A DNA stretch of 64,000 bases from an uncultured Bacteroidales bacterium (GTDB lineage Bacteria > Bacteroidota > Bacteroidia > Bacteroidales > UBA11471): contig CANQQA010000001.1 of assembly GCA_947625885.1 (NCBI GenBank), forward strand, positions 124,001 through 188,000, in the 5' to 3' direction. A program made the position numbers and the translations under genes. Each line of letters begins with the position of its first letter. Within the stretch, counting starts at the first letter, position 1. Shown here in pieces: positions 1-64,000 of the stretch. A model generated the notes under the pieces. It searched no databases. It was not told where the DNA came from and worked only from the letters and a program-made list of their open reading frames with translations.

Positions 1-1
1 T

Positions 2-382
2 TACGAAGCGTGCCTGCACCTGCATCGTACGCTGGCACAAATAAAGGAAGCGGGTATGAAAGCCGGCGTTACACTGAATCCCCACACCCCCGTATCGCTG
101 CTCGAAGATATTGTAAATGATGCCGATATGATACTTATCATGTCGGTAAATCCGGGCTTCGGCGGACAGAAATTCATTCCGCATTCGCTCGAAAAAGTCG
201 CCCGTCTCAAAGAGCTGATATTGAAGAAAAATTCTCATGCCCTTATCGAAATAGACGGCGGTATCAACGAAGAAACCGGCAAAGCCGCCATAGAGGCAGG
301 GGCAGATATTTTGGTGGTAGGACACAGCGTCTTCACCTCGCCGAATCCCGAAAAAACGCTCGCCCGCCTGAAACAGTTATAA
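2..382 (+). CDS. rpe: Ribulose-phosphate 3-epimerase, C-terminal part (5' truncated by window edge)
   Basis: This is the C-terminal part of ribulose-5-phosphate 3-epimerase, which interconverts ribulose-5-P and xylulose-5-P in the pentose phosphate pathway. The reading frame is open from base 2, so the gene begins before the window; the ATG at 56 is internal. Visible signatures of the TIM-barrel family are SVNPGFGGQKFI, the IDGGIN strand with the catalytic Asp, and the phosphate-binding end ADILVVGHSVF. The gene stops 34 bases before comEC on the same strand, so the two may be co-transcribed. Identification is firm; only the N-terminal part is missing. Confidence 0.95.
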   Translation, partial: YEACLHLHRTLAQIKEAGMKAGVTLNPHTPVSLLEDIVNDADMILIMSVNPGFGGQKFIPHSLEKVARLKELILKKNSHALIEIDGGINEETGKAAIEAGADILVVGHSVFTSPNPEKTLARLKQL

Positions 383-416
383 TCCGGCAGCCGCCTCGAC
401 GGGTCTGCTATAAATC

Positions 417-2519
417 ATGGAAAGAGCCGGACTACTCGATAAAGCACCGTTCATGCGCGTTGCCGTACCGTTTGCAACGGGCGTGGCGGCGGAAGAAGTT
501 TTCTCCGGATTTTTTCTGTTGCCGGCTCTTATTGTCGGCATCTTTTTTCTCGCCTTTCATTTCTACACGCTGCGGCGCATCGAACTGCGCTATCGCTACC
601 GGCACCTGTTTGCCGTAGCGACGGGAACGCTGCTGTTTGCCGCCGGTTGCGCCGTGTTGCGGACAAGCGGCACGCCGGAACCGGCTCCCGAAGAGCTGCA
701 TCGCTACGCGTATGCCATTACCCGTGTCGATGAAGTCGATGACACGGCAGCGAAAAGCATCGGGGTAAAATCGACCGTCACGGCTTTTGTCGATGAGAAT
801 CATCGTCAAACGACCGTGACCCTGCCCGTCGTGCTGCAACTCGAACGTGACAGTTCGACAGCGTTGCCGGCACGGAACGACCTGCTTCTTTTCCGACAAC
901 ACCTCTCACCCATTGCCAACAAGAAAAATCCGGAGGCTTTCGACTACGCAGCGATGATGCGCCACAAAGGCTTCACCTATACCCAATACCTGCCGGCAAA
1001 ACAGTGGAAAGTCGTCGGGAAAACAGCGGAAACCGATCTGAAATCGTATGCCCTGCACTTGCGCGACAAGTGTCTGCAACGTATCGACAGCAGCAGTTTT
1101 TCTCCTGAAACGCGTTCTATTCTGAACGCCCTGCTGCTCGGCTGCACCGACAACCTGAGCGCAGAACAGCGGGCGGCATTTTCGACGGCAGGCTTGTCGC
1201 ACGTGCTGGCGGTAAGCGGTCTGCACACGGGTGTCATCTGGGCGGTTTTTGGGCTCCTGTTCGCCCCGCTGGCATGGCTGCGCATGAAGCGGGTACGGGC
1301 GGCACTCATTCTGTTGTTTCTGTGGGTATATGCGTTTCTTACAGGCTTGTCGCCCTCGACGGTACGAGCCTGCGTCATGGCAACAATCATTCTTGCCGGC
1401 AACCTCGTCGGTCGGAAAGCAATGCCCATGAACAGCCTGTTCGTCGCATTTTTCGTCATGCTGTTGTACAATCCGCACTATCTGTTCCAAGCGGCATTCC
1501 AACTCAGTTTTTTATCGGTGTTCACGATACTCCTCGTCTATCCGCCTCTCTATTCCTGCTTGTCGCCCAAGCGGGAGATATTCCGGTTTCTCTGGTCATG
1601 CATCGCCGTGTCGGCTGCGGCGCAGCTCGGCACACTGCCATTGGTGCTCTACTACTTCCACGAACTGCCGCTGCTGGGATTGCTTACCAACCTTATCGTC
1701 GTACCGCTGCTGCCCGTGCTGCTGGTCTTGGGATTTTTGTGGCTCGCCCTATCGGCAGCGGGGACGGCTCCTACCCTGCTCACCCGCTGCCTCGACGGCA
1801 TGACCGGAGGCATGGAGCGGCTCACCCGCGAAATTTCTGCTCTCGACTTTGCCTCGATACAAAATATATGGATAGAACCGCACGAACTCGTTTTCCTGTT
1901 CGGCGTGCTTTTCGGCGGCATTGCATGGCTTCTGACCCGCCGCACCCGCCTGCTTATCGGGCTGCTTGCATTCGTGCTGGCGTTTTTGGTATTCGACACA
2001 GCGGCGAGCCGCCCGCCCCTGCGCAATGTATGGGCAGTATATCAGGAAAGCGGCTCGACGACACTCAATTTCATCGACAACGGCGACAACCTGCTGCTGC
2101 GACTCGACACGTTATCGGTAGGGAACACGGAACGTGAAGCGGAACGCTTTTGGCTGAAAAACGGCATCGACAACGTTACCGGTCTTGCTTTCGGCGACAC
2201 GCTCGTGCGCGGAAACTTGCGGGTAAAAGCGCCGTTCATCGAATTTCAAAACGATTGCCTCATCATACTCGACGATACCCGCTGGAATGAAACGACAACA
2301 CACGAACGGCTGCACGTCGATTACGCCATCGTATGTCCGGGATTCAAAGGAAAAATCGACGCTGTGCGACAACTGTTCGACATCGGGCAAGTGATTTTAG
2401 CCCACAACCTGCCCTACTTCCAGCAAACCGCACTGCAAGAAGAGTGCGCGCGACTGCGCATACCCTGCCACCGCATACGCACCGACGGGGCGTGGATAGT
2501 CGTCCACACTAAAAATTAA
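417..2519 (+). CDS. comEC: ComEC/Rec2-family DNA-uptake channel protein
   Basis: This 700-residue polytopic inner-membrane protein belongs to the ComEC/Rec2 family, which moves single-stranded DNA into the cytoplasm during natural transformation. N-terminal membrane segments (about residues 15-85) are followed by a soluble DUF4131-like stretch. The competence domain carries the hallmark LSHVLAVSGLHTG near residues 260-272, followed by many hydrophobic helices to about residue 520. The C-terminal part (about 540-700) lies where many ComEC proteins have a metallo-beta-lactamase domain, but I see no HxHxDH metal motif. The start at 417 gives the usual short leader before the first helix; M13 at 453 is an alternative. 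The stop overlaps the end of the converging TonB receptor gene by 11 bases. The family assignment is sure; activity in transformation is inferred. Confidence 0.92.
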   Translation: MERAGLLDKAPFMRVAVPFATGVAAEEVFSGFFLLPALIVGIFFLAFHFYTLRRIELRYRYRHLFAVATGTLLFAAGCAVLRTSGTPEPAPEELHRYAYAITRVDEVDDTAAKSIGVKSTVTAFVDENHRQTTVTLPVVLQLERDSSTALPARNDLLLFRQHLSPIANKKNPEAFDYAAMMRHKGFTYTQYLPAKQWKVVGKTAETDLKSYALHLRDKCLQRIDSSSFSPETRSILNALLLGCTDNLSAEQRAAFSTAGLSHVLAVSGLHTGVIWAVFGLLFAPLAWLRMKRVRAALILLFLWVYAFLTGLSPSTVRACVMATIILAGNLVGRKAMPMNSLFVAFFVMLLYNPHYLFQAAFQLSFLSVFTILLVYPPLYSCLSPKREIFRFLWSCIAVSAAAQLGTLPLVLYYFHELPLLGLLTNLIVVPLLPVLLVLGFLWLALSAAGTAPTLLTRCLDGMTGGMERLTREISALDFASIQNIWIEPHELVFLFGVLFGGIAWLLTRRTRLLIGLLAFVLAFLVFDTAASRPPLRNVWAVYQESGSTTLNFIDNGDNLLLRLDTLSVGNTEREAERFWLKNGIDNVTGLAFGDTLVRGNLRVKAPFIEFQNDCLIILDDTRWNETTTHERLHVDYAIVCPGFKGKIDAVRQLFDIGQVILAHNLPYFQQTALQEECARLRIPCHRIRTDGAWIVVHTKN

Positions 2520-4923
2520 AGGAGAGCCGTAAATTGAATTGCCGCCCCGTAAGATAGTTGGGTACGGCGTTTTGGTTGTCGTAAATATCGGTTACCCAAT
2601 AATAGGAATTGACGTTGGCAAAGTCGAGCAGATTGAAAACATCGAGCCCTATCCATATACTGCGGAAAGCACGGAAGAAAGGTTTGTGCATGATACGGTC
2701 TTCGCCGCCTGCCAACCGTCTTGAAAAACCGATGTCGATACGGCGGTAAGGCGGCGTGCGGAAATAACCGTCGGCACGCCCTTTGTGCGGCGGCGCCATA
2801 GGCAGACCGTCCGCCCAAATGGCTTTCAACGAGAAGCGGAATTTCGGGAAACGGGGTATGTAGTCCTGAAAGAAAAGTCCAACGCTGTATCGCTGTTCGG
2901 TGGGTAACGGAACCTTTACGCCCCTTATCTTCTCTTTGGCGCTCATCAGCGAAAACGAAAGCCACGAATCGACCCCCGGCACAAATTCACCGAAAAGTTT
3001 TACGTCGAGACCTGCCACATAGCCTTCGGAATTGTTTTCGCCGCTGTACCACACGCGCACATTATCGACTTCGTACGAAATGAGGTGATCCAATTTCTTG
3101 TAATAGAGTTCGCCCGTGAGTTTGAACGGTCGGTTCATCGCCGTGAACGTAAAGTCGCTGCCCAAAATCACGTGAATAGAACGCTGCGATTTGATATGAT
3201 TGTTGAGCCGCACCACCCAGTCGCCCTTGCGGTCTTGCACCGTATCGCGAAACTCCTTGTAGAAAGGCGCCTGATAATAAAGTCCCGTTGCAAAGCGGAA
3301 CGTCAATCGGGGCTGAAACGCGGGATTGAATCCTATCGAGATGCGGGGCGATACGATGCACTCACGATTGAAATCCCAATACGAAAGTCTTACGCCGCCG
3401 ACAAACCGGTAAATGCCCGATTTGCTTTCGAGGGTATAGGTCTCCTGCGCGTATGCCGAAAAGCGGTTGCTTTCGAGCCGTTGCAGCGAACGGAGGTTGC
3501 TGATGAGCGAAATATCCGTACCGGTATGGGGAAGCGTATAACCCGAAGAGTCGCGCGACTCCCATTCCCGCATACGGTCTTGTATGCGTTCGTGCCGATA
3601 GTCGGCGCCGTAATTCAACGTATGGCGTCCCATACGGGTCTCGCCTTTCAGGGCAAGCGCATAGACATCGGCATTCAGACGGTCGCGCGCGTGTTCGCGG
3701 TATGCGCCATACCCCAATGTTCCCGCAGACTCCTGCGTATCGACGCCGTTAGCCATATCGAGTTCATCGAGCCAATACTCGCCGGAAATATCATAAGATA
3801 CGCGCTCGCGCGTGGCAAACGCCGATGCCAGTAGCGACAGCCGTGTAAACGAGGTAGGCCGGTAATTGACGGTGAACGCTCCGAAATAGGTTTGAAACAA
3901 ATCCTGTTCCTTGCCGTCGAAATAGACTTTGAATTGCGCCGCCGACGACATATTGCCGTATCGGGTATCACGGCTCTGCGGTATGAATTTGTAATTGTTC
4001 GAAGAAATATTGCCCAAGAAAGCTATATCCCAACGGGGATTGATGCGATAGGTCAGATAGGTCTGGTAATCGAAAAAGAGCGGTTTGTATTCGCCTTCGG
4101 TATCGAGCGTACTCAACAGCGAAGAGTTGGTTTTGAAGCGGAAGCCGTGCAGCTGCGAAAACTTTTTCGTGCGCTGCCCCACCGATGCGCTCGCGCCCAA
4201 GAAACTGCCCGACACCGAGCCTTCAAACGATTCCGGCTGCTTGTAGGTAATATCGAGCACCGACGACATCTTGTCGCCGTACTCTACCGGATAGCCGCCC
4301 GACGAAAAACCTACCGACGCCACCATATCGGGATTGATGAAACTCAATCCCTCCTGCTGTCCCGAACGGATAAGCTGCGGACGGTATATTTCTATGCCAT
4401 TGACATAGACGATGTTTTCGTCGTAATTGCCGCCCCGTACGGAGTATTGCGAACTCAATTCGTTGTTGGAGTGCACGCCCGGCATCGTCGCCAGCAGCGC
4501 CTCTATGGAACCGCCGGAAGCATCGGGCATAAGTTGCCAGTCCTTCGGGTCGATTTTTTGCAACGTAGACATTTGGCGGCGGTATTCCCGCACCTCGACT
4601 TCGTTCAACGAGCGGTCTTTGCGATAAAGGCGCACCGTCAGCGACGTTTTGTCCTGCACGTCGCGCAACACGCGCCGCTCGGTGCGATAGCCTAAATAGG
4701 AAAAAGAGAGTACGACCGAATCGGTCTTTGCCAAGTGCAAGGTAAACGCGCCCTTCTTGTCGGTGAACGTACCGGCTGCCGCTGCGGGCGCCGACACGGT
4801 AACGAGATCCATCGGCACGCCGTCGGAGTCGATTACCCTGCCCGTTACGACGACACGCCGCTGCGCCTGCGCGGCAAGGCACAAAAAAGTCAAAAGAAAA
4901 AGTATGCAGTGTCGTAAAGACAT
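2509..4923 (-). CDS. TonB-dependent outer-membrane receptor with carboxypeptidase-like regulatory domain
   Basis: This 804-residue outer-membrane protein has a signal peptide ending AAQAQ near residue 21. A carboxypeptidase-like regulatory domain of Bacteroidota receptors follows (about 23-105; VVVTGRVIDSDGVPMDLVTV, then FSYLGYRT). The plug spans about 130-240 (SIEALLATMPGVHSNNELSSQ, SVRGGNYDENIVYVNGIEIY). The rest is a beta-barrel rich in aromatic residues, ending in LRLSFNF with the C-terminal Phe usual for outer-membrane barrels. No SusD-like gene is next to it, so it is probably not a paired glycan importer; substrate unknown. It converges on comEC with an 11-base overlap of the 3' ends. 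Confidence 0.9.
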   Translation of the reverse strand: MSLRHCILFLLTFLCLAAQAQRRVVVTGRVIDSDGVPMDLVTVSAPAAAAGTFTDKKGAFTLHLAKTDSVVLSFSYLGYRTERRVLRDVQDKTSLTVRLYRKDRSLNEVEVREYRRQMSTLQKIDPKDWQLMPDASGGSIEALLATMPGVHSNNELSSQYSVRGGNYDENIVYVNGIEIYRPQLIRSGQQEGLSFINPDMVASVGFSSGGYPVEYGDKMSSVLDITYKQPESFEGSVSGSFLGASASVGQRTKKFSQLHGFRFKTNSSLLSTLDTEGEYKPLFFDYQTYLTYRINPRWDIAFLGNISSNNYKFIPQSRDTRYGNMSSAAQFKVYFDGKEQDLFQTYFGAFTVNYRPTSFTRLSLLASAFATRERVSYDISGEYWLDELDMANGVDTQESAGTLGYGAYREHARDRLNADVYALALKGETRMGRHTLNYGADYRHERIQDRMREWESRDSSGYTLPHTGTDISLISNLRSLQRLESNRFSAYAQETYTLESKSGIYRFVGGVRLSYWDFNRECIVSPRISIGFNPAFQPRLTFRFATGLYYQAPFYKEFRDTVQDRKGDWVVRLNNHIKSQRSIHVILGSDFTFTAMNRPFKLTGELYYKKLDHLISYEVDNVRVWYSGENNSEGYVAGLDVKLFGEFVPGVDSWLSFSLMSAKEKIRGVKVPLPTEQRYSVGLFFQDYIPRFPKFRFSLKAIWADGLPMAPPHKGRADGYFRTPPYRRIDIGFSRRLAGGEDRIMHKPFFRAFRSIWIGLDVFNLLDFANVNSYYWVTDIYDNQNAVPNYLTGRQFNLRLSFNF

Positions 4924-5089
4924 AGTATCGTCGATGAACTTATATGTTTAACGGAATTTCAGGCGTTTCAGTATATCCGTCCGCAAAAAAAACGCATCGG
5001 CTGACTGTCGCCGCCGACAGACCGCACCCGATTTTCGCAAATATTTCCGGACGGCGGGAAAGTTTCGACATTTTATTGTTATTTTTGCG

Positions 5090-5097
5090 AAAACAAT
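5090..5097 (+). promoter_or_regulatory. Bacteroidota -7 promoter box upstream of the nitroreductase gene
   Basis: TATTTTTG matches the phylum's -7 consensus TAnnTTTG and lies 25 bases before the ATG at 5122. No clear TTTG -33 box is seen at the expected distance. It would drive the nitroreductase-DUF2520-kdsC-maf run. Confidence 0.6.
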
Positions 5098-5121
5098 ATC
5101 ATAACCCCAAACGCAACCGAT

Positions 5122-5649
5122 ATGAAAGATTTTCACGAATTGCTGAGAACACGGCGCAGTACGCGCAGATATACCGACGAAGAAATTTCGCCGGAAGATG
5201 TAAAGTGCATCATGGAAGCCGCCCTGATGGCTCCATCGTCGAAACGCTCGCTTTCGTGGGAGTTCGTACTGGTGGAAGATACCGCCATGCTCGAACGGCT
5301 GTCGGTATGCAAAGAGCACGGCGCCAAACTCATAGCCGGTGCCAAACTCGCCGTTGTGGTGCTCGGCGACCCGACGAAAAGCGACGTGTGGATAGAAGAT
5401 GCCTCTATCGCCGCTACGCTGATACAGCTCCAAGCCGAAGAGGCGGGGCTCGGTAGCTGCTGGGTGCAGATACGCAGCCGCTTCGACGAAAACGGCGAAT
5501 CGGCAGAAGACAACGTGCGCGAATTGCTGAATATTCCGCTGCCCATGCAGGTACTCGCCATTATCGCCTTAGGACACAAAGGCGAGGAAAAAACGCCTTT
5601 CGACCTCGAAAAAGCCGCATGGGAAAAAGTACATATCGGTCAATGGTAA
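5122..5649 (+). CDS. Nitroreductase family FMN-dependent oxidoreductase
   Basis: This 175-residue cytoplasmic flavoprotein is of the nitroreductase fold. The FMN-binding segment RTRRSTRRYTDEEI is at residues 9-22, APSSKRSLSWEF near 37-48, and the family motif GLGSCWVQ around residue 110. Members use NAD(P)H to reduce nitro compounds, quinones or enones; the substrate here cannot be read from sequence. A TATTTTTG promoter box lies 25 bases upstream, making this the likely first gene of a four-gene forward operon. Its stop overlaps the start of the next gene (ATGGTAA). Confidence 0.88.
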   Translation: MKDFHELLRTRRSTRRYTDEEISPEDVKCIMEAALMAPSSKRSLSWEFVLVEDTAMLERLSVCKEHGAKLIAGAKLAVVVLGDPTKSDVWIEDASIAATLIQLQAEEAGLGSCWVQIRSRFDENGESAEDNVRELLNIPLPMQVLAIIALGHKGEEKTPFDLEKAAWEKVHIGQW

Positions 5650-6440
5650 CTCCCGACTCCATACAGCGAATCGTCTTTGTAGGCGCGGGCAACATCGCGA
5701 CGCATCTGGCTGTCGCCCTGCACGGTGCGGGCTACGACATCGCGCAGATATACAGCCGTACGGAAGCGTCGGCAAAAGCGCTTGCCGACCGCATCGGCTG
5801 CGCCTATACGACACTGCCGCAGGAGATTACCGACACGGGCGACCTTTACGTTTTCGCCGTGAGCGACGACGCGCTTGCCCCCCTGCTCGACCGCGTGTCG
5901 GCACGCCGCGACGCCCTGTGGGTGCACACGGCGGGAAGCCTGCCGATGTCGGTATTCGCCGGAAAGTGCGCACGCTGCGGCGTACTCTATCCGCTGCAAA
6001 CGTTCAGCAAAAACCGCGCGGTGGACTTTGCGGAAATACCCGTATTCATCGAAGCCGGCAACGCCGCCGATGCCGACCTGCTGCGCCGCGTGGCAGGGAG
6101 CATTTCCCGCCGTGTTGCCGAAATCGCCTCCGAACAACGGAAATACCTGCATCTGGCTGCTGTGTTCGCCTGCAACTTCACCAACCACCTTTACGCCGTC
6201 GCCGCCAAATTGCTGCAAGAGCACGGGCTGCCGTTCGACACCCTGCTGCCGCTTATCCGCGAGACGGCTGCCAAAGTGGAGAGCCTCGCCCCCGCCGATG
6301 CGCAAACGGGTCCTGCCGTGCGCTACGACCGCCGCGTCATGCAACGCCACATCGACCTGCTCGACGACCCGGCGGCACAAGAGATATACCGCCTGTTGAG
6401 CCAAGAAATACATCGTTTCGCCACTGAAAAACAATCATAA
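5643..6440 (+). CDS. Rossmann-like and DUF2520 domain protein
   Basis: This 265-residue protein combines an N-terminal NAD(P)-binding Rossmann domain ([18 protein letters not shown]; then [12 protein letters not shown]) with a C-terminal helical DUF2520 domain. The architecture resembles ketopantoate reductase and prephenate dehydrogenase relatives, but the reaction is unknown. I chose the ATG at 5643, which overlaps the upstream stop and puts the GxGxxxxHL motif close to the N terminus, rather than the ATG at 5619 that lies further inside the nitroreductase gene. It ends two bases before the kdsC-like gene. Confidence 0.85.
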
Positions 6441-6442
6441 AA

Positions 6443-6964
6443 ATGAGCAAAATCGCTTACGACTTATCGCTTATCAAAGGTTTCGCGTTCGACGTCGACG
6501 GCGTGCTGTCCGCCGAGACCATTCCCCTGCACCCCAACGGCGAGCCGTGCCGCACCGTAAACATCAAAGACGGCTACGCCCTGCAACTTGCCGTGCGCAA
6601 AGGCTATGAAGTGGCTATCATCACGGGCGGACGCACGGAGGCGGTGCGCAAACGTTTCGAGGGCTTGGGCATACGGCACATTTATATCGGCGCCGGCATC
6701 AAGACGCTCCCGTTCGAAGAGTGGAAAAGTTCGACCGGATTGAAACCGGAGGAAATACTCTATATGGGCGACGACATTCCCGACTACGAAGTGATGCAGC
6801 AGGTGGGGCTGCCCTGCTGTCCCGCCGACGCAGCACCCGAAATAAAAGCCATTGCCGCCTACATATCGCCCTGCAAAGGGGGCTACGGCTGCGGGCGCGA
6901 CGTGCTGGAACAGGTGATGAAAGCGCAGGGCACATGGTTCGGCGCCGATGCTTTCGGTTGGTAA
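6443..6964 (+). CDS. kdsC: KdsC-type HAD phosphatase (3-deoxy-manno-octulosonate-8-P phosphatase-like)
   Basis: This 173-residue protein is a small HAD phosphatase of the KdsC type, which releases phosphate from Kdo-8-P in lipopolysaccharide core synthesis. It has no cap domain. Motif I is FDVDGVL with nucleophile Asp17 and acid/base Asp19, motif II is IITGG, and motif III is [12 protein letters not shown]. The characteristic insert NIKDGYAL after motif I matches KdsC. It is closely packed between the DUF2520 gene and maf. The length fits the family (about 170-190). Kdo-8-P specificity is likely but not proven, because NeuA-associated phosphatases look similar. Confidence 0.85.
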
Positions 6965-6974
6965 TAAAAAAGTT

Positions 6975-7556
6975 ATGGATTTTCTGAAAAATTACGACAT
7001 CGTACTGGCAAGCAACTCGCCGCGCCGCAAAGAGCTGTTGGGCGGATTGGGCATACCCTATCGCGTGTGCGTACTGCACAACATCGACGAGAGTTATCCC
7101 GATACGCTGCAAGGCGAGGAAATACCCCTCTACATTTCCCGAAAAAAGGCGGCGGCTTACGAAAATATGTTGGAGAGCCGTACCCTGCTCATCACCGCCG
7201 ACACCATCGTATGGCTCGACGGTCGCGTCTATGGCAAGCCGCACGACAATGCCGAAGCCTGCGCCATGCTCCGCGCCCTTTCGGGAAAAACGCACACGGT
7301 GATTACCGGCGTTACGATACGCACGCAGGCAAAAGAGGTGTCGTTTGCCGTATCGACGGAAGTATCGTTCGCCGCGCTTTCCGACGAAGAAATCGACTAT
7401 TACGTTACCCGTTTTTCGCCGCTCGACAAAGCCGGCGCCTACGGCATACAGGAATGGATAGGCTATGTGGGGGTAAACGGCATACGCGGCTCCTACTTCA
7501 ATGTCATGGGACTGCCCATACACCGCCTCTATCAGGAATTGAAAAACAATTTTTAA
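6975..7556 (+). CDS. maf: Maf-family nucleotide pyrophosphatase
   Basis: This 193-residue protein is a Maf/YhdE-type nucleoside triphosphate pyrophosphatase, a house-cleaning enzyme acting on dTTP/UTP or modified nucleotides. Signatures are ASNSPRRKELLGGLG near the N terminus, ITADTIVWLDGRVYGKP in the middle, and GAYGIQEWIGYV near the C terminus. I chose the ATG at 6975 (MDFLKNYDIVLASNSPRR) because the upstream ATG at 6948 overlaps kdsC. The 3' end overlaps the converging helicase gene by 4 bases. Confidence 0.92.
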   Translation: MDFLKNYDIVLASNSPRRKELLGGLGIPYRVCVLHNIDESYPDTLQGEEIPLYISRKKAAAYENMLESRTLLITADTIVWLDGRVYGKPHDNAEACAMLRALSGKTHTVITGVTIRTQAKEVSFAVSTEVSFAALSDEEIDYYVTRFSPLDKAGAYGIQEWIGYVGVNGIRGSYFNVMGLPIHRLYQELKNNF

Positions 7557-8905
7557 CCCTTGTCATTTCCCCGATTCGGGCGACGGCGGCTGCGGTTGCG
7601 ACCGCCGTTTGCGTTGCGATTAGCGCTGCCGGCACTGTTTGCACTACCCGTAGCATTGGCATTTCGATTGCCGCCTGCACGGCGGGAGCCGCCGTGCCCA
7701 TGTCCGCGATGAGAAGAACCTCTCCGACGGGAAGAACGACGACCTAATTTCGCCGGGTCGTATTCCGGCGCCTCTCCCAACCCTTCGGGCAATGGAAGTT
7801 TCGGCACTTCTCTTTCGATAAATTTTTCGATGCGGAAGAATCGCTCCTGATCTTCGACCGATACGAATGTTATCGCCTCGCCTTCGGCGCTCGCCCGCGC
7901 GGTGCGCCCGATGCGATGGATATAGTCTTCGGGGTCGCGAGGCACGTCGAAGTTTATCACCAGCGCAATGTCGGTGATGTCGATTCCGCGCGAAACGATG
8001 TCGGTCGCCACCAAGATGTCGATTTTACCGTTTTTATAATCGAGCATCACTTCATCGCGCTGCACCTGTTCGAGGTCGGAGTGCATGGCACGGGCGTTGT
8101 AGTGCAGACGTCCGAGTGCGGTGGCAAGCTGTTTCACTTTCAGTTTCGACGAAGCGAAAATAATGGTCTTGCCTTTTATTTCGTGCGAAAACAGGGTGTC
8201 GATGATGCGCATTTTCTGCGGTTCGTAGCAGATGTAAGCCGACTGTTTTATGGCGTCGTTGGGCTTGGAAATGGCGATGTTCACTTCGGCGGGGTCGTGC
8301 AGAATATTGCGCGCCAACTGCCGTATCTTGGGCGGCATGGTGGCGGAGAAAAGCAATGTCTGCCGCTTCGCCGGCAAGAACGAACATATCTGCATGATGT
8401 CTTCGTAGAAGCCCATATCGAGCATACGGTCTGCCTCATCGAGCACGAGATATTCGATGCCGGAGAGATCCATTTTGGTATTGAGCAAGTGCGAAATCAG
8501 ACGTCCGGGCGTGGCAATCATCACGTCGGCACCCATTTGCAAACCGCGCTTCTGCTGGTCCCACTGCGCGCCGTCGCCGCCGCCCGCCACCACGAAAGTG
8601 GAGATGGGAAGAAAGTATGAAAAGCCCTCGAACTGCATATCTATCTGTTGTGCCAACTCCCGCGTGGGGGCGATGACGATTGCCCGCACGGCAGCCTTTT
8701 CGGCAGGTCGGCGGGTGAGCAGATTGAGCAGGGGCAATATGTAGGCGGCAGTTTTTCCGGTGCCGGTCTGGGCGCAGGCTATCACGTCGCGACCTTCGAG
8801 CACGACGGGTATCGTGACTTCCTGCACCGGCGTCGTTTCTTTGAAATTCATCGCATCGAGTCCTTGCAGGACATCGGGTTCCAAATTCAATTCATCGAAT
8901 CTCAT
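7553..8905 (-). CDS. DEAD-box ATP-dependent RNA helicase (RhlE-like)
   Basis: This 450-residue RNA helicase has all the core motifs: the Q-motif region (NFKETTPVQEVTIPVVL), Walker A AQTGTGKT, PTRELAQQ, DEAD in LVLDEADRMLDMGF, SAT, and HRIGRTARA. Residues from about 385 form a basic, Gly/Asn/Ser/Arg-rich disordered tail, common in RhlE-type helicases and likely an RNA tether. It lies 41 bases downstream of carB on the same strand, so it could be read through from the car genes, but no promoter distinguishes the options. The exact paralog cannot be assigned. Confidence 0.93.
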   Translation of the reverse strand: MRFDELNLEPDVLQGLDAMNFKETTPVQEVTIPVVLEGRDVIACAQTGTGKTAAYILPLLNLLTRRPAEKAAVRAIVIAPTRELAQQIDMQFEGFSYFLPISTFVVAGGGDGAQWDQQKRGLQMGADVMIATPGRLISHLLNTKMDLSGIEYLVLDEADRMLDMGFYEDIMQICSFLPAKRQTLLFSATMPPKIRQLARNILHDPAEVNIAISKPNDAIKQSAYICYEPQKMRIIDTLFSHEIKGKTIIFASSKLKVKQLATALGRLHYNARAMHSDLEQVQRDEVMLDYKNGKIDILVATDIVSRGIDITDIALVINFDVPRDPEDYIHRIGRTARASAEGEAITFVSVEDQERFFRIEKFIEREVPKLPLPEGLGEAPEYDPAKLGRRSSRRRGSSHRGHGHGGSRRAGGNRNANATGSANSAGSANRNANGGRNRSRRRPNRGNDKG

Positions 8906-8946
8906 AAGTTCTATTTCTTCGTATAAACAGCAGTAAAAAAGTTATT

Positions 8947-11900
8947 TCAATATTCTTCCCAAGACTTGATTTCGAGCGTGTCGAGGTCGATTTGGCAGAA
9001 AGCGTTGATAAACGCCGATGCCAGACGCGAGTTGGTAATCAGCGGAATATTCAGGTCGATAGCCGCACGGCGTATTTTGTAGCCGTTGTCGAGCTCGTCC
9101 GCCGAGAGGTTTTTGGGAATGTTCACCACGAGGTCTATCTCTTTACGGTGGAGCAGGTCGAGCGCCTGCGGGGCGTCCGTCTCGTCGGGCCATGCCACGC
9201 GGGTCGAGGGTATGCCGTTGCTTTCGAGCATCTTGTGCGTGCCGCCGGTGGCGTAGAGCTTGTAGCCTTTGCGGTAAAGCTGTTCGGCAGCCGGCAGCAT
9301 GTCGATTTTCTGTTTGGCGGTACCGGTCGAGAGCAGTATGCCTTTCGACTTGTCGGGTATGCGTTGTCCCACCGAAATCATTGATTTCAATATGGCACAA
9401 TCGGTATCGTTGCCCAGACAGCCGACTTCGCCAGTCGATACCATATCGACGCCCAGTACGGGGTCGGCTTTTTGCAGACGGGAGAAGGAGAATTGCGATG
9501 CCTTGATGCCCACGTAGTCGATGTCGAAAAGCGTGTGGTGCGGTTTCTCCACCGGAAGCCCCAGCATGATGCGTGTAGCCAATTCGATAAAATTGATTTT
9601 CAATACCTTGCTTATGAACGGGAAACTGCGCGACGCCCGCAAATTGCATTCGATGACTTTTATCGCATTCTCTTTGGCGAGGAACTGAATGTTGAAAGGT
9701 CCTGAAATGTTCAGCTCCTTGGCAATAAGCTTCGAGATGCGTTTTACCCGCCGTATCGTTTCCATGTAGAGTTTCTGCGGCGGGAACTGTATGGTGGCAT
9801 CGCCGGAGTGTACGCCGGCAAATTCGATGTGTTCGGATATGGCGTAAGCGATGATTTCACCCTTTTCGGCAACGGCGTCCATCTCCACCTCCTTGGCGTG
9901 TTCGATGAATTGCGACACGACAACGGGGTGTTTCTTCGACACGTTCGCCGCCAGTTCGAGGAATCGCACCAGCTCGTCGTGGTTGGAGCAGACGTTCATT
10001 GCCGCGCCCGACAGCACGTAAGAGGGACGCACAAGCACGGGGAATCCCACCTCCGCGATAAACTCGTCGATGTCGTCCATCGAGGTCAGTTCGCGCCATG
10101 CCGGCTGGTCGATACCCACACGGTCGCACATGGCGGAAAATTTGTTGCGGTCTTCGGCGTTGTCGATGCTGGCAGCCGACGTTCCGAGAATGTTCACGCC
10201 TTGGTCGGCAAGTTTCAGGGCGAGGTTGTTGGGTATCTGTCCGCCGGTCGATACGATAACGCCGTGCGGATTTTCGAGGTCGAGAATATCGAGAACGCGC
10301 TCGAATGTCAATTCGTCGAAATAGAGCCGGTCGCACATATCGTAATCGGTCGATACGGTTTCGGGGTTGTAATTTATCATGACGCTGCGATACCCCTCTT
10401 TGCGAATGGTGTTGAGGGCATTGACGCCGCACCAGTCGAATTCCACCGAACTGCCTATGCGGTAAGCTCCCGAACCGAGCACCACGACCGAACGGCGGTC
10501 GCCGAGATAGTGAATATCGTGTTCGGTGCCGCAATAGGTCAGGTAGAGGTAATTGGTCTGTGCCGGATATTCGGCAGCCAGCGTGTCGATTTGTTTGACG
10601 ACGGGCACCACGTCGTGGCTCTTGCGGAACATGCGCACGCGCAGAATGTTGGCGTCCATGTCGCCGCCTTTGAGTACGGCGCGGGCTATCTGGAAATCGG
10701 AGAAGCCTTCGCGTTTGGCGCGTATGAGCAGGTCGAGCGGCAGGGCTTCGAGCTGATTGTAAGTTTCGAGTTCGTCGGCAGTGCGCACGATGTTGTGCAG
10801 CTTTTCAAGAAACCAGCGGTCAATGCGCGTCAGGTCGTGTATCTGATCGACGGTGTAACCCGCCCGCATCGCTTTGCTGATGACAAACACGCGCTTGTCG
10901 GTCGGTTCGCGCAGGGCTTTGTCGATGTCGTCGATGACAAGTTCCTTGTTCTCGACAAAGCCGTGCATACCCTGTCCTATCATGCGCAAGCCTTTCTGCA
11001 TCGCCTCTTCGAAGGTGCGACCTATCGCCATGACTTCACCCACCGACTTCATGCTGCTGCCCAACTCGCGGGAAACGCCGTGAAATTTGCCCAAGTCCCA
11101 GCGCGGGATTTTGCAAACGACGTAATCGAGCGCCGGCTCGAAAAATGCCGAAGTGGTCTGCGTAACCGAATTTTTCAACTCGAAAAGTCCGTAGCCCAAT
11201 CCCAATTTGGCTGCCACGAATGCCAACGGATAGCCGGTGGCTTTCGATGCCAGCGCCGACGAACGGCTCAGGCGGGCATTGACTTCGATGACGCGGTAGT
11301 CTTCGGATTCGGGGTCGAAAGCGTATTGCACGTTGCACTCGCCCACGATACCTATGTGGCGAATGATGCGTATCGCCAATTCGCGCAGTTTGTGGTATTC
11401 GCTGTTGGTAAGCGTCTGCGACGGGGCGATGACGATGCTCTCGCCCGTGTGAATGCCCAGCGGGTCGAAGTTTTCCATGTTGCACACGGTGATACAGTTG
11501 TCGTATCGGTCGCGCACCACTTCGTACTCGATTTCCTTCCAACCTTTCAGCGATTTTTCCACCAGCACCTGCGGCGAGAAAGAGAAGGCTTTTTCCACGA
11601 GTTTGTCGAGTTCCTCCTCGTTGTCGCAGAATCCGCTGCCGAGTCCGCCCAAAGCGTAGGCGGCGCGAATGATGACGGGATAGCCCAGCCGGAGGGCTGC
11701 CGCACGGGCATCGGCGATATTCTCCACCGCTTCGCTCTTGATGGTTTTGATATGTATCTCGTCGAGCTTTTTGACAAAAAGCTCGCGGTCTTCGGTATCC
11801 ATGATTGCCTGCACGGGAGTACCCAACACCTGCACGCCGTACTTTTCGAGTATGCCTTCGCGGTAGAGGGCGACGCCGCAGTTGAGCGCCGTCTGCCCGC

Positions 11901-12165
11901 CGAACGAGAGCAAGATGCCTTGCGGACGCTCTTTGGCGATGACTTTTTCCACGAAAAAGGGCGTAACGGGCAGGAAATAGATATGGTCGGCAACGCCTTC
12001 CGAAGTCTGCACGGTGGCGATGTTCGGGTTGATGAGAATGGTCTCTATCCCCTCCTCGCGCAAGGCTTTCAAGGCTTGCGAACCCGAGTAGTCAAATTCT
12101 CCGGCTTCGCCTATTTTCAAAGCTCCGGAGCCTAACAGCAAAACTTTCTTTATTGTCGTATCCAT
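8947..12165 (-). CDS. carB: Carbamoyl-phosphate synthase large subunit
   Basis: This 1072-residue protein is almost the same length as E. coli CarB (1073). It makes carbamoyl phosphate from bicarbonate, ATP and ammonia passed from CarA, feeding pyrimidine and arginine synthesis. Two homologous ATP-grasp halves begin with KKVLLLGSGALKIGEAGEFDYSG and, near residue 560, VVVLGSGAYRIGSSVEFDWC. The C-terminal allosteric MGS-like domain contains LYRKGYKLYATGGTHKML. It starts 12 bases after the carA stop, so carAB is one transcription unit. No defects seen. Confidence 0.98.
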   Translation of the reverse strand: MDTTIKKVLLLGSGALKIGEAGEFDYSGSQALKALREEGIETILINPNIATVQTSEGVADHIYFLPVTPFFVEKVIAKERPQGILLSFGGQTALNCGVALYREGILEKYGVQVLGTPVQAIMDTEDRELFVKKLDEIHIKTIKSEAVENIADARAAALRLGYPVIIRAAYALGGLGSGFCDNEEELDKLVEKAFSFSPQVLVEKSLKGWKEIEYEVVRDRYDNCITVCNMENFDPLGIHTGESIVIAPSQTLTNSEYHKLRELAIRIIRHIGIVGECNVQYAFDPESEDYRVIEVNARLSRSSALASKATGYPLAFVAAKLGLGYGLFELKNSVTQTTSAFFEPALDYVVCKIPRWDLGKFHGVSRELGSSMKSVGEVMAIGRTFEEAMQKGLRMIGQGMHGFVENKELVIDDIDKALREPTDKRVFVISKAMRAGYTVDQIHDLTRIDRWFLEKLHNIVRTADELETYNQLEALPLDLLIRAKREGFSDFQIARAVLKGGDMDANILRVRMFRKSHDVVPVVKQIDTLAAEYPAQTNYLYLTYCGTEHDIHYLGDRRSVVVLGSGAYRIGSSVEFDWCGVNALNTIRKEGYRSVMINYNPETVSTDYDMCDRLYFDELTFERVLDILDLENPHGVIVSTGGQIPNNLALKLADQGVNILGTSAASIDNAEDRNKFSAMCDRVGIDQPAWRELTSMDDIDEFIAEVGFPVLVRPSYVLSGAAMNVCSNHDELVRFLELAANVSKKHPVVVSQFIEHAKEVEMDAVAEKGEIIAYAISEHIEFAGVHSGDATIQFPPQKLYMETIRRVKRISKLIAKELNISGPFNIQFLAKENAIKVIECNLRASRSFPFISKVLKINFIELATRIMLGLPVEKPHHTLFDIDYVGIKASQFSFSRLQKADPVLGVDMVSTGEVGCLGNDTDCAILKSMISVGQRIPDKSKGILLSTGTAKQKIDMLPAAEQLYRKGYKLYATGGTHKMLESNGIPSTRVAWPDETDAPQALDLLHRKEIDLVVNIPKNLSADELDNGYKIRRAAIDLNIPLITNSRLASAFINAFCQIDLDTLEIKSWEEY

Positions 12166-12177
12166 AAATATGCAGGC

Positions 12178-13251
12178 TTAAATCTTGTCAATAAACGTGT
12201 CGAACAAAAATTCGGTGTCGGTGGGTCCGCTGGCGGCTTCGGGGTGGAATTGCGCCGAGAAGAAGGGCAGCGTTTTGTGGCGTATGCCCTCGTTGGTGCC
12301 GTCGTTCATGTTCAGGAAAAGCGGCTCCCAATCGTCGCCGAGCGTGTTGTTATCCACAGCAAAACCGTGATTCTGGGAGGTGATGAAACATTTGTTCGTA
12401 CCCACCATGCGCACCGGTTGGTTGTGGCTGCGATGTCCGTATTTCAGTTTGAAAATTTTTGCGCCGCCGGCTTTCGCCAAAAGCTGGTTGCCCATGCAGA
12501 TGCCGAATATGGGCTTTCCTGTCTTCATGGCGGTGCGTATGTGCGATACGGTGGTTTCGCACATATCGGGGTCGCCCGGACCGTTGGAAATGAACAGCCC
12601 GTCGTAGTCTATCGTATTGAAGTCGTAATCCCACGGCACGCGGATAAGGGTAACGTCGCGTTTCAACAGGCAGCGAATGATGTTGTGCTTCACCCCGCAA
12701 TCGACGAGCACGACGCGCTTTTTGCCGCTGCCGTAGGTGATGACTTCCTTGCAGCTCACGCGGGCGACCTGATTAATGAGGTTGGGGTCGATGAAGTCGA
12801 TTTCGTTCTCGTCATCAAAAACGATTTTGCCTTTCATGCTGCCTTTTTCGCGCAGCAGTTTGGTCAATGCGCGCGTGTCGATGCCGGTGATGCCGGCGAT
12901 TTTTTCGCGCTTCAACCAGTCGGCAAGACTCTCCACTGCATTCCAATGACTGAAATTCTCGGAATAGTCCGACACGATAATCGCTTCGGCGTGAATCTTT
13001 TCCGACTCCAAAAAGGTCGATATGCCGTCCGGCTCGAAAGTCTGACGTGGCACTCCGTAATTGCCGACCAACGGATAGGTAAGCACCATCAACTGACCGG
13101 CATACGAAGGGTCGGTCAAACTCTCCGGATAACCCGTCATGGCAGTGTTGAAAACCACCTCGCCCGCCACGGCTTTGTCGTAGCCGAACGAATATCCGCG
13201 AAAGCGGCTGCCGTCGTCGAGAATCAATACAACTTCTTTTCTTGCTTGCAT
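12178..13251 (-). CDS. carA: Carbamoyl-phosphate synthase small (glutaminase) subunit
   Basis: This 357-residue class I glutamine amidotransferase subunit hydrolyses glutamine and passes ammonia to CarB. The nucleophile elbow reads GICMGNQLL, with Asn where E. coli CarA has His (GICLGHQ); the catalytic His and Glu are present in FSAQFHPEAA. The N-terminal CarA domain includes FNTAMTGYPESLTDPSYAGQ. I chose the ATG at 13251 (MQARKEVVL); an in-frame GTG at 13260 directly abuts the upstream stop (TGAGTG) and would add three residues. It is adjacent to the PurF-type gene upstream and carB downstream. Confidence 0.96.
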   Translation of the reverse strand: MQARKEVVLILDDGSRFRGYSFGYDKAVAGEVVFNTAMTGYPESLTDPSYAGQLMVLTYPLVGNYGVPRQTFEPDGISTFLESEKIHAEAIIVSDYSENFSHWNAVESLADWLKREKIAGITGIDTRALTKLLREKGSMKGKIVFDDENEIDFIDPNLINQVARVSCKEVITYGSGKKRVVLVDCGVKHNIIRCLLKRDVTLIRVPWDYDFNTIDYDGLFISNGPGDPDMCETTVSHIRTAMKTGKPIFGICMGNQLLAKAGGAKIFKLKYGHRSHNQPVRMVGTNKCFITSQNHGFAVDNNTLGDDWEPLFLNMNDGTNEGIRHKTLPFFSAQFHPEAASGPTDTEFLFDTFIDKI

Positions 13252-13260
13252 GGTATGCAC

Positions 13261-15150
13261 TCAGTTTTTATGTAATATTTCTTTTTCTATATAATGTATG
13301 TAGGCTTCGTTCACGAGCATGGTGCCGCCGACGGTGGGATAGTCGCCCGAAAAGTACCAGTCGCCCGTGTGGTCGGGACACGCCGCCCGCAATCCCTCCT
13401 GCGTCTGATAGACGATTTGCACTTCCGCCTGCGTTCCGGCAGGCGTGAGCAGTGCGGCGATTTTCGCCGATATTTCTTCGTCGGTGAAAGGTTCGTATAT
13501 TTTTTTCACCCAGTTCACCATTTTGCTTTTGGGCAGGCTGCGCTGCGCTACGGCACGACGATAGGTGTCGATGATAAGCTCCTCCCTGCCGCTCTCTTGC
13601 AAGAGAGCAATAGCAGCTTTGAAAGCGATAAATTCGTCCATGCGTGCCATGTCGATGCCGTAATAGTCGGGATAGCGTACTTGGGGCGACGACGAAACGA
13701 TGACGATTTTTTTCGGGTGCAGGCGGTCGAGTATGCCGATGATGCTCTGGCGCAGCGTCGTACCCCGCACGATGCTGTCGTCGATGACGACCAGATTATC
13801 GACGTAGGGCACAAGACTGCCGTAGGTGATGTCGTAAACGTGTGCGGCAAGATCGTCGCGCGTGTTGCCTTCGGCAATGAACGTCCGCAGCTTGATGTCC
13901 TTGATGACCACTTTTTCGGAACGCACGCGCATGGAGAGGATATGTTCCAACGCTTCGCGCGACACGTTTCCTTCGTGCGAGAGTATGTAATCGGTTTTCA
14001 GCCGGTTCAAGTATTCTTCAAACCCTTCCTGCATTCCGAAGAAAGCGACTTCCGCCGTATTCGGAATGAAAGAAAAGACCGTATGCTCAATATCGTTATC
14101 GACGGCTTTGAGCAACGGTCTCACCAAATTCTTTCCCAACTGTTTGCGCTCTTGATAAATGTCGCGGTCGCTACCCCGTGAAAAATAGATGCGCTCGAAC
14201 GAACAGGCTTTTCTTTCACGGGGAGCATTAATCGTTTCGGTACGATACTTGCCCCGCTTGTTAATGAAAAGCGCTTCGCCCGGCTGCAACTCGCGAATGT
14301 CATCGACAGCAAGGTTGAATGCCGTCTGTATGACGGGACGCTCGGAAGCCACGACCACCACTTCGTCGTCGGCATACCAAAAAGCAGGCCGCAGCCCCCA
14401 CGGGTCGCGAATCGAGAACATTTCGCCGCTGCCGGTAACGCCGCATATCACGTAACCGCCGTCCCACGACGGAGAGGTTTTGCGCAAGACGTTCGACAGG
14501 TCGATTTGTTCTTCTATGGCTTCGGTCAGAGCTTTCCCGTCGAGACCTTCGGCTTTCAGCTCGGTATAGAGACGGTCGGCTTCGCGGTCGAGCCGGTGTC
14601 CCACCTGTTCAAGCATGATATAGGTGTCGGCATATTGGCGGGGGTGCTGTCCCTGTCCGGTGATTTCGTCAAAAATTTCATCGACGTTGGTAAGGTTGAA
14701 ATTGCCGCAAAGGCTCAGGTTTTTGGCGCGCCAGTTGTCGCGGCGCAATACGGGGTGCACGAACGAAAGTCCCGACTTGCCGGTGGTACTGTATCGCAAA
14801 TGCCCCATATAAAGCTCGCCGGCAAAAGGCAAATAACGCTGGGCATAATCGGCATCGTGCAGTTTCTCGGGCGGCAGCGACGCAAAATGCCGATGTACCG
14901 CGCCGAATATTTCGGTAATAGCGCCCGTACCCAATGCACGCTCGCGGAACATATATTCTTCGCCCGGCTGCGATTGCAGTTTAACACAGGTAAGTCCTGC
15001 TCCCTCCTGCCCGCGGTTGTGCTGTTTTTCCATCAGCAGGTAGAGCTTGTTGAGCCCGTACAGCCACGTGCCGTATTTCTGTTTGTAATACGAAAGCGGT
15101 TTGAGCAACCGTATCATCGCCACCCCGCATTCGTGTTTCAATTGTTCCAT
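13261..15150 (-). CDS. PurF-type glutamine amidotransferase / amidophosphoribosyltransferase, long form
   Basis: This 629-residue protein joins an N-terminal class II glutaminase domain to a type I phosphoribosyltransferase domain. Cys8 (MEQLKHE-CGVAMI) would be the N-terminal nucleophile after removal of a 7-residue propeptide, as in other PurF enzymes. The glutaminase region has GHLRYSTTG, and the PRPP loop VVIDDSIVRGTT sits near residue 450. It is longer than common PurF (about 470-510), with an extra C-terminal stretch of roughly 100 residues. The classic role is phosphoribosylamine synthesis from PRPP and glutamine. Because long forms can coexist with a shorter PurF in Bacteroidales, this may be a paralog, so I leave the symbol empty. 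It lies in series with glmS, carA and carB. Confidence 0.85.
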   Translation of the reverse strand: MEQLKHECGVAMIRLLKPLSYYKQKYGTWLYGLNKLYLLMEKQHNRGQEGAGLTCVKLQSQPGEEYMFRERALGTGAITEIFGAVHRHFASLPPEKLHDADYAQRYLPFAGELYMGHLRYSTTGKSGLSFVHPVLRRDNWRAKNLSLCGNFNLTNVDEIFDEITGQGQHPRQYADTYIMLEQVGHRLDREADRLYTELKAEGLDGKALTEAIEEQIDLSNVLRKTSPSWDGGYVICGVTGSGEMFSIRDPWGLRPAFWYADDEVVVVASERPVIQTAFNLAVDDIRELQPGEALFINKRGKYRTETINAPRERKACSFERIYFSRGSDRDIYQERKQLGKNLVRPLLKAVDNDIEHTVFSFIPNTAEVAFFGMQEGFEEYLNRLKTDYILSHEGNVSREALEHILSMRVRSEKVVIKDIKLRTFIAEGNTRDDLAAHVYDITYGSLVPYVDNLVVIDDSIVRGTTLRQSIIGILDRLHPKKIVIVSSSPQVRYPDYYGIDMARMDEFIAFKAAIALLQESGREELIIDTYRRAVAQRSLPKSKMVNWVKKIYEPFTDEEISAKIAALLTPAGTQAEVQIVYQTQEGLRAACPDHTGDWYFSGDYPTVGGTMLVNEAYIHYIEKEILHKN

Positions 15151-15185
15151 CGTGTAACCTATATCCTGTTGAATTTTCTTTTCCC

Positions 15186-17033
15186 CTATTCCACCGTAAC
15201 CGACTTGGCAAGGTTTCGCGGCTGATCGACGTCCTTGCCCTTGCTTACCGCCACATGGTAGGCAAGCAGCTGCAACGGTATGGTGGTAATCAGCGGTTCG
15301 AGACAGGGCAGCGTATGCGGCAGCTCGATGCAGAAGTCGGCGATTTTCTTTATTTCGACATCGCCTTCGTTCACCAAAGCAACCACCCTGCCGTGCCGCG
15401 CTTTTATTTCTTGTATATTGCTGATTATTTTTTCATATTGTGCATTGTGGGTAGCCACGACGACCACCGGCATTTCGGCATCAATAAGAGCTATGGGACC
15501 GTGTTTCATCTCTGCGGCAGGATAGCCTTCGGCGTGAATATACGAAATTTCTTTCAATTTGAGCGCGCCTTCCAACGCCACCGGAAAGTTGTATCCCCGC
15601 CCCAGATAGATGAAATTGTGAGCATAGGTAAATGTTTTTGAGAGCTGAGCAATGGCATCGTTCAATTCCACGACCTGTTTCATCTTATCGGGAATCTTGT
15701 TCAATTCGCGAATCGTCTCCGTAAATTCTTCGGACGATATGCAATTTTTCTCTTTTGCCAGCGCCAGCGCCAAAAGGGTAAGCACGGTAACCTGCCCTGT
15801 AAATGCTTTCGTTGACGCCACGCCTATCTCCGGTCCGACATGTATGTACGAACCCGTGTCGGTGTCGCGGGCTATCGAAGAACCTATCGAGTTGCAAATG
15901 CCATACACGAACGCTCCTTTCTTCTTGGCTTCCTCGACGGCTGCCAGCGTATCGGCGGTTTCGCCCGACTGGGAAATGGCGATGACGACATCTTTTTCGT
16001 CGATGACGGGATTCCGGTAGCGAAATTCCGACGCATATTCCACCTCCACCGGGAAACGGCAGAAATGCTCGATAAGATGTTTTCCGATAAGGGCGGCATG
16101 CCACGAGGTACCGCACGCCACGATGACGAAACGGCGGGCATTCAACAAACGCTCTTTATGGTCGATGACTGCCGAAAGCGAAACGGCGTTGCCTTCGACA
16201 TTGATGCGTCCGCGCATACAGTCTCTGATGCAATCGGCTTGCTCGAAAATCTCTTTCAGCATGAAATGAGGAAATCCTCCTTTTTCGAGTTGTCCGATAT
16301 TGAGGGTGGTCGTACTTATTTTCGGAGTAACCTTGGCATTGTCCCGCGTTACGATTTGCAACGGAGAGCCTTTTTTGAGAAGGGCAATTTCACCGTCGCC
16401 GAGATATACGATGCGGTTGGTGTGCTCCACGATGGGCGATGCGTCGGAAGCCAGAACGAAACTGCCGTCGTCACAAACACCTATCGCCAAGGGACTGCTC
16501 TGCCGTGCAGCGATAATCGTGTCGGGGTGGCGTTTGTCCAAAATGGCAATGGCATATGCTCCGATGACCTGATGCAAGGCAAGCTGCACGGCGCTCAACA
16601 AGTCGAGGTCGTGCGACAGCTGTATATATTCGATGAGTTGCACGAGCACTTCGGTATCGGTGCTGCTCTTGAACGTGTAACCCTCTTGTTGCAGATTTTT
16701 CTTGATAGTAGCGTAGTTTTCGATGATACCGTTGTGTATCAACGCCAAATTTCCGGATTCAGAGAAATGAGGGTGCGCATTGATTTGATTGGGCTCGCCA
16801 TGCGTAGCCCACCGCGTATGGGCGATGCCGATGCGTCCGGTTATGTCCTTTCCTTCGACGGAGTGTTCGAGATCGGCTACTTTTCCTTTGGTTTTATAAA
16901 TGTTCAATTCATTCGAATCATTTATCAAAGCAATTCCCGCACTGTCATACCCTCTGTATTCCAATCTTTTAAGTGCCTTTATAAGTATAGGATAAGCATC
17001 TTCGTTTCCTATATATCCCACTATTCCACACAT
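15186..17033 (-). CDS. glmS: Glutamine-fructose-6-phosphate aminotransferase (isomerizing)
   Basis: This 615-residue enzyme converts fructose-6-P and glutamine to glucosamine-6-P, the entry step for peptidoglycan and LPS amino sugars. Cys2 of MCGIVGYIGN is the class II amidotransferase nucleophile; LEYRGYDSAGIAL and HTRWATHG complete the glutaminase domain. Two SIS sugar-isomerase domains follow (CGTSWHAALIG, then AEMKHGPIALID), and the C terminus DQPRNLAKSVTVE is the signature end of GlmS. A strong promoter pair lies upstream, and 35 bases separate it from the PurF-type gene, so it probably heads a glmS-purF-carA-carB run. No glmS ribozyme is visible; those belong to Firmicutes. Confidence 0.97.
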   Translation of the reverse strand: MCGIVGYIGNEDAYPILIKALKRLEYRGYDSAGIALINDSNELNIYKTKGKVADLEHSVEGKDITGRIGIAHTRWATHGEPNQINAHPHFSESGNLALIHNGIIENYATIKKNLQQEGYTFKSSTDTEVLVQLIEYIQLSHDLDLLSAVQLALHQVIGAYAIAILDKRHPDTIIAARQSSPLAIGVCDDGSFVLASDASPIVEHTNRIVYLGDGEIALLKKGSPLQIVTRDNAKVTPKISTTTLNIGQLEKGGFPHFMLKEIFEQADCIRDCMRGRINVEGNAVSLSAVIDHKERLLNARRFVIVACGTSWHAALIGKHLIEHFCRFPVEVEYASEFRYRNPVIDEKDVVIAISQSGETADTLAAVEEAKKKGAFVYGICNSIGSSIARDTDTGSYIHVGPEIGVASTKAFTGQVTVLTLLALALAKEKNCISSEEFTETIRELNKIPDKMKQVVELNDAIAQLSKTFTYAHNFIYLGRGYNFPVALEGALKLKEISYIHAEGYPAAEMKHGPIALIDAEMPVVVVATHNAQYEKIISNIQEIKARHGRVVALVNEGDVEIKKIADFCIELPHTLPCLEPLITTIPLQLLAYHVAVSKGKDVDQPRNLAKSVTVE

Positions 17034-17059
17034 ATTTTTTCAGGATTTATAAATTTGTG

Positions 17060-17089
17060 CAAAGATAGCGATATTATAAGAGATTCAAA
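17060..17089 (-). promoter_or_regulatory. Promoter of glmS (-7 TATCTTTG, -33 TTTG)
   Basis: On the minus strand, TTTG (17086-17089) is followed after 18 bases by TATCTTTG (17060-17067), a good match to the Bacteroidota TTTG...TAnnTTTG promoter. It is 26 bases upstream of the glmS ATG. Confidence 0.75.
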
Positions 17090-17136
17090 AGTTATTCAAA
17101 AAATAAATGAACAAAAGAACGGTTAAAAATTTTTTA

Positions 17137-17144
17137 TACCTTTG
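17137..17144 (+). promoter_or_regulatory. -7 promoter box of glutamine synthetase III
   Basis: TACCTTTG matches TAnnTTTG and lies 44 bases before the ATG at 17189. It is divergent from the glmS promoter, about 70 bases away, so a regulator binding between them could act on both the glutamine-producing and glutamine-using sides. No clear -33 box is seen. Confidence 0.65.
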
Positions 17145-17188
17145 TCGTCCGGAAATCTGTTTTTATTTTTTACCTAAATGCCCTAATT

Positions 17189-19378
17189 ATGTCCACACTT
17201 CGATTCAGAGTTGTAGAGGAGGCTTTCAAGAAAAAGCCCGTCGATGTACCCGTTCCGTCGGAATTACCGTCGGAGTATTTCGGAAAATATGTATTCAATC
17301 AGGAAAAAATGCGGCAATATCTGCCGACAGAAGCCTACACCCATTTGATGAATGCCATTTGCAACGGGGCGCCGTTGGAACGCTCCATGGCAGACCGCAT
17401 AGCCGAAGGCATGAAAACATGGGCGGTGGAAATGGGCGCGACGCACTACACGCACTGGTTCGCCCCGCTTACCGAAGGCACGGCGGAAAAGCACGACTCC
17501 TTTATCGAGCACGACGGTCGCGGCGGTGTGATACAGGAGTTTTCGGGAAAGCTGCTGGTACAGCAGGAACCCGATGCGTCGAGCTTTCCGAACGGCGGTA
17601 TCCGCAACACGTTCGAGGCGCGCGGATATTCGGCATGGGACCCGTCGTCGCCCGCATTCATCGTCGATGACACGTTGTGCATACCGACGATTTTCATCGC
17701 CTACACGGGCGAATCGCTCGACTACAAAGCACCGCTGCTGAAAGCGCTTCGCGCCGTAGATAAGGCAGCCGTCGAGGTGTGCCGCTACTTCAATCCCGAT
17801 GTGAAAAAGGTCATCGCCTATCTCGGCTGGGAACAGGAATACTTCCTTGTCGATGAAGGTCTTTATGCCGCCCGTCCCGACCTGCTGCTTACGGGTCGCA
17901 CGCTGATGGGGCACGAAAGTTCCAAAAACCAGCAGCTCGAAGACCATTACTTCGGTGCGATACCTACTCGCGTGGCAGCATTCATGAAAGATTTGGAAAT
18001 CGAGGCGCTCAAATTGGGAATCCCCGTAAAAACGCGCCACAACGAAGTGGCGCCCAACCAATTCGAGTTGGCTCCCATTTATGAGGAGTGCAATCTCGCC
18101 AACGACCACAACCTGCTCATCATGTCGCTGATGCGTAAGCTGGCGCGCAATCACGGTTTCCGCGTACTCCTGCACGAAAAACCGTTCAAGGGGGTAAACG
18201 GCTCGGGAAAACACAACAACTGGTCGCTGGGCACCGATACCGGCATTCTGCTCATGGCTCCCGGCAAGACACCGACCGACAACCTGCGATTCATCACTTT
18301 CGTCGTGAATACGCTGATGGCGGTATATAAACACAACGGGCTGCTCAAAGCCTCCATTTCGAGTGCGACCAACGCCCACCGTCTGGGAGCGAACGAGGCG
18401 CCTCCCGCCATCATATCGTCGTTTCTCGGCACGCAGCTCTCCAACGTGCTCGCCCATATCGAGGAGAGCGACGACAACGATTTTTCGGCACTGAGCGGCA
18501 AGCACGGCATGAAAGTCGATATTCCCCAAATACCGGAGCTGCTTATCGACAACACCGACCGCAACCGCACATCGCCTTTTGCTTTCACCGGCAACCGCTT
18601 CGAGTTCCGCGCCGTCGGCTCGGAAGCCAACTGTGCTTCCGCCATGATTGCCCTCAATACGGCTGTGGCGCACCAACTGACGCAATTCAAGAAAGATGTC
18701 GATGCGCTGATTGCCGAAGGGCTGAGCCTGCACATCGCCATACTTCACGTGCTGCGCCGCTACATCAAAGAGTGCAAACCGATACACTTCGACGGCAACG
18801 GTTACAGCGACGAATGGAAAGCCGAAGCCGCCCGCCGCGGGCTCGACTGCGAAACGAGCGTGCCCCTGATTTTCGACAACTACCTCAAAGAAAGCTCGGT
18901 AAAAATGTTCGAAGAAATGGGCGTCATGAACCGCAAAGAGCTGGAAGCCCGCAACGAAGTGAAGTGGGAAACTTACACGAAAAAAATACAAATCGAAGCG
19001 CGTGTACTGGGCGACTTGGTGATGAACCACATCATACCCGTCGCCACCGCCTACCAATCGACCCTCATCGACAACGTATATAAAATGCGCGACCTCTTCC
19101 CCGCCGAAAAGGCTGCCCGCCTCTCGGCGAAGAATCTCGAAATCATCGAGGATATTGCCGAACGGGAAATCGCCATCAAAGCCAAAGTCGATGAACTCGT
19201 GGAAGCGCGGAAAGTGGCGAACCGCATCGCCGACATACGCGAAAAGGCTATCGCCTACCACGACATCATCGCTCCCAAACTCGACGAAATACGTTATCAC
19301 ATCGACAAGCTCGAACTTTCGGTGGACGACCGGCTCTGGACGCTGCCCAAATACCGCGAACTGCTGTTCGTGCGCTGA
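17189..19378 (+). CDS. glnN: Glutamine synthetase, type III
   Basis: This 729-residue cytoplasmic enzyme forms glutamine from glutamate, ammonia and ATP. Its length and sequence are those of GSIII, the type common in Bacteroidota, not the roughly 450-residue GSI. Visible elements include the N-terminal GSIII-specific region (TEGTAEKHDSFIE, GRGGVIQEFSGKLLVQQEPD), the active-site strand KTRHNEVAPNQFELAP, the ATP-binding KGVNGSGKHNNWSLGTDTG, and FAFTGNRFEFRAVGSEANCA. It diverges from glmS and is closed by a strong terminator at 19398. No GlnK/AmtB gene is adjacent in this window. Confidence 0.97.
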   Translation: MSTLRFRVVEEAFKKKPVDVPVPSELPSEYFGKYVFNQEKMRQYLPTEAYTHLMNAICNGAPLERSMADRIAEGMKTWAVEMGATHYTHWFAPLTEGTAEKHDSFIEHDGRGGVIQEFSGKLLVQQEPDASSFPNGGIRNTFEARGYSAWDPSSPAFIVDDTLCIPTIFIAYTGESLDYKAPLLKALRAVDKAAVEVCRYFNPDVKKVIAYLGWEQEYFLVDEGLYAARPDLLLTGRTLMGHESSKNQQLEDHYFGAIPTRVAAFMKDLEIEALKLGIPVKTRHNEVAPNQFELAPIYEECNLANDHNLLIMSLMRKLARNHGFRVLLHEKPFKGVNGSGKHNNWSLGTDTGILLMAPGKTPTDNLRFITFVVNTLMAVYKHNGLLKASISSATNAHRLGANEAPPAIISSFLGTQLSNVLAHIEESDDNDFSALSGKHGMKVDIPQIPELLIDNTDRNRTSPFAFTGNRFEFRAVGSEANCASAMIALNTAVAHQLTQFKKDVDALIAEGLSLHIAILHVLRRYIKECKPIHFDGNGYSDEWKAEAARRGLDCETSVPLIFDNYLKESSVKMFEEMGVMNRKELEARNEVKWETYTKKIQIEARVLGDLVMNHIIPVATAYQSTLIDNVYKMRDLFPAEKAARLSAKNLEIIEDIAEREIAIKAKVDELVEARKVANRIADIREKAIAYHDIIAPKLDEIRYHIDKLELSVDDRLWTLPKYRELLFVR

Positions 19379-19397
19379 CCGTCGATTTTCATCTTTC

Positions 19398-19432
19398 AAA
19401 AGCCTGAATGTTTTTCGCATTCAGGCTTTTTT
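19398..19432 (+). terminator. Intrinsic terminator of glutamine synthetase III
   Basis: A perfect 10-bp stem (AGCCTGAATG 19401-19410 / CATTCAGGCT 19418-19427) with a 7-base loop is followed by T5. Any start codon for the next gene must therefore lie downstream of it. Confidence 0.9.
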
Positions 19433-19512
19433 GTTTTGAAAACTTCGTCGGTGCCGACCGCCTCCGAAAACTTTTTCCACCGCAAGGCGTTATGCGTATG
19501 TTTTTAATAAAA

Positions 19513-20571
19513 ATGATTATGATGAAACATGGAATGTTCGCAGTCGCTCTGGCAGCGGCTGCCTTATGGGGAACGGCAGGCACGCCGAGCGATGCCTGCA
19601 CCCGCGCCGTGTATATCGGCGAAAACGGATTGGTGATTACGGGCAGGACGATGGACTGGCGGGAAAACATACCCACCGACCTCTACCTGCTGCCGCGCGG
19701 CGTAACGTATGCCGGCTACGACAGGGGCAGCACCGTGCGCTGGACGTCTAAGTACGGCAGCATCGTGGCGGTAGGCTACGACATGGGCGTGAGCGAAGGC
19801 ATGAACGAGCGGGGGCTCGTGGTAAATCTGCTTTACCTGCCCGAAACGGTTTATTCCCTGCCGGGCGATACTCGTCCCGTCATGGGCGTCAGCATCTGGG
19901 CGCAATACGTGCTCGACAATTTCGCAAGCGTAAGCGAAGCGGTGGCGGAGCTGCAACAAGACCGTTTCCGCATCGACGCTCCCGCCATGCCCAACGGCTC
20001 GGCTTCGACCCTGCATATGGCTATCACCGACACGACGGGAAACAGCGCCATCATCGAGTATCTCGACGGCAAAATTTCGATACACGAGGGCAAACAGTAT
20101 CAGGTGATGACCAACGCGCCGAGTTATGCCAAACAGCTTGCCATTAACGAATACTGGCAGAGTATCGGCGGGTTGAAAATGCTGCCCGGCACCAACCGCT
20201 CGTCCGACCGTTTTACGCGCGCCGCATTCTACATCGGAGTACTGCCCCGCACGGCAGACGACCGTACGGCACTCGCCGGCGTGTTCGGCGTCATGCGCAA
20301 CGTGTCGGTGCCGTTGGGCATCAGTACGCCCGACCAACCGGAAATTTCCTCGACGCTGTGGCGTTCGGTCTCCGACCAAAAGAATCGCGTTTATTATTTT
20401 GAATCGACCCTTAGTCCGAATACTTTTTGGGTAAACCTGAAAGCGTTGAAATTCGACGCCAAACAAGGGGTGCGGCAGCTCTCGCTGTCGAACGGAGAAC
20501 TCTATTCGGGAGAAGCCAACAAGAATTTCAAGCTGAGCAAACCTATCGGCTACCTGTTCCGACTGCCTTGA
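19513..20571 (+). CDS. Linear amide C-N hydrolase, choloylglycine hydrolase (Ntn) family
   Basis: This secreted or periplasmic N-terminal-nucleophile hydrolase is of the choloylglycine hydrolase/penicillin acylase-V family. The hydrophobic signal stretch MKHGMFAVALAAAALWG runs to SDA before CTRAVYIGENG. Cleavage there would expose the Cys nucleophile, as the mechanism requires. TGRTMDWRE carries the Arg and Asp expected in the active site, and YDMGVSEGMNERGLVVNLL and ITDTTGNSAIIEYLDG also match. Several in-frame ATGs (19492, 19498, 19513, 19519, 19522) are possible; an even earlier one lies inside the terminator and is excluded. Bile salts are a possible substrate, but N-acyl amides fit equally well. 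It ends before a hairpin at 20606. Confidence 0.85.
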   Translation: MIMMKHGMFAVALAAAALWGTAGTPSDACTRAVYIGENGLVITGRTMDWRENIPTDLYLLPRGVTYAGYDRGSTVRWTSKYGSIVAVGYDMGVSEGMNERGLVVNLLYLPETVYSLPGDTRPVMGVSIWAQYVLDNFASVSEAVAELQQDRFRIDAPAMPNGSASTLHMAITDTTGNSAIIEYLDGKISIHEGKQYQVMTNAPSYAKQLAINEYWQSIGGLKMLPGTNRSSDRFTRAAFYIGVLPRTADDRTALAGVFGVMRNVSVPLGISTPDQPEISSTLWRSVSDQKNRVYYFESTLSPNTFWVNLKALKFDAKQGVRQLSLSNGELYSGEANKNFKLSKPIGYLFRLP

Positions 20572-20605
20572 TGTTTTAAGCACATCTACCTCCTATCCTA
20601 CATTC

Positions 20606-20640
20606 AACGCCCGCCGACACCCGACGGGCGTTTTATTTTT
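20606..20640 (+). terminator. Terminator downstream of the linear amide hydrolase gene
   Basis: The stem AACGCCCG (20606-20613) / CGGGCGTT (20625-20632) with an 11-base loop is followed by the T-rich TTATTTTT. Confidence 0.8.
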
Positions 20641-20725
20641 CATTCGGCAGAAAAAAGCGGGAGATAATACAATTTATGGCGGCTTTTTGAGTTTATAGAG
20701 TATGTGCGACACGCGCACACACCGT

Positions 20726-21676
20726 ATGTATAAAACGATTCGATATCTGCTTTTGCTGTTTGTACTTTCGTGCGCGATACCGTCGCGGGCGCAAGACGAC
20801 ACGCAGCTGAGCCAGTATTGGGCGATGCCCACCTACTACAATGCGGGAGCGGCAGGCAGCTACGACAAACTGAATATCCGCGCCGGAACACGCCAGCAAT
20901 GGGTGGGCATGCTGGGTGCGCCCAAAACGTTTCTGATTTTGGCGGATATGCCTTTCAGCATAGCAAAAAGCCGACACGGCGTAGGCGTGTTGTTGGGCAA
21001 CGACAGCTACGGTCTGTTCAAAACGATGTCGCTCGGTGTGCAATATGCCTACAAAGTGCGATTGTGGGGCGGGCAGTTGAGTCTCGGTCTGCAAGTGGGG
21101 GTATTGAGCCAAACATTCGACGGCACGAAAGTATTCATTCCCGAAAGCGACTACCACCAGACGACCGACGACGCCATACCCTCGACAGAAGTCGAAGGCT
21201 CGGCATTGGATATCGGATTCGGCGTATATTATACACATAAGTATTTCTATGCGGGATTATCTGCCACGCACCTCACCCAACCCACCATTACGTTCGACGA
21301 TACATACGAAGGGTGCATCGCCCGCGTATTTTATTTTACCGCCGGAGGCAATATTCCCCTGAAAAACCCGTTATATGAATTGCAACCGGCAATGATGTTG
21401 AAGACGACTTTTCAAATGTTGCAAGCCGAACTCTCTCTGAGACTGAAATATAACAATTTCATTTGGGGAGGTTTGGGGTATCGCTGGAAAGAGGCTGTCA
21501 TCATCATGGTCGGTGCCGAATATAAAAATTTCCTGCTGGGATATTCTTACGATTATTCCACTTCCGCCATACAGAAAGCATCGAGCGGCAGCCATGAAAT
21601 ATTCTTGGGATACAGCATGAAACTCAATATGTCGAAAGGGAAAAAGAACAAACATAAAAGCATCAGAATATTATAA
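20726..21676 (+). CDS. porP: PorP/SprF-family type IX secretion outer-membrane protein
   Basis: This 316-residue protein has a signal peptide (MYKTIRYLLLLFVLSCAIPSRAQ) and the PorP/SprF family start DDTQLSQYWAMPTYYNAGAAG. The Asn-Ala-Gly-rich first strand and NIRAGTRQQWVGM are typical. The rest is amphipathic beta-strands ending in a basic tail. Members help the type IX secretion system and gliding machinery assemble, and some bind cargo domains. I chose the ATG at 20726, which gives a standard signal peptide; 20702 would add eight residues. It heads porP-gldK-gldL-gldM-gldN, the arrangement also known for porPKLMN in Porphyromonas. No consensus promoter was found. Confidence 0.93.
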   Translation: MYKTIRYLLLLFVLSCAIPSRAQDDTQLSQYWAMPTYYNAGAAGSYDKLNIRAGTRQQWVGMLGAPKTFLILADMPFSIAKSRHGVGVLLGNDSYGLFKTMSLGVQYAYKVRLWGGQLSLGLQVGVLSQTFDGTKVFIPESDYHQTTDDAIPSTEVEGSALDIGFGVYYTHKYFYAGLSATHLTQPTITFDDTYEGCIARVFYFTAGGNIPLKNPLYELQPAMMLKTTFQMLQAELSLRLKYNNFIWGGLGYRWKEAVIIMVGAEYKNFLLGYSYDYSTSAIQKASSGSHEIFLGYSMKLNMSKGKKNKHKSIRIL

Positions 21677-21685
21677 TTCATGTAT

Positions 21686-23098
21686 ATGAAAAAATATATT
21701 TCATTCCTCGCACTCGCCGCACTGGCAAGCGGTTGCGCCTCGACAGGAGGCTCCAACGGCGGAGAACTGACCGGCGTGGGCGGTATGGCTTGGGGCGAAC
21801 CCACGCCCTATGGCATGGTATTGATAAAGAGAGGCTCCTTTGAAATGGGTCGCGCCGAAAGCGACTCGCTGTGGGGCACGCCCTCGAACGCCCGCAGCAT
21901 TTCGGTGGACGCTTTCTGGATGGACGATACGGAAATCACCAATTCCGAATATAAACAATTCGTAAACTGGGTGCGCGACTCCATCATTCGCGAACGGCTT
22001 GCCGACCCCGCTTTCGGCGGAAACGAAGCCTTCAAGATAGAAGAAGACCGTGAAGGCAATCCCGTCACCCCGCACCTGAACTGGGCAAAAGCCATTCCTT
22101 GGAAAAATCCGAGCGAAGACGAAGCGCGCGCCATAGAGAGCCTCTATCGCATCGACCCGATTACGGGTGAAAAATCGCTCGACGCCGCTCAACTGAATTT
22201 CCGCTTCGATGTCTATAATCACACCGAAGCCGCCAAACGCCGGAACCGGCTCGACCCCTCCCGCAGGGTATTGAATACGGACATCGCCCCGAGCAACGAA
22301 GAAATACTTATCTCGAAGGATACGGCATTCATCGACGACGACGGACGCATCGTCTCGCAGACAATTATTCGCCCACTCCAAAGCGAATACGACTTCCTCA
22401 ATACCTATATCATCAACATCTATCCCGACACGACGGCGTGGATCAACGACTTCGACAACTCCTACAACGAGCCGTATATGCGCATGTACTTCGCACACCC
22501 GGGATACAACGACTATCCGGTGGTAGGGGTATCGTGGGAACAGGCAAATGCGTTCTGCACATGGCGCACGAACCTACTGCGCGCATCGGCAGGCAACCGA
22601 TTCATCGAACCTTACCGTCTGCCCACCGAAGCCGAATGGGAATATGCCGCCCGCGCCGGCAAAAACGAAAGCAGCTATCCATGGGACGGCGACGATACGA
22701 TGGCCGACAAAGGCTGCTTCTACGCCAACTTCAAACCGCTGAAAGGCAACTATGTAAAAGACGGAAACCTGATTTCGTCGCGGGTAGGCACCTACCCTCC
22801 CAACGAGTTCGGTTTGTACGATATGGCGGGCAATGTATCGGAATGGACTTCGACCGCCTACACCGAAGCCGTCGACCAATACACGGGCGACATGAATCCC
22901 GATTTCCGCTACAATGCCGCCAAGGAAGACCCCTACCGCATGAAACGCAAAATCGTGCGTGGCGGCTCATGGAAAGACGTATCGAATTTCGTGCGCTCGG
23001 ATATGCGCATGTGGGAATACCAAAACGAGCAGCGGTCGTACATCGGATTCCGCTGCGTACGCACCCAAGTGGGCTTTGCCAAAGGGCGTAAAAACTGA
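21686..23098 (+). CDS. gldK: Type IX secretion ring lipoprotein GldK/PorK
   Basis: This 470-residue lipoprotein has a type II signal (MKKYISFLALAALASGC, lipobox LASGC) and a formylglycine-generating-enzyme/sulfatase-modifying fold. Fold signatures are VLIKRGSFEMGRAES, SVDAFWMDDTEITNSEYKQF, YPVVGVSWEQANAFC, RLPTEAEWEYAARAG, and FGLYDMAGNVSEWTS at the C-terminal end. GldK/PorK forms, with GldN/PorN, the periplasmic ring attached to the outer membrane. An ATG at 21680 two codons upstream is also possible. It starts 9 bases after the porP stop. Confidence 0.95.
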   Translation: MKKYISFLALAALASGCASTGGSNGGELTGVGGMAWGEPTPYGMVLIKRGSFEMGRAESDSLWGTPSNARSISVDAFWMDDTEITNSEYKQFVNWVRDSIIRERLADPAFGGNEAFKIEEDREGNPVTPHLNWAKAIPWKNPSEDEARAIESLYRIDPITGEKSLDAAQLNFRFDVYNHTEAAKRRNRLDPSRRVLNTDIAPSNEEILISKDTAFIDDDGRIVSQTIIRPLQSEYDFLNTYIINIYPDTTAWINDFDNSYNEPYMRMYFAHPGYNDYPVVGVSWEQANAFCTWRTNLLRASAGNRFIEPYRLPTEAEWEYAARAGKNESSYPWDGDDTMADKGCFYANFKPLKGNYVKDGNLISSRVGTYPPNEFGLYDMAGNVSEWTSTAYTEAVDQYTGDMNPDFRYNAAKEDPYRMKRKIVRGGSWKDVSNFVRSDMRMWEYQNEQRSYIGFRCVRTQVGFAKGRKN

Positions 23099-23125
23099 TT
23101 GAGAACCTGTTAATATTTTACCGTC

Positions 23126-24136
23126 ATGGGAAAATACAAGAGATATAAAAACCGTATTGAAAAGTTTTTGTCGGGCGATTCCGGAAAACGTTTTTTCAAT
23201 TTTGCATACAGTATCGGCGCCGCTATCGTGATATGGGGTGCGCTGTTCAAAATCCTGCACCTGCCGGGCGGCAATCTCATGCTCTCGATAGGTATGGGCG
23301 TGGAGGTGTTGATGTTCGTACTCACGGCATTCGACCGTCCCTCCAAAGAGTATCACTGGGAAGAAGTATTCCCCGTGCTTGACACGAACAATCCCGACGA
23401 CCGTCCGGAATTTAACGGCGGTGGCGGCGGGGTCGTCATCAACGGCACGGTATCGGGCGCAGCGGGCGGCGCAATCAATATGACGGACGGCGTTTCCGTT
23501 TCGGGTGCCGATGCGCGCCGCATAGCCGGTATACCGTCGAACATCGACGTGAGCGAGGAAGACACGCGCAACCTCTCCGAGAGTATCCAGAAATTGTCGG
23601 CGGCAGCCGAACAGATTTCCCACATGGCGGAGCTGACGGAGGCGACTCAAAACTACCTCAACCAAATGGCGGCTATCACGGAACAGATGACACAGTTCCG
23701 CCAAGCCACGCAATCGCTTACCGAAGTGTCGGACACGCTGCTCCGCTCCTACCGCAGCATCACCGACAACAGCGACGGCATAGGCAACAACACGCAGGGC
23801 TACATCACCCAGATGGAGGCGCTCAACCGTAACATTTCGGGTCTGAACACGATTTACGAAATACAGTTGAAGAGCATCAGTTCGCAGCTCGACAACATCG
23901 ACCGCGTAAACGCCGGTCTGCGCAACATTCGCGATATGTACGAAGGCTCGATGCAGGACAGCTCGCGCTACTGCGCCGAAGTGGAAAAGATGACGCAGTA
24001 CATGGCGCAGCTCAATTCGGTATACCGTAACATGCTTACCGCCATGACGGTGAATATGTACACGCCGCAGCCGACCCGTCCGGTGCAGCCGGAAAACCCC
24101 GTCGCACCCGCCGAATCTACCGGAGAAAACGCATAA
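23126..24136 (+). CDS. gldL: Type IX secretion/gliding motor inner-membrane protein GldL/PorL
   Basis: This 336-residue protein has two N-terminal membrane helices (about 24-44 and 51-69), followed by a long cytoplasmic, coiled-coil-prone region. In known systems five GldL subunits surround two GldM and form the proton-driven motor. Glu60 in the second helix (GMGVEVLMFVL) corresponds to the conserved membrane glutamate implicated in proton use. The tail ends in a Pro-rich stretch (PQPTRPVQPENPVAPAE). It is tightly packed between gldK and gldM. Confidence 0.95.
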   Translation: MGKYKRYKNRIEKFLSGDSGKRFFNFAYSIGAAIVIWGALFKILHLPGGNLMLSIGMGVEVLMFVLTAFDRPSKEYHWEEVFPVLDTNNPDDRPEFNGGGGGVVINGTVSGAAGGAINMTDGVSVSGADARRIAGIPSNIDVSEEDTRNLSESIQKLSAAAEQISHMAELTEATQNYLNQMAAITEQMTQFRQATQSLTEVSDTLLRSYRSITDNSDGIGNNTQGYITQMEALNRNISGLNTIYEIQLKSISSQLDNIDRVNAGLRNIRDMYEGSMQDSSRYCAEVEKMTQYMAQLNSVYRNMLTAMTVNMYTPQPTRPVQPENPVAPAESTGENA

Positions 24137-24154
24137 ACCAGATTTTACACGAAC

Positions 24155-25720
24155 ATGGCATCACACAATTCCAATTTGTCGCCCCGTCAGAAGATGATAA
24201 ACTTGATGTATATCGTCCTGACCGCCATGTTGGCACTCAACGTATCGTCGGACGTGTTGAACGGATTTCGGCAGGTTGAGGAGGGTTTGGTGCGCACGAC
24301 CGAGAACGTGGCGGTGCAGAATGCGAGCCTGTACGACGAATTGACGACCTATAACAGAAACAACCCTGAAAAATCGGGCGAGTGGTATCGGAAAGCGACC
24401 GAAGTGCACGGACGCACCGATTCGCTCTACAACTACATCGCCGACCTGAAACTGCGCATCGTGCGCGAAGCCGACGGCAAAAACGGCGATGTAAACAATA
24501 TCGAGCGGCAGGACGACCTCGAAGCGGCATCGTATATCATGCTCTCGCCCACGACGCGCGAAGGGCGCAAACTGCGCGAGGCGCTCGTGTCGTACAGCGA
24601 AATGGTGGACGAAATGATAACCGACAGCGTGAAACGCCGCCTCATCAACGAATACCTCTACCCGCGCACCCATAAAAGCGCCGTCGTAGAGAAAGAAACA
24701 TGGGAGGAGGCGAATTTCGAGAATATGCCCGTCATCGCCGCCATTACCCTGTTGACAAAAATACAGAGCGACCTGCGCTCTGCCGAAGGAGAAATACTGC
24801 ACACGCTGCTTACCAACATCGACAAAGACGATGTGCGCGTAAACCAACTGAACGCTTACGTCATACCGGAATCGCGCAGCGTCATACGCGGCAGCAAGTA
24901 TTCCGCCCACATCGTGCTGGCAGCCATAGACACCACCATGGCGCCCGTCATCAACATCGGCGACGAAAGAATCGCCGACCGCAAAGACGGGCTGTACGAG
25001 GTACTGTGCACCCGCGCCGGCGTGTACAACCTCGACGGTTATCTCGAAGTGCCGCACGGCGACGGGTCGGCAACGCGCCACCCGTTCAGCACCACCTACT
25101 CGGTCATCGAGCCGATGGCTACGGTGTCGGCGACGATGATGAACGTGCTGTATGCCGGCATCGACAACCCGTTAAGCATCTCCGTGCCGGGCATTCCCAG
25201 CCACGAAGTGTCGGCGACGATAAAGGGAGGCAGCCTCACGCGCTCGGGCGCCATTTGGCAGGTGCGTCCCGCCAAAGTGGGCGAAGACGTTACCATTACG
25301 GTTTCGGCTATCATCAACGGACGGAATCAGGTGGTGAACAGTTCGACGTTCCGTGTACGGCAGCTCCCCGACCCCATGCCCTACATCGCTTATAAAGACG
25401 AGAAAGGCAACGAGCAGCGCTACAAAGGCGGACGCCCGTTCCCCAAAACGCGGCTGCTGGCAGCACCCGGCATCGAGGCGGCTATCGACGACGATCTGCT
25501 GAATGTCGAATACAAAGTGTTGAGCTTTGAAACGGTATTTTTCGATTCGATGGGCAATGCCATTCCCGAAGTTTCCGACGGCAGCAAATTCTCGCAGCGG
25601 CAGAAAGACAGCTTCCGCCGACTCTCACGCGGAAAACGTTTCTACATATCGCGGGTGAAAGCCATCGGACCCGACGGCATCGAGCGCGACCTCTCGCCCA
25701 TAGAGATAATTGTAAATTGA
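24155..25720 (+). CDS. gldM: Type IX secretion/gliding motor protein GldM/PorM
   Basis: This 521-residue protein has a single N-terminal membrane helix (about residues 15-32; MINLMYIVLTAMLALNVSSDVLNGF) inside the GldL motor ring and a long periplasmic portion. That portion spans the periplasm as consecutive helical and beta domains and transfers torque to the GldK/GldN ring. The family start SPRQKMINLMYIVLTAMLALN is diagnostic. The C-terminal domain includes VSLSPIEIIVN-like beta strands. It lies 18 bases after gldL and 27 before gldN. Confidence 0.95.
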   Translation: MASHNSNLSPRQKMINLMYIVLTAMLALNVSSDVLNGFRQVEEGLVRTTENVAVQNASLYDELTTYNRNNPEKSGEWYRKATEVHGRTDSLYNYIADLKLRIVREADGKNGDVNNIERQDDLEAASYIMLSPTTREGRKLREALVSYSEMVDEMITDSVKRRLINEYLYPRTHKSAVVEKETWEEANFENMPVIAAITLLTKIQSDLRSAEGEILHTLLTNIDKDDVRVNQLNAYVIPESRSVIRGSKYSAHIVLAAIDTTMAPVINIGDERIADRKDGLYEVLCTRAGVYNLDGYLEVPHGDGSATRHPFSTTYSVIEPMATVSATMMNVLYAGIDNPLSISVPGIPSHEVSATIKGGSLTRSGAIWQVRPAKVGEDVTITVSAIINGRNQVVNSSTFRVRQLPDPMPYIAYKDEKGNEQRYKGGRPFPKTRLLAAPGIEAAIDDDLLNVEYKVLSFETVFFDSMGNAIPEVSDGSKFSQRQKDSFRRLSRGKRFYISRVKAIGPDGIERDLSPIEIIVN

Positions 25721-25747
25721 TTGTAAATGCAAATGATATAGACGATT

Positions 25748-26872
25748 ATGAAAATCACGGTAAAACACCTATTCGTTATACTCGGTCTATGCGCTTTGAT
25801 GCCGACCGGCGAAGCGCAAAACACGGTCGTGCGGCGCAGCAGCACGGAGAATGCCCGAAAAACCGACAATACGGGGCTTACGGTACGCGCCCAAACCCAA
25901 TACGGGAATCACGCCGACGTCGGCGAAAATGCGCCGTGGACGCGGGGCATATACCGGCAGCTCGATTTGCAGAAGAAAAAAAATCTGCCGCTCTATTTCC
26001 CCGAAGAAATCATCGACGGTCAGAAAAACCTGTTCCGCATCTTGCTCGAATTAGTGGCATCGAATCAGATAAAGGTGTATGAATATCTCGACGGTCGCGA
26101 GATTTTCACCGAAGAATACGAAGTGAAAACGGAGGATATGTTAGACCGCTTCCACATACTCTACGAAGTGAAAGAGGGTCGCACCGCCCGCCGCAACACC
26201 TATATTATCGAAGAGAGCGACGTGCCTTGCAACGAAGTGCTTTCGTACTACGTGAAAGAGAACTGGATATTCGACCCGCAGGCATCGACCTGCCGTCCCG
26301 TCATCGAAGCCATCTGCCCCGTGCTGCACCGCGTGGGCGACTTCGGAGGCGAAGCCGTGCGTTACCCGATGTTCTGGGTGAAGTACGACGACGTGCGTCC
26401 GTTCCTTGCGCAGCAATATATCATGAACAGCGATTTCAATAACGCCCGCAACTATACTTACGACGACTTTTTCACGCTGCGTATGTTCGACGGAGAAATA
26501 TACAAGACGCAGAATCTGCAAAACATGTCGCTCGTGCAGCTCTATCCCACCCCCGAAGCGCAGGACAGCGCCCGCAACGCCATAGAACAAGAGTTGCGGC
26601 AGTTCGACAAATCGCTGTGGGTAAGCAACCCCGATAACCAACCGAAACAGACGAAGCAGCAGGCAAGAGCCGCCAAGTCGGAAACAGAAGCGGAAGCTGC
26701 GCCTACGGCAGAGCCGGCAAAAGAAAAATCGTCGTCGGCACGTTCGTCGCGCGGCAGCTCGCAACCGGCTGCCCCCAAGAGCAAACCCGCCAAGACGAAA
26801 ACGCCGAAAGCCTCTTCGGGCAGAAGCAGCGGCGGCAGTGCGCCCGTACACTCGGTGCGCCGCACGCACTAA
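25748..26872 (+). CDS. gldN: Type IX secretion ring protein GldN/PorN
   Basis: This 374-residue periplasmic protein has a signal peptide ending GEAQ (about residue 23). It forms the ring with GldK at the outer membrane. The core (about 50-290) shows the GldN pattern NAPWTRGIYRQLDLQKKKNLPLYFP, where 'IYRxLDL' and 'NxxLYYP' are usual. The last roughly 75 residues are a low-complexity Ala/Ser/Lys/Arg/Pro tail; many GldN proteins end sooner or have shorter tails. It ends the type IX block; a weak 6-bp hairpin at 26881-26898 follows with no T-run. Confidence 0.93.
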   Translation: MKITVKHLFVILGLCALMPTGEAQNTVVRRSSTENARKTDNTGLTVRAQTQYGNHADVGENAPWTRGIYRQLDLQKKKNLPLYFPEEIIDGQKNLFRILLELVASNQIKVYEYLDGREIFTEEYEVKTEDMLDRFHILYEVKEGRTARRNTYIIEESDVPCNEVLSYYVKENWIFDPQASTCRPVIEAICPVLHRVGDFGGEAVRYPMFWVKYDDVRPFLAQQYIMNSDFNNARNYTYDDFFTLRMFDGEIYKTQNLQNMSLVQLYPTPEAQDSARNAIEQELRQFDKSLWVSNPDNQPKQTKQQARAAKSETEAEAAPTAEPAKEKSSSARSSRGSSQPAAPKSKPAKTKTPKASSGRSSGGSAPVHSVRRTH

Positions 26873-26909
26873 ATTTCCCTGCGAAGCACCGACTTCGCCA
26901 GAGAATTGC

Positions 26910-26917
26910 TATTTTTG
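26910..26917 (+). promoter_or_regulatory. -7 promoter box of the flippase gene, very short leader
   Basis: TATTTTTG followed by CACAAA lies 15 bases before the ATG at 26933, so the mRNA leader would be about ten bases. The same block with near-identical flank precedes the gene at 28448. It excludes the start at 26906, which would translate the promoter itself. Confidence 0.7.
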
Positions 26918-26932
26918 CACAAAGCAAATGAA

Positions 26933-28387
26933 ATGGCAGAAGAACAGTCGCTGAAAGAAAAAACCGCCAAAGGCATATTCTGGGGCGGATTGAGCAACGG
27001 ATTGCAACAGCTGCTCAATCTGCTCTTCGGCATTTTTCTGGCACGGCTTCTCTCGCCTGCCGATTACGGTATGGTGGGTATGCTCACCGTTTTTTCATTA
27101 CTTGCCGGGCTTTTGCAAGAAAGCGGATTCACGGCAGCCCTTGTCAATCTCAAAAAAGCGGAACATCGCGATTACAATGCCGTATTCTGGTTCAGTTCCG
27201 GTGTGAGCTGCCTGCTCTACGTGGTGTTTTTCTTTGCAGCCCCTCTTATCGCCCGCTTTTACCATACGCCGGAAATCATCCGATTGGCGCGCTACATTTT
27301 TTTAGGATTCGTATGTTCGAGTTTCTGCGCCACACCTTCGGCTTATATGTTTCGCAACCTTATGGTAAAACAGCGTGCCATATCCCAAATTACCGGACTC
27401 ATCGTTGCCGGCTGCACGGGGGTAACATTGGCATACTTCGGATTTTCCTATTGGGGTATCGCCACACAGCATATCATGTATATCCTGATAACGACCGGCT
27501 GTTATTGGTACTTTTCGGCATGGCGACCCAAATTCAGTTTCGATTTTTCGCCCATACGCCGAATGTTCGGATTCAGTTACAAGCTGCTTATCACCAACTT
27601 TTTCAATGTCATCAATCAAAATATACTGAGTGTCGTTCTGGGGCGCCTCTACTCCGAACGCGAGGTGGGGTATTACAACCAAGCCTACAAATGGAACAAT
27701 ATGGGGCAATCGGCTCTTTGGGGAACGATAAACGGGGTGGCGCAACCGGTGCTGGCAAGTGTTGCCAATGAACGGGAGCGCCAGCAGCGCATCTTCCGCA
27801 AAATGCTGCGCTTTGCCGCATTCATCTCTTTTCCTGCCATGCTGGGACTCGGTCTGGTGGCGGAAGAACTTATCGCCATCGCTATCACGGACAAGTGGCT
27901 GCCGAGTGCGCAATTGATGCAGATACTTTGCGTTGGGGGCGCTTTCTTTCCCATTTCATCGTTATATCAGCAGCTTATCATCAGCAAAGGTAAATCCACC
28001 CGATATATGTGGAACATCATTGCATCGGGGCTGCTTGTTTTGGCATCGTTTCTTCTCGCCTATCCTTACGGCATTCGCAGCATGGTGTTCTGCTTCGTCG
28101 GCATAAATATCGGCTGGCTGCCGATATGGCACCTAAGCATTCGGAAAGAAACGGGACTGCGTTTCCGGCACACCGTTCTCGACATTCTTCCATACGCCGT
28201 CATCGCCTTGTGCTGCACGGGAGCGGCTTATTGGCTTACGCTTTCCGTCGAAAACATCTTCCTGCGCTTCTTCGCAAAAATCGGCATCTCCGCCGCTCTG
28301 TATCTCGCCACGCTATGGCTCTGCCGCTCGGTTACGATGAGAGAGAGTTTCCAATACTTGGGTCTGATAAAACGCAACGACAGATAA
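26933..28387 (+). CDS. Oligosaccharide flippase (Wzx-like, MOP superfamily)
   Basis: This 484-residue polytopic protein has about 12-14 hydrophobic helices. It begins MAEEQSLKEKTAKGIFWGGLSNGLQQLLNLLFGIFLARLLSP and contains the membrane segment DYGMVGMLTVFSLLAGLLQESGF typical of polysaccharide transporters. It would flip a lipid-linked glycan across the inner membrane. The following two genes (cytidylyltransferase/SDR fusion and LicD) suggest the glycan carries a phospho-polyol, perhaps ribitol-phosphate. It has its own promoter, so it is separable from the type IX genes. Confidence 0.9.
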   Translation: MAEEQSLKEKTAKGIFWGGLSNGLQQLLNLLFGIFLARLLSPADYGMVGMLTVFSLLAGLLQESGFTAALVNLKKAEHRDYNAVFWFSSGVSCLLYVVFFFAAPLIARFYHTPEIIRLARYIFLGFVCSSFCATPSAYMFRNLMVKQRAISQITGLIVAGCTGVTLAYFGFSYWGIATQHIMYILITTGCYWYFSAWRPKFSFDFSPIRRMFGFSYKLLITNFFNVINQNILSVVLGRLYSEREVGYYNQAYKWNNMGQSALWGTINGVAQPVLASVANERERQQRIFRKMLRFAAFISFPAMLGLGLVAEELIAIAITDKWLPSAQLMQILCVGGAFFPISSLYQQLIISKGKSTRYMWNIIASGLLVLASFLLAYPYGIRSMVFCFVGINIGWLPIWHLSIRKETGLRFRHTVLDILPYAVIALCCTGAAYWLTLSVENIFLRFFAKIGISAALYLATLWLCRSVTMRESFQYLGLIKRNDR

Positions 28388-28404
28388 TTCCCTGCCGTCT
28401 TGCA

Positions 28405-28432
28405 TTGTTTTGAAAATTAATTGTTATTTTTG
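28405..28432 (+). promoter_or_regulatory. Promoter of the cytidylyltransferase/SDR gene
   Basis: TTG (28405-28407), a 17-base spacer and TATTTTTG (28425-28432) precede the ATG at 28448 by 15 bases. The sequence from TATTTTTGCACAAA to the start is close to that before 26933. Confidence 0.7.
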
Positions 28433-28447
28433 CACAAAACAAGCGAA

Positions 28448-29818
28448 ATGGAGAAAAACATAGCTGTCATTTTAGCCGGAGGCATCGGTTTGCGTTTAGG
28501 TGAAACATTACCCAAACAATTCTTGAAAATCGCCGGTAAAAAAGTGATAGAACATACGATAGACGTATTCCAGCGGCATCGGCAAATCGACGAAATCGCA
28601 GTGGTAGTACATGCCGACTATGTGCGCGATATGGAAGAAATCGCATTGAAAAATCGTTTTTCCAAATTGAAAAAAGTCCTGATCGGCGGCAACGAACGGT
28701 ATCAATCGAGTTTGGCAGCTATCAACGCCTACGACGAAGACGTGAACCTTATTTTCCACGACTCGGTGCGACCGCTGGTCAATGAGCGCATCATCAGCGA
28801 CTGCATCGAGGCGCTGTCGCACCATCATGCGGTAGATGTGGCAGTACCCACAACCGACACCATCATACAGGTAAACGAACGCAACGAAATTGTACATATT
28901 CCGCCCCGCTCCCTGCTGCGGAACGGGCAGACGCCGCAAGCATTCAAACGTTCGGTCATTAAAGCTGCTTACGAAAAAGCGCTGACCGACCCGCATTTCC
29001 AAACGACCGATGATTGCGGTGTCGTATTGAAATACCTGCCCGAAGAACCCGTATATGTAGTACAAGGAGAAATGTTCAATATGAAACTTACCTACAAAGA
29101 AGATATTTTCTTGTTGGATAAGTTGTTTCAACTGCGAAGCATTCCCGATTACAGCAACGTCGCTCCGGAAATAACGGAAAAACAGCTGAAAGGAAAAGTC
29201 ATCGTGGTTTTCGGCGGAAGCTACGGCATCGGCAAAGAGGTGTGCGAATTGTGTCGCCGATACGGCGTATCACCTTACTCATTCAGCCGCTCGTCGGGAG
29301 TCGATGTTTCCGATAAGGATACGGTGCAAAAAGCATTAGCCGACGTATATGCCCGAACAGGTCGCATCGACTACATCGTCGATACCGCCGGCATATTGGA
29401 CAGACAGCCCCTCAACGATATGGACTACGAAACCGTGAAACGAAGCATCGACACCAATTATTTGGGGTGCGTAATCGTAGCCAAAGAAGCCTATCGCTAC
29501 CTGAAAGAGAGTCAGGGCGCCCTGCTGTTTTACACAAGCAGCTCTTATACGCGGGGACGGTCGCTGTACAGCTTGTATTCTTCGGCAAAAGCCGCTATCG
29601 TCAATTTCGTACAGGCATTGAGCGAAGAGTGGTTCGACGCCGGCATACGCATCAACTGCATCAACCCCGAACGCACCAAAACGCCCATGCGGATAAAAAA
29701 TTTCGGCAATGAGCCGGAAAACACGCTATTAGATCCCAAAACCGTCGCTATGGCATCGGTCAATACGTTGCTGTCGAAAATGACCGGAGAAGTGATAGAT
29801 GTGAAAAGAAAAGACTAA
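28448..29818 (+). CDS. Bifunctional cytidylyltransferase / SDR reductase (CDP-ribitol synthesis type)
   Basis: This 456-residue fusion has an N-terminal IspD/TarI-like cytidylyltransferase (residues 1 to about 235) with AVILAGGIGLRLG, PKQFLKI, and the core RNGQTPQAF. The C-terminal short-chain dehydrogenase (about 245-456) has the nucleotide motif FGGSYGIGKEV and catalytic YSSAK. This architecture is known from Bcs1 of Haemophilus, which reduces ribulose-5-P and couples ribitol-5-P to CTP, giving CDP-ribitol. A role here in making CDP-ribitol for the neighbouring LicD enzyme is inference. I rejected MEP-pathway IspD because of the SDR fusion and its glycan neighbours. Confidence 0.87.
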   Translation: MEKNIAVILAGGIGLRLGETLPKQFLKIAGKKVIEHTIDVFQRHRQIDEIAVVVHADYVRDMEEIALKNRFSKLKKVLIGGNERYQSSLAAINAYDEDVNLIFHDSVRPLVNERIISDCIEALSHHHAVDVAVPTTDTIIQVNERNEIVHIPPRSLLRNGQTPQAFKRSVIKAAYEKALTDPHFQTTDDCGVVLKYLPEEPVYVVQGEMFNMKLTYKEDIFLLDKLFQLRSIPDYSNVAPEITEKQLKGKVIVVFGGSYGIGKEVCELCRRYGVSPYSFSRSSGVDVSDKDTVQKALADVYARTGRIDYIVDTAGILDRQPLNDMDYETVKRSIDTNYLGCVIVAKEAYRYLKESQGALLFYTSSSYTRGRSLYSLYSSAKAAIVNFVQALSEEWFDAGIRINCINPERTKTPMRIKNFGNEPENTLLDPKTVAMASVNTLLSKMTGEVIDVKRKD

Positions 29819-29822
29819 ACTC

Positions 29823-30635
29823 ATGGAAAATCCGTATTTAGAGACCTATAAAAAACAAACGCTGCGGCTCTGCCAATTGAAAGAGCTTGCTATTCTCGAA
29901 GAAATCGTGCGCATCTGCGAAAAGCACAATATAGAATATTGGCTCGACGGCGGAACGCTATTAGGCGCGGTACGGCACGGCGGATTCATTCCATGGGACG
30001 ACGATATAGACATCGGCATGACGTGTGCAGGGCTGGAAAAATTCAAACAGGTGGCTCCGTCGGAATTGCCGGAACACTTGTTTCTGCAAACGCCGCAAAC
30101 CGATTCGGACAAAAAGCCGATTGCCAAAGTCCGTGACTTGAATTCCTTTTTCATCGAAAAGGAAGATTTTTTCAACACCGATTACCAAAAAGGCATCTAC
30201 GTGGATATATTCCCCTTTACAGACTACCCGACCCTGCCCCGCCCCATTATAAAAAAATTGACAAGAGGAATATGGTTGAGTTACTTCATACTACATACCC
30301 AACATTTCTATACGCTGCGCTCTTTTGCCGAATTTTTTTATTTCGGTGCCAAATATCCGTTATGTCTTTCTATCTGGCGGTTGGTATGCCTATTAGGTAA
30401 AAAAGGTGTTTATATGGGAAATATTCCACATAACAGCACGTATGGAGCTACTCACCGTAAAGATTCCATTTTTCCGTTATCCGAGATTGTCTTTGAAGGG
30501 AAAAAATTCAAAGCTCCCGCCAATCCCGATTTATATCTAAAAGATTTATATAAAAATTACATGGAGATTCCGCCCAAAGAAAAGCAGGCTATTCATGCCT
30601 TCTATATTCACACCGAACTTGTCAAAAAATCGTAA
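29823..30635 (+). CDS. LicD-family phosphotransferase
   Basis: This 270-residue enzyme is of the LicD/fukutin family of nucleotidyltransferase-fold phosphotransferases that add phosphocholine or ribitol-phosphate to glycans. The defining motif WLDGGTLLGAVRHGGFIPWD with following DDIDIGM gives metal-binding Asp residues at 42 and 59-63. It starts 4 bases after the CDP-polyol gene, which is strong evidence that both act in one pathway. CDP-choline genes are absent here, so ribitol-phosphate is the better guess. Base composition becomes more A+T-rich towards the 3' end. Confidence 0.9.
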   Translation: MENPYLETYKKQTLRLCQLKELAILEEIVRICEKHNIEYWLDGGTLLGAVRHGGFIPWDDDIDIGMTCAGLEKFKQVAPSELPEHLFLQTPQTDSDKKPIAKVRDLNSFFIEKEDFFNTDYQKGIYVDIFPFTDYPTLPRPIIKKLTRGIWLSYFILHTQHFYTLRSFAEFFYFGAKYPLCLSIWRLVCLLGKKGVYMGNIPHNSTYGATHRKDSIFPLSEIVFEGKKFKAPANPDLYLKDLYKNYMEIPPKEKQAIHAFYIHTELVKKS

Positions 30636-30672
30636 ATCGATTTTTTATCCAAAACACAGATAGCATCGTTTT

Positions 30673-32490
30673 TTACCCGGCGTTGGCGTGGCGGCGTTCT
30701 TTGGCGGCTTCGAGCACGTTGATTACATAGTCGCCCAACTTCTCGCTCTCGGAAATCATATCCATGAAATAGATGCCGGCTTGGTAATCGTAGCGTTTCT
30801 CGTTGATGTTCTGAATGTTGATAGAACGCATGTGGTTGCGGAAGTTGTTTATCTCGACCTCTTTTCCGTAAGCCGCATTCATTTCGGCATCGCTCACTTC
30901 GATGCGGTCGAGCGCCGACACCATATTTGTCAGGGCTTCGTTTACGAGATTGAACATGTGGTCGATGTTTTCGACAATCTGGTCGTTGAAGTCGATAGAA
31001 GCGTCGCTCTTGCGCTGCAAGGTGCGCGCCATGTTGTAGCAGCAGTCGCCGATGCTTTCTATCTCGGAAGTCATGGTGAGCATGGCGCTGATTTGGCGTT
31101 TACCGATTTGACTGAGGCGACCGTCGGAAACTTTTGCCAGATAGTCGGCAATTTCTATTTCTATGCGGTCGCAGGTCATTTCGTATTTTTCTATGCGGTT
31201 GTATATTTTGGTGTAGGTTTCCGAACCCTCTTTTTCGTAGAGGAGCGAGTGTACCATGCCATACATGCGGCTCGTGCGTTCGGCATACAGGGCGATTTCC
31301 TTGCGTGCCTGCAAGAGCGACAGCTCCGACGTGGAGAGCAGCCCGCGACTGATGAATTTGAGCTGGAAGCCTTCGTCTTCTTTGTTCTTGACTTTGACGA
31401 GGGAGGTAAGTATCTTCACATACACCTTGACAAACCATATCATGATAGAGAGGTTTATCAGGTTGTAGAGGGTGTGGAATATGGAAAGCCCGAACGATAC
31501 CGCCAGCTGCATGGAAAGGAAATTCCGCATTTCGGGGGAGTCGGGCGACAACAGTCCGTTATTGAGTTGGTTGATAAGTTCGGGCGAGGTCTGTTCAAGG
31601 GTTTCGGTATAGCGGTAGAGCGTATCGGGGTCGCCCTGCCCTACCACGCCGGTGAGCCACGCCGAAAGATCGACGAAGGGATAGAACACGCACATCAGCC
31701 ACACGGCGCCGAACAGGTTGAACAACAGGTGCGCCAAGGCTGCCCGACGCGCGGCGACGTTGGCTCCTATCGACGCCATCAGCGGAGTGATGGTGGTACC
31801 GATGTTACCGCCAAGTATGATGGCGCAGGCTATGTCGAACGAAATCCACCCTTTGCTGCACATGATCAGCGTAATGGCAAACGTTACGCTCGACGACTGC
31901 ACAATGAGCGTTACGACGATGCCCACCACCATGAATATGAATATGGAGCGCACACCCATGCTGGCGTAGCGGGTGAGGAAGTTGAAAAGGTCGGGATTGC
32001 TTTGCAGGTCGGGCACGGAACGGTTGAGGTAGTCGAGCCCCATAAAGAGGAGGGCGAAGCCCACTATAAATTCGCCCCACGACTTGCGTTTGTTGTTTTT
32101 GGAGAAAATCAACGGAATGGCGATGCCTATCAACGGCAGGGCGTAGAGCGATATTTCGACTTTGAAACCGAACAGGGTGATAATCCACGCCGTGGCGGTG
32201 GTACCCACATTGGCGCCCATGATGACACTGATAGACTGCGCCAGCGAAAGCAGACCGGCATTGACGAAACTCACGACCATCACCGTCGTGGCAGACGACG
32301 ACTGCACCAATGCCGTAATGAGGATTCCCGTGAATACTCCCGTCAACGGATTTTTCGTCATGACGGAAAAGAAACTCCGCAGGCGGTCGCCGGCAACTTT
32401 TTGCAAACCCTCGCTCATGACTTTCATTCCGTAAAGGAACATTCCCAACGAGCCTATGAGAATCAAAAAGTCCAAAAATGTGTAATTCAT
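30673..32490 (-). CDS. Na/Pi cotransporter family protein with PhoU-like domain
   Basis: This 605-residue protein combines an NptA/SLC34-like sodium:phosphate transporter (about residues 1-370) with a C-terminal helical PhoU-like domain. Each transporter half carries the QSSS signature (TALVQSSSATTVMVVSF and LIVQSSSVTFAITLIM), expected for this inverted-repeat fold. Its promoter is strong (32568-32597). Members import phosphate with Na+ or act in phosphate sensing; which applies is unknown. It converges on the licD gene with about 37 bases between them and no clear terminator. Confidence 0.92.
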   Translation of the reverse strand: MNYTFLDFLILIGSLGMFLYGMKVMSEGLQKVAGDRLRSFFSVMTKNPLTGVFTGILITALVQSSSATTVMVVSFVNAGLLSLAQSISVIMGANVGTTATAWIITLFGFKVEISLYALPLIGIAIPLIFSKNNKRKSWGEFIVGFALLFMGLDYLNRSVPDLQSNPDLFNFLTRYASMGVRSIFIFMVVGIVVTLIVQSSSVTFAITLIMCSKGWISFDIACAIILGGNIGTTITPLMASIGANVAARRAALAHLLFNLFGAVWLMCVFYPFVDLSAWLTGVVGQGDPDTLYRYTETLEQTSPELINQLNNGLLSPDSPEMRNFLSMQLAVSFGLSIFHTLYNLINLSIMIWFVKVYVKILTSLVKVKNKEDEGFQLKFISRGLLSTSELSLLQARKEIALYAERTSRMYGMVHSLLYEKEGSETYTKIYNRIEKYEMTCDRIEIEIADYLAKVSDGRLSQIGKRQISAMLTMTSEIESIGDCCYNMARTLQRKSDASIDFNDQIVENIDHMFNLVNEALTNMVSALDRIEVSDAEMNAAYGKEVEINNFRNHMRSINIQNINEKRYDYQAGIYFMDMISESEKLGDYVINVLEAAKERRHANAG

Positions 32491-32567
32491 CGTCGTTATT
32501 TAGGTTTAGCGTTGCTTTATCGGGAATTATTTCGTATCTTAGCTTCCTGTTTCGAGATATTTCGATG

Positions 32568-32597
32568 CAAAAGTAAAAAAATAAACAGCCGGTACAA
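32568..32597 (-). promoter_or_regulatory. Promoter of the Na/Pi transporter gene
   Basis: On the minus strand, TTG (32595-32597), 19 bases, then TACTTTTG (32568-32575) is a close match to the phylum consensus. It lies 77 bases before the ATG, leaving a leader of about 70 bases. Confidence 0.75.
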
Positions 32598-32670
32598 GTG
32601 TTTCGTTGTATTTTTTATTAACAGATAATCAACATTCGGATACCGGATAATGTTTTCAAAAAAACGGAAT

Positions 32671-34350
32671 ATGAAAAAACAAGTGGAAATCAACTGCCTG
32701 AACAACGGCAAAACATTTTTGGTCGAAGAAGGCTCCTCGTTGCAGGAGATATACGAAGCGTCGGGGTTGAAGCTGCCGCACGACATCGTGTGCGCGCAGG
32801 TGAACAACGAGACGCAAGACCTGTCGTACCGCGTGTATAATCCGAAACAGATTCTGTTTCTCGACATCACGCACACGCGGGGCACACGCTCTTATATCCG
32901 CTCGTTGAGTTTCGTATTATATAAAGCGGTGTGCGACGTGCTGCCCGAAGGTACGCGCCTGCGCATCGAGCACTCGGTGTCGAACGGCTATTTCTGCTGC
33001 CTGAACCGGCGGGAGGAAATCACCAAAGAAACGGTGGAGCTGTTGAAAAAGCGCATGAACGAAATCGTAGCGCAGGACATTCCTTTCGAGCGCGTGGAAA
33101 CGACTGCCGAAATTGCTATGGAACGGTTCCGGAAACAGGGAATGGACGATAAAGTCGCCCTACTCGAAACGCGGCACCCGCTGTACGAAACCTATTACAA
33201 GTTGGGCGACGTATATGATATGTATTACGACTGTTTAGTGCCTTCGACGGGCTACCTGCGGGTGTTCGACCTGATAAAGTACCACGACGGTATGCTGCTG
33301 CTGCCGCCGCAACAGGAGAATCCCGACGAGGTGCGCCCCGTCATACGACAGGACAAAATGTTCAACGCCTTCAAGGAGTATATCGACGTAAACAAAATCG
33401 TGGGCATGAACAACGTGGGCGACATGAACCGCGCCATACGCAACCGCCATTCGAGCGACCTCATCAAGGTTACGGAGGCACTGCACGAGAAACAGATTTC
33501 GCGCATCGCCGACCGCATAACCGCCCGCCACAACAGTCGGGAGGGCGGCGCCCGCATCATTCTCATATCGGGTCCGTCGTCGTCGGGTAAAACGACGTTC
33601 TCGAAACGGCTCTCGATACAGCTCATGACCAACCTGCTGCGCCCCATCGTCATTTCGCTCGACAACTATTTCGTGGAACGGGAACAGACGCCGCTCGACG
33701 AGCACGGGGAATACGATTACGAATCGCTCTATGCATTAGACCTCGAACTGTTCAACCGAGATCTCAACGACTTGCTCGCCGGAAAAGAGGTAAAAATGCC
33801 GACCTACAATTTCGAAACGGGCAGCAAAGAATATCGCGGCAATACGCTGCAACTGAAAGAGTCGGACGTGCTGGTAATGGAGGGCATTCACGCGTTGAAT
33901 CCCGAATTGACGCCGCACATCGACCCGCGCCAGAAATTCTGCATCTACGTGTCGGCGCTCACCACGCTGTCCATCGACGACCACAGCTGGATTCCCACTG
34001 CCGACAACCGCCTGCTGCGCCGCATCATTCGCGACGAAAAATATCGGGGCACGTCGGCGCAAAAGACCATAGCCCGCTGGGCGAGCGTGCGGCGGGGCGA
34101 GGAAAAATGGATTTTCCCCTATCAGGAAAATGCCGATGCCATGTTCAACTCGTCGCTGCTTTTCGAGTTGGCGGTCATCAAACAGCAAGCCGTGCCGACG
34201 CTGCTGGCTGTTCCCGAAAGCTGCCCCGAATACGACACGGCACGGCATCTGCTGCAACAGCTTTACTACTTCCTGCCGCTCGACGAAAAAGAGATTCCCG
34301 CCACGTCGCTGCTGCGCGAGTTTCTCGGCGGCAGCAGTTTCATCTATTAG
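32671..34350 (+). CDS. Uridine kinase-like nucleoside kinase with N-terminal TGS/ThrRS-like domains
   Basis: This 559-residue protein begins with a TGS-like domain (VEINCLNNGKTFLVEEGSSLQEI), followed by a threonyl-tRNA-synthetase-like second domain. A P-loop kinase comes last (Walker A ISGPSSSGKTTFSKRL near residue 300, then SLDNYF). This 'nucleoside kinase' architecture is common in Bacteroidota and Firmicutes. It resembles uridine kinase/phosphoribulokinase, but the true substrate is not settled. I start at the ATG 32671 (MKKQVEIN); 32650 adds seven residues. Promoter not evident. Confidence 0.88.
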   Translation: MKKQVEINCLNNGKTFLVEEGSSLQEIYEASGLKLPHDIVCAQVNNETQDLSYRVYNPKQILFLDITHTRGTRSYIRSLSFVLYKAVCDVLPEGTRLRIEHSVSNGYFCCLNRREEITKETVELLKKRMNEIVAQDIPFERVETTAEIAMERFRKQGMDDKVALLETRHPLYETYYKLGDVYDMYYDCLVPSTGYLRVFDLIKYHDGMLLLPPQQENPDEVRPVIRQDKMFNAFKEYIDVNKIVGMNNVGDMNRAIRNRHSSDLIKVTEALHEKQISRIADRITARHNSREGGARIILISGPSSSGKTTFSKRLSIQLMTNLLRPIVISLDNYFVEREQTPLDEHGEYDYESLYALDLELFNRDLNDLLAGKEVKMPTYNFETGSKEYRGNTLQLKESDVLVMEGIHALNPELTPHIDPRQKFCIYVSALTTLSIDDHSWIPTADNRLLRRIIRDEKYRGTSAQKTIARWASVRRGEEKWIFPYQENADAMFNSSLLFELAVIKQQAVPTLLAVPESCPEYDTARHLLQQLYYFLPLDEKEIPATSLLREFLGGSSFIY

Positions 34351-34363
34351 ACACCTATATAAT

Positions 34364-34993
34364 ATGAGAACCGATATAGACGCTCTGTTTTTCGATTTCG
34401 GCGGCGTGTTGCTCACGCTGCACTTCGACCGTTGTATCGAGGCTTTCAAGCTATTGGGCGCCGACGCTTCGCAGGAGACGCTGTTTCGCAGCGGGGCATT
34501 CAACGAGGAGTTCGACCGGCTCGAAAAGGGGCTGATAACCACCGGCGAATTTTTCGCTACGTTGCGCCGGCTCATGCACTTCACTGCGACCGACGCCGAG
34601 ATGCTCCGCGCATGGAATCTGATTATCGGCACCGTGCCGCTGCCCAAACTGCAACTGCTGCGGGAGCTGCGCAGTCATTACCGCATCTATATGGTGAGCA
34701 ACACCAACGCTCCGCACTTCGATTACACGCGCGAAGCGGTGTTCCGCGACGAAGGGCTGACGGTCGACGATTATTTCGACAAGCTCTACCTCTCCCAAGA
34801 GTTGCACACACGCAAACCGCACGAATCGTTCTACCGAAAAGTGCTCGACGACTGCGGCGAATCGCCTGCCCGCAGCTTTTTCTTCGACGATCTGGCTGCC
34901 AATATCGAAGGAGCCAAACAGGCGGGATTCCATACCTGCCTGATAGACCCCGAAGAAGATCTGCGGAAAAAGATTCTCGAATTGTTGGCGTAA
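34364..34993 (+). CDS. HAD-IA family hydrolase (YihX-like)
   Basis: This 209-residue haloacid dehalogenase-type phosphatase has motif I FFDFGGVLLTL with nucleophile Asp11. The usual second Asp is Gly13, as in YihX-type sugar-phosphatases. Motif II is YMVSNTN, and motif III is SFFFDDLAANIEGAKQAGF. A small helical cap lies between. The ATG at 34364 is 14 bases after the upstream stop; longer in-frame extensions run into the preceding gene. A phosphorylated sugar is the probable substrate, not identifiable further. Confidence 0.88.
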   Translation: MRTDIDALFFDFGGVLLTLHFDRCIEAFKLLGADASQETLFRSGAFNEEFDRLEKGLITTGEFFATLRRLMHFTATDAEMLRAWNLIIGTVPLPKLQLLRELRSHYRIYMVSNTNAPHFDYTREAVFRDEGLTVDDYFDKLYLSQELHTRKPHESFYRKVLDDCGESPARSFFFDDLAANIEGAKQAGFHTCLIDPEEDLRKKILELLA

Positions 34994-35040
34994 TCGAAGA
35001 AAATGCCGTACCTTCGTTACTGAAAATTTTTCATACCGCC

Positions 35041-36501
35041 ATGCTCAGACAGGAACAGAAACTGCAACAACGACAAACGCTGTCGCCTCAACAAATACAG
35101 GCGATACGGCTTATCGAACTGTCTGAAATAGAGCTTGAAGAGCAGATAAAGCAGGAGCTTATCGACAACCCTGCGCTCGAAGAAGCCGAAGACTTCGCCA
35201 CCGCCGACAATGCTGCCGAAACCGTTTCCGATACCGACGAAACCGCCGGCGGAGAAGAGAGTGCGGAAGAGCTGCTGATGGGCGACTACCGAAACGAAGA
35301 CGATATGCCGGCTTACCTCGACCGCGACTCCGGCGGCGAGAACCGCCCGCACGACGACATACCTTTCGCCGGCGGAACGAGTTTTCACGAACATCTGACG
35401 GAGCAGCTGCAACTGCGAGATATTTCGGAAGACGACCGGAAGATTGCCGAGTACATCATCGGCAACATCGACGACAACGGCTACCTGCAACGCACCCTGC
35501 CGGCGATAGCCGACGACTTGCTGTTCCAGACCGGCACGGAAACACCGGTCGAAAAATTGCAGGAGCTGCTGCAAGTCATACAGGATTTCGACCCCGCCGG
35601 CGTGGGCGCATCGAATCTGCAAGAGTGCCTGCTGCTGCAACTGGAACGCAAGCGCGGCACCGACGCCGTGCGGCTGGCATACGATATCATCGACAAGGCT
35701 TTCGACGCGTTCGGCAAACGCCATTACGAAAAAATAGCCCGCCAATTCGGCATCGGTGAAGATGCATTGAAAGCTGCCATACAGGAGATTGCGCAACTCA
35801 ATCCCAAACCCGGAAGCAGCTGGAACGACGCTTTCACGGAGAATATGAACCGCATCAGTCCCGATTTCTTCGTCGATGAAAACGACGGCGAACTGACGCT
35901 CAACCTCAACAACAGCCACATTCCGGCGCTGCGCATCAGCCGCAGCTACAACGAAATGCTGGCAGACTACGCGGGTAACAAAGCCAACCGGACAAACGAA
36001 CGCCGCGACGCACTCCTGTTCATCAAACAGAAAATCGACGCCGCCCAGTCGTTCATCAACGCCGTGCAACAGCGGCAACAGACGCTCTCGGCGACGATGC
36101 AAGCCATTCTCGAACGCCAGCGCGATTTCTTTCTCTCAGGCGACGAAAGCCGGCTGCGCCCCATGATTTTGCGCGACATCGCCGAACGCACGGGCTACGA
36201 CATATCGACCATATCGCGCGCCACAAGCAACAAATATGTACAAACCGCTTTCGGCATCTATCCGTTGAAATATTTTTTCTCCGAGTCGATGCAGAACGAT
36301 GCCGGCGACGAATTTTCGACACGGGAAATAAAAAAGATTCTGAAAGAGAGCATCGAGGGCGAAGACAAACAGTCGCCCCTCACCGACGACCGGCTGTGCG
36401 AACTGCTGCGCGAAAAGGGTTACGCCATAGCCCGCCGCACGGTGGCGAAGTATCGCGAACAGCTCGGCATTCCGGTTGCCCGCCTGCGCAAATTTCTGTA
36501 A
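35041..36501 (+). CDS. rpoN: RNA polymerase sigma-54 factor
   Basis: This 486-residue protein is RpoN, which recruits RNA polymerase to -24/-12 promoters that need an AAA+ activator. Region I at the N terminus is Gln/Leu-rich (LRQEQKLQQRQTLSPQQIQAIRL, LIDNPALEE). An acidic region II follows, then the core-binding and HTH parts. The RpoN box ARRTVAKYRE is near the C terminus. I chose the ATG at 35041 because the homology starts there; upstream in-frame sequence belongs to the HAD gene. No activator gene or GG-N10-GC promoter was recognised in the window. Confidence 0.96.
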   Translation: MLRQEQKLQQRQTLSPQQIQAIRLIELSEIELEEQIKQELIDNPALEEAEDFATADNAAETVSDTDETAGGEESAEELLMGDYRNEDDMPAYLDRDSGGENRPHDDIPFAGGTSFHEHLTEQLQLRDISEDDRKIAEYIIGNIDDNGYLQRTLPAIADDLLFQTGTETPVEKLQELLQVIQDFDPAGVGASNLQECLLLQLERKRGTDAVRLAYDIIDKAFDAFGKRHYEKIARQFGIGEDALKAAIQEIAQLNPKPGSSWNDAFTENMNRISPDFFVDENDGELTLNLNNSHIPALRISRSYNEMLADYAGNKANRTNERRDALLFIKQKIDAAQSFINAVQQRQQTLSATMQAILERQRDFFLSGDESRLRPMILRDIAERTGYDISTISRATSNKYVQTAFGIYPLKYFFSESMQNDAGDEFSTREIKKILKESIEGEDKQSPLTDDRLCELLREKGYAIARRTVAKYREQLGIPVARLRKFL

Positions 36502-36505
36502 CGCC

Positions 36506-37126
36506 ATGAAGACAATTGCCCGCATATTTTCACTCCTGACACACCCCTATCTCCTGCCCTTTTACGGCAGCATGATAGCCGTTGAATGCAGCTATATCGG
36601 CGAGCTCGCGTTCATTTTCAAAATTTTTATCTGCGGCGGATTCCTGTTCTTCGCCGGCGTGCTGCCAGTCGTTTTTCAATTGCTGTACCGTTTTTTCACC
36701 CGAAAAAAAGAAGACAACGGCAGTTCCCATAAAATAGGGTTGTTCTTTTATGCGACGATGCTGCTGTTTTGCAGCCTGTTCGCCGCACGACTGAATCTGC
36801 CCATGTGGTTTCAGAATTACACGGCTGGCGCATTCGTGGCGGCAATCATCACGTGCATCATCAACTATTGCGGCTGGCGCATAAGCATCTACATGACAAG
36901 CCTCGGCGCATTGTGGGCACTGATGTATTTCATGCACGTCGCCCTGTCGGGCATACCGCTCGGCGTGCTCATCGTCCTCATATTGACGACCGGCGCAACA
37001 GCCACCGCCCGTATGCTGCTCGACAAAAACGACCTGTTGCAGATTTCCGCCGGTCTGCTCTGCGGATTTCTCTGCACGCTCCTGTTACCGATTTTACAAC
37101 TCACACTTATTGCTATTTTCCAATGA
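36506..37126 (+). CDS. Hypothetical polytopic membrane protein
   Basis: This 206-residue protein has about six hydrophobic helices (LPFYGSMIAVECSYI; IFKIFICGGFLFFAGVLPVVFQLL; IGLFFYATMLLFCSLFA; FVAAIITCIINYCGW; ALWALMYFMHVALSG; the C-terminal LLCGFLCTLLLPILQLTLIA). I do not recognise a catalytic motif; a PAP2-like phosphatase was considered, but the KxxxxxxRP and SxHxxxxx signatures are missing. It lies 4 bases after rpoN and its TGA overlaps the purE ATG (ATGA), so translation may be coupled. Function unknown. Confidence 0.75.
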   Translation: MKTIARIFSLLTHPYLLPFYGSMIAVECSYIGELAFIFKIFICGGFLFFAGVLPVVFQLLYRFFTRKKEDNGSSHKIGLFFYATMLLFCSLFAARLNLPMWFQNYTAGAFVAAIITCIINYCGWRISIYMTSLGALWALMYFMHVALSGIPLGVLIVLILTTGATATARMLLDKNDLLQISAGLLCGFLCTLLLPILQLTLIAIFQ

Positions 37127-37629
37127 ATCCTATCGTCAGCATCATCATGGGCAGCACTTCCGACCTGCCCGTCATGGAGAAAGCCGCTCAACTGTTGAAC
37201 GACTTTGAAATTCCGTTTGAAATGAATGCCCTTTCCGCCCACCGCACGCCCGAAGAGGTGGAACACTTCGCCAAGAACGCCGAAGGCAGAGGGTTGAAAG
37301 TCATCATCGCTGCTGCCGGCATGGCAGCGCATCTGCCGGGCGTCATTGCGGCATCGACACCGCTGCCGGTCATCGGCGTGCCTATCGACTCCACCCTCGA
37401 CGGCATGGACGCCCTGCTCGCTATCGTGCAGATGCCTCCGGGCATTCCCGTCGCCACCGTCGGCATCAACGGCGCTCTCAATGCCGCCATACTTGCCGTG
37501 CAGATGCTTTCGCTCGAAGACAAGCGGATTGCCGAACGGCTGAAAACCTACAAAAAGGGGCTGGCGAAAAAAATCGTCGATGCCAACGAAAAACTCGCGC
37601 AAGTGAAATATCCGTTTAAGACCAACTAA
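37123..37629 (+). CDS. purE: N5-carboxyaminoimidazole ribonucleotide mutase
   Basis: This 168-residue class I PurE interconverts N5-CAIR and CAIR in purine synthesis. Signatures are [15 protein letters not shown], the SAHRTPEEV loop with the catalytic His, and [24 protein letters not shown]. The start at 37123 overlaps the upstream stop (ATGA). Its neighbour ispG follows after 19 bases. No purK gene is adjacent. Confidence 0.96.
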
Positions 37630-37648
37630 CCGGCACACATACACCATC

Positions 37649-39454
37649 ATGGACTTTTTCAATTACCGGCGTCGGAACAGCACGACAACGCGCATAGGCA
37701 ACACGCCTCTGGGCGGCGACAACCCCATACGCATACAGTCGATGACCAACACCCCCACGCACGAAACCGCACCGAGCGTGGAGCAGTGTATCCGCATCAT
37801 CGACGCCGGCGCCGACTATGTGCGCCTGACGGCGCAGGGCACCCGCGAAGCGGAAAATCTCGCCAACATCGAAAACGAGCTGCACCGACGGAGCTACCAT
37901 ACGCCGTTGGTGGCGGACATACATTTCAATCCGCACGTCGCCGAAGCAGCCGCCGCCATCGTGGAAAAAGTCCGCATCAATCCGGGAAACTTCATCGACA
38001 GCGCTCGCACCTTCAAACACCTCGAATACACCGACGAAGAGTATGCCGGCGAACTGGCGCGCCTGCGCGAGCGGCTCGTCCGCCTGCTCGATATATGCAA
38101 GGCGCACGGCACCGCCATACGCATCGGCGTCAATCACGGTTCGCTCTCCGACCGCATCATGAGCCGGTACGGCGACACGCCGGCAGGCATCGTGGAGTCG
38201 TGCATGGAATTTCTGCGCGTATGCCGCGACGAGAATTTCAACGATGTGGTACTGTCGATTAAGGCATCGAACACGGTCGTCATGGTGCAATCGGTGCGCA
38301 TGCTGTTGGCTGCCATGGAGAAAGAAGATATGCACTACCCGCTGCACTTGGGCGTTACCGAAGCGGGCGAAGGCGAGGACGGTCGCATAAAATCGGCGGT
38401 AGGCATCGGCACGCTGCTTGCCGACGGCATAGGCGACACCGTGCGGGTATCGTTGAGCGAAGCGCCCGAAGCGGAAATTCCGGTCGCCCGCAAACTCGTC
38501 GATTACATCACTGCCCGTGCGGGACACGCTTTCATCGAGGGAACACCGGCTGCCGATTACGATTTCACCGCCATGCAGCGGCGCAAAAGCCGCACCGTCG
38601 GAGAGGTGGGCGGCGACAAAGCCCCTGTTACGATAACCGACCGACAGCCCCATACGGGTATGCCTGCCGACTATTCCTGCCATGCCGACGGCAACGGAAT
38701 GCGCATCGTACCCTGCGAAAAATACACGGGACAACCCGATACATTCCCGCTCTTCACGACGGCGGAACTTGCAGCGCTTGCCGCCTGCCGGAGCGAGAAA
38801 AAATTTTTGCTGCTCTCCTACCCGCAACTCGACACGGCGGTGTGGAACGTGCTGGATTCGGACAAGAGCGTCATCGCCGTGCTGACAAGCCGGCACGCCA
38901 ATCCGGTGGGCGAATGCCGCGCCTTTTTCCACCGGCTGCTGCGGCGCGGCTGCACCGTTCCGGTGGTCGTACAGCTCTCTTATAAAGAGAACGAGGTCGA
39001 AAATCTGCAACTGAAAGCGGCTGCCGACTTCGGCGCCCTGCTGCTCGACGGCTTTGCCGACGGCATCTGGCTGCGGAACGAAGGCACCATTCCCGACGAC
39101 AAAATCACGGGCTGTATGTATGGCATTTTACAAGCTGCCCGTCGGCGCATGAGCCACACGGAATACATATCGTGTCCGGGCTGCGGTCGTACGCTTTTCG
39201 ACCTCGAAAAAACAATCGCCCGCATAAAGGCGGCGACATCGCACCTGAAAACATTGAAAATCGGCGTCATGGGCTGCATCGTAAACGGTCCGGGCGAAAT
39301 GGCGGACGCCGACTACGGGTATGTGGGCGCGGGCAGAAACCGTGTCAGCCTCTACAAAAACAAAACGTGCGTACTCAAAAACATTCCCGAAGAAGAAGCC
39401 GTAGAGCACCTCATCGCCCTCATCAAGGAAAACGGCGACTGGACCGAACCTTAA
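37649..39454 (+). CDS. ispG: 4-hydroxy-3-methylbut-2-en-1-yl diphosphate synthase (flavodoxin), long form
   Basis: This 601-residue [4Fe-4S] enzyme converts MEcPP to HMBPP in the MEP isoprenoid pathway. The N-terminal TIM-barrel part has GNTPLGGDNPIRIQSMTNT and LGVTEAGEGEDG. A large extra domain (about residues 290-480) is inserted before the C-terminal iron-sulfur part, which carries CPGCGRTLFDLE and GCIVNGPGEM with the cluster cysteines. The insert gives the plant/Bacteroidota/Chlamydia long architecture (E. coli IspG is about 370). It shares a forward run with purE. Confidence 0.96.
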   Translation: MDFFNYRRRNSTTTRIGNTPLGGDNPIRIQSMTNTPTHETAPSVEQCIRIIDAGADYVRLTAQGTREAENLANIENELHRRSYHTPLVADIHFNPHVAEAAAAIVEKVRINPGNFIDSARTFKHLEYTDEEYAGELARLRERLVRLLDICKAHGTAIRIGVNHGSLSDRIMSRYGDTPAGIVESCMEFLRVCRDENFNDVVLSIKASNTVVMVQSVRMLLAAMEKEDMHYPLHLGVTEAGEGEDGRIKSAVGIGTLLADGIGDTVRVSLSEAPEAEIPVARKLVDYITARAGHAFIEGTPAADYDFTAMQRRKSRTVGEVGGDKAPVTITDRQPHTGMPADYSCHADGNGMRIVPCEKYTGQPDTFPLFTTAELAALAACRSEKKFLLLSYPQLDTAVWNVLDSDKSVIAVLTSRHANPVGECRAFFHRLLRRGCTVPVVVQLSYKENEVENLQLKAAADFGALLLDGFADGIWLRNEGTIPDDKITGCMYGILQAARRRMSHTEYISCPGCGRTLFDLEKTIARIKAATSHLKTLKIGVMGCIVNGPGEMADADYGYVGAGRNRVSLYKNKTCVLKNIPEEEAVEHLIALIKENGDWTEP

Positions 39455-39538
39455 CCCATTCACCCGCCCCGAAAGAAAAAACTTTCGCCCCAAACGATTG
39501 TTATAAAGGAAAAATCATAAAAAATTTTTCAATCAATT

Positions 39539-40126
39539 ATGGAGACAAAATTTTCTTTTTGGGGTAAAAGCCGCTATTGGTGGGCGGTATTGACGGTAGG
39601 CGTATTGCTGATACCGTGCGGTATATGGTTCATGTTCAGACCCGCAGCCGGATATGCTATCATTTCGATGCTGCTGGGTTGGGCACTGGTGGTACTGGGA
39701 GCGATACAGCTCGTCATTGCGGGCGACGTCGAGCGCAACCGCAGCGGGTGGGGCTGGTGGCTCGCCGGAGGCATATTCGATCTGTTCATCGGATTTCTAC
39801 TCATCAGCCACCTGCTGTTGAGCGAATCGCTGCTCCCCTACTTCTTCGCTTTTATACTGCTGTACAGAGGAATAAAGTACATCGTGTCGGGTCTGGCACA
39901 GAGCCGGCGAAACAAAGGGTGGTGGCTCTATCTGCTGAACGGCATTCTGCTCCTGCTGTTTTCGTTTTTCTTTTTCTTCTCGCCGCTGGCGGCAAGCGTG
40001 GTTATCGTTTACCTGTGCGCCATCGCTTTCGTCTATTGGGGCGCGATGCTTATCATCTTTTCCCTCGATTTGAAACCCGACAAAAACGATATGCACCGCA
40101 ACGGGACGGAAATAGCTATCGGGTGA
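39539..40126 (+). CDS. DUF308 (HdeD-like) membrane protein
   Basis: This 195-residue integral membrane protein has six hydrophobic helices in three pairs, matching the HdeD/DUF308 family (AVLTVGVLLIPCGIWFMFRPAAG; IISMLLGWALVVLGAIQLV; GGIFDLFIGFLLI). HdeD is linked to acid resistance in enterobacteria; a role here is not known. The upstream 84 bases are A-rich without a recognised promoter. A strong terminator follows at 40148. Confidence 0.82.
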   Translation: METKFSFWGKSRYWWAVLTVGVLLIPCGIWFMFRPAAGYAIISMLLGWALVVLGAIQLVIAGDVERNRSGWGWWLAGGIFDLFIGFLLISHLLLSESLLPYFFAFILLYRGIKYIVSGLAQSRRNKGWWLYLLNGILLLLFSFFFFFSPLAASVVIVYLCAIAFVYWGAMLIIFSLDLKPDKNDMHRNGTEIAIG

Positions 40127-40147
40127 AAAAAACATGTATGTCCTTAA

Positions 40148-40189
40148 AAAAGCGAAAAACGCCGGATAATTCCGACGTTTTTCGCTTTT
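40148..40189 (+). terminator. Strong intrinsic terminator after the DUF308 gene
   Basis: A 14-bp perfect outer stem (AAAAGCGAAAAACG 40148-40161 / CGTTTTTCGCTTTT 40176-40189) encloses an inner CGGA/TCCG stem with TAAT loop. The A-rich 5' arm and T-rich 3' arm could stop transcription in both directions. Confidence 0.88.
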
Positions 40190-40227
40190 ATTCACAACTT
40201 GTTTATGATTTTTTGCTTACATCTTTT

Positions 40228-40235
40228 TATCTTTG
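40228..40235 (+). promoter_or_regulatory. -7 promoter box of the Trp-rich protein gene
   Basis: TATCTTTG matches the TAnnTTTG box and lies 82 bases before the ATG at 40318. No -33 box with normal spacing was found. A purine-rich AAAGGAG is present a few bases before the start codon, unusual for this phylum. Confidence 0.55.
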
Positions 40236-40317
40236 TATATTTGATTTCACTTAAACGTTCGCGTCCGATTTTCGTCTAAAAGAAAAGCGCGAAAGCGTGC
40301 ATGAAAGGAGAATGATT

Positions 40318-41352
40318 ATGAAAACCGCAAACCGCATCGGAATGTTTCTGCTTCTGCTCGTATTGCCCGGCATCGCCGCAGGACAATACTACGACGACCT
40401 GTACATACGTCCGAGCGATAAAAAGCATAAAGAGAAAAAGGTTGAAAAGGTCGAAAACGTACAGCGACAACCTGCCGCAGAAGTCATCGTCGAAACCGCA
40501 CCTGCCGACGACAACGCCATCGACAGCGATTGGAATGTCGATGCCTACAACCGCCGTTACGCGACGACAGACACCACGCTCGCCACACTGCCCGCTGCCG
40601 AAACCGAAACGATAAGCGGCGACGGCTATTACCTGAACGGATTCAACGGCTCGCAGAGCGACTTGGAATATGCCGAGCGCATACGCCGTTTCCACAATCC
40701 GCGTTTCACCATACACATCACCGACCCCGCCTATACCGATATATATTTGTTGGATTCCTACGACTGGAACGTATATATCGACAGAAATTTCGCTTTCGTT
40801 ACCCCGACATGGACAAATCCCTATTATTGGGATTATAGGTGGGCGCCTTACAGTTGGTCGTGGTCGTGGCGATGGGACCCGTTTTATTGGGGATTCGGTT
40901 ATACGCACTACGGATATTGGGGCAGTCCTTATTGGGCATGGAACTATCCGCCATACCATGGCGGGTGGTATGCACCGCCGGCACCTCCCCGTCCCGATTA
41001 TCGTCCGCAACCGTCCCGCCCCTCGCACAACCCGGGCGGGTGGAGCAGCCGTCGTCCTGCGTCCGTGCAGCCGAACAGGGGAACGTCGGGCAACCGGACC
41101 ATTACCAACCAACAGGGACAACGGGTGCGCACGGGCAATACTTCACGCTCGGCACAACGGCAGAACAATCAATCCGCTCCGCGTCAAAACAATTATAACA
41201 GCAACAACAACCGTCAATCCTACACGCCGAGCTACAACACCGGCACCCGCAGCGGCAGCATGAGCAGCGGTGGAGGTGGCGGCGGCAGCCGAAGCGGCGG
41301 CTTTTCTTCCGGAAGCGCAGGCGGCGGAGGAGGCAGTCGCAGCCGAAGATAA
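40318..41352 (+). CDS. Secreted low-complexity protein with Trp/Tyr-rich core and Gly/Ser/Arg tail
   Basis: This 344-residue protein has a signal peptide (MKTANRIGMFLLLLVLPGIAAGQ) and a charged segment (KKHKEKKVEKVENVQ). A segment with a conserved look follows (GSQSDLEYAERIRRFHNPRFTIHITDP, then YDWNVYID). Next comes a 58-residue stretch with 12 tryptophans and many tyrosines (bases 40807-40980), then Pro/Arg/Asn/Gln-rich sequence and a poly-Gly/Ser/Arg end. I do not recognise an enzyme. The composition suggests a surface or periplasmic structural or adhesive protein. ATGs at 40297 and 40312 are alternative starts; AAAGGAG favours 40312 or 40318. The FadL-like gene follows after 18 bases. Confidence 0.8.
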   Translation: MKTANRIGMFLLLLVLPGIAAGQYYDDLYIRPSDKKHKEKKVEKVENVQRQPAAEVIVETAPADDNAIDSDWNVDAYNRRYATTDTTLATLPAAETETISGDGYYLNGFNGSQSDLEYAERIRRFHNPRFTIHITDPAYTDIYLLDSYDWNVYIDRNFAFVTPTWTNPYYWDYRWAPYSWSWSWRWDPFYWGFGYTHYGYWGSPYWAWNYPPYHGGWYAPPAPPRPDYRPQPSRPSHNPGGWSSRRPASVQPNRGTSGNRTITNQQGQRVRTGNTSRSAQRQNNQSAPRQNNYNSNNNRQSYTPSYNTGTRSGSMSSGGGGGGSRSGGFSSGSAGGGGGSRSRR

Positions 41353-41370
41353 TTTGCTAAAAAACTAAAC

Positions 41371-42987
41371 ATGAACAAGATTCTAAAATATATATCATTC
41401 GCCCTGTTGTTCGCGGCAGGAAGCACGGGCATCGGACGGGCACAGTCGGCAACGGAAGCGTTGCGCATGAGCGACACCGACCTTTTCGGGTCGGCACGAT
41501 TCGTAAGCATGGGCGGAGCCTTCACCTCGTTAGGCGGCGACATCAGCAGCTTGTCGCAGAATCCGGCAGGCATCGGCGTATTCCGCTCGTCGGAAGTCGC
41601 TGCCACGATGAACATCGCCATTCAATCCACCCAAATCGACAACCTGCCGGGCAACTCCGACATACACTCTTCACGCGTACTTTTCGACAACATAGGAATC
41701 GTGGGAACGATGCGTTTCGGCGAAAACGCGACGGTTGCCAATATCAACTTCGGTGCCGCCTACAACCGGCGACAGCATTTTTCGCAAAACTATCGCATAA
41801 ACTACGCAGCCCTGAACGGCTCGCTGTCCAACGCCATAGCCGGACTATGCACCGACGCGCCTGCCAACCTCACCTATTCTTCCGGCGCAGCTTGGCTCGA
41901 CGTACTTGCATACGACAATTTTCTGACCCGCTCCATCGGACAGGCAGGAAGAGGAGACTGGATATATGAAGGTCTGTATGCCGGCGGACAAACGAGCGGC
42001 AGCGGCTTCCTCGATATGCAGGAAAAGGGCTACGACAACGAATATACGTTCAACTTCGGCGGCAACATCGCCAACCGGCTGTTTTTCGGCATCGGGCTGG
42101 GTATCGACGATTTGAAATACCAAGTGGTGTCGTATTACGAAGAAACGCTTGCCGGCACGCAGGGCGAAACGGAACTCACCGATGACGACGGCAACCCACA
42201 TTTCTACCCGATTTCCGCTTCCGACTACTCGCTGTACAACGAGCTCTCCACACGGGGCACGGGCGTGAATTTCAAAGTCGGACTTATCGGCTACATCACC
42301 GATTCGTGGCGGGTGGGCATCGCCGTGCATACGCCAACCTACTTTTCGCTTACGCGAACGGCATATGGCGACATCGTCAACGATTACATTTATACCGATG
42401 AGGTGGGTGAAGTTTCGGCAAATTCGGAAAGCAACACGCCGGTGTCGGAAACGGATTTCCGCCTGCGCACACCGATGAAAGTCATGGCGGGCACCTCCTA
42501 TATGTTCGGCACGAAAGCCATTTTGAGCGTCGATTACGAATTTACCGCCAACAAGCGCATGAAGATGTTTGAGCGCGACGGATTTGAATATACGTATGAC
42601 AATCAAGATATTAAGGATTATCTGAAAAACAGCCACACCATACGGGTGGGTGCCGAATACCGCATTCTGCCGCAATTGAGCGTGCGTGCCGGATATACCC
42701 TTACGACCACGCCCGTATCGGACGCTTGGCTCGACAATACCGTCTACGTGCCGACCGCCGGCACGCTGCCGCACTATACGCTGAACCGCTCGAAACAAGC
42801 CTATTCGGCAGGATTGGGCTACCGGTTCAAACGTGCCTATATCGACGCCGCCTACCAACACCGCTGCAACAAAAACGAAGTAATGGCATATTCGGCTGTT
42901 CCCGACAAACAAATTTCGGGTGCAAAAAATGTTCGTGCGATAACGAAAAATAACAACATAATTATTACCTTTGGAGTAAAATTTTAG
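41371..42987 (+). CDS. FadL/OmpP1/TodX-like outer-membrane transport protein
   Basis: This 538-residue outer-membrane barrel has a signal peptide ending GIGRAQ (about residue 25). The FadL-family start reads ARFVSMGGAFTSLGGDISSLSQNPAGIGVFRSSEVA, with the NPAG motif. The C terminus ends NNNIIITFGVKF, as in outer-membrane strands. Members form long-chain fatty acid or hydrophobic compound channels; the ligand here is unknown. It lies 18 bases after the Trp-rich protein gene and is probably co-expressed. Confidence 0.9.
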   Translation: MNKILKYISFALLFAAGSTGIGRAQSATEALRMSDTDLFGSARFVSMGGAFTSLGGDISSLSQNPAGIGVFRSSEVAATMNIAIQSTQIDNLPGNSDIHSSRVLFDNIGIVGTMRFGENATVANINFGAAYNRRQHFSQNYRINYAALNGSLSNAIAGLCTDAPANLTYSSGAAWLDVLAYDNFLTRSIGQAGRGDWIYEGLYAGGQTSGSGFLDMQEKGYDNEYTFNFGGNIANRLFFGIGLGIDDLKYQVVSYYEETLAGTQGETELTDDDGNPHFYPISASDYSLYNELSTRGTGVNFKVGLIGYITDSWRVGIAVHTPTYFSLTRTAYGDIVNDYIYTDEVGEVSANSESNTPVSETDFRLRTPMKVMAGTSYMFGTKAILSVDYEFTANKRMKMFERDGFEYTYDNQDIKDYLKNSHTIRVGAEYRILPQLSVRAGYTLTTTPVSDAWLDNTVYVPTAGTLPHYTLNRSKQAYSAGLGYRFKRAYIDAAYQHRCNKNEVMAYSAVPDKQISGAKNVRAITKNNNIIITFGVKF

Positions 42988-43058
42988 ACACAACGGCTTC
43001 TGCGGTCTGTTATGAACACATCGGGAAGCGAAGAGACAAACCTTTCTATAAAAAAAAC

Positions 43059-45152
43059 ATGAAGAGATTTATTTTCCTCGCAAGTCTGCTCATAACAGCA
43101 GTTTTGGGCAATGCGCAAATGCAAGATCCGGTTGATTGGAGTTTTTCCGTAACCGATGTATCGCAAACAGAAAAAGAGCTGCATTTCACAGCAAAAATCG
43201 ACGACGGGTGGCATATGTACGGGCTGCATATTCCCGAAGACGGACCGAACCCCACCTCTTTCACTTTCGCTGAAATAAACGGCGCGGAATTGGTCGGCGA
43301 CGTAACTTCGCCGTCGAAGTTGATTACCAAATACGACGAAACGTTCGGCATGGAGCTGAATTGGTACGAACACGAAGTAACATTCGTGCAGAAGATAAAA
43401 ATCACGGGCGAAACTTTCGCCGTGAAAGGCTATCTGCGCTACATGACGTGCAACGACCGGTCGTGCCTGCCCCCGACGACCGAAGATTTCGATTTTGCCG
43501 GAAAAGGCGTGGCAAAAGCTCAAACACCGCCGGCTGCCGCCCAGAAACCCATGAAAAAAACGGAGCCGAGCAAAACAACAGAGTTACCTGCAAAATTACC
43601 GGCAAAAGTTGAAAAGACCGAAACAGCCTCTCCCGAAAGCGAAAAGACGGTAACGCCTGCCGCAACACTTGTTCCGGCAGAGGAAATTCCGGCGGCAGTG
43701 TCCGAGCCGGAAACTGATTTGTGGACTCCGGTCATCGACAAACTGCAAGCTCGCGGAGAAACGACGGCTGCCGACGATACGTCGATGTGGTTTATCTTCT
43801 TCTCGGGATTTCTCGGCGGTCTGCTCGCATTGGTTACGCCCTGCGTATGGCCTATGATACCGATGACGGTAAGTTTCTTCCTGAAACGTTCGGGCAACCG
43901 GCGCCGCTCGATACGCGACGCCGTGATTTACGGGCTCGCCATTATCGTCATCTATGTAGGCTTGGGCTTGCTTATCACCGCCATATTCGGCGCGAGCGCA
44001 CTGAACAGTCTGGCGACGAATGCCGTGTTCAACATTCTTTTCTTTGCGCTTTTAGTGGTATTCGCCATATCGTTCTTCGGTGCGTTCGAACTGACGCTGC
44101 CGGCATCGTGGACGACGAAACTCGACAGCAAAGCCGACTCCACGAGCGGACTGTTGAGCATCTTCTTCATGGCATTCACACTGGTGCTGGTTTCGTTCTC
44201 GTGCACGGGTCCCATTATCGGCACGCTGCTGGTACAAGCTGCGTCTATGGGATTGACGGTAGGTCCGGCAATCGGTATGTTCGGGTTTGCACTGGCGCTT
44301 GCCATACCGTTTGCGGTGTTCGCCATCTTTCCGTCGATGTTGCAATCGCTGCCCCGCTCGGGCGGCTGGCTCAATTCGGTGAAAGTGGTCTTGGCATTCC
44401 TCGAATTGGCATTCGCACTGAAATTCCTCTCGGTTGCCGACTTGGTATACGGCTGGCATATTCTCGACCGCGAAACTTTCGTCTCCCTTTGGATTATCAT
44501 TTTCGCCCTGCTAGGCTTCTATCTGTTGGGCAAAATACGTTTCCCGCACGATAGCGAAACGACGCACGTTTCGGTGCCGCGCCTTTTCCTTGCCATGATT
44601 TCGCTGGCGTTTGCCGTGTATATGGTGCCGGGTCTTTGGGGGGCGCCGTTGAAATCGATCAGCGCCTTCGCTCCGCCTTTGACGACGCAGGATTTCAATC
44701 TGTACGAAGATGAAGTGCATGCCGCATTCACCGACTACGACGAGGGTATGGCTTATGCCAAGAAAGTGAACAAACCCGTATTGATAGATTTCTCGGGCTA
44801 CGGCTGCGTGAACTGCCGCAAAATGGAGGCTGCCGTGTGGACGGCTCCCGAAGTGAAAGAGGTTATCGAAAACGATTACATCTTGATAACGCTCATGGTC
44901 GATGACAAAACGCCGCTGCGCGAACCGGAAAAAATCGAAGAGTACGGCAAGACGCGCACGCTCTACACCATAGGCGACCGGTGGAGCTACCTGCAACGGC
45001 ACAAATTCGGAGCCAATGCACAGCCGTTCTACGTGCTGCTCGACACCGACGGAAATCCCGTAGGTCCCTCCTATTCTTACAAGGAAGATGTGCCCGCTTA
45101 TCTCAACTTCCTGAAAAACGGCGTCAAAGTTTTCCAAAACGAAAACAAGTAA
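43059..45152 (+). CDS. dsbD: Thiol:disulfide interchange protein DsbD
   Basis: This 697-residue protein has a signal peptide (about 1-20), an N-terminal immunoglobulin-like DsbD alpha domain (about 25-150, with Cys in MTCNDRSCLPP), and a low-complexity Pro/Ala/Glu/Lys linker (about 155-215). The CcdA-like membrane domain spans about 245-520 (GLLALVTPCVWPMIPMTVSFF has its first Cys; FSCTGPIIGTLL the second). The C-terminal thioredoxin-like domain carries C583-V-N-C586. It passes electrons from cytoplasmic thioredoxin to periplasmic thiols. A terminator follows at 45173. Confidence 0.95.
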   Translation: MKRFIFLASLLITAVLGNAQMQDPVDWSFSVTDVSQTEKELHFTAKIDDGWHMYGLHIPEDGPNPTSFTFAEINGAELVGDVTSPSKLITKYDETFGMELNWYEHEVTFVQKIKITGETFAVKGYLRYMTCNDRSCLPPTTEDFDFAGKGVAKAQTPPAAAQKPMKKTEPSKTTELPAKLPAKVEKTETASPESEKTVTPAATLVPAEEIPAAVSEPETDLWTPVIDKLQARGETTAADDTSMWFIFFSGFLGGLLALVTPCVWPMIPMTVSFFLKRSGNRRRSIRDAVIYGLAIIVIYVGLGLLITAIFGASALNSLATNAVFNILFFALLVVFAISFFGAFELTLPASWTTKLDSKADSTSGLLSIFFMAFTLVLVSFSCTGPIIGTLLVQAASMGLTVGPAIGMFGFALALAIPFAVFAIFPSMLQSLPRSGGWLNSVKVVLAFLELAFALKFLSVADLVYGWHILDRETFVSLWIIIFALLGFYLLGKIRFPHDSETTHVSVPRLFLAMISLAFAVYMVPGLWGAPLKSISAFAPPLTTQDFNLYEDEVHAAFTDYDEGMAYAKKVNKPVLIDFSGYGCVNCRKMEAAVWTAPEVKEVIENDYILITLMVDDKTPLREPEKIEEYGKTRTLYTIGDRWSYLQRHKFGANAQPFYVLLDTDGNPVGPSYSYKEDVPAYLNFLKNGVKVFQNENK

Positions 45153-45172
45153 CCGCCCCATACCGAAGACAA

Positions 45173-45214
45173 AACAGACCCGCACCGAAACTTTCGATGC
45201 GGGTCTGTTGTTTT
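45173..45214 (+). terminator. Intrinsic terminator of dsbD
   Basis: A 12-bp perfect stem (AACAGACCCGCA 45173-45184 / TGCGGGTCTGTT 45198-45209) is followed by GTTTT. Confidence 0.88.
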
Positions 45215-45241
45215 ACCTGCACTGACTAAATCATACGGCTT

Positions 45242-45700
45242 ATGAAAAATTTTTCCGTCCGGCTTCTACCGCTGCTGTTTTGCGGAATCGTGCTTTCGGG
45301 GTGCGACAAAAACGAGGACATCGCCCTTGAAAGTCTCCCGCAGGAGAGCCGCACGTTCATTTCGACTTATTTCGAAAATGCGTCGGCAAACCAAATCGAA
45401 AAGAAAAAAGAGGAACCGCGCTACCGCGTGGAACTGAATACGGGATTTACGCTTTACTTCTACGGCGAAGGGGGCTGTCAGTGCATCGACGGCAACGGAA
45501 GCGGCATACCGCAAGGCGCGGTGTATGCGCTGCTGCCCGGAAGCATCACGACATACGTGTATGCCAACTATCCCCAAACGACGATTACCCTTATCCGCAT
45601 CGAAGATTACGGCTACTATCTCGAACTGGGCACCCGTCCGGTCGTCGCGCTCAAATTCGACCGCGAAGGCGGTGTGATAACACTCACCTACCGCAGCTAA
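45242..45700 (+). CDS. Small PepSY-like (DUF2874-type) lipoprotein
   Basis: This 152-residue protein has a lipoprotein signal (MKNFSVRLLPLLFCGIVLSGC, Cys21, lipobox LSGC). The rest is a PepSY-like/DUF2874 pattern: LPQESRTFISTYFENASANQIEKKK, then YRVELNTGFTLYFYGEGGCQCIDG. Proteins of this kind are common in Bacteroidota envelopes without a proven role; inhibitor or chaperone roles have been proposed. The stop overlaps the converging folA stop by 4 bases. Confidence 0.75.
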   Translation: MKNFSVRLLPLLFCGIVLSGCDKNEDIALESLPQESRTFISTYFENASANQIEKKKEEPRYRVELNTGFTLYFYGEGGCQCIDGNGSGIPQGAVYALLPGSITTYVYANYPQTTITLIRIEDYGYYLELGTRPVVALKFDREGGVITLTYRS

Positions 45701-46191
45701 CGCCGCTCATAGGTAACGAAAGAATAGGGATAGACGTGCCGCTCGTCGGCAGGGAAATCCTCCCGTGCCGTCTCCTGCCACACCGTTTTGTCTATCGGCG
45801 GGAAAAAGGCGTCGGCATCGGGAAAGGCGTGGTGAATCTCTGTGATGTAAAGCCGGTCGGCTTGTGGCATAAACTGCCGGTACACGGTGGCGCCGCCGAT
45901 GATGAACAGCACCTCATCGGGCATTGCCAAATCCAAAGCCTCCTGCAACGAACGGCATACGGTAACGGTGTCGGGCAGCGCGTGCGGCTGCGAGGTGAGC
46001 ACGACGTTGCGCCGGCGGGGCAGCGCGCCGCCCGGAAGCGACTCGAATGTACGCCGCCCCATGACGATGGTATGGTCGAGGGTGAGCGACTTAAAATGTT
46101 TCAAATCGGCAGGCAGGTGGCACAACAGGTCGTTGTTGCGCCCGATAGCTCCGTCGGCAGCCACTGCGGCAATCAAGGATATTTTCGGCAT
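45697..46191 (-). CDS. folA: Dihydrofolate reductase
   Basis: This 164-residue enzyme makes tetrahydrofolate from dihydrofolate with NADPH. The start KISLIAAVAADGAIGRNNDLLCHLPADLKHFKSLTL holds the substrate-binding segment (WxLP in E. coli, here CHLP) and a conserved Asp. IVMGRRTFESL is the NADPH-binding stretch, and VLFIIGGATVYRQFMP the GG motif. It starts 10 bases after the thyA stop, so dihydrofolate made by ThyA is recycled by its operon partner. The 3' end overlaps the PepSY-like gene by 4 bases. Confidence 0.96.
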   Translation of the reverse strand: MPKISLIAAVAADGAIGRNNDLLCHLPADLKHFKSLTLDHTIVMGRRTFESLPGGALPRRRNVVLTSQPHALPDTVTVCRSLQEALDLAMPDEVLFIIGGATVYRQFMPQADRLYITEIHHAFPDADAFFPPIDKTVWQETAREDFPADERHVYPYSFVTYERR

Positions 46192-46201
46192 AGTTTGTTT
46201 T

Positions 46202-46996
46202 TCAAACGGCTACGACGCCTTTTATATGCGGGTGCGGGTCGTAATCGGTAAGGGTGAAATCTTCGTATTGGAAATCGAATATCGAACGCACTTCGGGATT
46301 GAGGTGCATATGTGGCAGCGGACGCGGCTCCCGCGTGAGCTGCAACCGCACCTGTTCGAGGTGGTTTTTGTAGATATGGGCGTCGCCGAGCGTGTGTACG
46401 AAGTCGCCGGCTTTCAGCCCCGTAACCTGCGCCATCATCATGAGAAGCAGCGCATACGAGGCGATGTTGAAGGGCACGCCCAAGAATATGTCGGCACTGC
46501 GCTGGTAGAGTTGCAGGCTGAGCCTCCCGTTGGCGACGTAGAATTGAAAGAAGGCGTGGCAGGGCGGCAGATTCATGCGCGAGAGGTCGGCGACATTCCA
46601 CGAGCTGACGATGATGCGGCGCGAGTCGGGATTGTTTTTGATAGTTTCCACCGCCTCCGTTATCTGGTCGATATGCCCGCCGTCGTAGTCAGGCCACGAG
46701 CGCCACTGGTAGCCGTAAATGTGTCCGAGGCTGCCGTCGGGGTCTGCCCACTCGTTCCAGATGCGCACGCCGTTGTCCTGCAAATACTTCACGTTGGTGT
46801 CGCCTTTGAGAAACCACAGCAGTTCGTAAATAATGGATTTGAGGTGCAGTTTTTTGGTGGTCAGCAGAGGAAACCCGTCGTCGAGGTTGAATCGCATCTG
46901 ATGCCCGAACACGCTGATAGTGCCCGTGCCCGTGCGGTCGTTTTTCTCCGTACCCTCATCGAGTACCCGTTGCAAAAGTTCGAGATATTGTTTCAT
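46202..46996 (-). CDS. thyA: Thymidylate synthase
   Basis: This 264-residue enzyme has the same length as E. coli ThyA. It methylates dUMP to dTMP using methylene-tetrahydrofolate. Catalytic Cys146 lies in [28 protein letters not shown], the nucleotide loop [11 protein letters not shown], and [20 protein letters not shown] also match. The start at 46996 was chosen because homology begins at MKQYLELL and longer in-frame extension runs into rsgA. folA follows immediately. Confidence 0.98.
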
Positions 46997-47007
46997 GTTC
47001 AATACGG

Positions 47008-47943
47008 TTAATAGCCCGCGCGGTATTTTCCGTCGGTGCTGTCGTCGATAATGCTCAAATAACTGGCATAGCGCGAGCGGCTGATGCGCTGCTCGTCCAA
47101 CGCCGCCAAGACGGCGCAACCCGGCTCGTGCCGGTGGGTGCAGTTGCTGAAACGGCAATCGTGCGCGAAGCGGAATATTTCGGGAAAGAAATGCGCCACT
47201 TCTTCGGGGGCGAAGTCTATCGTGCCGAATCCCTTGACGCCGGGCGTGTCGATGATGTAGCCGCCTTCGGGCAGCGGGAACATTTCGGAAAAGGTGGTGG
47301 TGTGCATACCTTTGTGGTGCGTCGCCGATATTTCGCCGGTTTTCAGGTGCAGGTCGGGCAAAAGGGCGTTGATAAGGGTCGATTTGCCGACACCCGAATT
47401 GCCTGCCACCAGCGTGATTTTTCCCGCCAGCAGCGCCCGAACGGCGTCGATGCCCTCGCCCGTCGCCGCCGACACGGAATGGCATTCGTACCCGATATAG
47501 GTATATAGGTCGGAAAAACCTTTCAGCAGCTCGGCGTCGTCGCCGGTATAGAGGTCTGTTTTGTTGAATATCAGTTTCACCGGCACGCGGTAGGCTTCGG
47601 CGGTCGCCAGAAAACGGTCGATGAATATCGGATTGGTCTGCGGAAAATCGACGGTAACGACCAACAGCGCCTGATCGAGGTTGGCAGCCAGAATGTGGGT
47701 CTCTTTGGAGAGGTTCGACGCCTTGCGCACGATATAGTTGTCGCGCTCCTCGATGTCGGTGATGAAGGTGATGCCTTCGCGGTTTTCCTCGATATACACG
47801 CGGTCGCCTACGGCTACGGGGTTGGTGCTGCGTATGCCTTTCAGGCGGAAGTTCCCTTTGATTTTGCATTCGACAAGCGCCCCGTCGTCGGTACGCACCG
47901 CATACCGACTGCCCGTGTTTTTTATGACCAATCCGTGCCGCAT
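47008..47943 (-). CDS. rsgA: Ribosome small subunit-dependent GTPase A
   Basis: This 311-residue circularly permuted GTPase acts in late 30S maturation. The order of motifs is permuted as expected: G4 FNKTD (about residue 125), then G1 GNSGVGKST (about 180), then G3 DTPGVKGFG. An N-terminal OB-fold and a C-terminal zinc-binding segment [18 protein letters not shown] complete the family. It lies 11 bases upstream of thyA and downstream of the frr terminator. Confidence 0.96.
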
Positions 47944-47955
47944 ATCGTTTCCGTG

Positions 47956-47999
47956 AAAAAAGAAAGCCGCTCCGCCGCTGTCGGGTGGAACGGGCTTTC
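47956..47999 (-). terminator. Terminator downstream of frr
   Basis: On the minus strand, GAAAGCC and GGCTTTC (47993-47999 and 47962-47968) form a 7-bp closing stem with a G+C-rich interior, followed by T6. It separates frr from rsgA. Confidence 0.75.
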
Positions 48000-48009
48000 G
48001 ATTCCGATT

Positions 48010-48570
48010 TTATACGGTAAGTATCTCTTTTTCCTTGGCGGCAAAGATTTCGTCGATTTTCTTGATGTATTTGTCGTGAATCTTCTGCACTTCGTTTTCG
48101 CCGTCTTTTTCCACGTCTTCGGGCATACCGTCTTTAATGGCTTTTTTCAAACCTTCGATAGCGGCCCGACGGGCGTTGCGCACGCTTACTTTGGCATTTT
48201 CGGCTTCCTGTTTCGCCTGCTTCACCAGATTTTTGCGGCGCTCTTCGGTAAGCGGCGGCAGACGCAGGTAGATGACTTCGCCGTTGTTTTCGGGGGTAAT
48301 GCCTATTTCCGAATTTTGCAGGGCGCGCTCCACTTCTTTGAGCATGGATTTTTCCCACGGCTGTATGGCAATGGTTTTGGCATCGGGCGTAGATACGGTG
48401 GCAACATTGCTTATGGTTACCTTGCTGCCGTAATAATCTACGCGCACGGGGTCGAGAATGCGCGGGTTTGCCTTTCCGGCGCGTATCGATGCCAGTGCGT
48501 CGTCGAGGAAAGAGACACTGAGGGTCATTTTTTCTTCGGCATCGTTGAGGTAAGTCTTAACGTCTGTCAT
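48010..48570 (-). CDS. frr: Ribosome recycling factor
   Basis: This 186-residue protein splits post-termination ribosomes with EF-G. It has the all-alpha plus beta domain pattern of [65 protein letters not shown]. Length matches the family (185). pyrH lies upstream on the same strand (the classical pyrH-frr pair). A promoter box lies between them, so frr can also be transcribed alone. Its leader is shared with mce (see the repeat at 48567). Confidence 0.97.
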
Positions 48571-48586
48571 AGCGTATAGATTTTTT
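48567..48586 (-). repeat. 20-bp leader element shared with mce (copy 1)
   Basis: TCATAGCGTATAGATTTTTT on the plus strand is identical to 56959-56978. On the minus strand it is A-rich leader plus the start codon of frr. It lies just downstream of a TATCTTTG box. Confidence 0.8.
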
Positions 48587-48599
48587 GTTTTCGAGATAA

Positions 48600-48607
48600 C
48601 AAAGATA
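48600..48607 (-). promoter_or_regulatory. -7 promoter box of frr
   Basis: TATCTTTG on the minus strand, 29 bases upstream of the frr ATG, matches TAnnTTTG. No clear -33 box. Confidence 0.6.
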
Positions 48608-48641
48608 ATTTATTTTATCGAATCGGCAGCACGCCGCCGAC

Positions 48642-49349
48642 TCAATATACGAGCGTTCCGATATTTTCGCCGTTCATCACCTTGCGGAGGTTGCCGACGG
48701 TGTCCATATCGAACACGATGATAGGCAGATGATTCTCTTTGCAGAGGGTGGTGGCGGTAAGGTCCATGACTTTCAGTCCGCGATTGTAGATTTCGTCGTA
48801 ACTGATTTTGTCGAACTTCACTGCCGAAGGGTCTTTTTCGGGGTCGGCGGTGTAGATGCCATCGACGCGCGTGCCTTTGAGCATCACTTCGGCGCCGACT
48901 TCCACGCCGCGCAATGCCGATGCGGTGTCGGTGGTGAAGAACGGATTTCCCGTGCCGCCCGATATGATGACGATTTCGCCGCGCGACAGCGACTCGATGG
49001 CGCGTGCAGGGCTGTAATGTTCGCCTATGGGGTGCATGGGTACGGCGGTATATACGCGGGCTTTCTGCCCGAGCGTTTCGAGGGCGGAGCTTAGCGCCAG
49101 ACTGTTGATGACGGTTGCCAGCATACCCATTTGGTCGCCCTTCACGCGGTCGAATCCTTTTGAGGCGCCGCTCAGTCCGCGAAAAATGTTACCGCCGCCG
49201 ATGACAATGGCTATCTCCACTCCCATGCCGGCTATCTCCTTTATCTGCGCGGCATACTCCTGCAAACGCACTTCGTCGATGCCGTACTGCTTTTTACCCA
49301 TCAGGCTCTCACCGCTGAGTTTCAATAATATTCTTTTATATTGTGCCAT
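48642..49349 (-). CDS. pyrH: UMP kinase
   Basis: This 235-residue hexameric amino-acid-kinase-fold enzyme phosphorylates UMP to UDP. Signatures are RILLKLSGESLMG at the start, IVIGGGNIFRG, VKGDQMGMLATVINSLAL, and the C-terminal DLTATTLCKENHLPIIVFDM. It precedes frr by 71 bases. A full promoter pair is upstream at 49376-49405. Confidence 0.97.
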   Translation of the reverse strand: MAQYKRILLKLSGESLMGKKQYGIDEVRLQEYAAQIKEIAGMGVEIAIVIGGGNIFRGLSGASKGFDRVKGDQMGMLATVINSLALSSALETLGQKARVYTAVPMHPIGEHYSPARAIESLSRGEIVIISGGTGNPFFTTDTASALRGVEVGAEVMLKGTRVDGIYTADPEKDPSAVKFDKISYDEIYNRGLKVMDLTATTLCKENHLPIIVFDMDTVGNLRKVMNGENIGTLVY

Positions 49350-49375
49350 ATCCGTTTATTGTTTCACGTTATCTG

Positions 49376-49405
49376 CAAAGATAAAAATTAAAAACGGAAT
49401 TACAA
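49376..49405 (-). promoter_or_regulatory. Promoter of pyrH
   Basis: On the minus strand, TTG (49403-49405), 19 bases, then TATCTTTG (49376-49383), 26 bases before the ATG. Close match to the phylum consensus. Confidence 0.75.
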
Positions 49406-49539
49406 TAGCCCTACCCCAACTTCCGTACTCTCGATTTTTCTCGGACGCTCTACATTTTCTTTTTTTATTCACCGTCGGCACACGCGCTGCGAATAAGAAA
49501 ATAAAATCTACAATAGACCGGCATATTACGAATTTTTTG

Positions 49540-49547
49540 TATTTTTG
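49540..49547 (+). promoter_or_regulatory. -7 promoter box of the A+T-rich island
   Basis: TATTTTTG lies about 50 bases before the first island gene and matches TAnnTTTG. In such A+T-rich DNA chance matches are more likely. Confidence 0.45.
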
Positions 49548-49596
49548 TATCTTGATTGAAGATAAGACTCTATTTTGAAATAATTTATAAAAAGTG

Positions 49597-50151
49597 ATGG
49601 TTATGTATAAACACATTTTATTAACTATTGCAATGGTAATGGCTGTTAATTTAAACATCTATTCCCAGCAAAGATTACAGCATCTTATAAATGAATTTAA
49701 ATCATCTATAGAGTTACCAGAATATTATAAAGGGAAACAACTAGAAACTCTAACTCCAAATGAAGTACGAAATATGAATATTGAAAATGGCATTTTAACT
49801 TTTCAATACACTTTTGGGAAAATATCCCCCCTCAACTACTATTCTATCAAAATAGATTTAAGAAAAGTAGAAACTAAAAAAGGAATAGAATGTGATTACA
49901 ATGCTTGGTTTGCAGGAAGTATTGTTGTTTGTATAACAAGAAATGAGGGGACAGAAACTATATTGGTGGATTGGTTCCCTTTTTCCTGTAAATCAGAAAG
50001 TATGAGAGATCGGATATATAATGAATTAGTATCTATGCAAGCCCCTTTTAAACCACAAACAAAAACAGTTTCTCAAACAAACCGCAAAAAAACAGATTTA
50101 CAAACTCGCTCAGTTTCAAAAAAATCAAAATCGGGTAAATATGCACAATAA
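49597..50151 (+). CDS. Hypothetical secreted protein of the A+T-rich island
   Basis: This protein of about 184 residues has an N-terminal signal peptide (MYKHILLTIAMVMAVNLNIYSQQ). Next is a soluble region with alternating hydrophobic residues suggesting beta-strands (GILTFQYTFGKISPLNYYSIKIDL, AGSIVVCITRNEGTETILVDWFPFSC), then a basic, Lys/Thr/Ser-rich C terminus (about 140-184). I recognise no family. The start could be ATG 49597 or 49603 (or GTG 49594). The next gene overlaps its end by 11 bases, so they are probably co-translated. Codon use is far more A+T-rich than the flanks. Confidence 0.7.
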   Translation: MVMYKHILLTIAMVMAVNLNIYSQQRLQHLINEFKSSIELPEYYKGKQLETLTPNEVRNMNIENGILTFQYTFGKISPLNYYSIKIDLRKVETKKGIECDYNAWFAGSIVVCITRNEGTETILVDWFPFSCKSESMRDRIYNELVSMQAPFKPQTKTVSQTNRKKTDLQTRSVSKKSKSGKYAQ

Positions 50152-51436
50152 AATTCTCTATATACTTTTGTTGTTTATGATCTGTTTGGTATCATGTAAC
50201 AACGGAAATATCGCATCTAAACACTCCATGCCTATTGTTGAATTTTTATCTGATACATTGTTAATTGATAATGTATACAATAAAAATATCTCCATATCTG
50301 TAGAAAATGAAAATGTAATGTCTTTCAATGGAAGAGAGAAATTGATATCTATATCACTGCTTGATGTTGTAAGAAAATGTAAAGATAAGCGTGAAACCGC
50401 TTTACGGGCTTTAAAGAATAATAATGTATTGCAAATTAAAGTCGTTATAAAAAACGAAATTGATACAATCTACAATTACAATATATCACCTATTTATGAT
50501 GAAGACAACGCATTCTCAATTTCAGGACAATGTGCTCCATTAACATCCAAATTTTCTAACTCGACACAAACTGTTGATATTAAAAAGTGGTTATTTCGAA
50601 AAAAAGAACATTTGGATAACGAAAACATTCATGTATTATGCAGGTTAGTTAATCAATTATCCAGAACTAACACAATAGAATATGTAACAAATTCTATTAT
50701 CCCTGTAATTCATAGTTTCTCCGGGCTGAAATACAAAGTAAACTCTTCAATTACAGCAGATTATTATGTGTTGTACGCTTGCTCTTCCACAAAAGAAATT
50801 GATGAATTTATAGAAGATATTATATCCAACGATTTTGACCTATGTGTAAGAACACTTAATGAAGAAATGGACTGTTATCGACAATCTGAAAGTAATGGAT
50901 ATAAATGTATCTGTTTGATTGCCATAAACAGTGATTGGAGTTACAAAATACAACCATTAGGACTTATAGTCATAGATAATTTAGCTCCTGTTACTGATAT
51001 ATTTTCATATGTTAATAGTAATGCCGTTTCAAGCCTTTCTTTCCCGAATAATGTATCGGTTCTATTCCCCTCTAACATACCACAAATTGATGGATTTTGC
51101 AATGTTAAAGTTGTTTATTGGGCTGGAAGTGGTATAAGTTGTAATTGCACTTTTTCTATTGACTTTTCTGGTGATATAAAATCGGTTGTTATTCACCGTA
51201 GAAATAAATTAGCTAAATATCTTACTACAGAAAAAAAGACAATAGAATTAAATAAGGTAAGTGTACCATATATATTTACATATGAATTACATCTAGATGA
51301 TGGCGATAACTTTATACCTATTACAATTTATGATTATCACGGTAACAAGACTGATTATAAAATTAATATTAGGGCGGAATTTGTATATAGAGATTCTCCT
51401 GATATAAATATTGATAATAATATAGATATATATTAA
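50141..51436 (+). CDS. Hypothetical lipoprotein of the A+T-rich island
   Basis: This 431-residue protein has a lipoprotein signal (MHNKILYILLLFMICLVSC, Cys19, lipobox LVSC) followed by NNGN. The body is largely beta-type with several Cys (positions around CKDK, GQCAPL, CRLVNQL, YACSS, CYRQSESNGYKCICL, CNCTF). A C-terminal Ig-like region is suggested by LNKVSVPYIFTYELHLDDGDNFIPITIYDYHGNKTDYKINIRAEF. I do not recognise the family. It would sit in the periplasm or on the outer membrane. It overlaps the secreted-protein gene upstream and precedes the DUF2971 gene by 29 bases. Confidence 0.72.
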   Translation: MHNKILYILLLFMICLVSCNNGNIASKHSMPIVEFLSDTLLIDNVYNKNISISVENENVMSFNGREKLISISLLDVVRKCKDKRETALRALKNNNVLQIKVVIKNEIDTIYNYNISPIYDEDNAFSISGQCAPLTSKFSNSTQTVDIKKWLFRKKEHLDNENIHVLCRLVNQLSRTNTIEYVTNSIIPVIHSFSGLKYKVNSSITADYYVLYACSSTKEIDEFIEDIISNDFDLCVRTLNEEMDCYRQSESNGYKCICLIAINSDWSYKIQPLGLIVIDNLAPVTDIFSYVNSNAVSSLSFPNNVSVLFPSNIPQIDGFCNVKVVYWAGSGISCNCTFSIDFSGDIKSVVIHRRNKLAKYLTTEKKTIELNKVSVPYIFTYELHLDDGDNFIPITIYDYHGNKTDYKINIRAEFVYRDSPDINIDNNIDIY

Positions 51437-51465
51437 CTACTTTTTAGCCATTATGGAATATCAAA

Positions 51466-52223
51466 ATGAATATAAATAGCTCAAAAATTCACTATCCCAA
51501 AATATTATATAAATATCGAGATTGGGACAATGAGTTACATAAGAAAGTTCTTTTAGAAAACAAATTATATTTGGCTTCCCCTAAAGATTTTGAGGATATA
51601 TTTGATTGTAACCTCCCTGAGAAATTTCCACGAAAGGATGAATTATATAATTTCTTTATCGATAAAGCAAAAAAAATCCGTCTTGGTCAAGACAAGTGCG
51701 TCGAAAATTTGCAAGAAATTGGTGCAAGAAATCGCCTTTAGCAAATCCTGAATTGCGTTCAACTTTAATTAATAATATTCATCAAGAATTCAATTCTCGT
51801 TTTGGGGTATTAAGCATGACTGCAGACTGCAATAATGATGTGATGTGGTGTAAATATGCGAACAATCATCAAGGTATTTGTATTGGATTTGATACTAGTT
51901 TGCTTTTCAAATATGTTGGAGGTGGTGGCAAAGTTCAATATGTTAAGGAACTCCCTCCTATAGACTTTGCAAAAGATGATTTCAAATCAAAACATACCAA
52001 GAATATATTTTATAAGGAGGAGAAATGGAGTTTTGAAAAAGAGTATAGATTGCATAAAATGTGGAATCATAATGTAACAAATGATGAGCGAAATATAGAA
52101 TTACCCAATAATTGTATAGTAAAAATTATTTTAGGAAAAAATATGACACTTCATATGAAAGACGAAATTAAAAAGTTAGCCAAGACTAAATATCCAAATG
52201 CGGAGATTATAGAAAATAACTAA
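51466..52223 (+). pseudogene. DUF2971 family gene, interrupted by a -1-type frameshift
   Basis: Two overlapping frames encode the two halves of one DUF2971 protein. The first (51466-51741) has YPKILYKYRDWDNELHKKVLLENKLYLASPKDFEDIFDCN. The second (open in its frame past 51677, to the stop at 52221-52223) has RFGVLSMTADCNNDVMWCKYANNHQGICIGFD and EEKWSFEKEYRLHK, in the order usual for the family. Joined, they would give about 250 residues, near normal. The shift must lie between the A8 run at 51669-51676 and the first-frame stop at 51739. It may be a pseudogene, a phase-variable or programmed slip, or an assembly error. DUF2971 has no agreed function. Confidence 0.75.
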
Positions 52224-52253
52224 GCTTTCAAACAAATGAGAACAGAAAACAAT

Positions 52254-52283
52254 GCCCTACCATTCATTATTGAATGGTAGGGC
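52254..52283 (+). terminator. Hairpin terminator closing the A+T-rich island
   Basis: A perfect 13-bp stem (GCCCTACCATTCA 52254-52266 / TGAATGGTAGGGC 52271-52283) with TTAT loop stands 30 bases after the DUF2971 stop. The T-rich tract after it is short and interrupted (GTTAGTATTTT). Confidence 0.75.
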
Positions 52284-52380
52284 GTTAGTATTTTCCAAAG
52301 TTATATATTTATCCCCACAAATAAACAAATCAAGATACTGTTCCAAAGTTACAGAAAGGTTTTGCAAAACGGCAAGGGTA

Positions 52381-52416
52381 AAAACAATCGGGCTGCGCGT
52401 GTGGCGCAGCCCGATT
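52381..52416 (-). terminator. Terminator of the methylmalonyl-CoA decarboxylase operon
   Basis: A perfect 13-bp stem (AATCGGGCTGCGC 52386-52398 / GCGCAGCCCGATT 52404-52416), loop 5 bases, is followed on the minus strand by G and T4-5. It lies 22 bases after the oadB stop. Confidence 0.9.
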
Positions 52417-52438
52417 ATCGAACAGGAAAAACTGTTTT

Positions 52439-53596
52439 CTATCCGAGGAATCCGAGCAGGATACCGGCGGCGACTGCCGAGCCGATGACGCCTGCCACGT
52501 TGGGACCCATAGCGTGCATCAGCAGGTAGTTGGAGGGGTCGTATTCGAGACCGAGTACCTGCGAAATGCGTGCGGAGTCGGGCACTGCCGATACGCCGGC
52601 ATTACCGATAAGCGGGTTGATTTTGTTGTCTTTCCGCAAAAAGAGGTTGAAGAATTTGACAAACAACACGCCGGCTGCGGTGGCTATGACGAACGACACG
52701 GCTCCCAAAACGAATATCTTGATAGAGTTTGCAGTAAGGAATTGCGAGGCTTGGGTGGAGGCTCCGACCGTTACGCCGAGCAGAATGGTGATGACGTCGA
52801 TCAGCGGACCGCGCGCGGTTTCTGCCAAACGGCGGGTAACACCACTCTCTTTGAGCAGGTTGCCGAAGAAAAGCATTCCCAACAGCGGCAGACCCGACGG
52901 CACGAGGAAGCAGGTGAGCAAGAGTCCGACAATGGGGAAAATGATTTTTTCGGTCTGCGACACGGCACGGGGCGGACGCATACGGATAAGCCGCTCTTTC
53001 TTGTTGGTGAGCAGCCGCATGATAGGCGGCTGTATGACGGGCACGAGCGCCATGTAGGAGTATGCCGATATGGCGATGGCTCCCATGAGGTTGGGTGCGA
53101 GTTTCGAGGAGAGGAAGATGGCGGTGGGACCGTCGGCGCCGCCGATAATGGCAACGGCTCCTGCCTGACTGGGGTCGAAGCCCATAGCCAGCGCGATGGC
53201 GTATGCGCCGAAGATTCCGAACTGCGCGGCGGCTCCGACAAGCATCAACTTCGGATTGGAAATCAATGCCGAGAAGTCGGTCATCGCCCCGATGCCCAAG
53301 AATATCAGCGGCGGATACCAACCTTGCACCACGCCTTGATAAAGGATATTCAGCACCGAATTTTCTTCGTATATGCCCAACTGCAATCCGGCATCTTTGA
53401 AGGGTATGTTACCGATAAGGATACCGAATCCGATAGGGATAAGCAACATCGGCTCGAACTCTTTGGCTACTGCCAAATAGATGAAGACACAGCCGAAAAA
53501 TATCATTACCAGATTTCCAACGGCTACGTTGGCGAAACCTGTATAGGTAAGAAATTCATTTATGTTCTCACCTAAAAAACTGAAAAACTCTCCCAT
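52439..53596 (-). CDS. oadB: Sodium ion-translocating decarboxylase beta subunit
   Basis: This 385-residue membrane protein is of the OadB/MmdB/GcdB family, which decarboxylates carboxybiotin and pumps Na+ outward. It shows about ten hydrophobic segments and the family core MTDFSALISNPKLMLVGAAAQFG, with GGADGPTAIFLSSKLAP (the Asp here is the conserved Na+-site region). The C-terminal repeat has PISAY-like and LLMHAMGPNVAGVIGSAVAAGIL. In this operon with mmdA and mce it serves methylmalonyl-CoA decarboxylase. It is the last gene, 6 bases after the biotin carrier gene. Confidence 0.94.
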   Translation of the reverse strand: MGEFFSFLGENINEFLTYTGFANVAVGNLVMIFFGCVFIYLAVAKEFEPMLLIPIGFGILIGNIPFKDAGLQLGIYEENSVLNILYQGVVQGWYPPLIFLGIGAMTDFSALISNPKLMLVGAAAQFGIFGAYAIALAMGFDPSQAGAVAIIGGADGPTAIFLSSKLAPNLMGAIAISAYSYMALVPVIQPPIMRLLTNKKERLIRMRPPRAVSQTEKIIFPIVGLLLTCFLVPSGLPLLGMLFFGNLLKESGVTRRLAETARGPLIDVITILLGVTVGASTQASQFLTANSIKIFVLGAVSFVIATAAGVLFVKFFNLFLRKDNKINPLIGNAGVSAVPDSARISQVLGLEYDPSNYLLMHAMGPNVAGVIGSAVAAGILLGFLG

Positions 53597-53602
53597 ACGT
53601 CT

Positions 53603-54034
53603 TTATCCGATGACGACGATGTCGGCACCTTCGAGCACCGAATCGCCTTTATTTACTTTTATGTCGGTTATTTTACCGTTTTGCGTGGCAGCGATGATGT
53701 TTTCCATTTTCATGGCTTCGAGCACAGCCACTTTTTGTCCGGCTTTCACTTCATCGCCCACTTTGACGCTGATTTCGAGAATCACGCCGGGCAGCGGGGA
53801 GCGCACGGCACCTGCCACCGACGAAGCGGCGGGACGGGTTACGACGGGGGTGCCGGCAGCGGTTACGGGGGCTGCCTGCGGACGGGTAAGCGGTTTTATC
53901 TGTTTCTTCGCCGGTTTGTCCAACTCTACCTGATAGGGGGTGCCATTGACTTCGATATTGGCGATGTTTTCTTCTATCCGGTTGATGTTTACGGCGTAGA
54001 GATTTCCGTTGATTTTATATTTGAACTCTTTCAT
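53603..54034 (-). CDS. Biotin carrier protein of the decarboxylase
   Basis: This 143-residue protein has an N-terminal segment (MKEFKYKINGNLYAVNINRIEENIANIEVNGTPY). A Pro/Ala/Thr linker (about 42-72) and a biotinyl domain follow (about 75-143). The biotinylated residue is Lys109 in LEAMKMEN. In the complex it carries CO2 from the carboxyltransferase (MmdA) to the beta subunit. It lies between the LTD-OadG fusion gene and oadB. Confidence 0.93.
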   Translation of the reverse strand: MKEFKYKINGNLYAVNINRIEENIANIEVNGTPYQVELDKPAKKQIKPLTRPQAAPVTAAGTPVVTRPAASSVAGAVRSPLPGVILEISVKVGDEVKAGQKVAVLEAMKMENIIAATQNGKITDIKVNKGDSVLEGADIVVIG

Positions 54035-54052
54035 GTTGCTGGTTGTTTGGGT

Positions 54053-54943
54053 TTATTTTTTGTTGGGAATCTGCCGCAGTCCGTAAATTTTGGAGCTCCA
54101 CGGCGAGTAGGTGCGTTTAACCTGTTTGACGGTGAGGATAGCCTCCTCGTAGTCGTGTTCGGCTTCCTGATACTCGTAAATCGCCATGGAAATGGCGGCA
54201 AGCACTTCGCCGGGTATGGAGGTTTCGCTCTTGGCGGCGGAAATGGTGTCGGCAACGCCGGCTTTGACGGCGCGGTGCGCACTCATGGTAATCGACGCCT
54301 TGCCTACGCATTTGAAGGCGAAGAAGAGGATTATCAATGCTATAAACACGACCGACATGGCGGTAATCGCCATAGAAACGCCGAAGGGGTCTTTTTCGCT
54401 GAACTTATCGACTTTCGGATTGGTGTTTTCGACATGATTGGCAGCTTCGGGGGTCGGGTTTTCCAACACCGTGCGCTCGCCCTTGCCGTCGAGGGAAAAG
54501 CCGAAACTTCGGTCGGGCGCAAGAGCGGGCACGTGCACTTCGTCAATCAGATTTTTACCGCTGGCGTCGTAGAGTCCGATGTAATTCTCCTCTCCCGCTT
54601 TCAGGCTGAAATTGGTATGGAAAGTGCCGTGGTGCGCCTTGCCGTCAGCCCAAAGGATAACGACTTGGTGGGGTCCGATTTTGGTTTTCAGGTCGCCTTT
54701 GGAAATCATGTATTTCTTGGGGTTGGCGGGGTCGTCGGTGATATAGCAGCCTGCCATTTGCACCGTGCCGGCGGAGCTGTTGTATATCTCTATCCACGCA
54801 CCGCGATTGCCGAAGGGGTCGATATAGTTGTTCTCGTTTGCGGTCAGCACTTCATTGATGCGCAATGCCATAGGCGACTGTGCCGCAGCGACCATCGCCA
54901 CACACCACAACGCCAATGCTACTCTTATTTTGCGTATGTTCAT
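54053..54943 (-). CDS. Lamin-tail domain/OadG fusion, decarboxylase gamma-like subunit
   Basis: This 296-residue protein has a signal peptide (MNIRKIRVALALWCVAMVAAAQ). A lamin-tail (LTD) beta-sandwich follows (about 25-150; ALRINEVLTANENNYIDPFGNRGAWIEIYNSS, then MAGCYITDDPANPKKYMISKG). After a linker come one membrane helix (about 190-213; ITAMSVVFIALIILFFAFKCVG) and a C-terminal OadG-like cytoplasmic part. The LTD would face the periplasm, while ordinary OadG has only a short N terminus there. Start at 54943 fits the signal peptide; longer extensions run into mmdA. Its role as assembly or membrane anchor subunit is inferred from position between mmdA and the biotin carrier. Confidence 0.85.
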   Translation of the reverse strand: MNIRKIRVALALWCVAMVAAAQSPMALRINEVLTANENNYIDPFGNRGAWIEIYNSSAGTVQMAGCYITDDPANPKKYMISKGDLKTKIGPHQVVILWADGKAHHGTFHTNFSLKAGEENYIGLYDASGKNLIDEVHVPALAPDRSFGFSLDGKGERTVLENPTPEAANHVENTNPKVDKFSEKDPFGVSMAITAMSVVFIALIILFFAFKCVGKASITMSAHRAVKAGVADTISAAKSETSIPGEVLAAISMAIYEYQEAEHDYEEAILTVKQVKRTYSPWSSKIYGLRQIPNKK

Positions 54944-54965
54944 CGTTACGGAATTTAAGAGTGAA

Positions 54966-56519
54966 TTACAGAGGTATATTTCCGTGTTTCTTCGCCGGAT
55001 TGACCACCTTCTTGGTCTGCAGCTGCGCCAGTGCGCGGCATACGCGGAAACGGGTGTTGCGCGGCTCGATAACGTCGTCGATATATCCGTATTTGGCTGC
55101 GTTGTAGGGGTTGCCGAAGAGTTTGGTGTATTCGGCTTCCTTCTCTGCCAAAAATTCTGCCGGATTTTCCTGCTCTTTGGCTTCGCGGGCGTACAACACG
55201 GCAACGGCTCCGCTGGCGCCCATAACGGCGATTTCGGCGGTAGGCCATGCGAAATTGACATCGCCGCGCAACTGCTTGCAGCTCATCACGATGTGCGAGC
55301 CGCCGTAAGACTTGCGCAGGGTTACGGTAACTTTGGGCACGGTGGCTTCACCGTAAGCGTAGAGCAGTTTGGCTCCGTGCGAAATGACGGCGTTGTACTC
55401 TTGTCCCGTGCCCGGCAGGAATCCGGGAACATCGACCAGCGAAACGATGGGTATGTTGAAGGCATCGCAGAAGCGGACAAAGCGTGCGCCCTTGCGCGAA
55501 GCGTTGCTGTCGAGCACGCCCGCCATTTTGCAGGGCTGGTTGGCAACGATGCCCACCGACTGCCCGTTGAAGCGGGCAAAGCCCACGATGAGGTTCTGGG
55601 CGAAGTCGCGGTGTACTTCGAGAAATTCGCCTTTATCGACAATGGCGCCGATGACTTCGTACATATCGTAAGCCTTGTTGGGCGAGTCGGGTATGATTTC
55701 GTTCAACGAATCTTCGAGGCGGTCGATCGGGTCGTCGCAGGGAACGATGGGCGCTTCTTCGAGGTTGTTTTGCGGAATGAAGCTGAGGAGGTTGCGGATA
55801 AGTTTAAGACCGTCTTCCTCCGTATCGACAGCGAAATGCGCCACGCCCGATTTGGAGGTGTGTACGGAGGCGCCGCCGAGCTGTTCGGCAGAAACGTCCT
55901 CGCCCGTAACGGTTTTCACCACGGCGGGACCGGTGAGGAACATATAAGAGGTGCCTTTGGTCATCAGCGTAAAGTCGGTGAGAGCCGGACTGTACACGGC
56001 ACCGCCGGCGCAGGGTCCGAAGATACCCGAAATCTGGGGTATGACGCCCGACGCCAGAATGTTGCGCTGAAATATTTCGGCATAGCCGGCGAGGGCGTTG
56101 ATGCCCTCCTGTATGCGGGCGCCGCCCGAGTCGTTGATACCGATGCAGGGGGTTCCCATTTTCATGGCGAGGTCCATGACTTTGCATATCTTCATCGCCA
56201 TGGCTTCGGAGAGCGAACCGCCGTTTACCGTGAAATCCTGCGCAAAGACATACACCAGCCGACCGTCGATCGTACCGCTTCCGGTTACGACGCCGTCGCC
56301 GAGATAATGTTTCTTTTCCATGCCGAAGTTGGTGCAGCGGTGGGTTACGAACATGTCTATTTCCTCGAAGCTGCCTTCGTCGAGAAGCATGGAGATACGC
56401 TCCCGTGCGGTATATTTACCTTTTTCGTGCTGTTTGGCAATGGCTTTTTCGCCGCCGCCCAAGCGCGCTTCTTCACGCAGAGCTATCAGCTCTTTTACTT
56501 TTTCAAGTTGATTACTCAT
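54966..56519 (-). CDS. mmdA: Acyl-CoA carboxyltransferase, methylmalonyl-CoA decarboxylase alpha subunit
   Basis: This 517-residue carboxyltransferase transfers the carboxyl group from methylmalonyl-CoA to biotin. N-terminal and C-terminal crotonase-like halves have oxyanion loops: [19 protein letters not shown] with [17 protein letters not shown] in the first half, and [36 protein letters not shown] in the second. The family also includes propionyl-CoA carboxylase beta. The neighbouring Na+-pump and mce genes make decarboxylation to propionyl-CoA the likely direction. It starts 29 bases after mce and stops 22 before the LTD-OadG gene. Confidence 0.93.
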
Positions 56520-56548
56520 ATCTATTTCGGATTGGTGTGTGTTATTGG

Positions 56549-56962
56549 TTATTCAGCGGGTTTCTCGCACAGTTCGGTGAGTACGCTGCAAGTCGATTTG
56601 GGGTGCAGGAAAGCGATGTTCAAGCCTTCGGCGCCGCGACGGGGAGCTGCGTCGATGAGGCGCACGCCTTTGCCCGACAGTTCGGTAAGGGCATTTGCCA
56701 CGCCGTCGGTTACGGCAAAAGCGATGTGGTGTATTCCTTCGCCGCGTTTTTCGATGAATTTGGCGATGGTGCTCTCTTCGGAGGTCGGTTCGAGCAGTTC
56801 GATTTTGGTTTGTCCGATTTTGAAGAATGCCGTTTTCACCTTTTGGTCGGCGACTTCTTCGATGGAATAGCACTTCAATCCCAAAACTTCTTCATAGTAA
56901 GGCAGGGAATCGGCAATGCTTTTCACGGCAATGCCCAAATGTTCAATGTGTGAAAGATTCAT
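56549..56962 (-). CDS. mce: Methylmalonyl-CoA epimerase
   Basis: This 137-residue vicinal-oxygen-chelate protein interconverts (R)- and (S)-methylmalonyl-CoA, linking the B12 mutase product to the decarboxylase. It begins [29 protein letters not shown] (metal His12 in HLGIAV), has [30 protein letters not shown] with the second metal His, and [14 protein letters not shown] at the end. It is first in the operon; a full promoter lies upstream and its leader shares 20 bases with frr. Confidence 0.95.
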
Positions 56963-56978
56963 AGCGTATAGATTTTTT
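56959..56978 (-). repeat. 20-bp leader element shared with frr (copy 2)
   Basis: TCATAGCGTATAGATTTTTT is identical to 48567-48586 and includes the reverse complement of the mce start codon. The two genes are otherwise unrelated. Confidence 0.8.
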
Positions 56979-57014
56979 ATGCCTCCGCTTCGGGAGACGG
57001 TTTTTTACTTGTGG

Positions 57015-57041
57015 CAAAGGTAACAATATTTATTGAATCAA
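57015..57041 (-). promoter_or_regulatory. Promoter of the mce-mmdA-LTD/oadG-biotin carrier-oadB operon
   Basis: On the minus strand, TTG (57039-57041), 16 bases, then TACCTTTG (57015-57022) precede the mce ATG by 52 bases, a good match to TAnnTTTG with -33 TTG. The leader contains the 20-bp element next to the ATG. Confidence 0.75.
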
Positions 57042-57468
57042 CCTATTTTTCCGAAAAAATAGCCTCGCGGCGGAAAAAATAGAGGCACGCCCCTCTCCTT
57101 TTCGGGACGGCACGATTAAAAACCGACTTTTCGTCCTCACGTTTTTCGGCAGGGAATCGGGCTTTCGGTCCGGACATTCCCTGCCGAAAGTTTTTTGTGC
57201 CGGCGGCAAACGGGCAAGTTTCAGGGCAAAAACTGACAAATCGGCAGATTGTTCTGACAAAGATTTGGTAAAAAACCGCTTTATCCTGCCAAAAGATGAA
57301 AATAATTTTTCCCGCGCCTTTGGCACAGGATTTGAAGAATGTCGGGTGTCGAGGTCGCAGAACCGACACACTCCCCGACGGGAGCGCCGACGTCCCGCGA
57401 GCGCGACGCGGAAAGCCCGATGCTTTCCGGAAAACCTTATTTATAAACAAATTAAAAACTGAAATACA
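57042..57468. other. Structured intergenic region upstream of dnaK
   Basis: No credible gene is seen in these 427 bases. CTATTTTT/AAAAATAG (57043-57050/57055-57062) forms an 8-bp hairpin; GAAAAAATAG is directly repeated at 57053-57062 and 57073-57082. A perfect 14-bp stem (57144-57157 / 57176-57189) with an 18-base loop is followed on the plus strand by GTTTTTT, terminator-like, though no plus-strand gene precedes it. Nearer dnaK, GGAAAGC/GCTTTCC forms a 7-bp stem (about 57411-57429). A clear TAnnTTTG box for dnaK was not found. A small RNA or structured leader is possible. Confidence 0.5.
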
Positions 57469-59382
57469 ATGGGAAAAATTATCGGTATCGACTTAGGAAC
57501 GACCAACTCGTGCGTATCCGTAATGGAAGGCACCGACCCGGTCGTTATCGCCAACAGCGAGGGTCGTCGGACGACGCCTTCGATCGTGGCATTCGTAGAC
57601 GGCGGCGAACGTAAAGTGGGCGACCCCGCCAAACGTCAAGCCATCACCAACCCCACCCGCACCATTTTCTCGATAAAACGGTTCATGGGTGAAAGTTTCG
57701 ACCGCGTACAGGGCGAAATAGCCCGCGTACCGTATAAAGTGGTGCGCAGCGACAACAATATGCCGCGCATCGACATCGACGGTCGGCTCTACTCGCCGCA
57801 GGAAATCTCGGCGATGATTCTGCAAAAAATGAAAAAGACTGCCGAAGACTATCTGGGTCAGGAGGTAACGGAAGCGGTAATCACCGTGCCGGCATACTTC
57901 AACGACTCGCAGCGCCAAGCCACCAAAGAGGCGGGCGAAATAGCCGGACTGAACGTGCGCCGTATCATCAACGAGCCTACGGCTGCGGCACTGGCTTACG
58001 GCCTCGACAAGTCGAACAAGGATATGAAAATCGCCGTATTCGACCTCGGCGGCGGTACGTTCGATATTTCGATTCTGGAATTGGGCGACGGCGTGTTCGA
58101 GGTGAAATCGACCAACGGCGATACGCACCTCGGCGGCGATGACTTCGACCACGTAATCATCGACTGGCTCGCCGACGAATTCAAAGCCGAAGAGGGTGTC
58201 GATCTGCGTCAAGACCCGATGGCGCTGCAACGTCTGAAAGAGGCTGCCGAAAAGGCTAAAATCGAACTGTCGAGCTCGACGTCGAGCGAAATCAACCTGC
58301 CGTACATCATGCCCGTAAACGGCGTGCCCAAACACTTGGTAAAGACGCTGAGCCGCGCCAAATTCGAACAGCTGTGCGACAAACTGATACAGGCTACCAT
58401 CGAGCCGTGCCGTCAGGCATTGAAAGATGCCGGACTGTCGGCTTCGGACATCGACGAAGTGATACTCGTGGGCGGTTCCACCCGTATTCCCGCCGTGCAA
58501 GCCATCGTCGAAAAATTCTTCGGTAAAACGCCGTCGAAAGGCGTCAATCCCGACGAGGTGGTTGCCGTAGGCGCTGCCATACAGGGCGGCGTGCTCACCG
58601 GCGACGTGAAAGACGTGCTGCTGCTCGACGTTACCCCGCTTTCGCTCGGTATCGAAACGCTCGGCGGCGTGATGACCAAACTCATCGAAGCCAACACCAC
58701 GATTCCTACCAAGAAATCGGAAGTATTCTCGACAGCCGTCGATAACCAACCGTCGGTCGAAATCCACGTGCTGCAAGGCGAACGCTCCATGGCGAAAGAC
58801 AACAAGACCATCGGACGCTTCCACCTCGACGGCATTCCCGCTGCCCCGCGCGGCGTGCCCCAAATCGAAGTTACCTTCGACATCGACGCCAACGGTATTC
58901 TCACCGTATCGTCGAAAGACAAAGGCACGGGCAAAGAGCAAAGTATCCGCATCGAGGCTTCGAGCGGACTGAGCGAGGAGGAAATAAAACGCATGAAAGA
59001 CGAGGCTGCCGCCAATGCCGACGCCGACAAAAAAGAGAAAGAGCGCATCGACAAAATCAATCAAGCCGACTCCATGATTTTCCAAACGGAAAAACAGATG
59101 AAAGAGTTGGGCGACAAATTCCCCGCCGACAAAAAGGCGACCATCGAAACCGCTCTCAACAAACTGAAAGACGCGCACAAGGCACAAGACATTGCCGCCA
59201 TAGACACGGCAATGACAGAACTCAACAACGCTCTGCAAGCCGCCGCACAAGACCTTTACAACGCGCAAGCGCAGCAGCAGGCAGGCGCACAGCCCAACCC
59301 GGGCGCCGGTGCGCAACCCAACGACAACGCCGGTAAAAACGACGGCGGCGTAACCGATGTCGATTTCGAGGAAGTGAAATAA
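57469..59382 (+). CDS. dnaK: Chaperone DnaK (Hsp70)
   Basis: This 637-residue Hsp70 folds proteins in an ATP cycle with DnaJ and GrpE. The ATPase domain (about 1-380) has [32 protein letters not shown], and [11 protein letters not shown]. The substrate domain follows ([28 protein letters not shown]), then a helical lid and a Gln/Ala/Gly/Asn-rich tail ending [11 protein letters not shown]. dnaJ and grpE are not next to it. A strong terminator follows at 59407. Confidence 0.99.
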
Positions 59383-59406
59383 AAATTACTTGCAATCTTT
59401 ATAGAA

Positions 59407-59448
59407 ACAGGCGTGTAACTCAACGGTTACACGCCTGTGTTATTTTTT
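59407..59448 (+). terminator. Intrinsic terminator of dnaK
   Basis: A perfect 13-bp stem (ACAGGCGTGTAAC 59407-59419 / GTTACACGCCTGT 59426-59438), 6-base loop, is followed by GTTATTTTTT. Confidence 0.92.
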
Positions 59449-59711
59449 GCGTTTTTTGATTTCTATATTTGTTTTTGAGATTTTTCCATAAGGGAAGTTG
59501 CAAGTTTGGGCATCGGGAAGACCAAAAACATATTTATTAATTACGCATTCCAAGATGAACTGCAAGGCAACATTTCTTTGAACCGGACAACAACTCAGTT
59601 CTTTAATTTCTGTCTTACCTTTACAACCGTAAAAACAACAAGTAAGAAAGGAATAACTTTATGAAAGTTCCGGAATATACACAATTAAAAGAATTACTCA
59701 ACGATTTTTTA
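59449..59711. other. A+T-rich intergenic stretch between dnaK and ruvX
   Basis: No convincing gene is present. One TATATTTG box (59464-59471) could be a promoter, but no gene follows at a sensible distance. A short frame from 59661 (MKVPEYTQLKELLNDF) runs out of phase into ruvX and shows no homology. Confidence 0.5.
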
Positions 59712-59719
59712 TATCTTTG
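59712..59719 (+). promoter_or_regulatory. -7 promoter box of ruvX-def, near-leaderless
   Basis: TATCTTTG is only 8 bases upstream of the ruvX ATG, so the transcript would start almost at the start codon. It resembles the very short leaders at 26910 and 28425. Confidence 0.65.
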
Positions 59720-59727
59720 CACGGAAT

Positions 59728-60156
59728 ATGGGACGATTGGTAGCCATCGACTGCGGACGCAAACGCACGGGCATCGCCGTGAGCGACACGCTGCAACTCA
59801 TAGCCAACGGGCTGTGTACGGTGGCGACGCACGAGGTCGTGCCTTTTCTCTCGGATTACGTGCAGCGCGAACCGGTGGAGCGCTTCATCGTGGGGCTGCC
59901 GCACACGCTCGACGACCGCCCGTCGGAGAGTATGCGATACGTGGAGCCGCTGGTGAACAAACTGCGGGCTGCCCTGCCCGACATTCCGGTCGTTTTTTTC
60001 GACGAGCGGTTTACGTCGGCGCTGGCGCATCGCGCCATGCTCGACGGCGGACTGCGCCGCAAGGAGCGGCAAAACAAAGCGCTGGTCGATGAAATAAGCG
60101 CGACCATCATTTTACAAAGCTACATGGAAAGCAAAATCTATAATCATAAATCATGA
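59728..60156 (+). CDS. ruvX: RuvX/YqgF family protein (Holliday junction resolvase-like)
   Basis: This 142-residue RNase H-fold nuclease takes part in 16S rRNA 5' end maturation (E. coli YqgF) and is also described as a putative Holliday junction resolvase. Signatures are the first strand with Asp8 in [31 protein letters not shown], and the active-site DERFTSALA. Its TGA overlaps the def ATG (ATGA), so the two are co-translated. Confidence 0.94.
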
Positions 60157-60716
60157 TACTGCCTATTTATCTCTACGGTCAGCCGATACTTCGCAAAGAG
60201 GCGCACGACATCGAGGCGGATTATCCCGACTTGAAAAAGCTCATCGCCGATATGCACGAAACGATGGACGCCTCCGACGGCATCGGGCTGGCAGCCCCCC
60301 AGATAGGGCTCGACATACGGGTGCTGGTGTTCAACCTCGATCCGCTTTCCGACACATGGCCGGAATACAAGAATTACCGCAAAACGATGATAAACGCGCA
60401 CATTTTGGAGTTGGAAGGCAGCACGGTGTCGCGCGAAGAAGGGTGCCTCAGCCTGCCCAACATACACGAATCGGTGTCGCGGCAGGAGAAACTCAAAATC
60501 ACTTATCGCGACGAAAATTTCGTGGAGCATACCGACGTGTTCGAAGGGTATGCGGCGCGGGTGATTCAGCACGAATACGACCACCTCGAGGGAAAAATGT
60601 TCATCGACCACATTTCGCCGATACGCAAACAGCTCATCAAATCGAAGCTCAACGCCATACTGCGGGGCAAAGTCCGCTGCGACTACCGGACGAAAGCCGT
60701 GAACATGAAACACTAA
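60153..60716 (+). CDS. def: Peptide deformylase
   Basis: This 187-residue metalloenzyme removes the N-formyl group from nascent proteins. Motif 1 [11 protein letters not shown], motif 2 EEGCLSLP with a metal Cys, and motif 3 [15 protein letters not shown] with two metal His and catalytic Glu are complete. Coupled to ruvX by an ATGA overlap; ettA follows after 23 bases. Confidence 0.98.
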
Positions 60717-60739
60717 AAACCTAAACCGAAAAAAGATTT

Positions 60740-62425
<1,686 letters not shown>

Positions 62426-62453
62426 TCCTCTCTCCCGCCCCGAACGATAAAAA

Positions 62454-62487
62454 GAAAAGAGAATCTGCTCACGCAGACTCTCTTTTC
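62454..62487 (+). terminator. Terminator of ettA
   Basis: A 15-bp stem with one mismatch (62454-62468 / 62473-62487), TCAC loop, with the 3' arm ending TCTTTTC. Confidence 0.8.
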
Positions 62488-62754
62488 CAATTCATCACAT
62501 TATGCTTATTAAGTGCTAGAAAAGCTACGCTCACGCGCCGCTATGTCTTCATTGTCTCTGTTTTTATCGCTTATACCCATAAAACAGATAAACAAACGAA
62601 AAAGTTCTGTGCCGGCAGAATTTTTTTTTGTAAAATCTGTTTTACCGGTGTTATTTTTACGATATAACCGATTTTCGGGGATAAATGTTCGGCGGGTGTT
62701 CCTTTTTTCATTCTTTCTCCTTACCTTTGCCTGTTGCAAACAAAGCCGTGCACT
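62488..62754 (+). promoter_or_regulatory. Intergenic region with -7 box TACCTTTG for the helicase gene
   Basis: No supported gene lies here. TACCTTTG at 62722-62729 is 25 bases before the GTG at 62755 and matches TAnnTTTG. A stretch of T's (62620-62630) and a GTAAAA/TTTTAC palindrome lie upstream. A 107-codon frame starting near 62513 has no homology I recognise. Confidence 0.55.
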
Positions 62755-64000
62755 GTGGACGCCAATTATCTGCAAGACCTCAACGAACAACAACGCGCCG
62801 CCGTCGTTTACAGCGACGGACCGTCGCTCGTGATTGCCGGCGCCGGCTCGGGCAAAACCCGCGTGCTGACGTACAAAATCGCGCACCTGCTGGCGTCGGG
62901 CGAATATACGCCGTACCAGATTCTGGCGCTGACGTTCACCAACAAGGCGGCACGGGAAATGAAAGAGCGCATCGCCGGCATCGTGGGCGGGACTACGGCA
63001 TCGCGGCTGTTCATGGGCACGTTTCACTCCATTTTCGCCCGCATCTTGCGCAGCCATGCCGACAGGTTGGGCTTCCCGTCCGACTTCACGATTTACGACC
63101 AGACGGACTCGCGCAGCCTTATCAAAACCATCGTCAAAGAGATGAATCTCGACGACAAGGTCTATAAACCGTCCATCGTACAAGCCATTATCTCGCACGC
63201 GAAAAATGCGTTGGTAACGCCCGGAGCCTACGCCGCCAACCGCGACATCGCGGAAGCCGATGCGCAAGCGCGCCGCCCGCTGCTGCGCGACATTTACAAA
63301 CTCTACTGGGAACGCTGTTTCCGCGCCGGAGCAATGGATTTCGACGACCTGCTGCTCTACACCAACATACTTTTCCGCGACCATGCCGACGTGCTGGATT
63401 TTTACCAAAACCAGTTCCGGTATATCTTGGTCGATGAATATCAAGACACCAACTTCGCGCAGCACCTGATTATCAACCAGCTGGCAAAATCGCACCACCG
63501 GTTGTGCGTGGTGGGCGACGATGCGCAAAGCATCTATTCGTTTCGCGGGGCGAACATCGACAACATACTGAATCTCCGCAAGGAATATCCCGAATGCCGC
63601 ATATTCAAACTCGAACAGAACTACCGCTCGACCCAAACCATCGTGGCGGCAGCCAACAGCTTGATAGCCAAAAACGAAGAGCGCATACCGAAAGATATTT
63701 TTTCGCACAAGGCGGTAGGTGAAAAAATAGAGGTGCTCAGCTCCTACTCCGACTTCGAGGAGGGGTATCTCGTGGCGAGCCGCATCACGACGCTGCGCAT
63801 GGCGTCGGCATCGGCGTATTCCGATTTCGCAATACTCTACCGCACCAATTCGCAGTCGCGCATCTTCGAGGAGGCGCTGCGCAAACGGAACATTCCCTAC
63901 CGCATCTACGGCGGACAATCGTTTTACCAGCGCAAGGAGGTGAAAGATGTAATCGCCTACTTCCGCATGGCGGTGAATCCCGCCGACGAGGAGGCGTTGA
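62755..64000 (+). CDS. UvrD/PcrA-type ATP-dependent DNA helicase, 5' part (runs off window)
   Basis: This is the first 415 residues of a superfamily 1A DNA helicase. It has Q-motif LNEQQRAAV, Walker A AGAGSGKT (ending at residue 35), motif Ia LTFTNKAAREMKERI, motif Ic FMGTFHSIFARILR, motif II LVDEYQDTN, motif III VVGDDAQSIYSFRGA, and motif IV LEQNYRST. No in-frame ATG precedes the homology, so I take GTG 62755 as start, just after a TACCTTTG box. UvrD, PcrA or Rep is undecidable without the C-terminal half. Confidence 0.93.
   Translation, partial: MDANYLQDLNEQQRAAVVYSDGPSLVIAGAGSGKTRVLTYKIAHLLASGEYTPYQILALTFTNKAAREMKERIAGIVGGTTASRLFMGTFHSIFARILRSHADRLGFPSDFTIYDQTDSRSLIKTIVKEMNLDDKVYKPSIVQAIISHAKNALVTPGAYAANRDIAEADAQARRPLLRDIYKLYWERCFRAGAMDFDDLLLYTNILFRDHADVLDFYQNQFRYILVDEYQDTNFAQHLIINQLAKSHHRLCVVGDDAQSIYSFRGANIDNILNLRKEYPECRIFKLEQNYRSTQTIVAAANSLIAKNEERIPKDIFSHKAVGEKIEVLSSYSDFEEGYLVASRITTLRMASASAYSDFAILYRTNSQSRIFEEALRKRNIPYRIYGGQSFYQRKEVKDVIAYFRMAVNPADEEAL

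Follow-up and report, generated by a model that had tools for sequence, protein, structure and literature searches.

The A+T-rich segment that separates pyrH from an oadB-like gene in this Bacteroidales genome is best explained as an exchangeable defence-type cassette at a variable site, in which a DUF2971 protein would be the effector and the products of two preceding genes, A and B, its envelope partners; a probability of about 0.42 is assigned to this reading. The window, i.e. the whole 64-kb stretch of DNA that was analysed, displays 29.4% G+C between 49,551 and 52,345, against 53.3% and 54.0% in the flanking 10 kb on each side, and in a windowed analysis of the entire 64 kb, G+C falls below 42% in 1-kb windows of the cassette and nowhere else. 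An earlier reading made from the letters alone (the sequence-only reading) had described an abrupt A+T-rich island between G+C-rich flanks; this is borne out, with G+C dropping from 53% to 29% over about 49,549–52,350, and the unusual codon composition is reflected in GC3 values of 0.21–0.22 in genes A and B. The variable segment was delimited to 49,549–52,350 (29% G+C), since homology with the sister genome G005 ends at 49,548 and restarts at 52,351. It is flanked on the left by pyrH (48,642–49,349, minus strand) and on the right by the gene of an oadB-like decarboxylase beta subunit (52,439–53,596, minus strand), both kept in all seven genomes of the genus. The clean hairpin previously noticed at the end of the island was located at 52,251–52,286 (plus strand) and comprises 16-base arms that are 94% complementary (−28.7 kcal/mol, z = −8.7 relative to shuffled sequences), constituting the probable terminator of the cassette. 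A second inverted repeat, read from the sequence just to the right of the junction (52,388–52,414) and located in the portion that is common to G005, is a probable terminator of the oadB operon.

The exchange of this segment was analysed in a genus sample of seven genomes, consisting of the window genome and six others. The same cassette occupies the same site in G004 (CANQAM01, Bacteroidales MAG Lapin-001__bin46), and two of the seven genomes therefore carry it, which is not the presence in most relatives that would have argued against recent acquisition. In G005, the pyrH and oadB flanks are 98% identical, to 49,548 and from 52,351, and the identical junctions enclose a 5.0-kb cargo (37% G+C) that is unrelated to the window cassette, with which it shares zero 14-mers. 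This cargo encodes HxsD, HxsB, HxsC and HxsA2 together with a DUF1016-type nuclease (PDC-S02). In the remaining four genomes pyrH and oadB lie apart, without genes A and B, and the junction is seen in three genomes only (window genome, G004 and G005). The site thus behaves as an exchange hot spot, where shared flanks enclose one cargo in the window genome and G004 and an unrelated one in G005. Comparison of the window with G004 revealed 6 substitutions in 2,795 cassette bases and 26 in 1,706 adjacent flank bases (Fisher P = 8e-7), such that substitutions are approximately sevenfold rarer in the cassette than in its flanks, and divergence climbs to 3–5% further to the left. This valley of substitutions shows that the cassette was exchanged recently, and the alignments show that the cargo is swapped between close species; the simplest reading of the sequence data is that such inter-species exchange would proceed by recombination through the flanks. 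The transferred unit proposed earlier from composition and the hairpin is therefore supported beyond composition, by the unrelated cargo at identical junctions in G005 and by the substitution valley with G004.

These properties resemble those of defence hot spots and islands, where the same core genes enclose cargos that differ among sister species; here each cargo includes a PADLOC candidate. In contrast with such islands, no integrase or tRNA gene is located at the pyrH/oadB site, and only three genomes show the junction. No integrase, transposase or other mobility gene was identified in the gene content of the cassette, in agreement with the sequence-only reading; no tRNA gene is present in the 64-kb window, and no terminal repeats, or flanking direct repeats of note, were found at the cassette. 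A classical mobile element, which would display a mobility gene, a tRNA site or such repeats, was consequently rejected.

Gene A (49,603–50,151, plus strand) encodes a small exported protein of 182 residues with a lysine-rich tail. An alternative GTG start exists at 49,594, although the ATG at 49,603 is the likely start because of the signal peptide and the length of the Prevotella relative. Gene B (50,141–51,436, plus strand) encodes a lipoprotein of 431 residues, with an N-terminal signal and a lipobox ending at Cys19, a residue that is invariant across relatives. The protein probably comprises several β-rich domains, or at least a β-rich C-terminal part; its AlphaFold2 model was unusable (pLDDT 42, pTM 0.27). 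A secreted protein followed by a lipoprotein gene with an 11-base overlap had been predicted, and A indeed ends at 50,151 while B starts at 50,141. The statement that neither belongs to a recognised family also holds, as no family match was obtained for A or B in Pfam, NCBIfam, PADLOC, PHROGs or PDB sequences. Pfam matches to BBH37, Rpp14 and GRDP_C fell below the cut-off and were ignored, weak matches of the B profile in G034, G588 and G531 were attributed to chance or PKD-repeat similarity, and no relatives of gene B were found in viral contigs.

Relatives of the pair are rare, having been found in two genera (that of the window and that of G182) among the approximately 200 sampled of the order, plus a Prevotella MAG (L028). 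Identities to the Prevotella pair are 60% for A and 64% for B, and those to the pair of the third genus (L037, from G182) are 22% and 32%, respectively. The overlap of A and B (50,141–50,151 in the window, plus strand) is 11 bases in all three genera, and dN/dS values relative to L028 are 0.22 for A and 0.18 for B. At the level of sequence, this comparison establishes A/B as an old, selected unit. Downstream of the pair, L028 displays a DUF2971 gene after a 3-base gap, which belongs to another subfamily and is 20% identical to the window DUF2971, while L037 has an IS256-type transposase gene, and not DUF2971, in that place. A/B has thus been found twice with a DUF2971 gene behind it, and since the L028 protein is only 20% identical, it appears that different DUF2971 family members took the third position after A/B on two occasions. 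Such a neighbour is unlikely to arise by chance, as DUF2971 genes number only 48 in the 198 genomes sampled of the order (approximately 1 gene in 10^4). Upstream of A/B in L028, at 0.7 kb, is a gene for tRNA-Leu, which is a usual kind of integration site (L028:6573–7400).

The third gene of the cassette matches DUF2971 (PF11185), as previously stated, above the Pfam cut-off of 22 bits: the intact G004 copy scores 32 bits and the 3′ half in the window 30.9 (E 7e-7). The intact copy also matches the PADLOC family PDC-S31 (PDLC04994) nearly full length, over residues 4–250 (E 8.7e-91). PDCs are putative phage defence candidates, mostly unvalidated (PMC12988326). No publication on PDC-S31 or on the activity of any DUF2971/PDC-S31 protein was found in the literature searched, where DUF2971 is treated in one paper only, a genome re-annotation. 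PADLOC lists PDC-S31 as a single gene, which differs from the arrangement described here, where it is third behind two genes for exported proteins and is frameshifted. The family is carried by 39 of the 198 genomes, and relatives are found on IMG/VR viral contigs, a plasmid and phage SSU5. The closest are 59% identical (Phocaeicola massiliensis plasmid OY726032 and IMG/VR contig L074) and 55% identical (G009), and a search of viral contigs for close relatives returned one, nearly the Phocaeicola plasmid sequence.

Plasmid OY726032 shares with the cassette a low G+C content (30%) and the placement of DUF2971 behind an exported protein, in the order aspartyl protease with TPRs, DUF2971 and Fic, with 3 bases between protease and DUF2971 genes. 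In contrast, its exported partner is unrelated to A/B, and L074 retains both DUF2971 and Fic, but of the protease gene no more than the 3′ end (the last ~220 bases). The DUF2971-Fic block is 99.6% identical between viral contig and plasmid (L074:3763–5836 and L029:9751–11824), the upstream sequences being different. Two of the closest DUF2971 genes follow different proteases, the secreted aspartyl protease with TPRs (L029:8126–9970) and a trypsin-like protein (L059:1420–2400) that is apparently truncated by an adjacent transposase. Within the order, 17 of 46 DUF2971 genes are preceded on the same strand, at no more than 60 bases, by another gene. In raw counts, six of these 17 neighbours match a type I specificity subunit, a type IIG enzyme, HipA, a Ser/Thr kinase, PDC-S39 and NOV_C, and another six are exported proteins. 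Tight exported upstream partners are not enriched (7 of 46, L171 being doubtful, versus 17 of 142 background pairs), and a general pairing of DUF2971 with exported proteins was rejected; an early signal (nominal P 0.04 for 14 loci, the background being guessed at 10%) did not persist. In G004, a type IIG restriction-methylase gene is followed 2 bases later by the second DUF2971 gene of this genome (L165:3–2819 and following, G004:C27), and G002 has a DUF2971 gene elsewhere (L172).

The AlphaFold2 model of DUF2971, built from 18 sequences, presents a pLDDT of 91 and a pTM of 0.83. In a Foldseek search against the PDB, the leading matches were three chains of DarT and then yeast Tpt1, at E values of 0.02 and up (none below 0.001), and six of the top seven were DarT, Tpt1 or other entries of the ADP-ribosyltransferase superfamily. 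VIA-align 2 revealed 15 chains at Z ≥ 5 (5.0–7.6), all of them DarT, Tpt1/KptA, TreTu/TreX or SopF, which are members of the same superfamily. The best Z is 7.6, thus all are below 8, and each score alone is middling by the scale of the tool; the case for a fold resembling the split-sheet fold of ADP-ribosyltransferases lies in the uniformity of the 15 chains, and not in any single Z. Similarity extends over 110 residues for Tpt1 (Z 7.6) and 129–148 residues for DarT (Z 6.1–7.2). Invariant or near-invariant residues comprise F42, D44, W128, Y131, H135, G137, Y159, K184, E191, E193 and R195, with D44, W128, Y131, K184, E191, E193 and R195 invariant and H135 near-invariant. They include W..Y...H.G and E.E.R motifs, a further likeness to DarT and KptA, and the E.E motif, with which a late strand opens, may recall the E.E/Q.E motif of many transferases. 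In contrast, the first-strand residues are Y-K-Y in DUF2971 instead of the usual R or H, and a sequence relation was not detected: hhalign comparison with DarT and KptA profiles gave a probability of 0.2%, although it is uninformative because the DarT-KptA positive control also failed (2.6%). Furthermore, unlike DarTG, the cassette contains no DarG macrodomain partner, only A, B and DUF2971, and A/B match no macrodomain. The third gene is therefore not simply of unknown function, as it had been described: its family is an anti-phage candidate, and the fold predicted for it is ADP-ribosyltransferase-like.

In the proposed mechanism, the cytoplasmic DUF2971 protein would be an ADP-ribosyltransferase-like effector that modifies or blocks nucleic acid or protein of the invader or of the cell itself. 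The exported A protein and lipoprotein B, produced from coupled reading frames, would be placed in the envelope, where they would either sense or block attack. We infer from these elements that the module may protect against phages, that DUF2971 may transfer ADP-ribose and that A/B may act at the envelope as sensor or gate. This defence-type reading is supported by the swap, the recent exchange, the A/B unit, the re-pairing with DUF2971, PDC-S31 membership, the defence-like neighbours and the fold, and is weakened by the mostly unvalidated standing of PDCs, Z values below 8 with no Foldseek E under 0.001, the absence of an exported-partner excess, the IS256-type transposase after A/B in L037 and the frameshift described below. 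A more specific form, envelope-coupled immunity, in which lipoprotein and secreted partner detect attack on the surface and switch on a cytoplasmic DUF2971/PDC-S31 ADP-ribosyltransferase-type effector that elsewhere is wired to restriction systems and kinases, is unlikely as formulated.

The main rival to a joint system, tentatively regarded as a real possibility, is that A/B form an independent surface or periplasmic module functioning in adhesion, ligand binding or envelope upkeep, and that DUF2971 is an unrelated defence passenger sharing only the site. Such independence is consistent with the presence of A/B without DUF2971 in L037, with the plasmid-borne, 59% identical DUF2971 that follows another exported protein (the aspartyl protease with TPRs), with the lack of an overall excess of exported partners and with the loss of the DUF2971 frame in the window, where A and B are intact. 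However, a DUF2971 gene of a different subfamily follows A/B in L028 at a distance of 3 bases, and the IS beside the L037 pair may have displaced a third gene.

The DUF2971 gene (51,466–52,223, plus strand) had been read as the third of three genes; it is, however, not one open frame, consisting in the window of two overlapping frames, a 5′ part that extends to the frameshift and a premature stop (51,466–51,741) and a 3′ part in another frame that holds the Pfam domain (51,696–52,223). The intact G004 homologue (L027:9332–10090) is a single frame of 252 residues, and the frameshift, a one-base deletion in a run of 8 A at 51,669–51,676 (plus strand) that comprises 9 A in G004, is the sole difference between the two genes. 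The effector may thus be knocked out here, or made only via slippage on the A-run, so that the cassette is possibly inactive or phase-variable in the window genome. From the assembly alone, sequencing error, phase variation or true loss may each be the origin. An assembly error, which would leave the cassette intact and is compatible with any functional reading, is considered less likely than not: the deletion sits in an A homopolymer of a draft sequence and the rest of the gene is the same as in G004, but short-read sequencing seldom miscounts runs of 8–9 A, an objection that holds only if this genome is short-read. The frameshift, the unusual composition and the restriction to two of seven genomes would also fit a neutral, decaying fragment, acquired horizontally and without a current role in the window strain. 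This is improbable, as the frames of A and B are open and near-identical in G004, dN/dS is ~0.2 over longer times, and DUF2971 shows no change from G004 beyond the frameshift, so any decay must be very recent. Least probable is a toxin-immunity or interbacterial antagonism pair with A as effector and B as immunity protein, suggested by the small size, export and lysine-rich tail of A and by its coupling to a lipoprotein, since B is larger than A and conserved to a similar degree, family searches revealed no toxin-like domain, and a secretion-system adaptor is absent.

If the cassette is regarded as an exchangeable defence-type unit, its combination of exchangeable cargo and candidate defence genes is of a known kind. 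The A/B family appears to be new, and so do its association with DUF2971 and the predicted transferase-like fold of DUF2971, on which no paper was found in the literature searched. DUF2971 is a common accessory family that is scarcely treated in that literature, and the predicted fold, together with the recurrent place behind restriction, kinase and exported-protein genes, provides a specific biochemical hypothesis that would cover an entire family of defence candidates. As a small natural system, the pyrH/oadB site allows cargos to be compared among close species. The G005 cargo (L020:5924–10472, G005:C2) holds a complete-looking His-Xaa-Ser RiPP set, in which HxsA2 displays a run of HSS repeats. 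A second variable stretch of the window (26,906–30,635) carries genes for a flippase and for surface-polysaccharide functions (an IspD-like/SDR fusion and a LicD-like protein) that in G004 and G005 are either absent or divergent.
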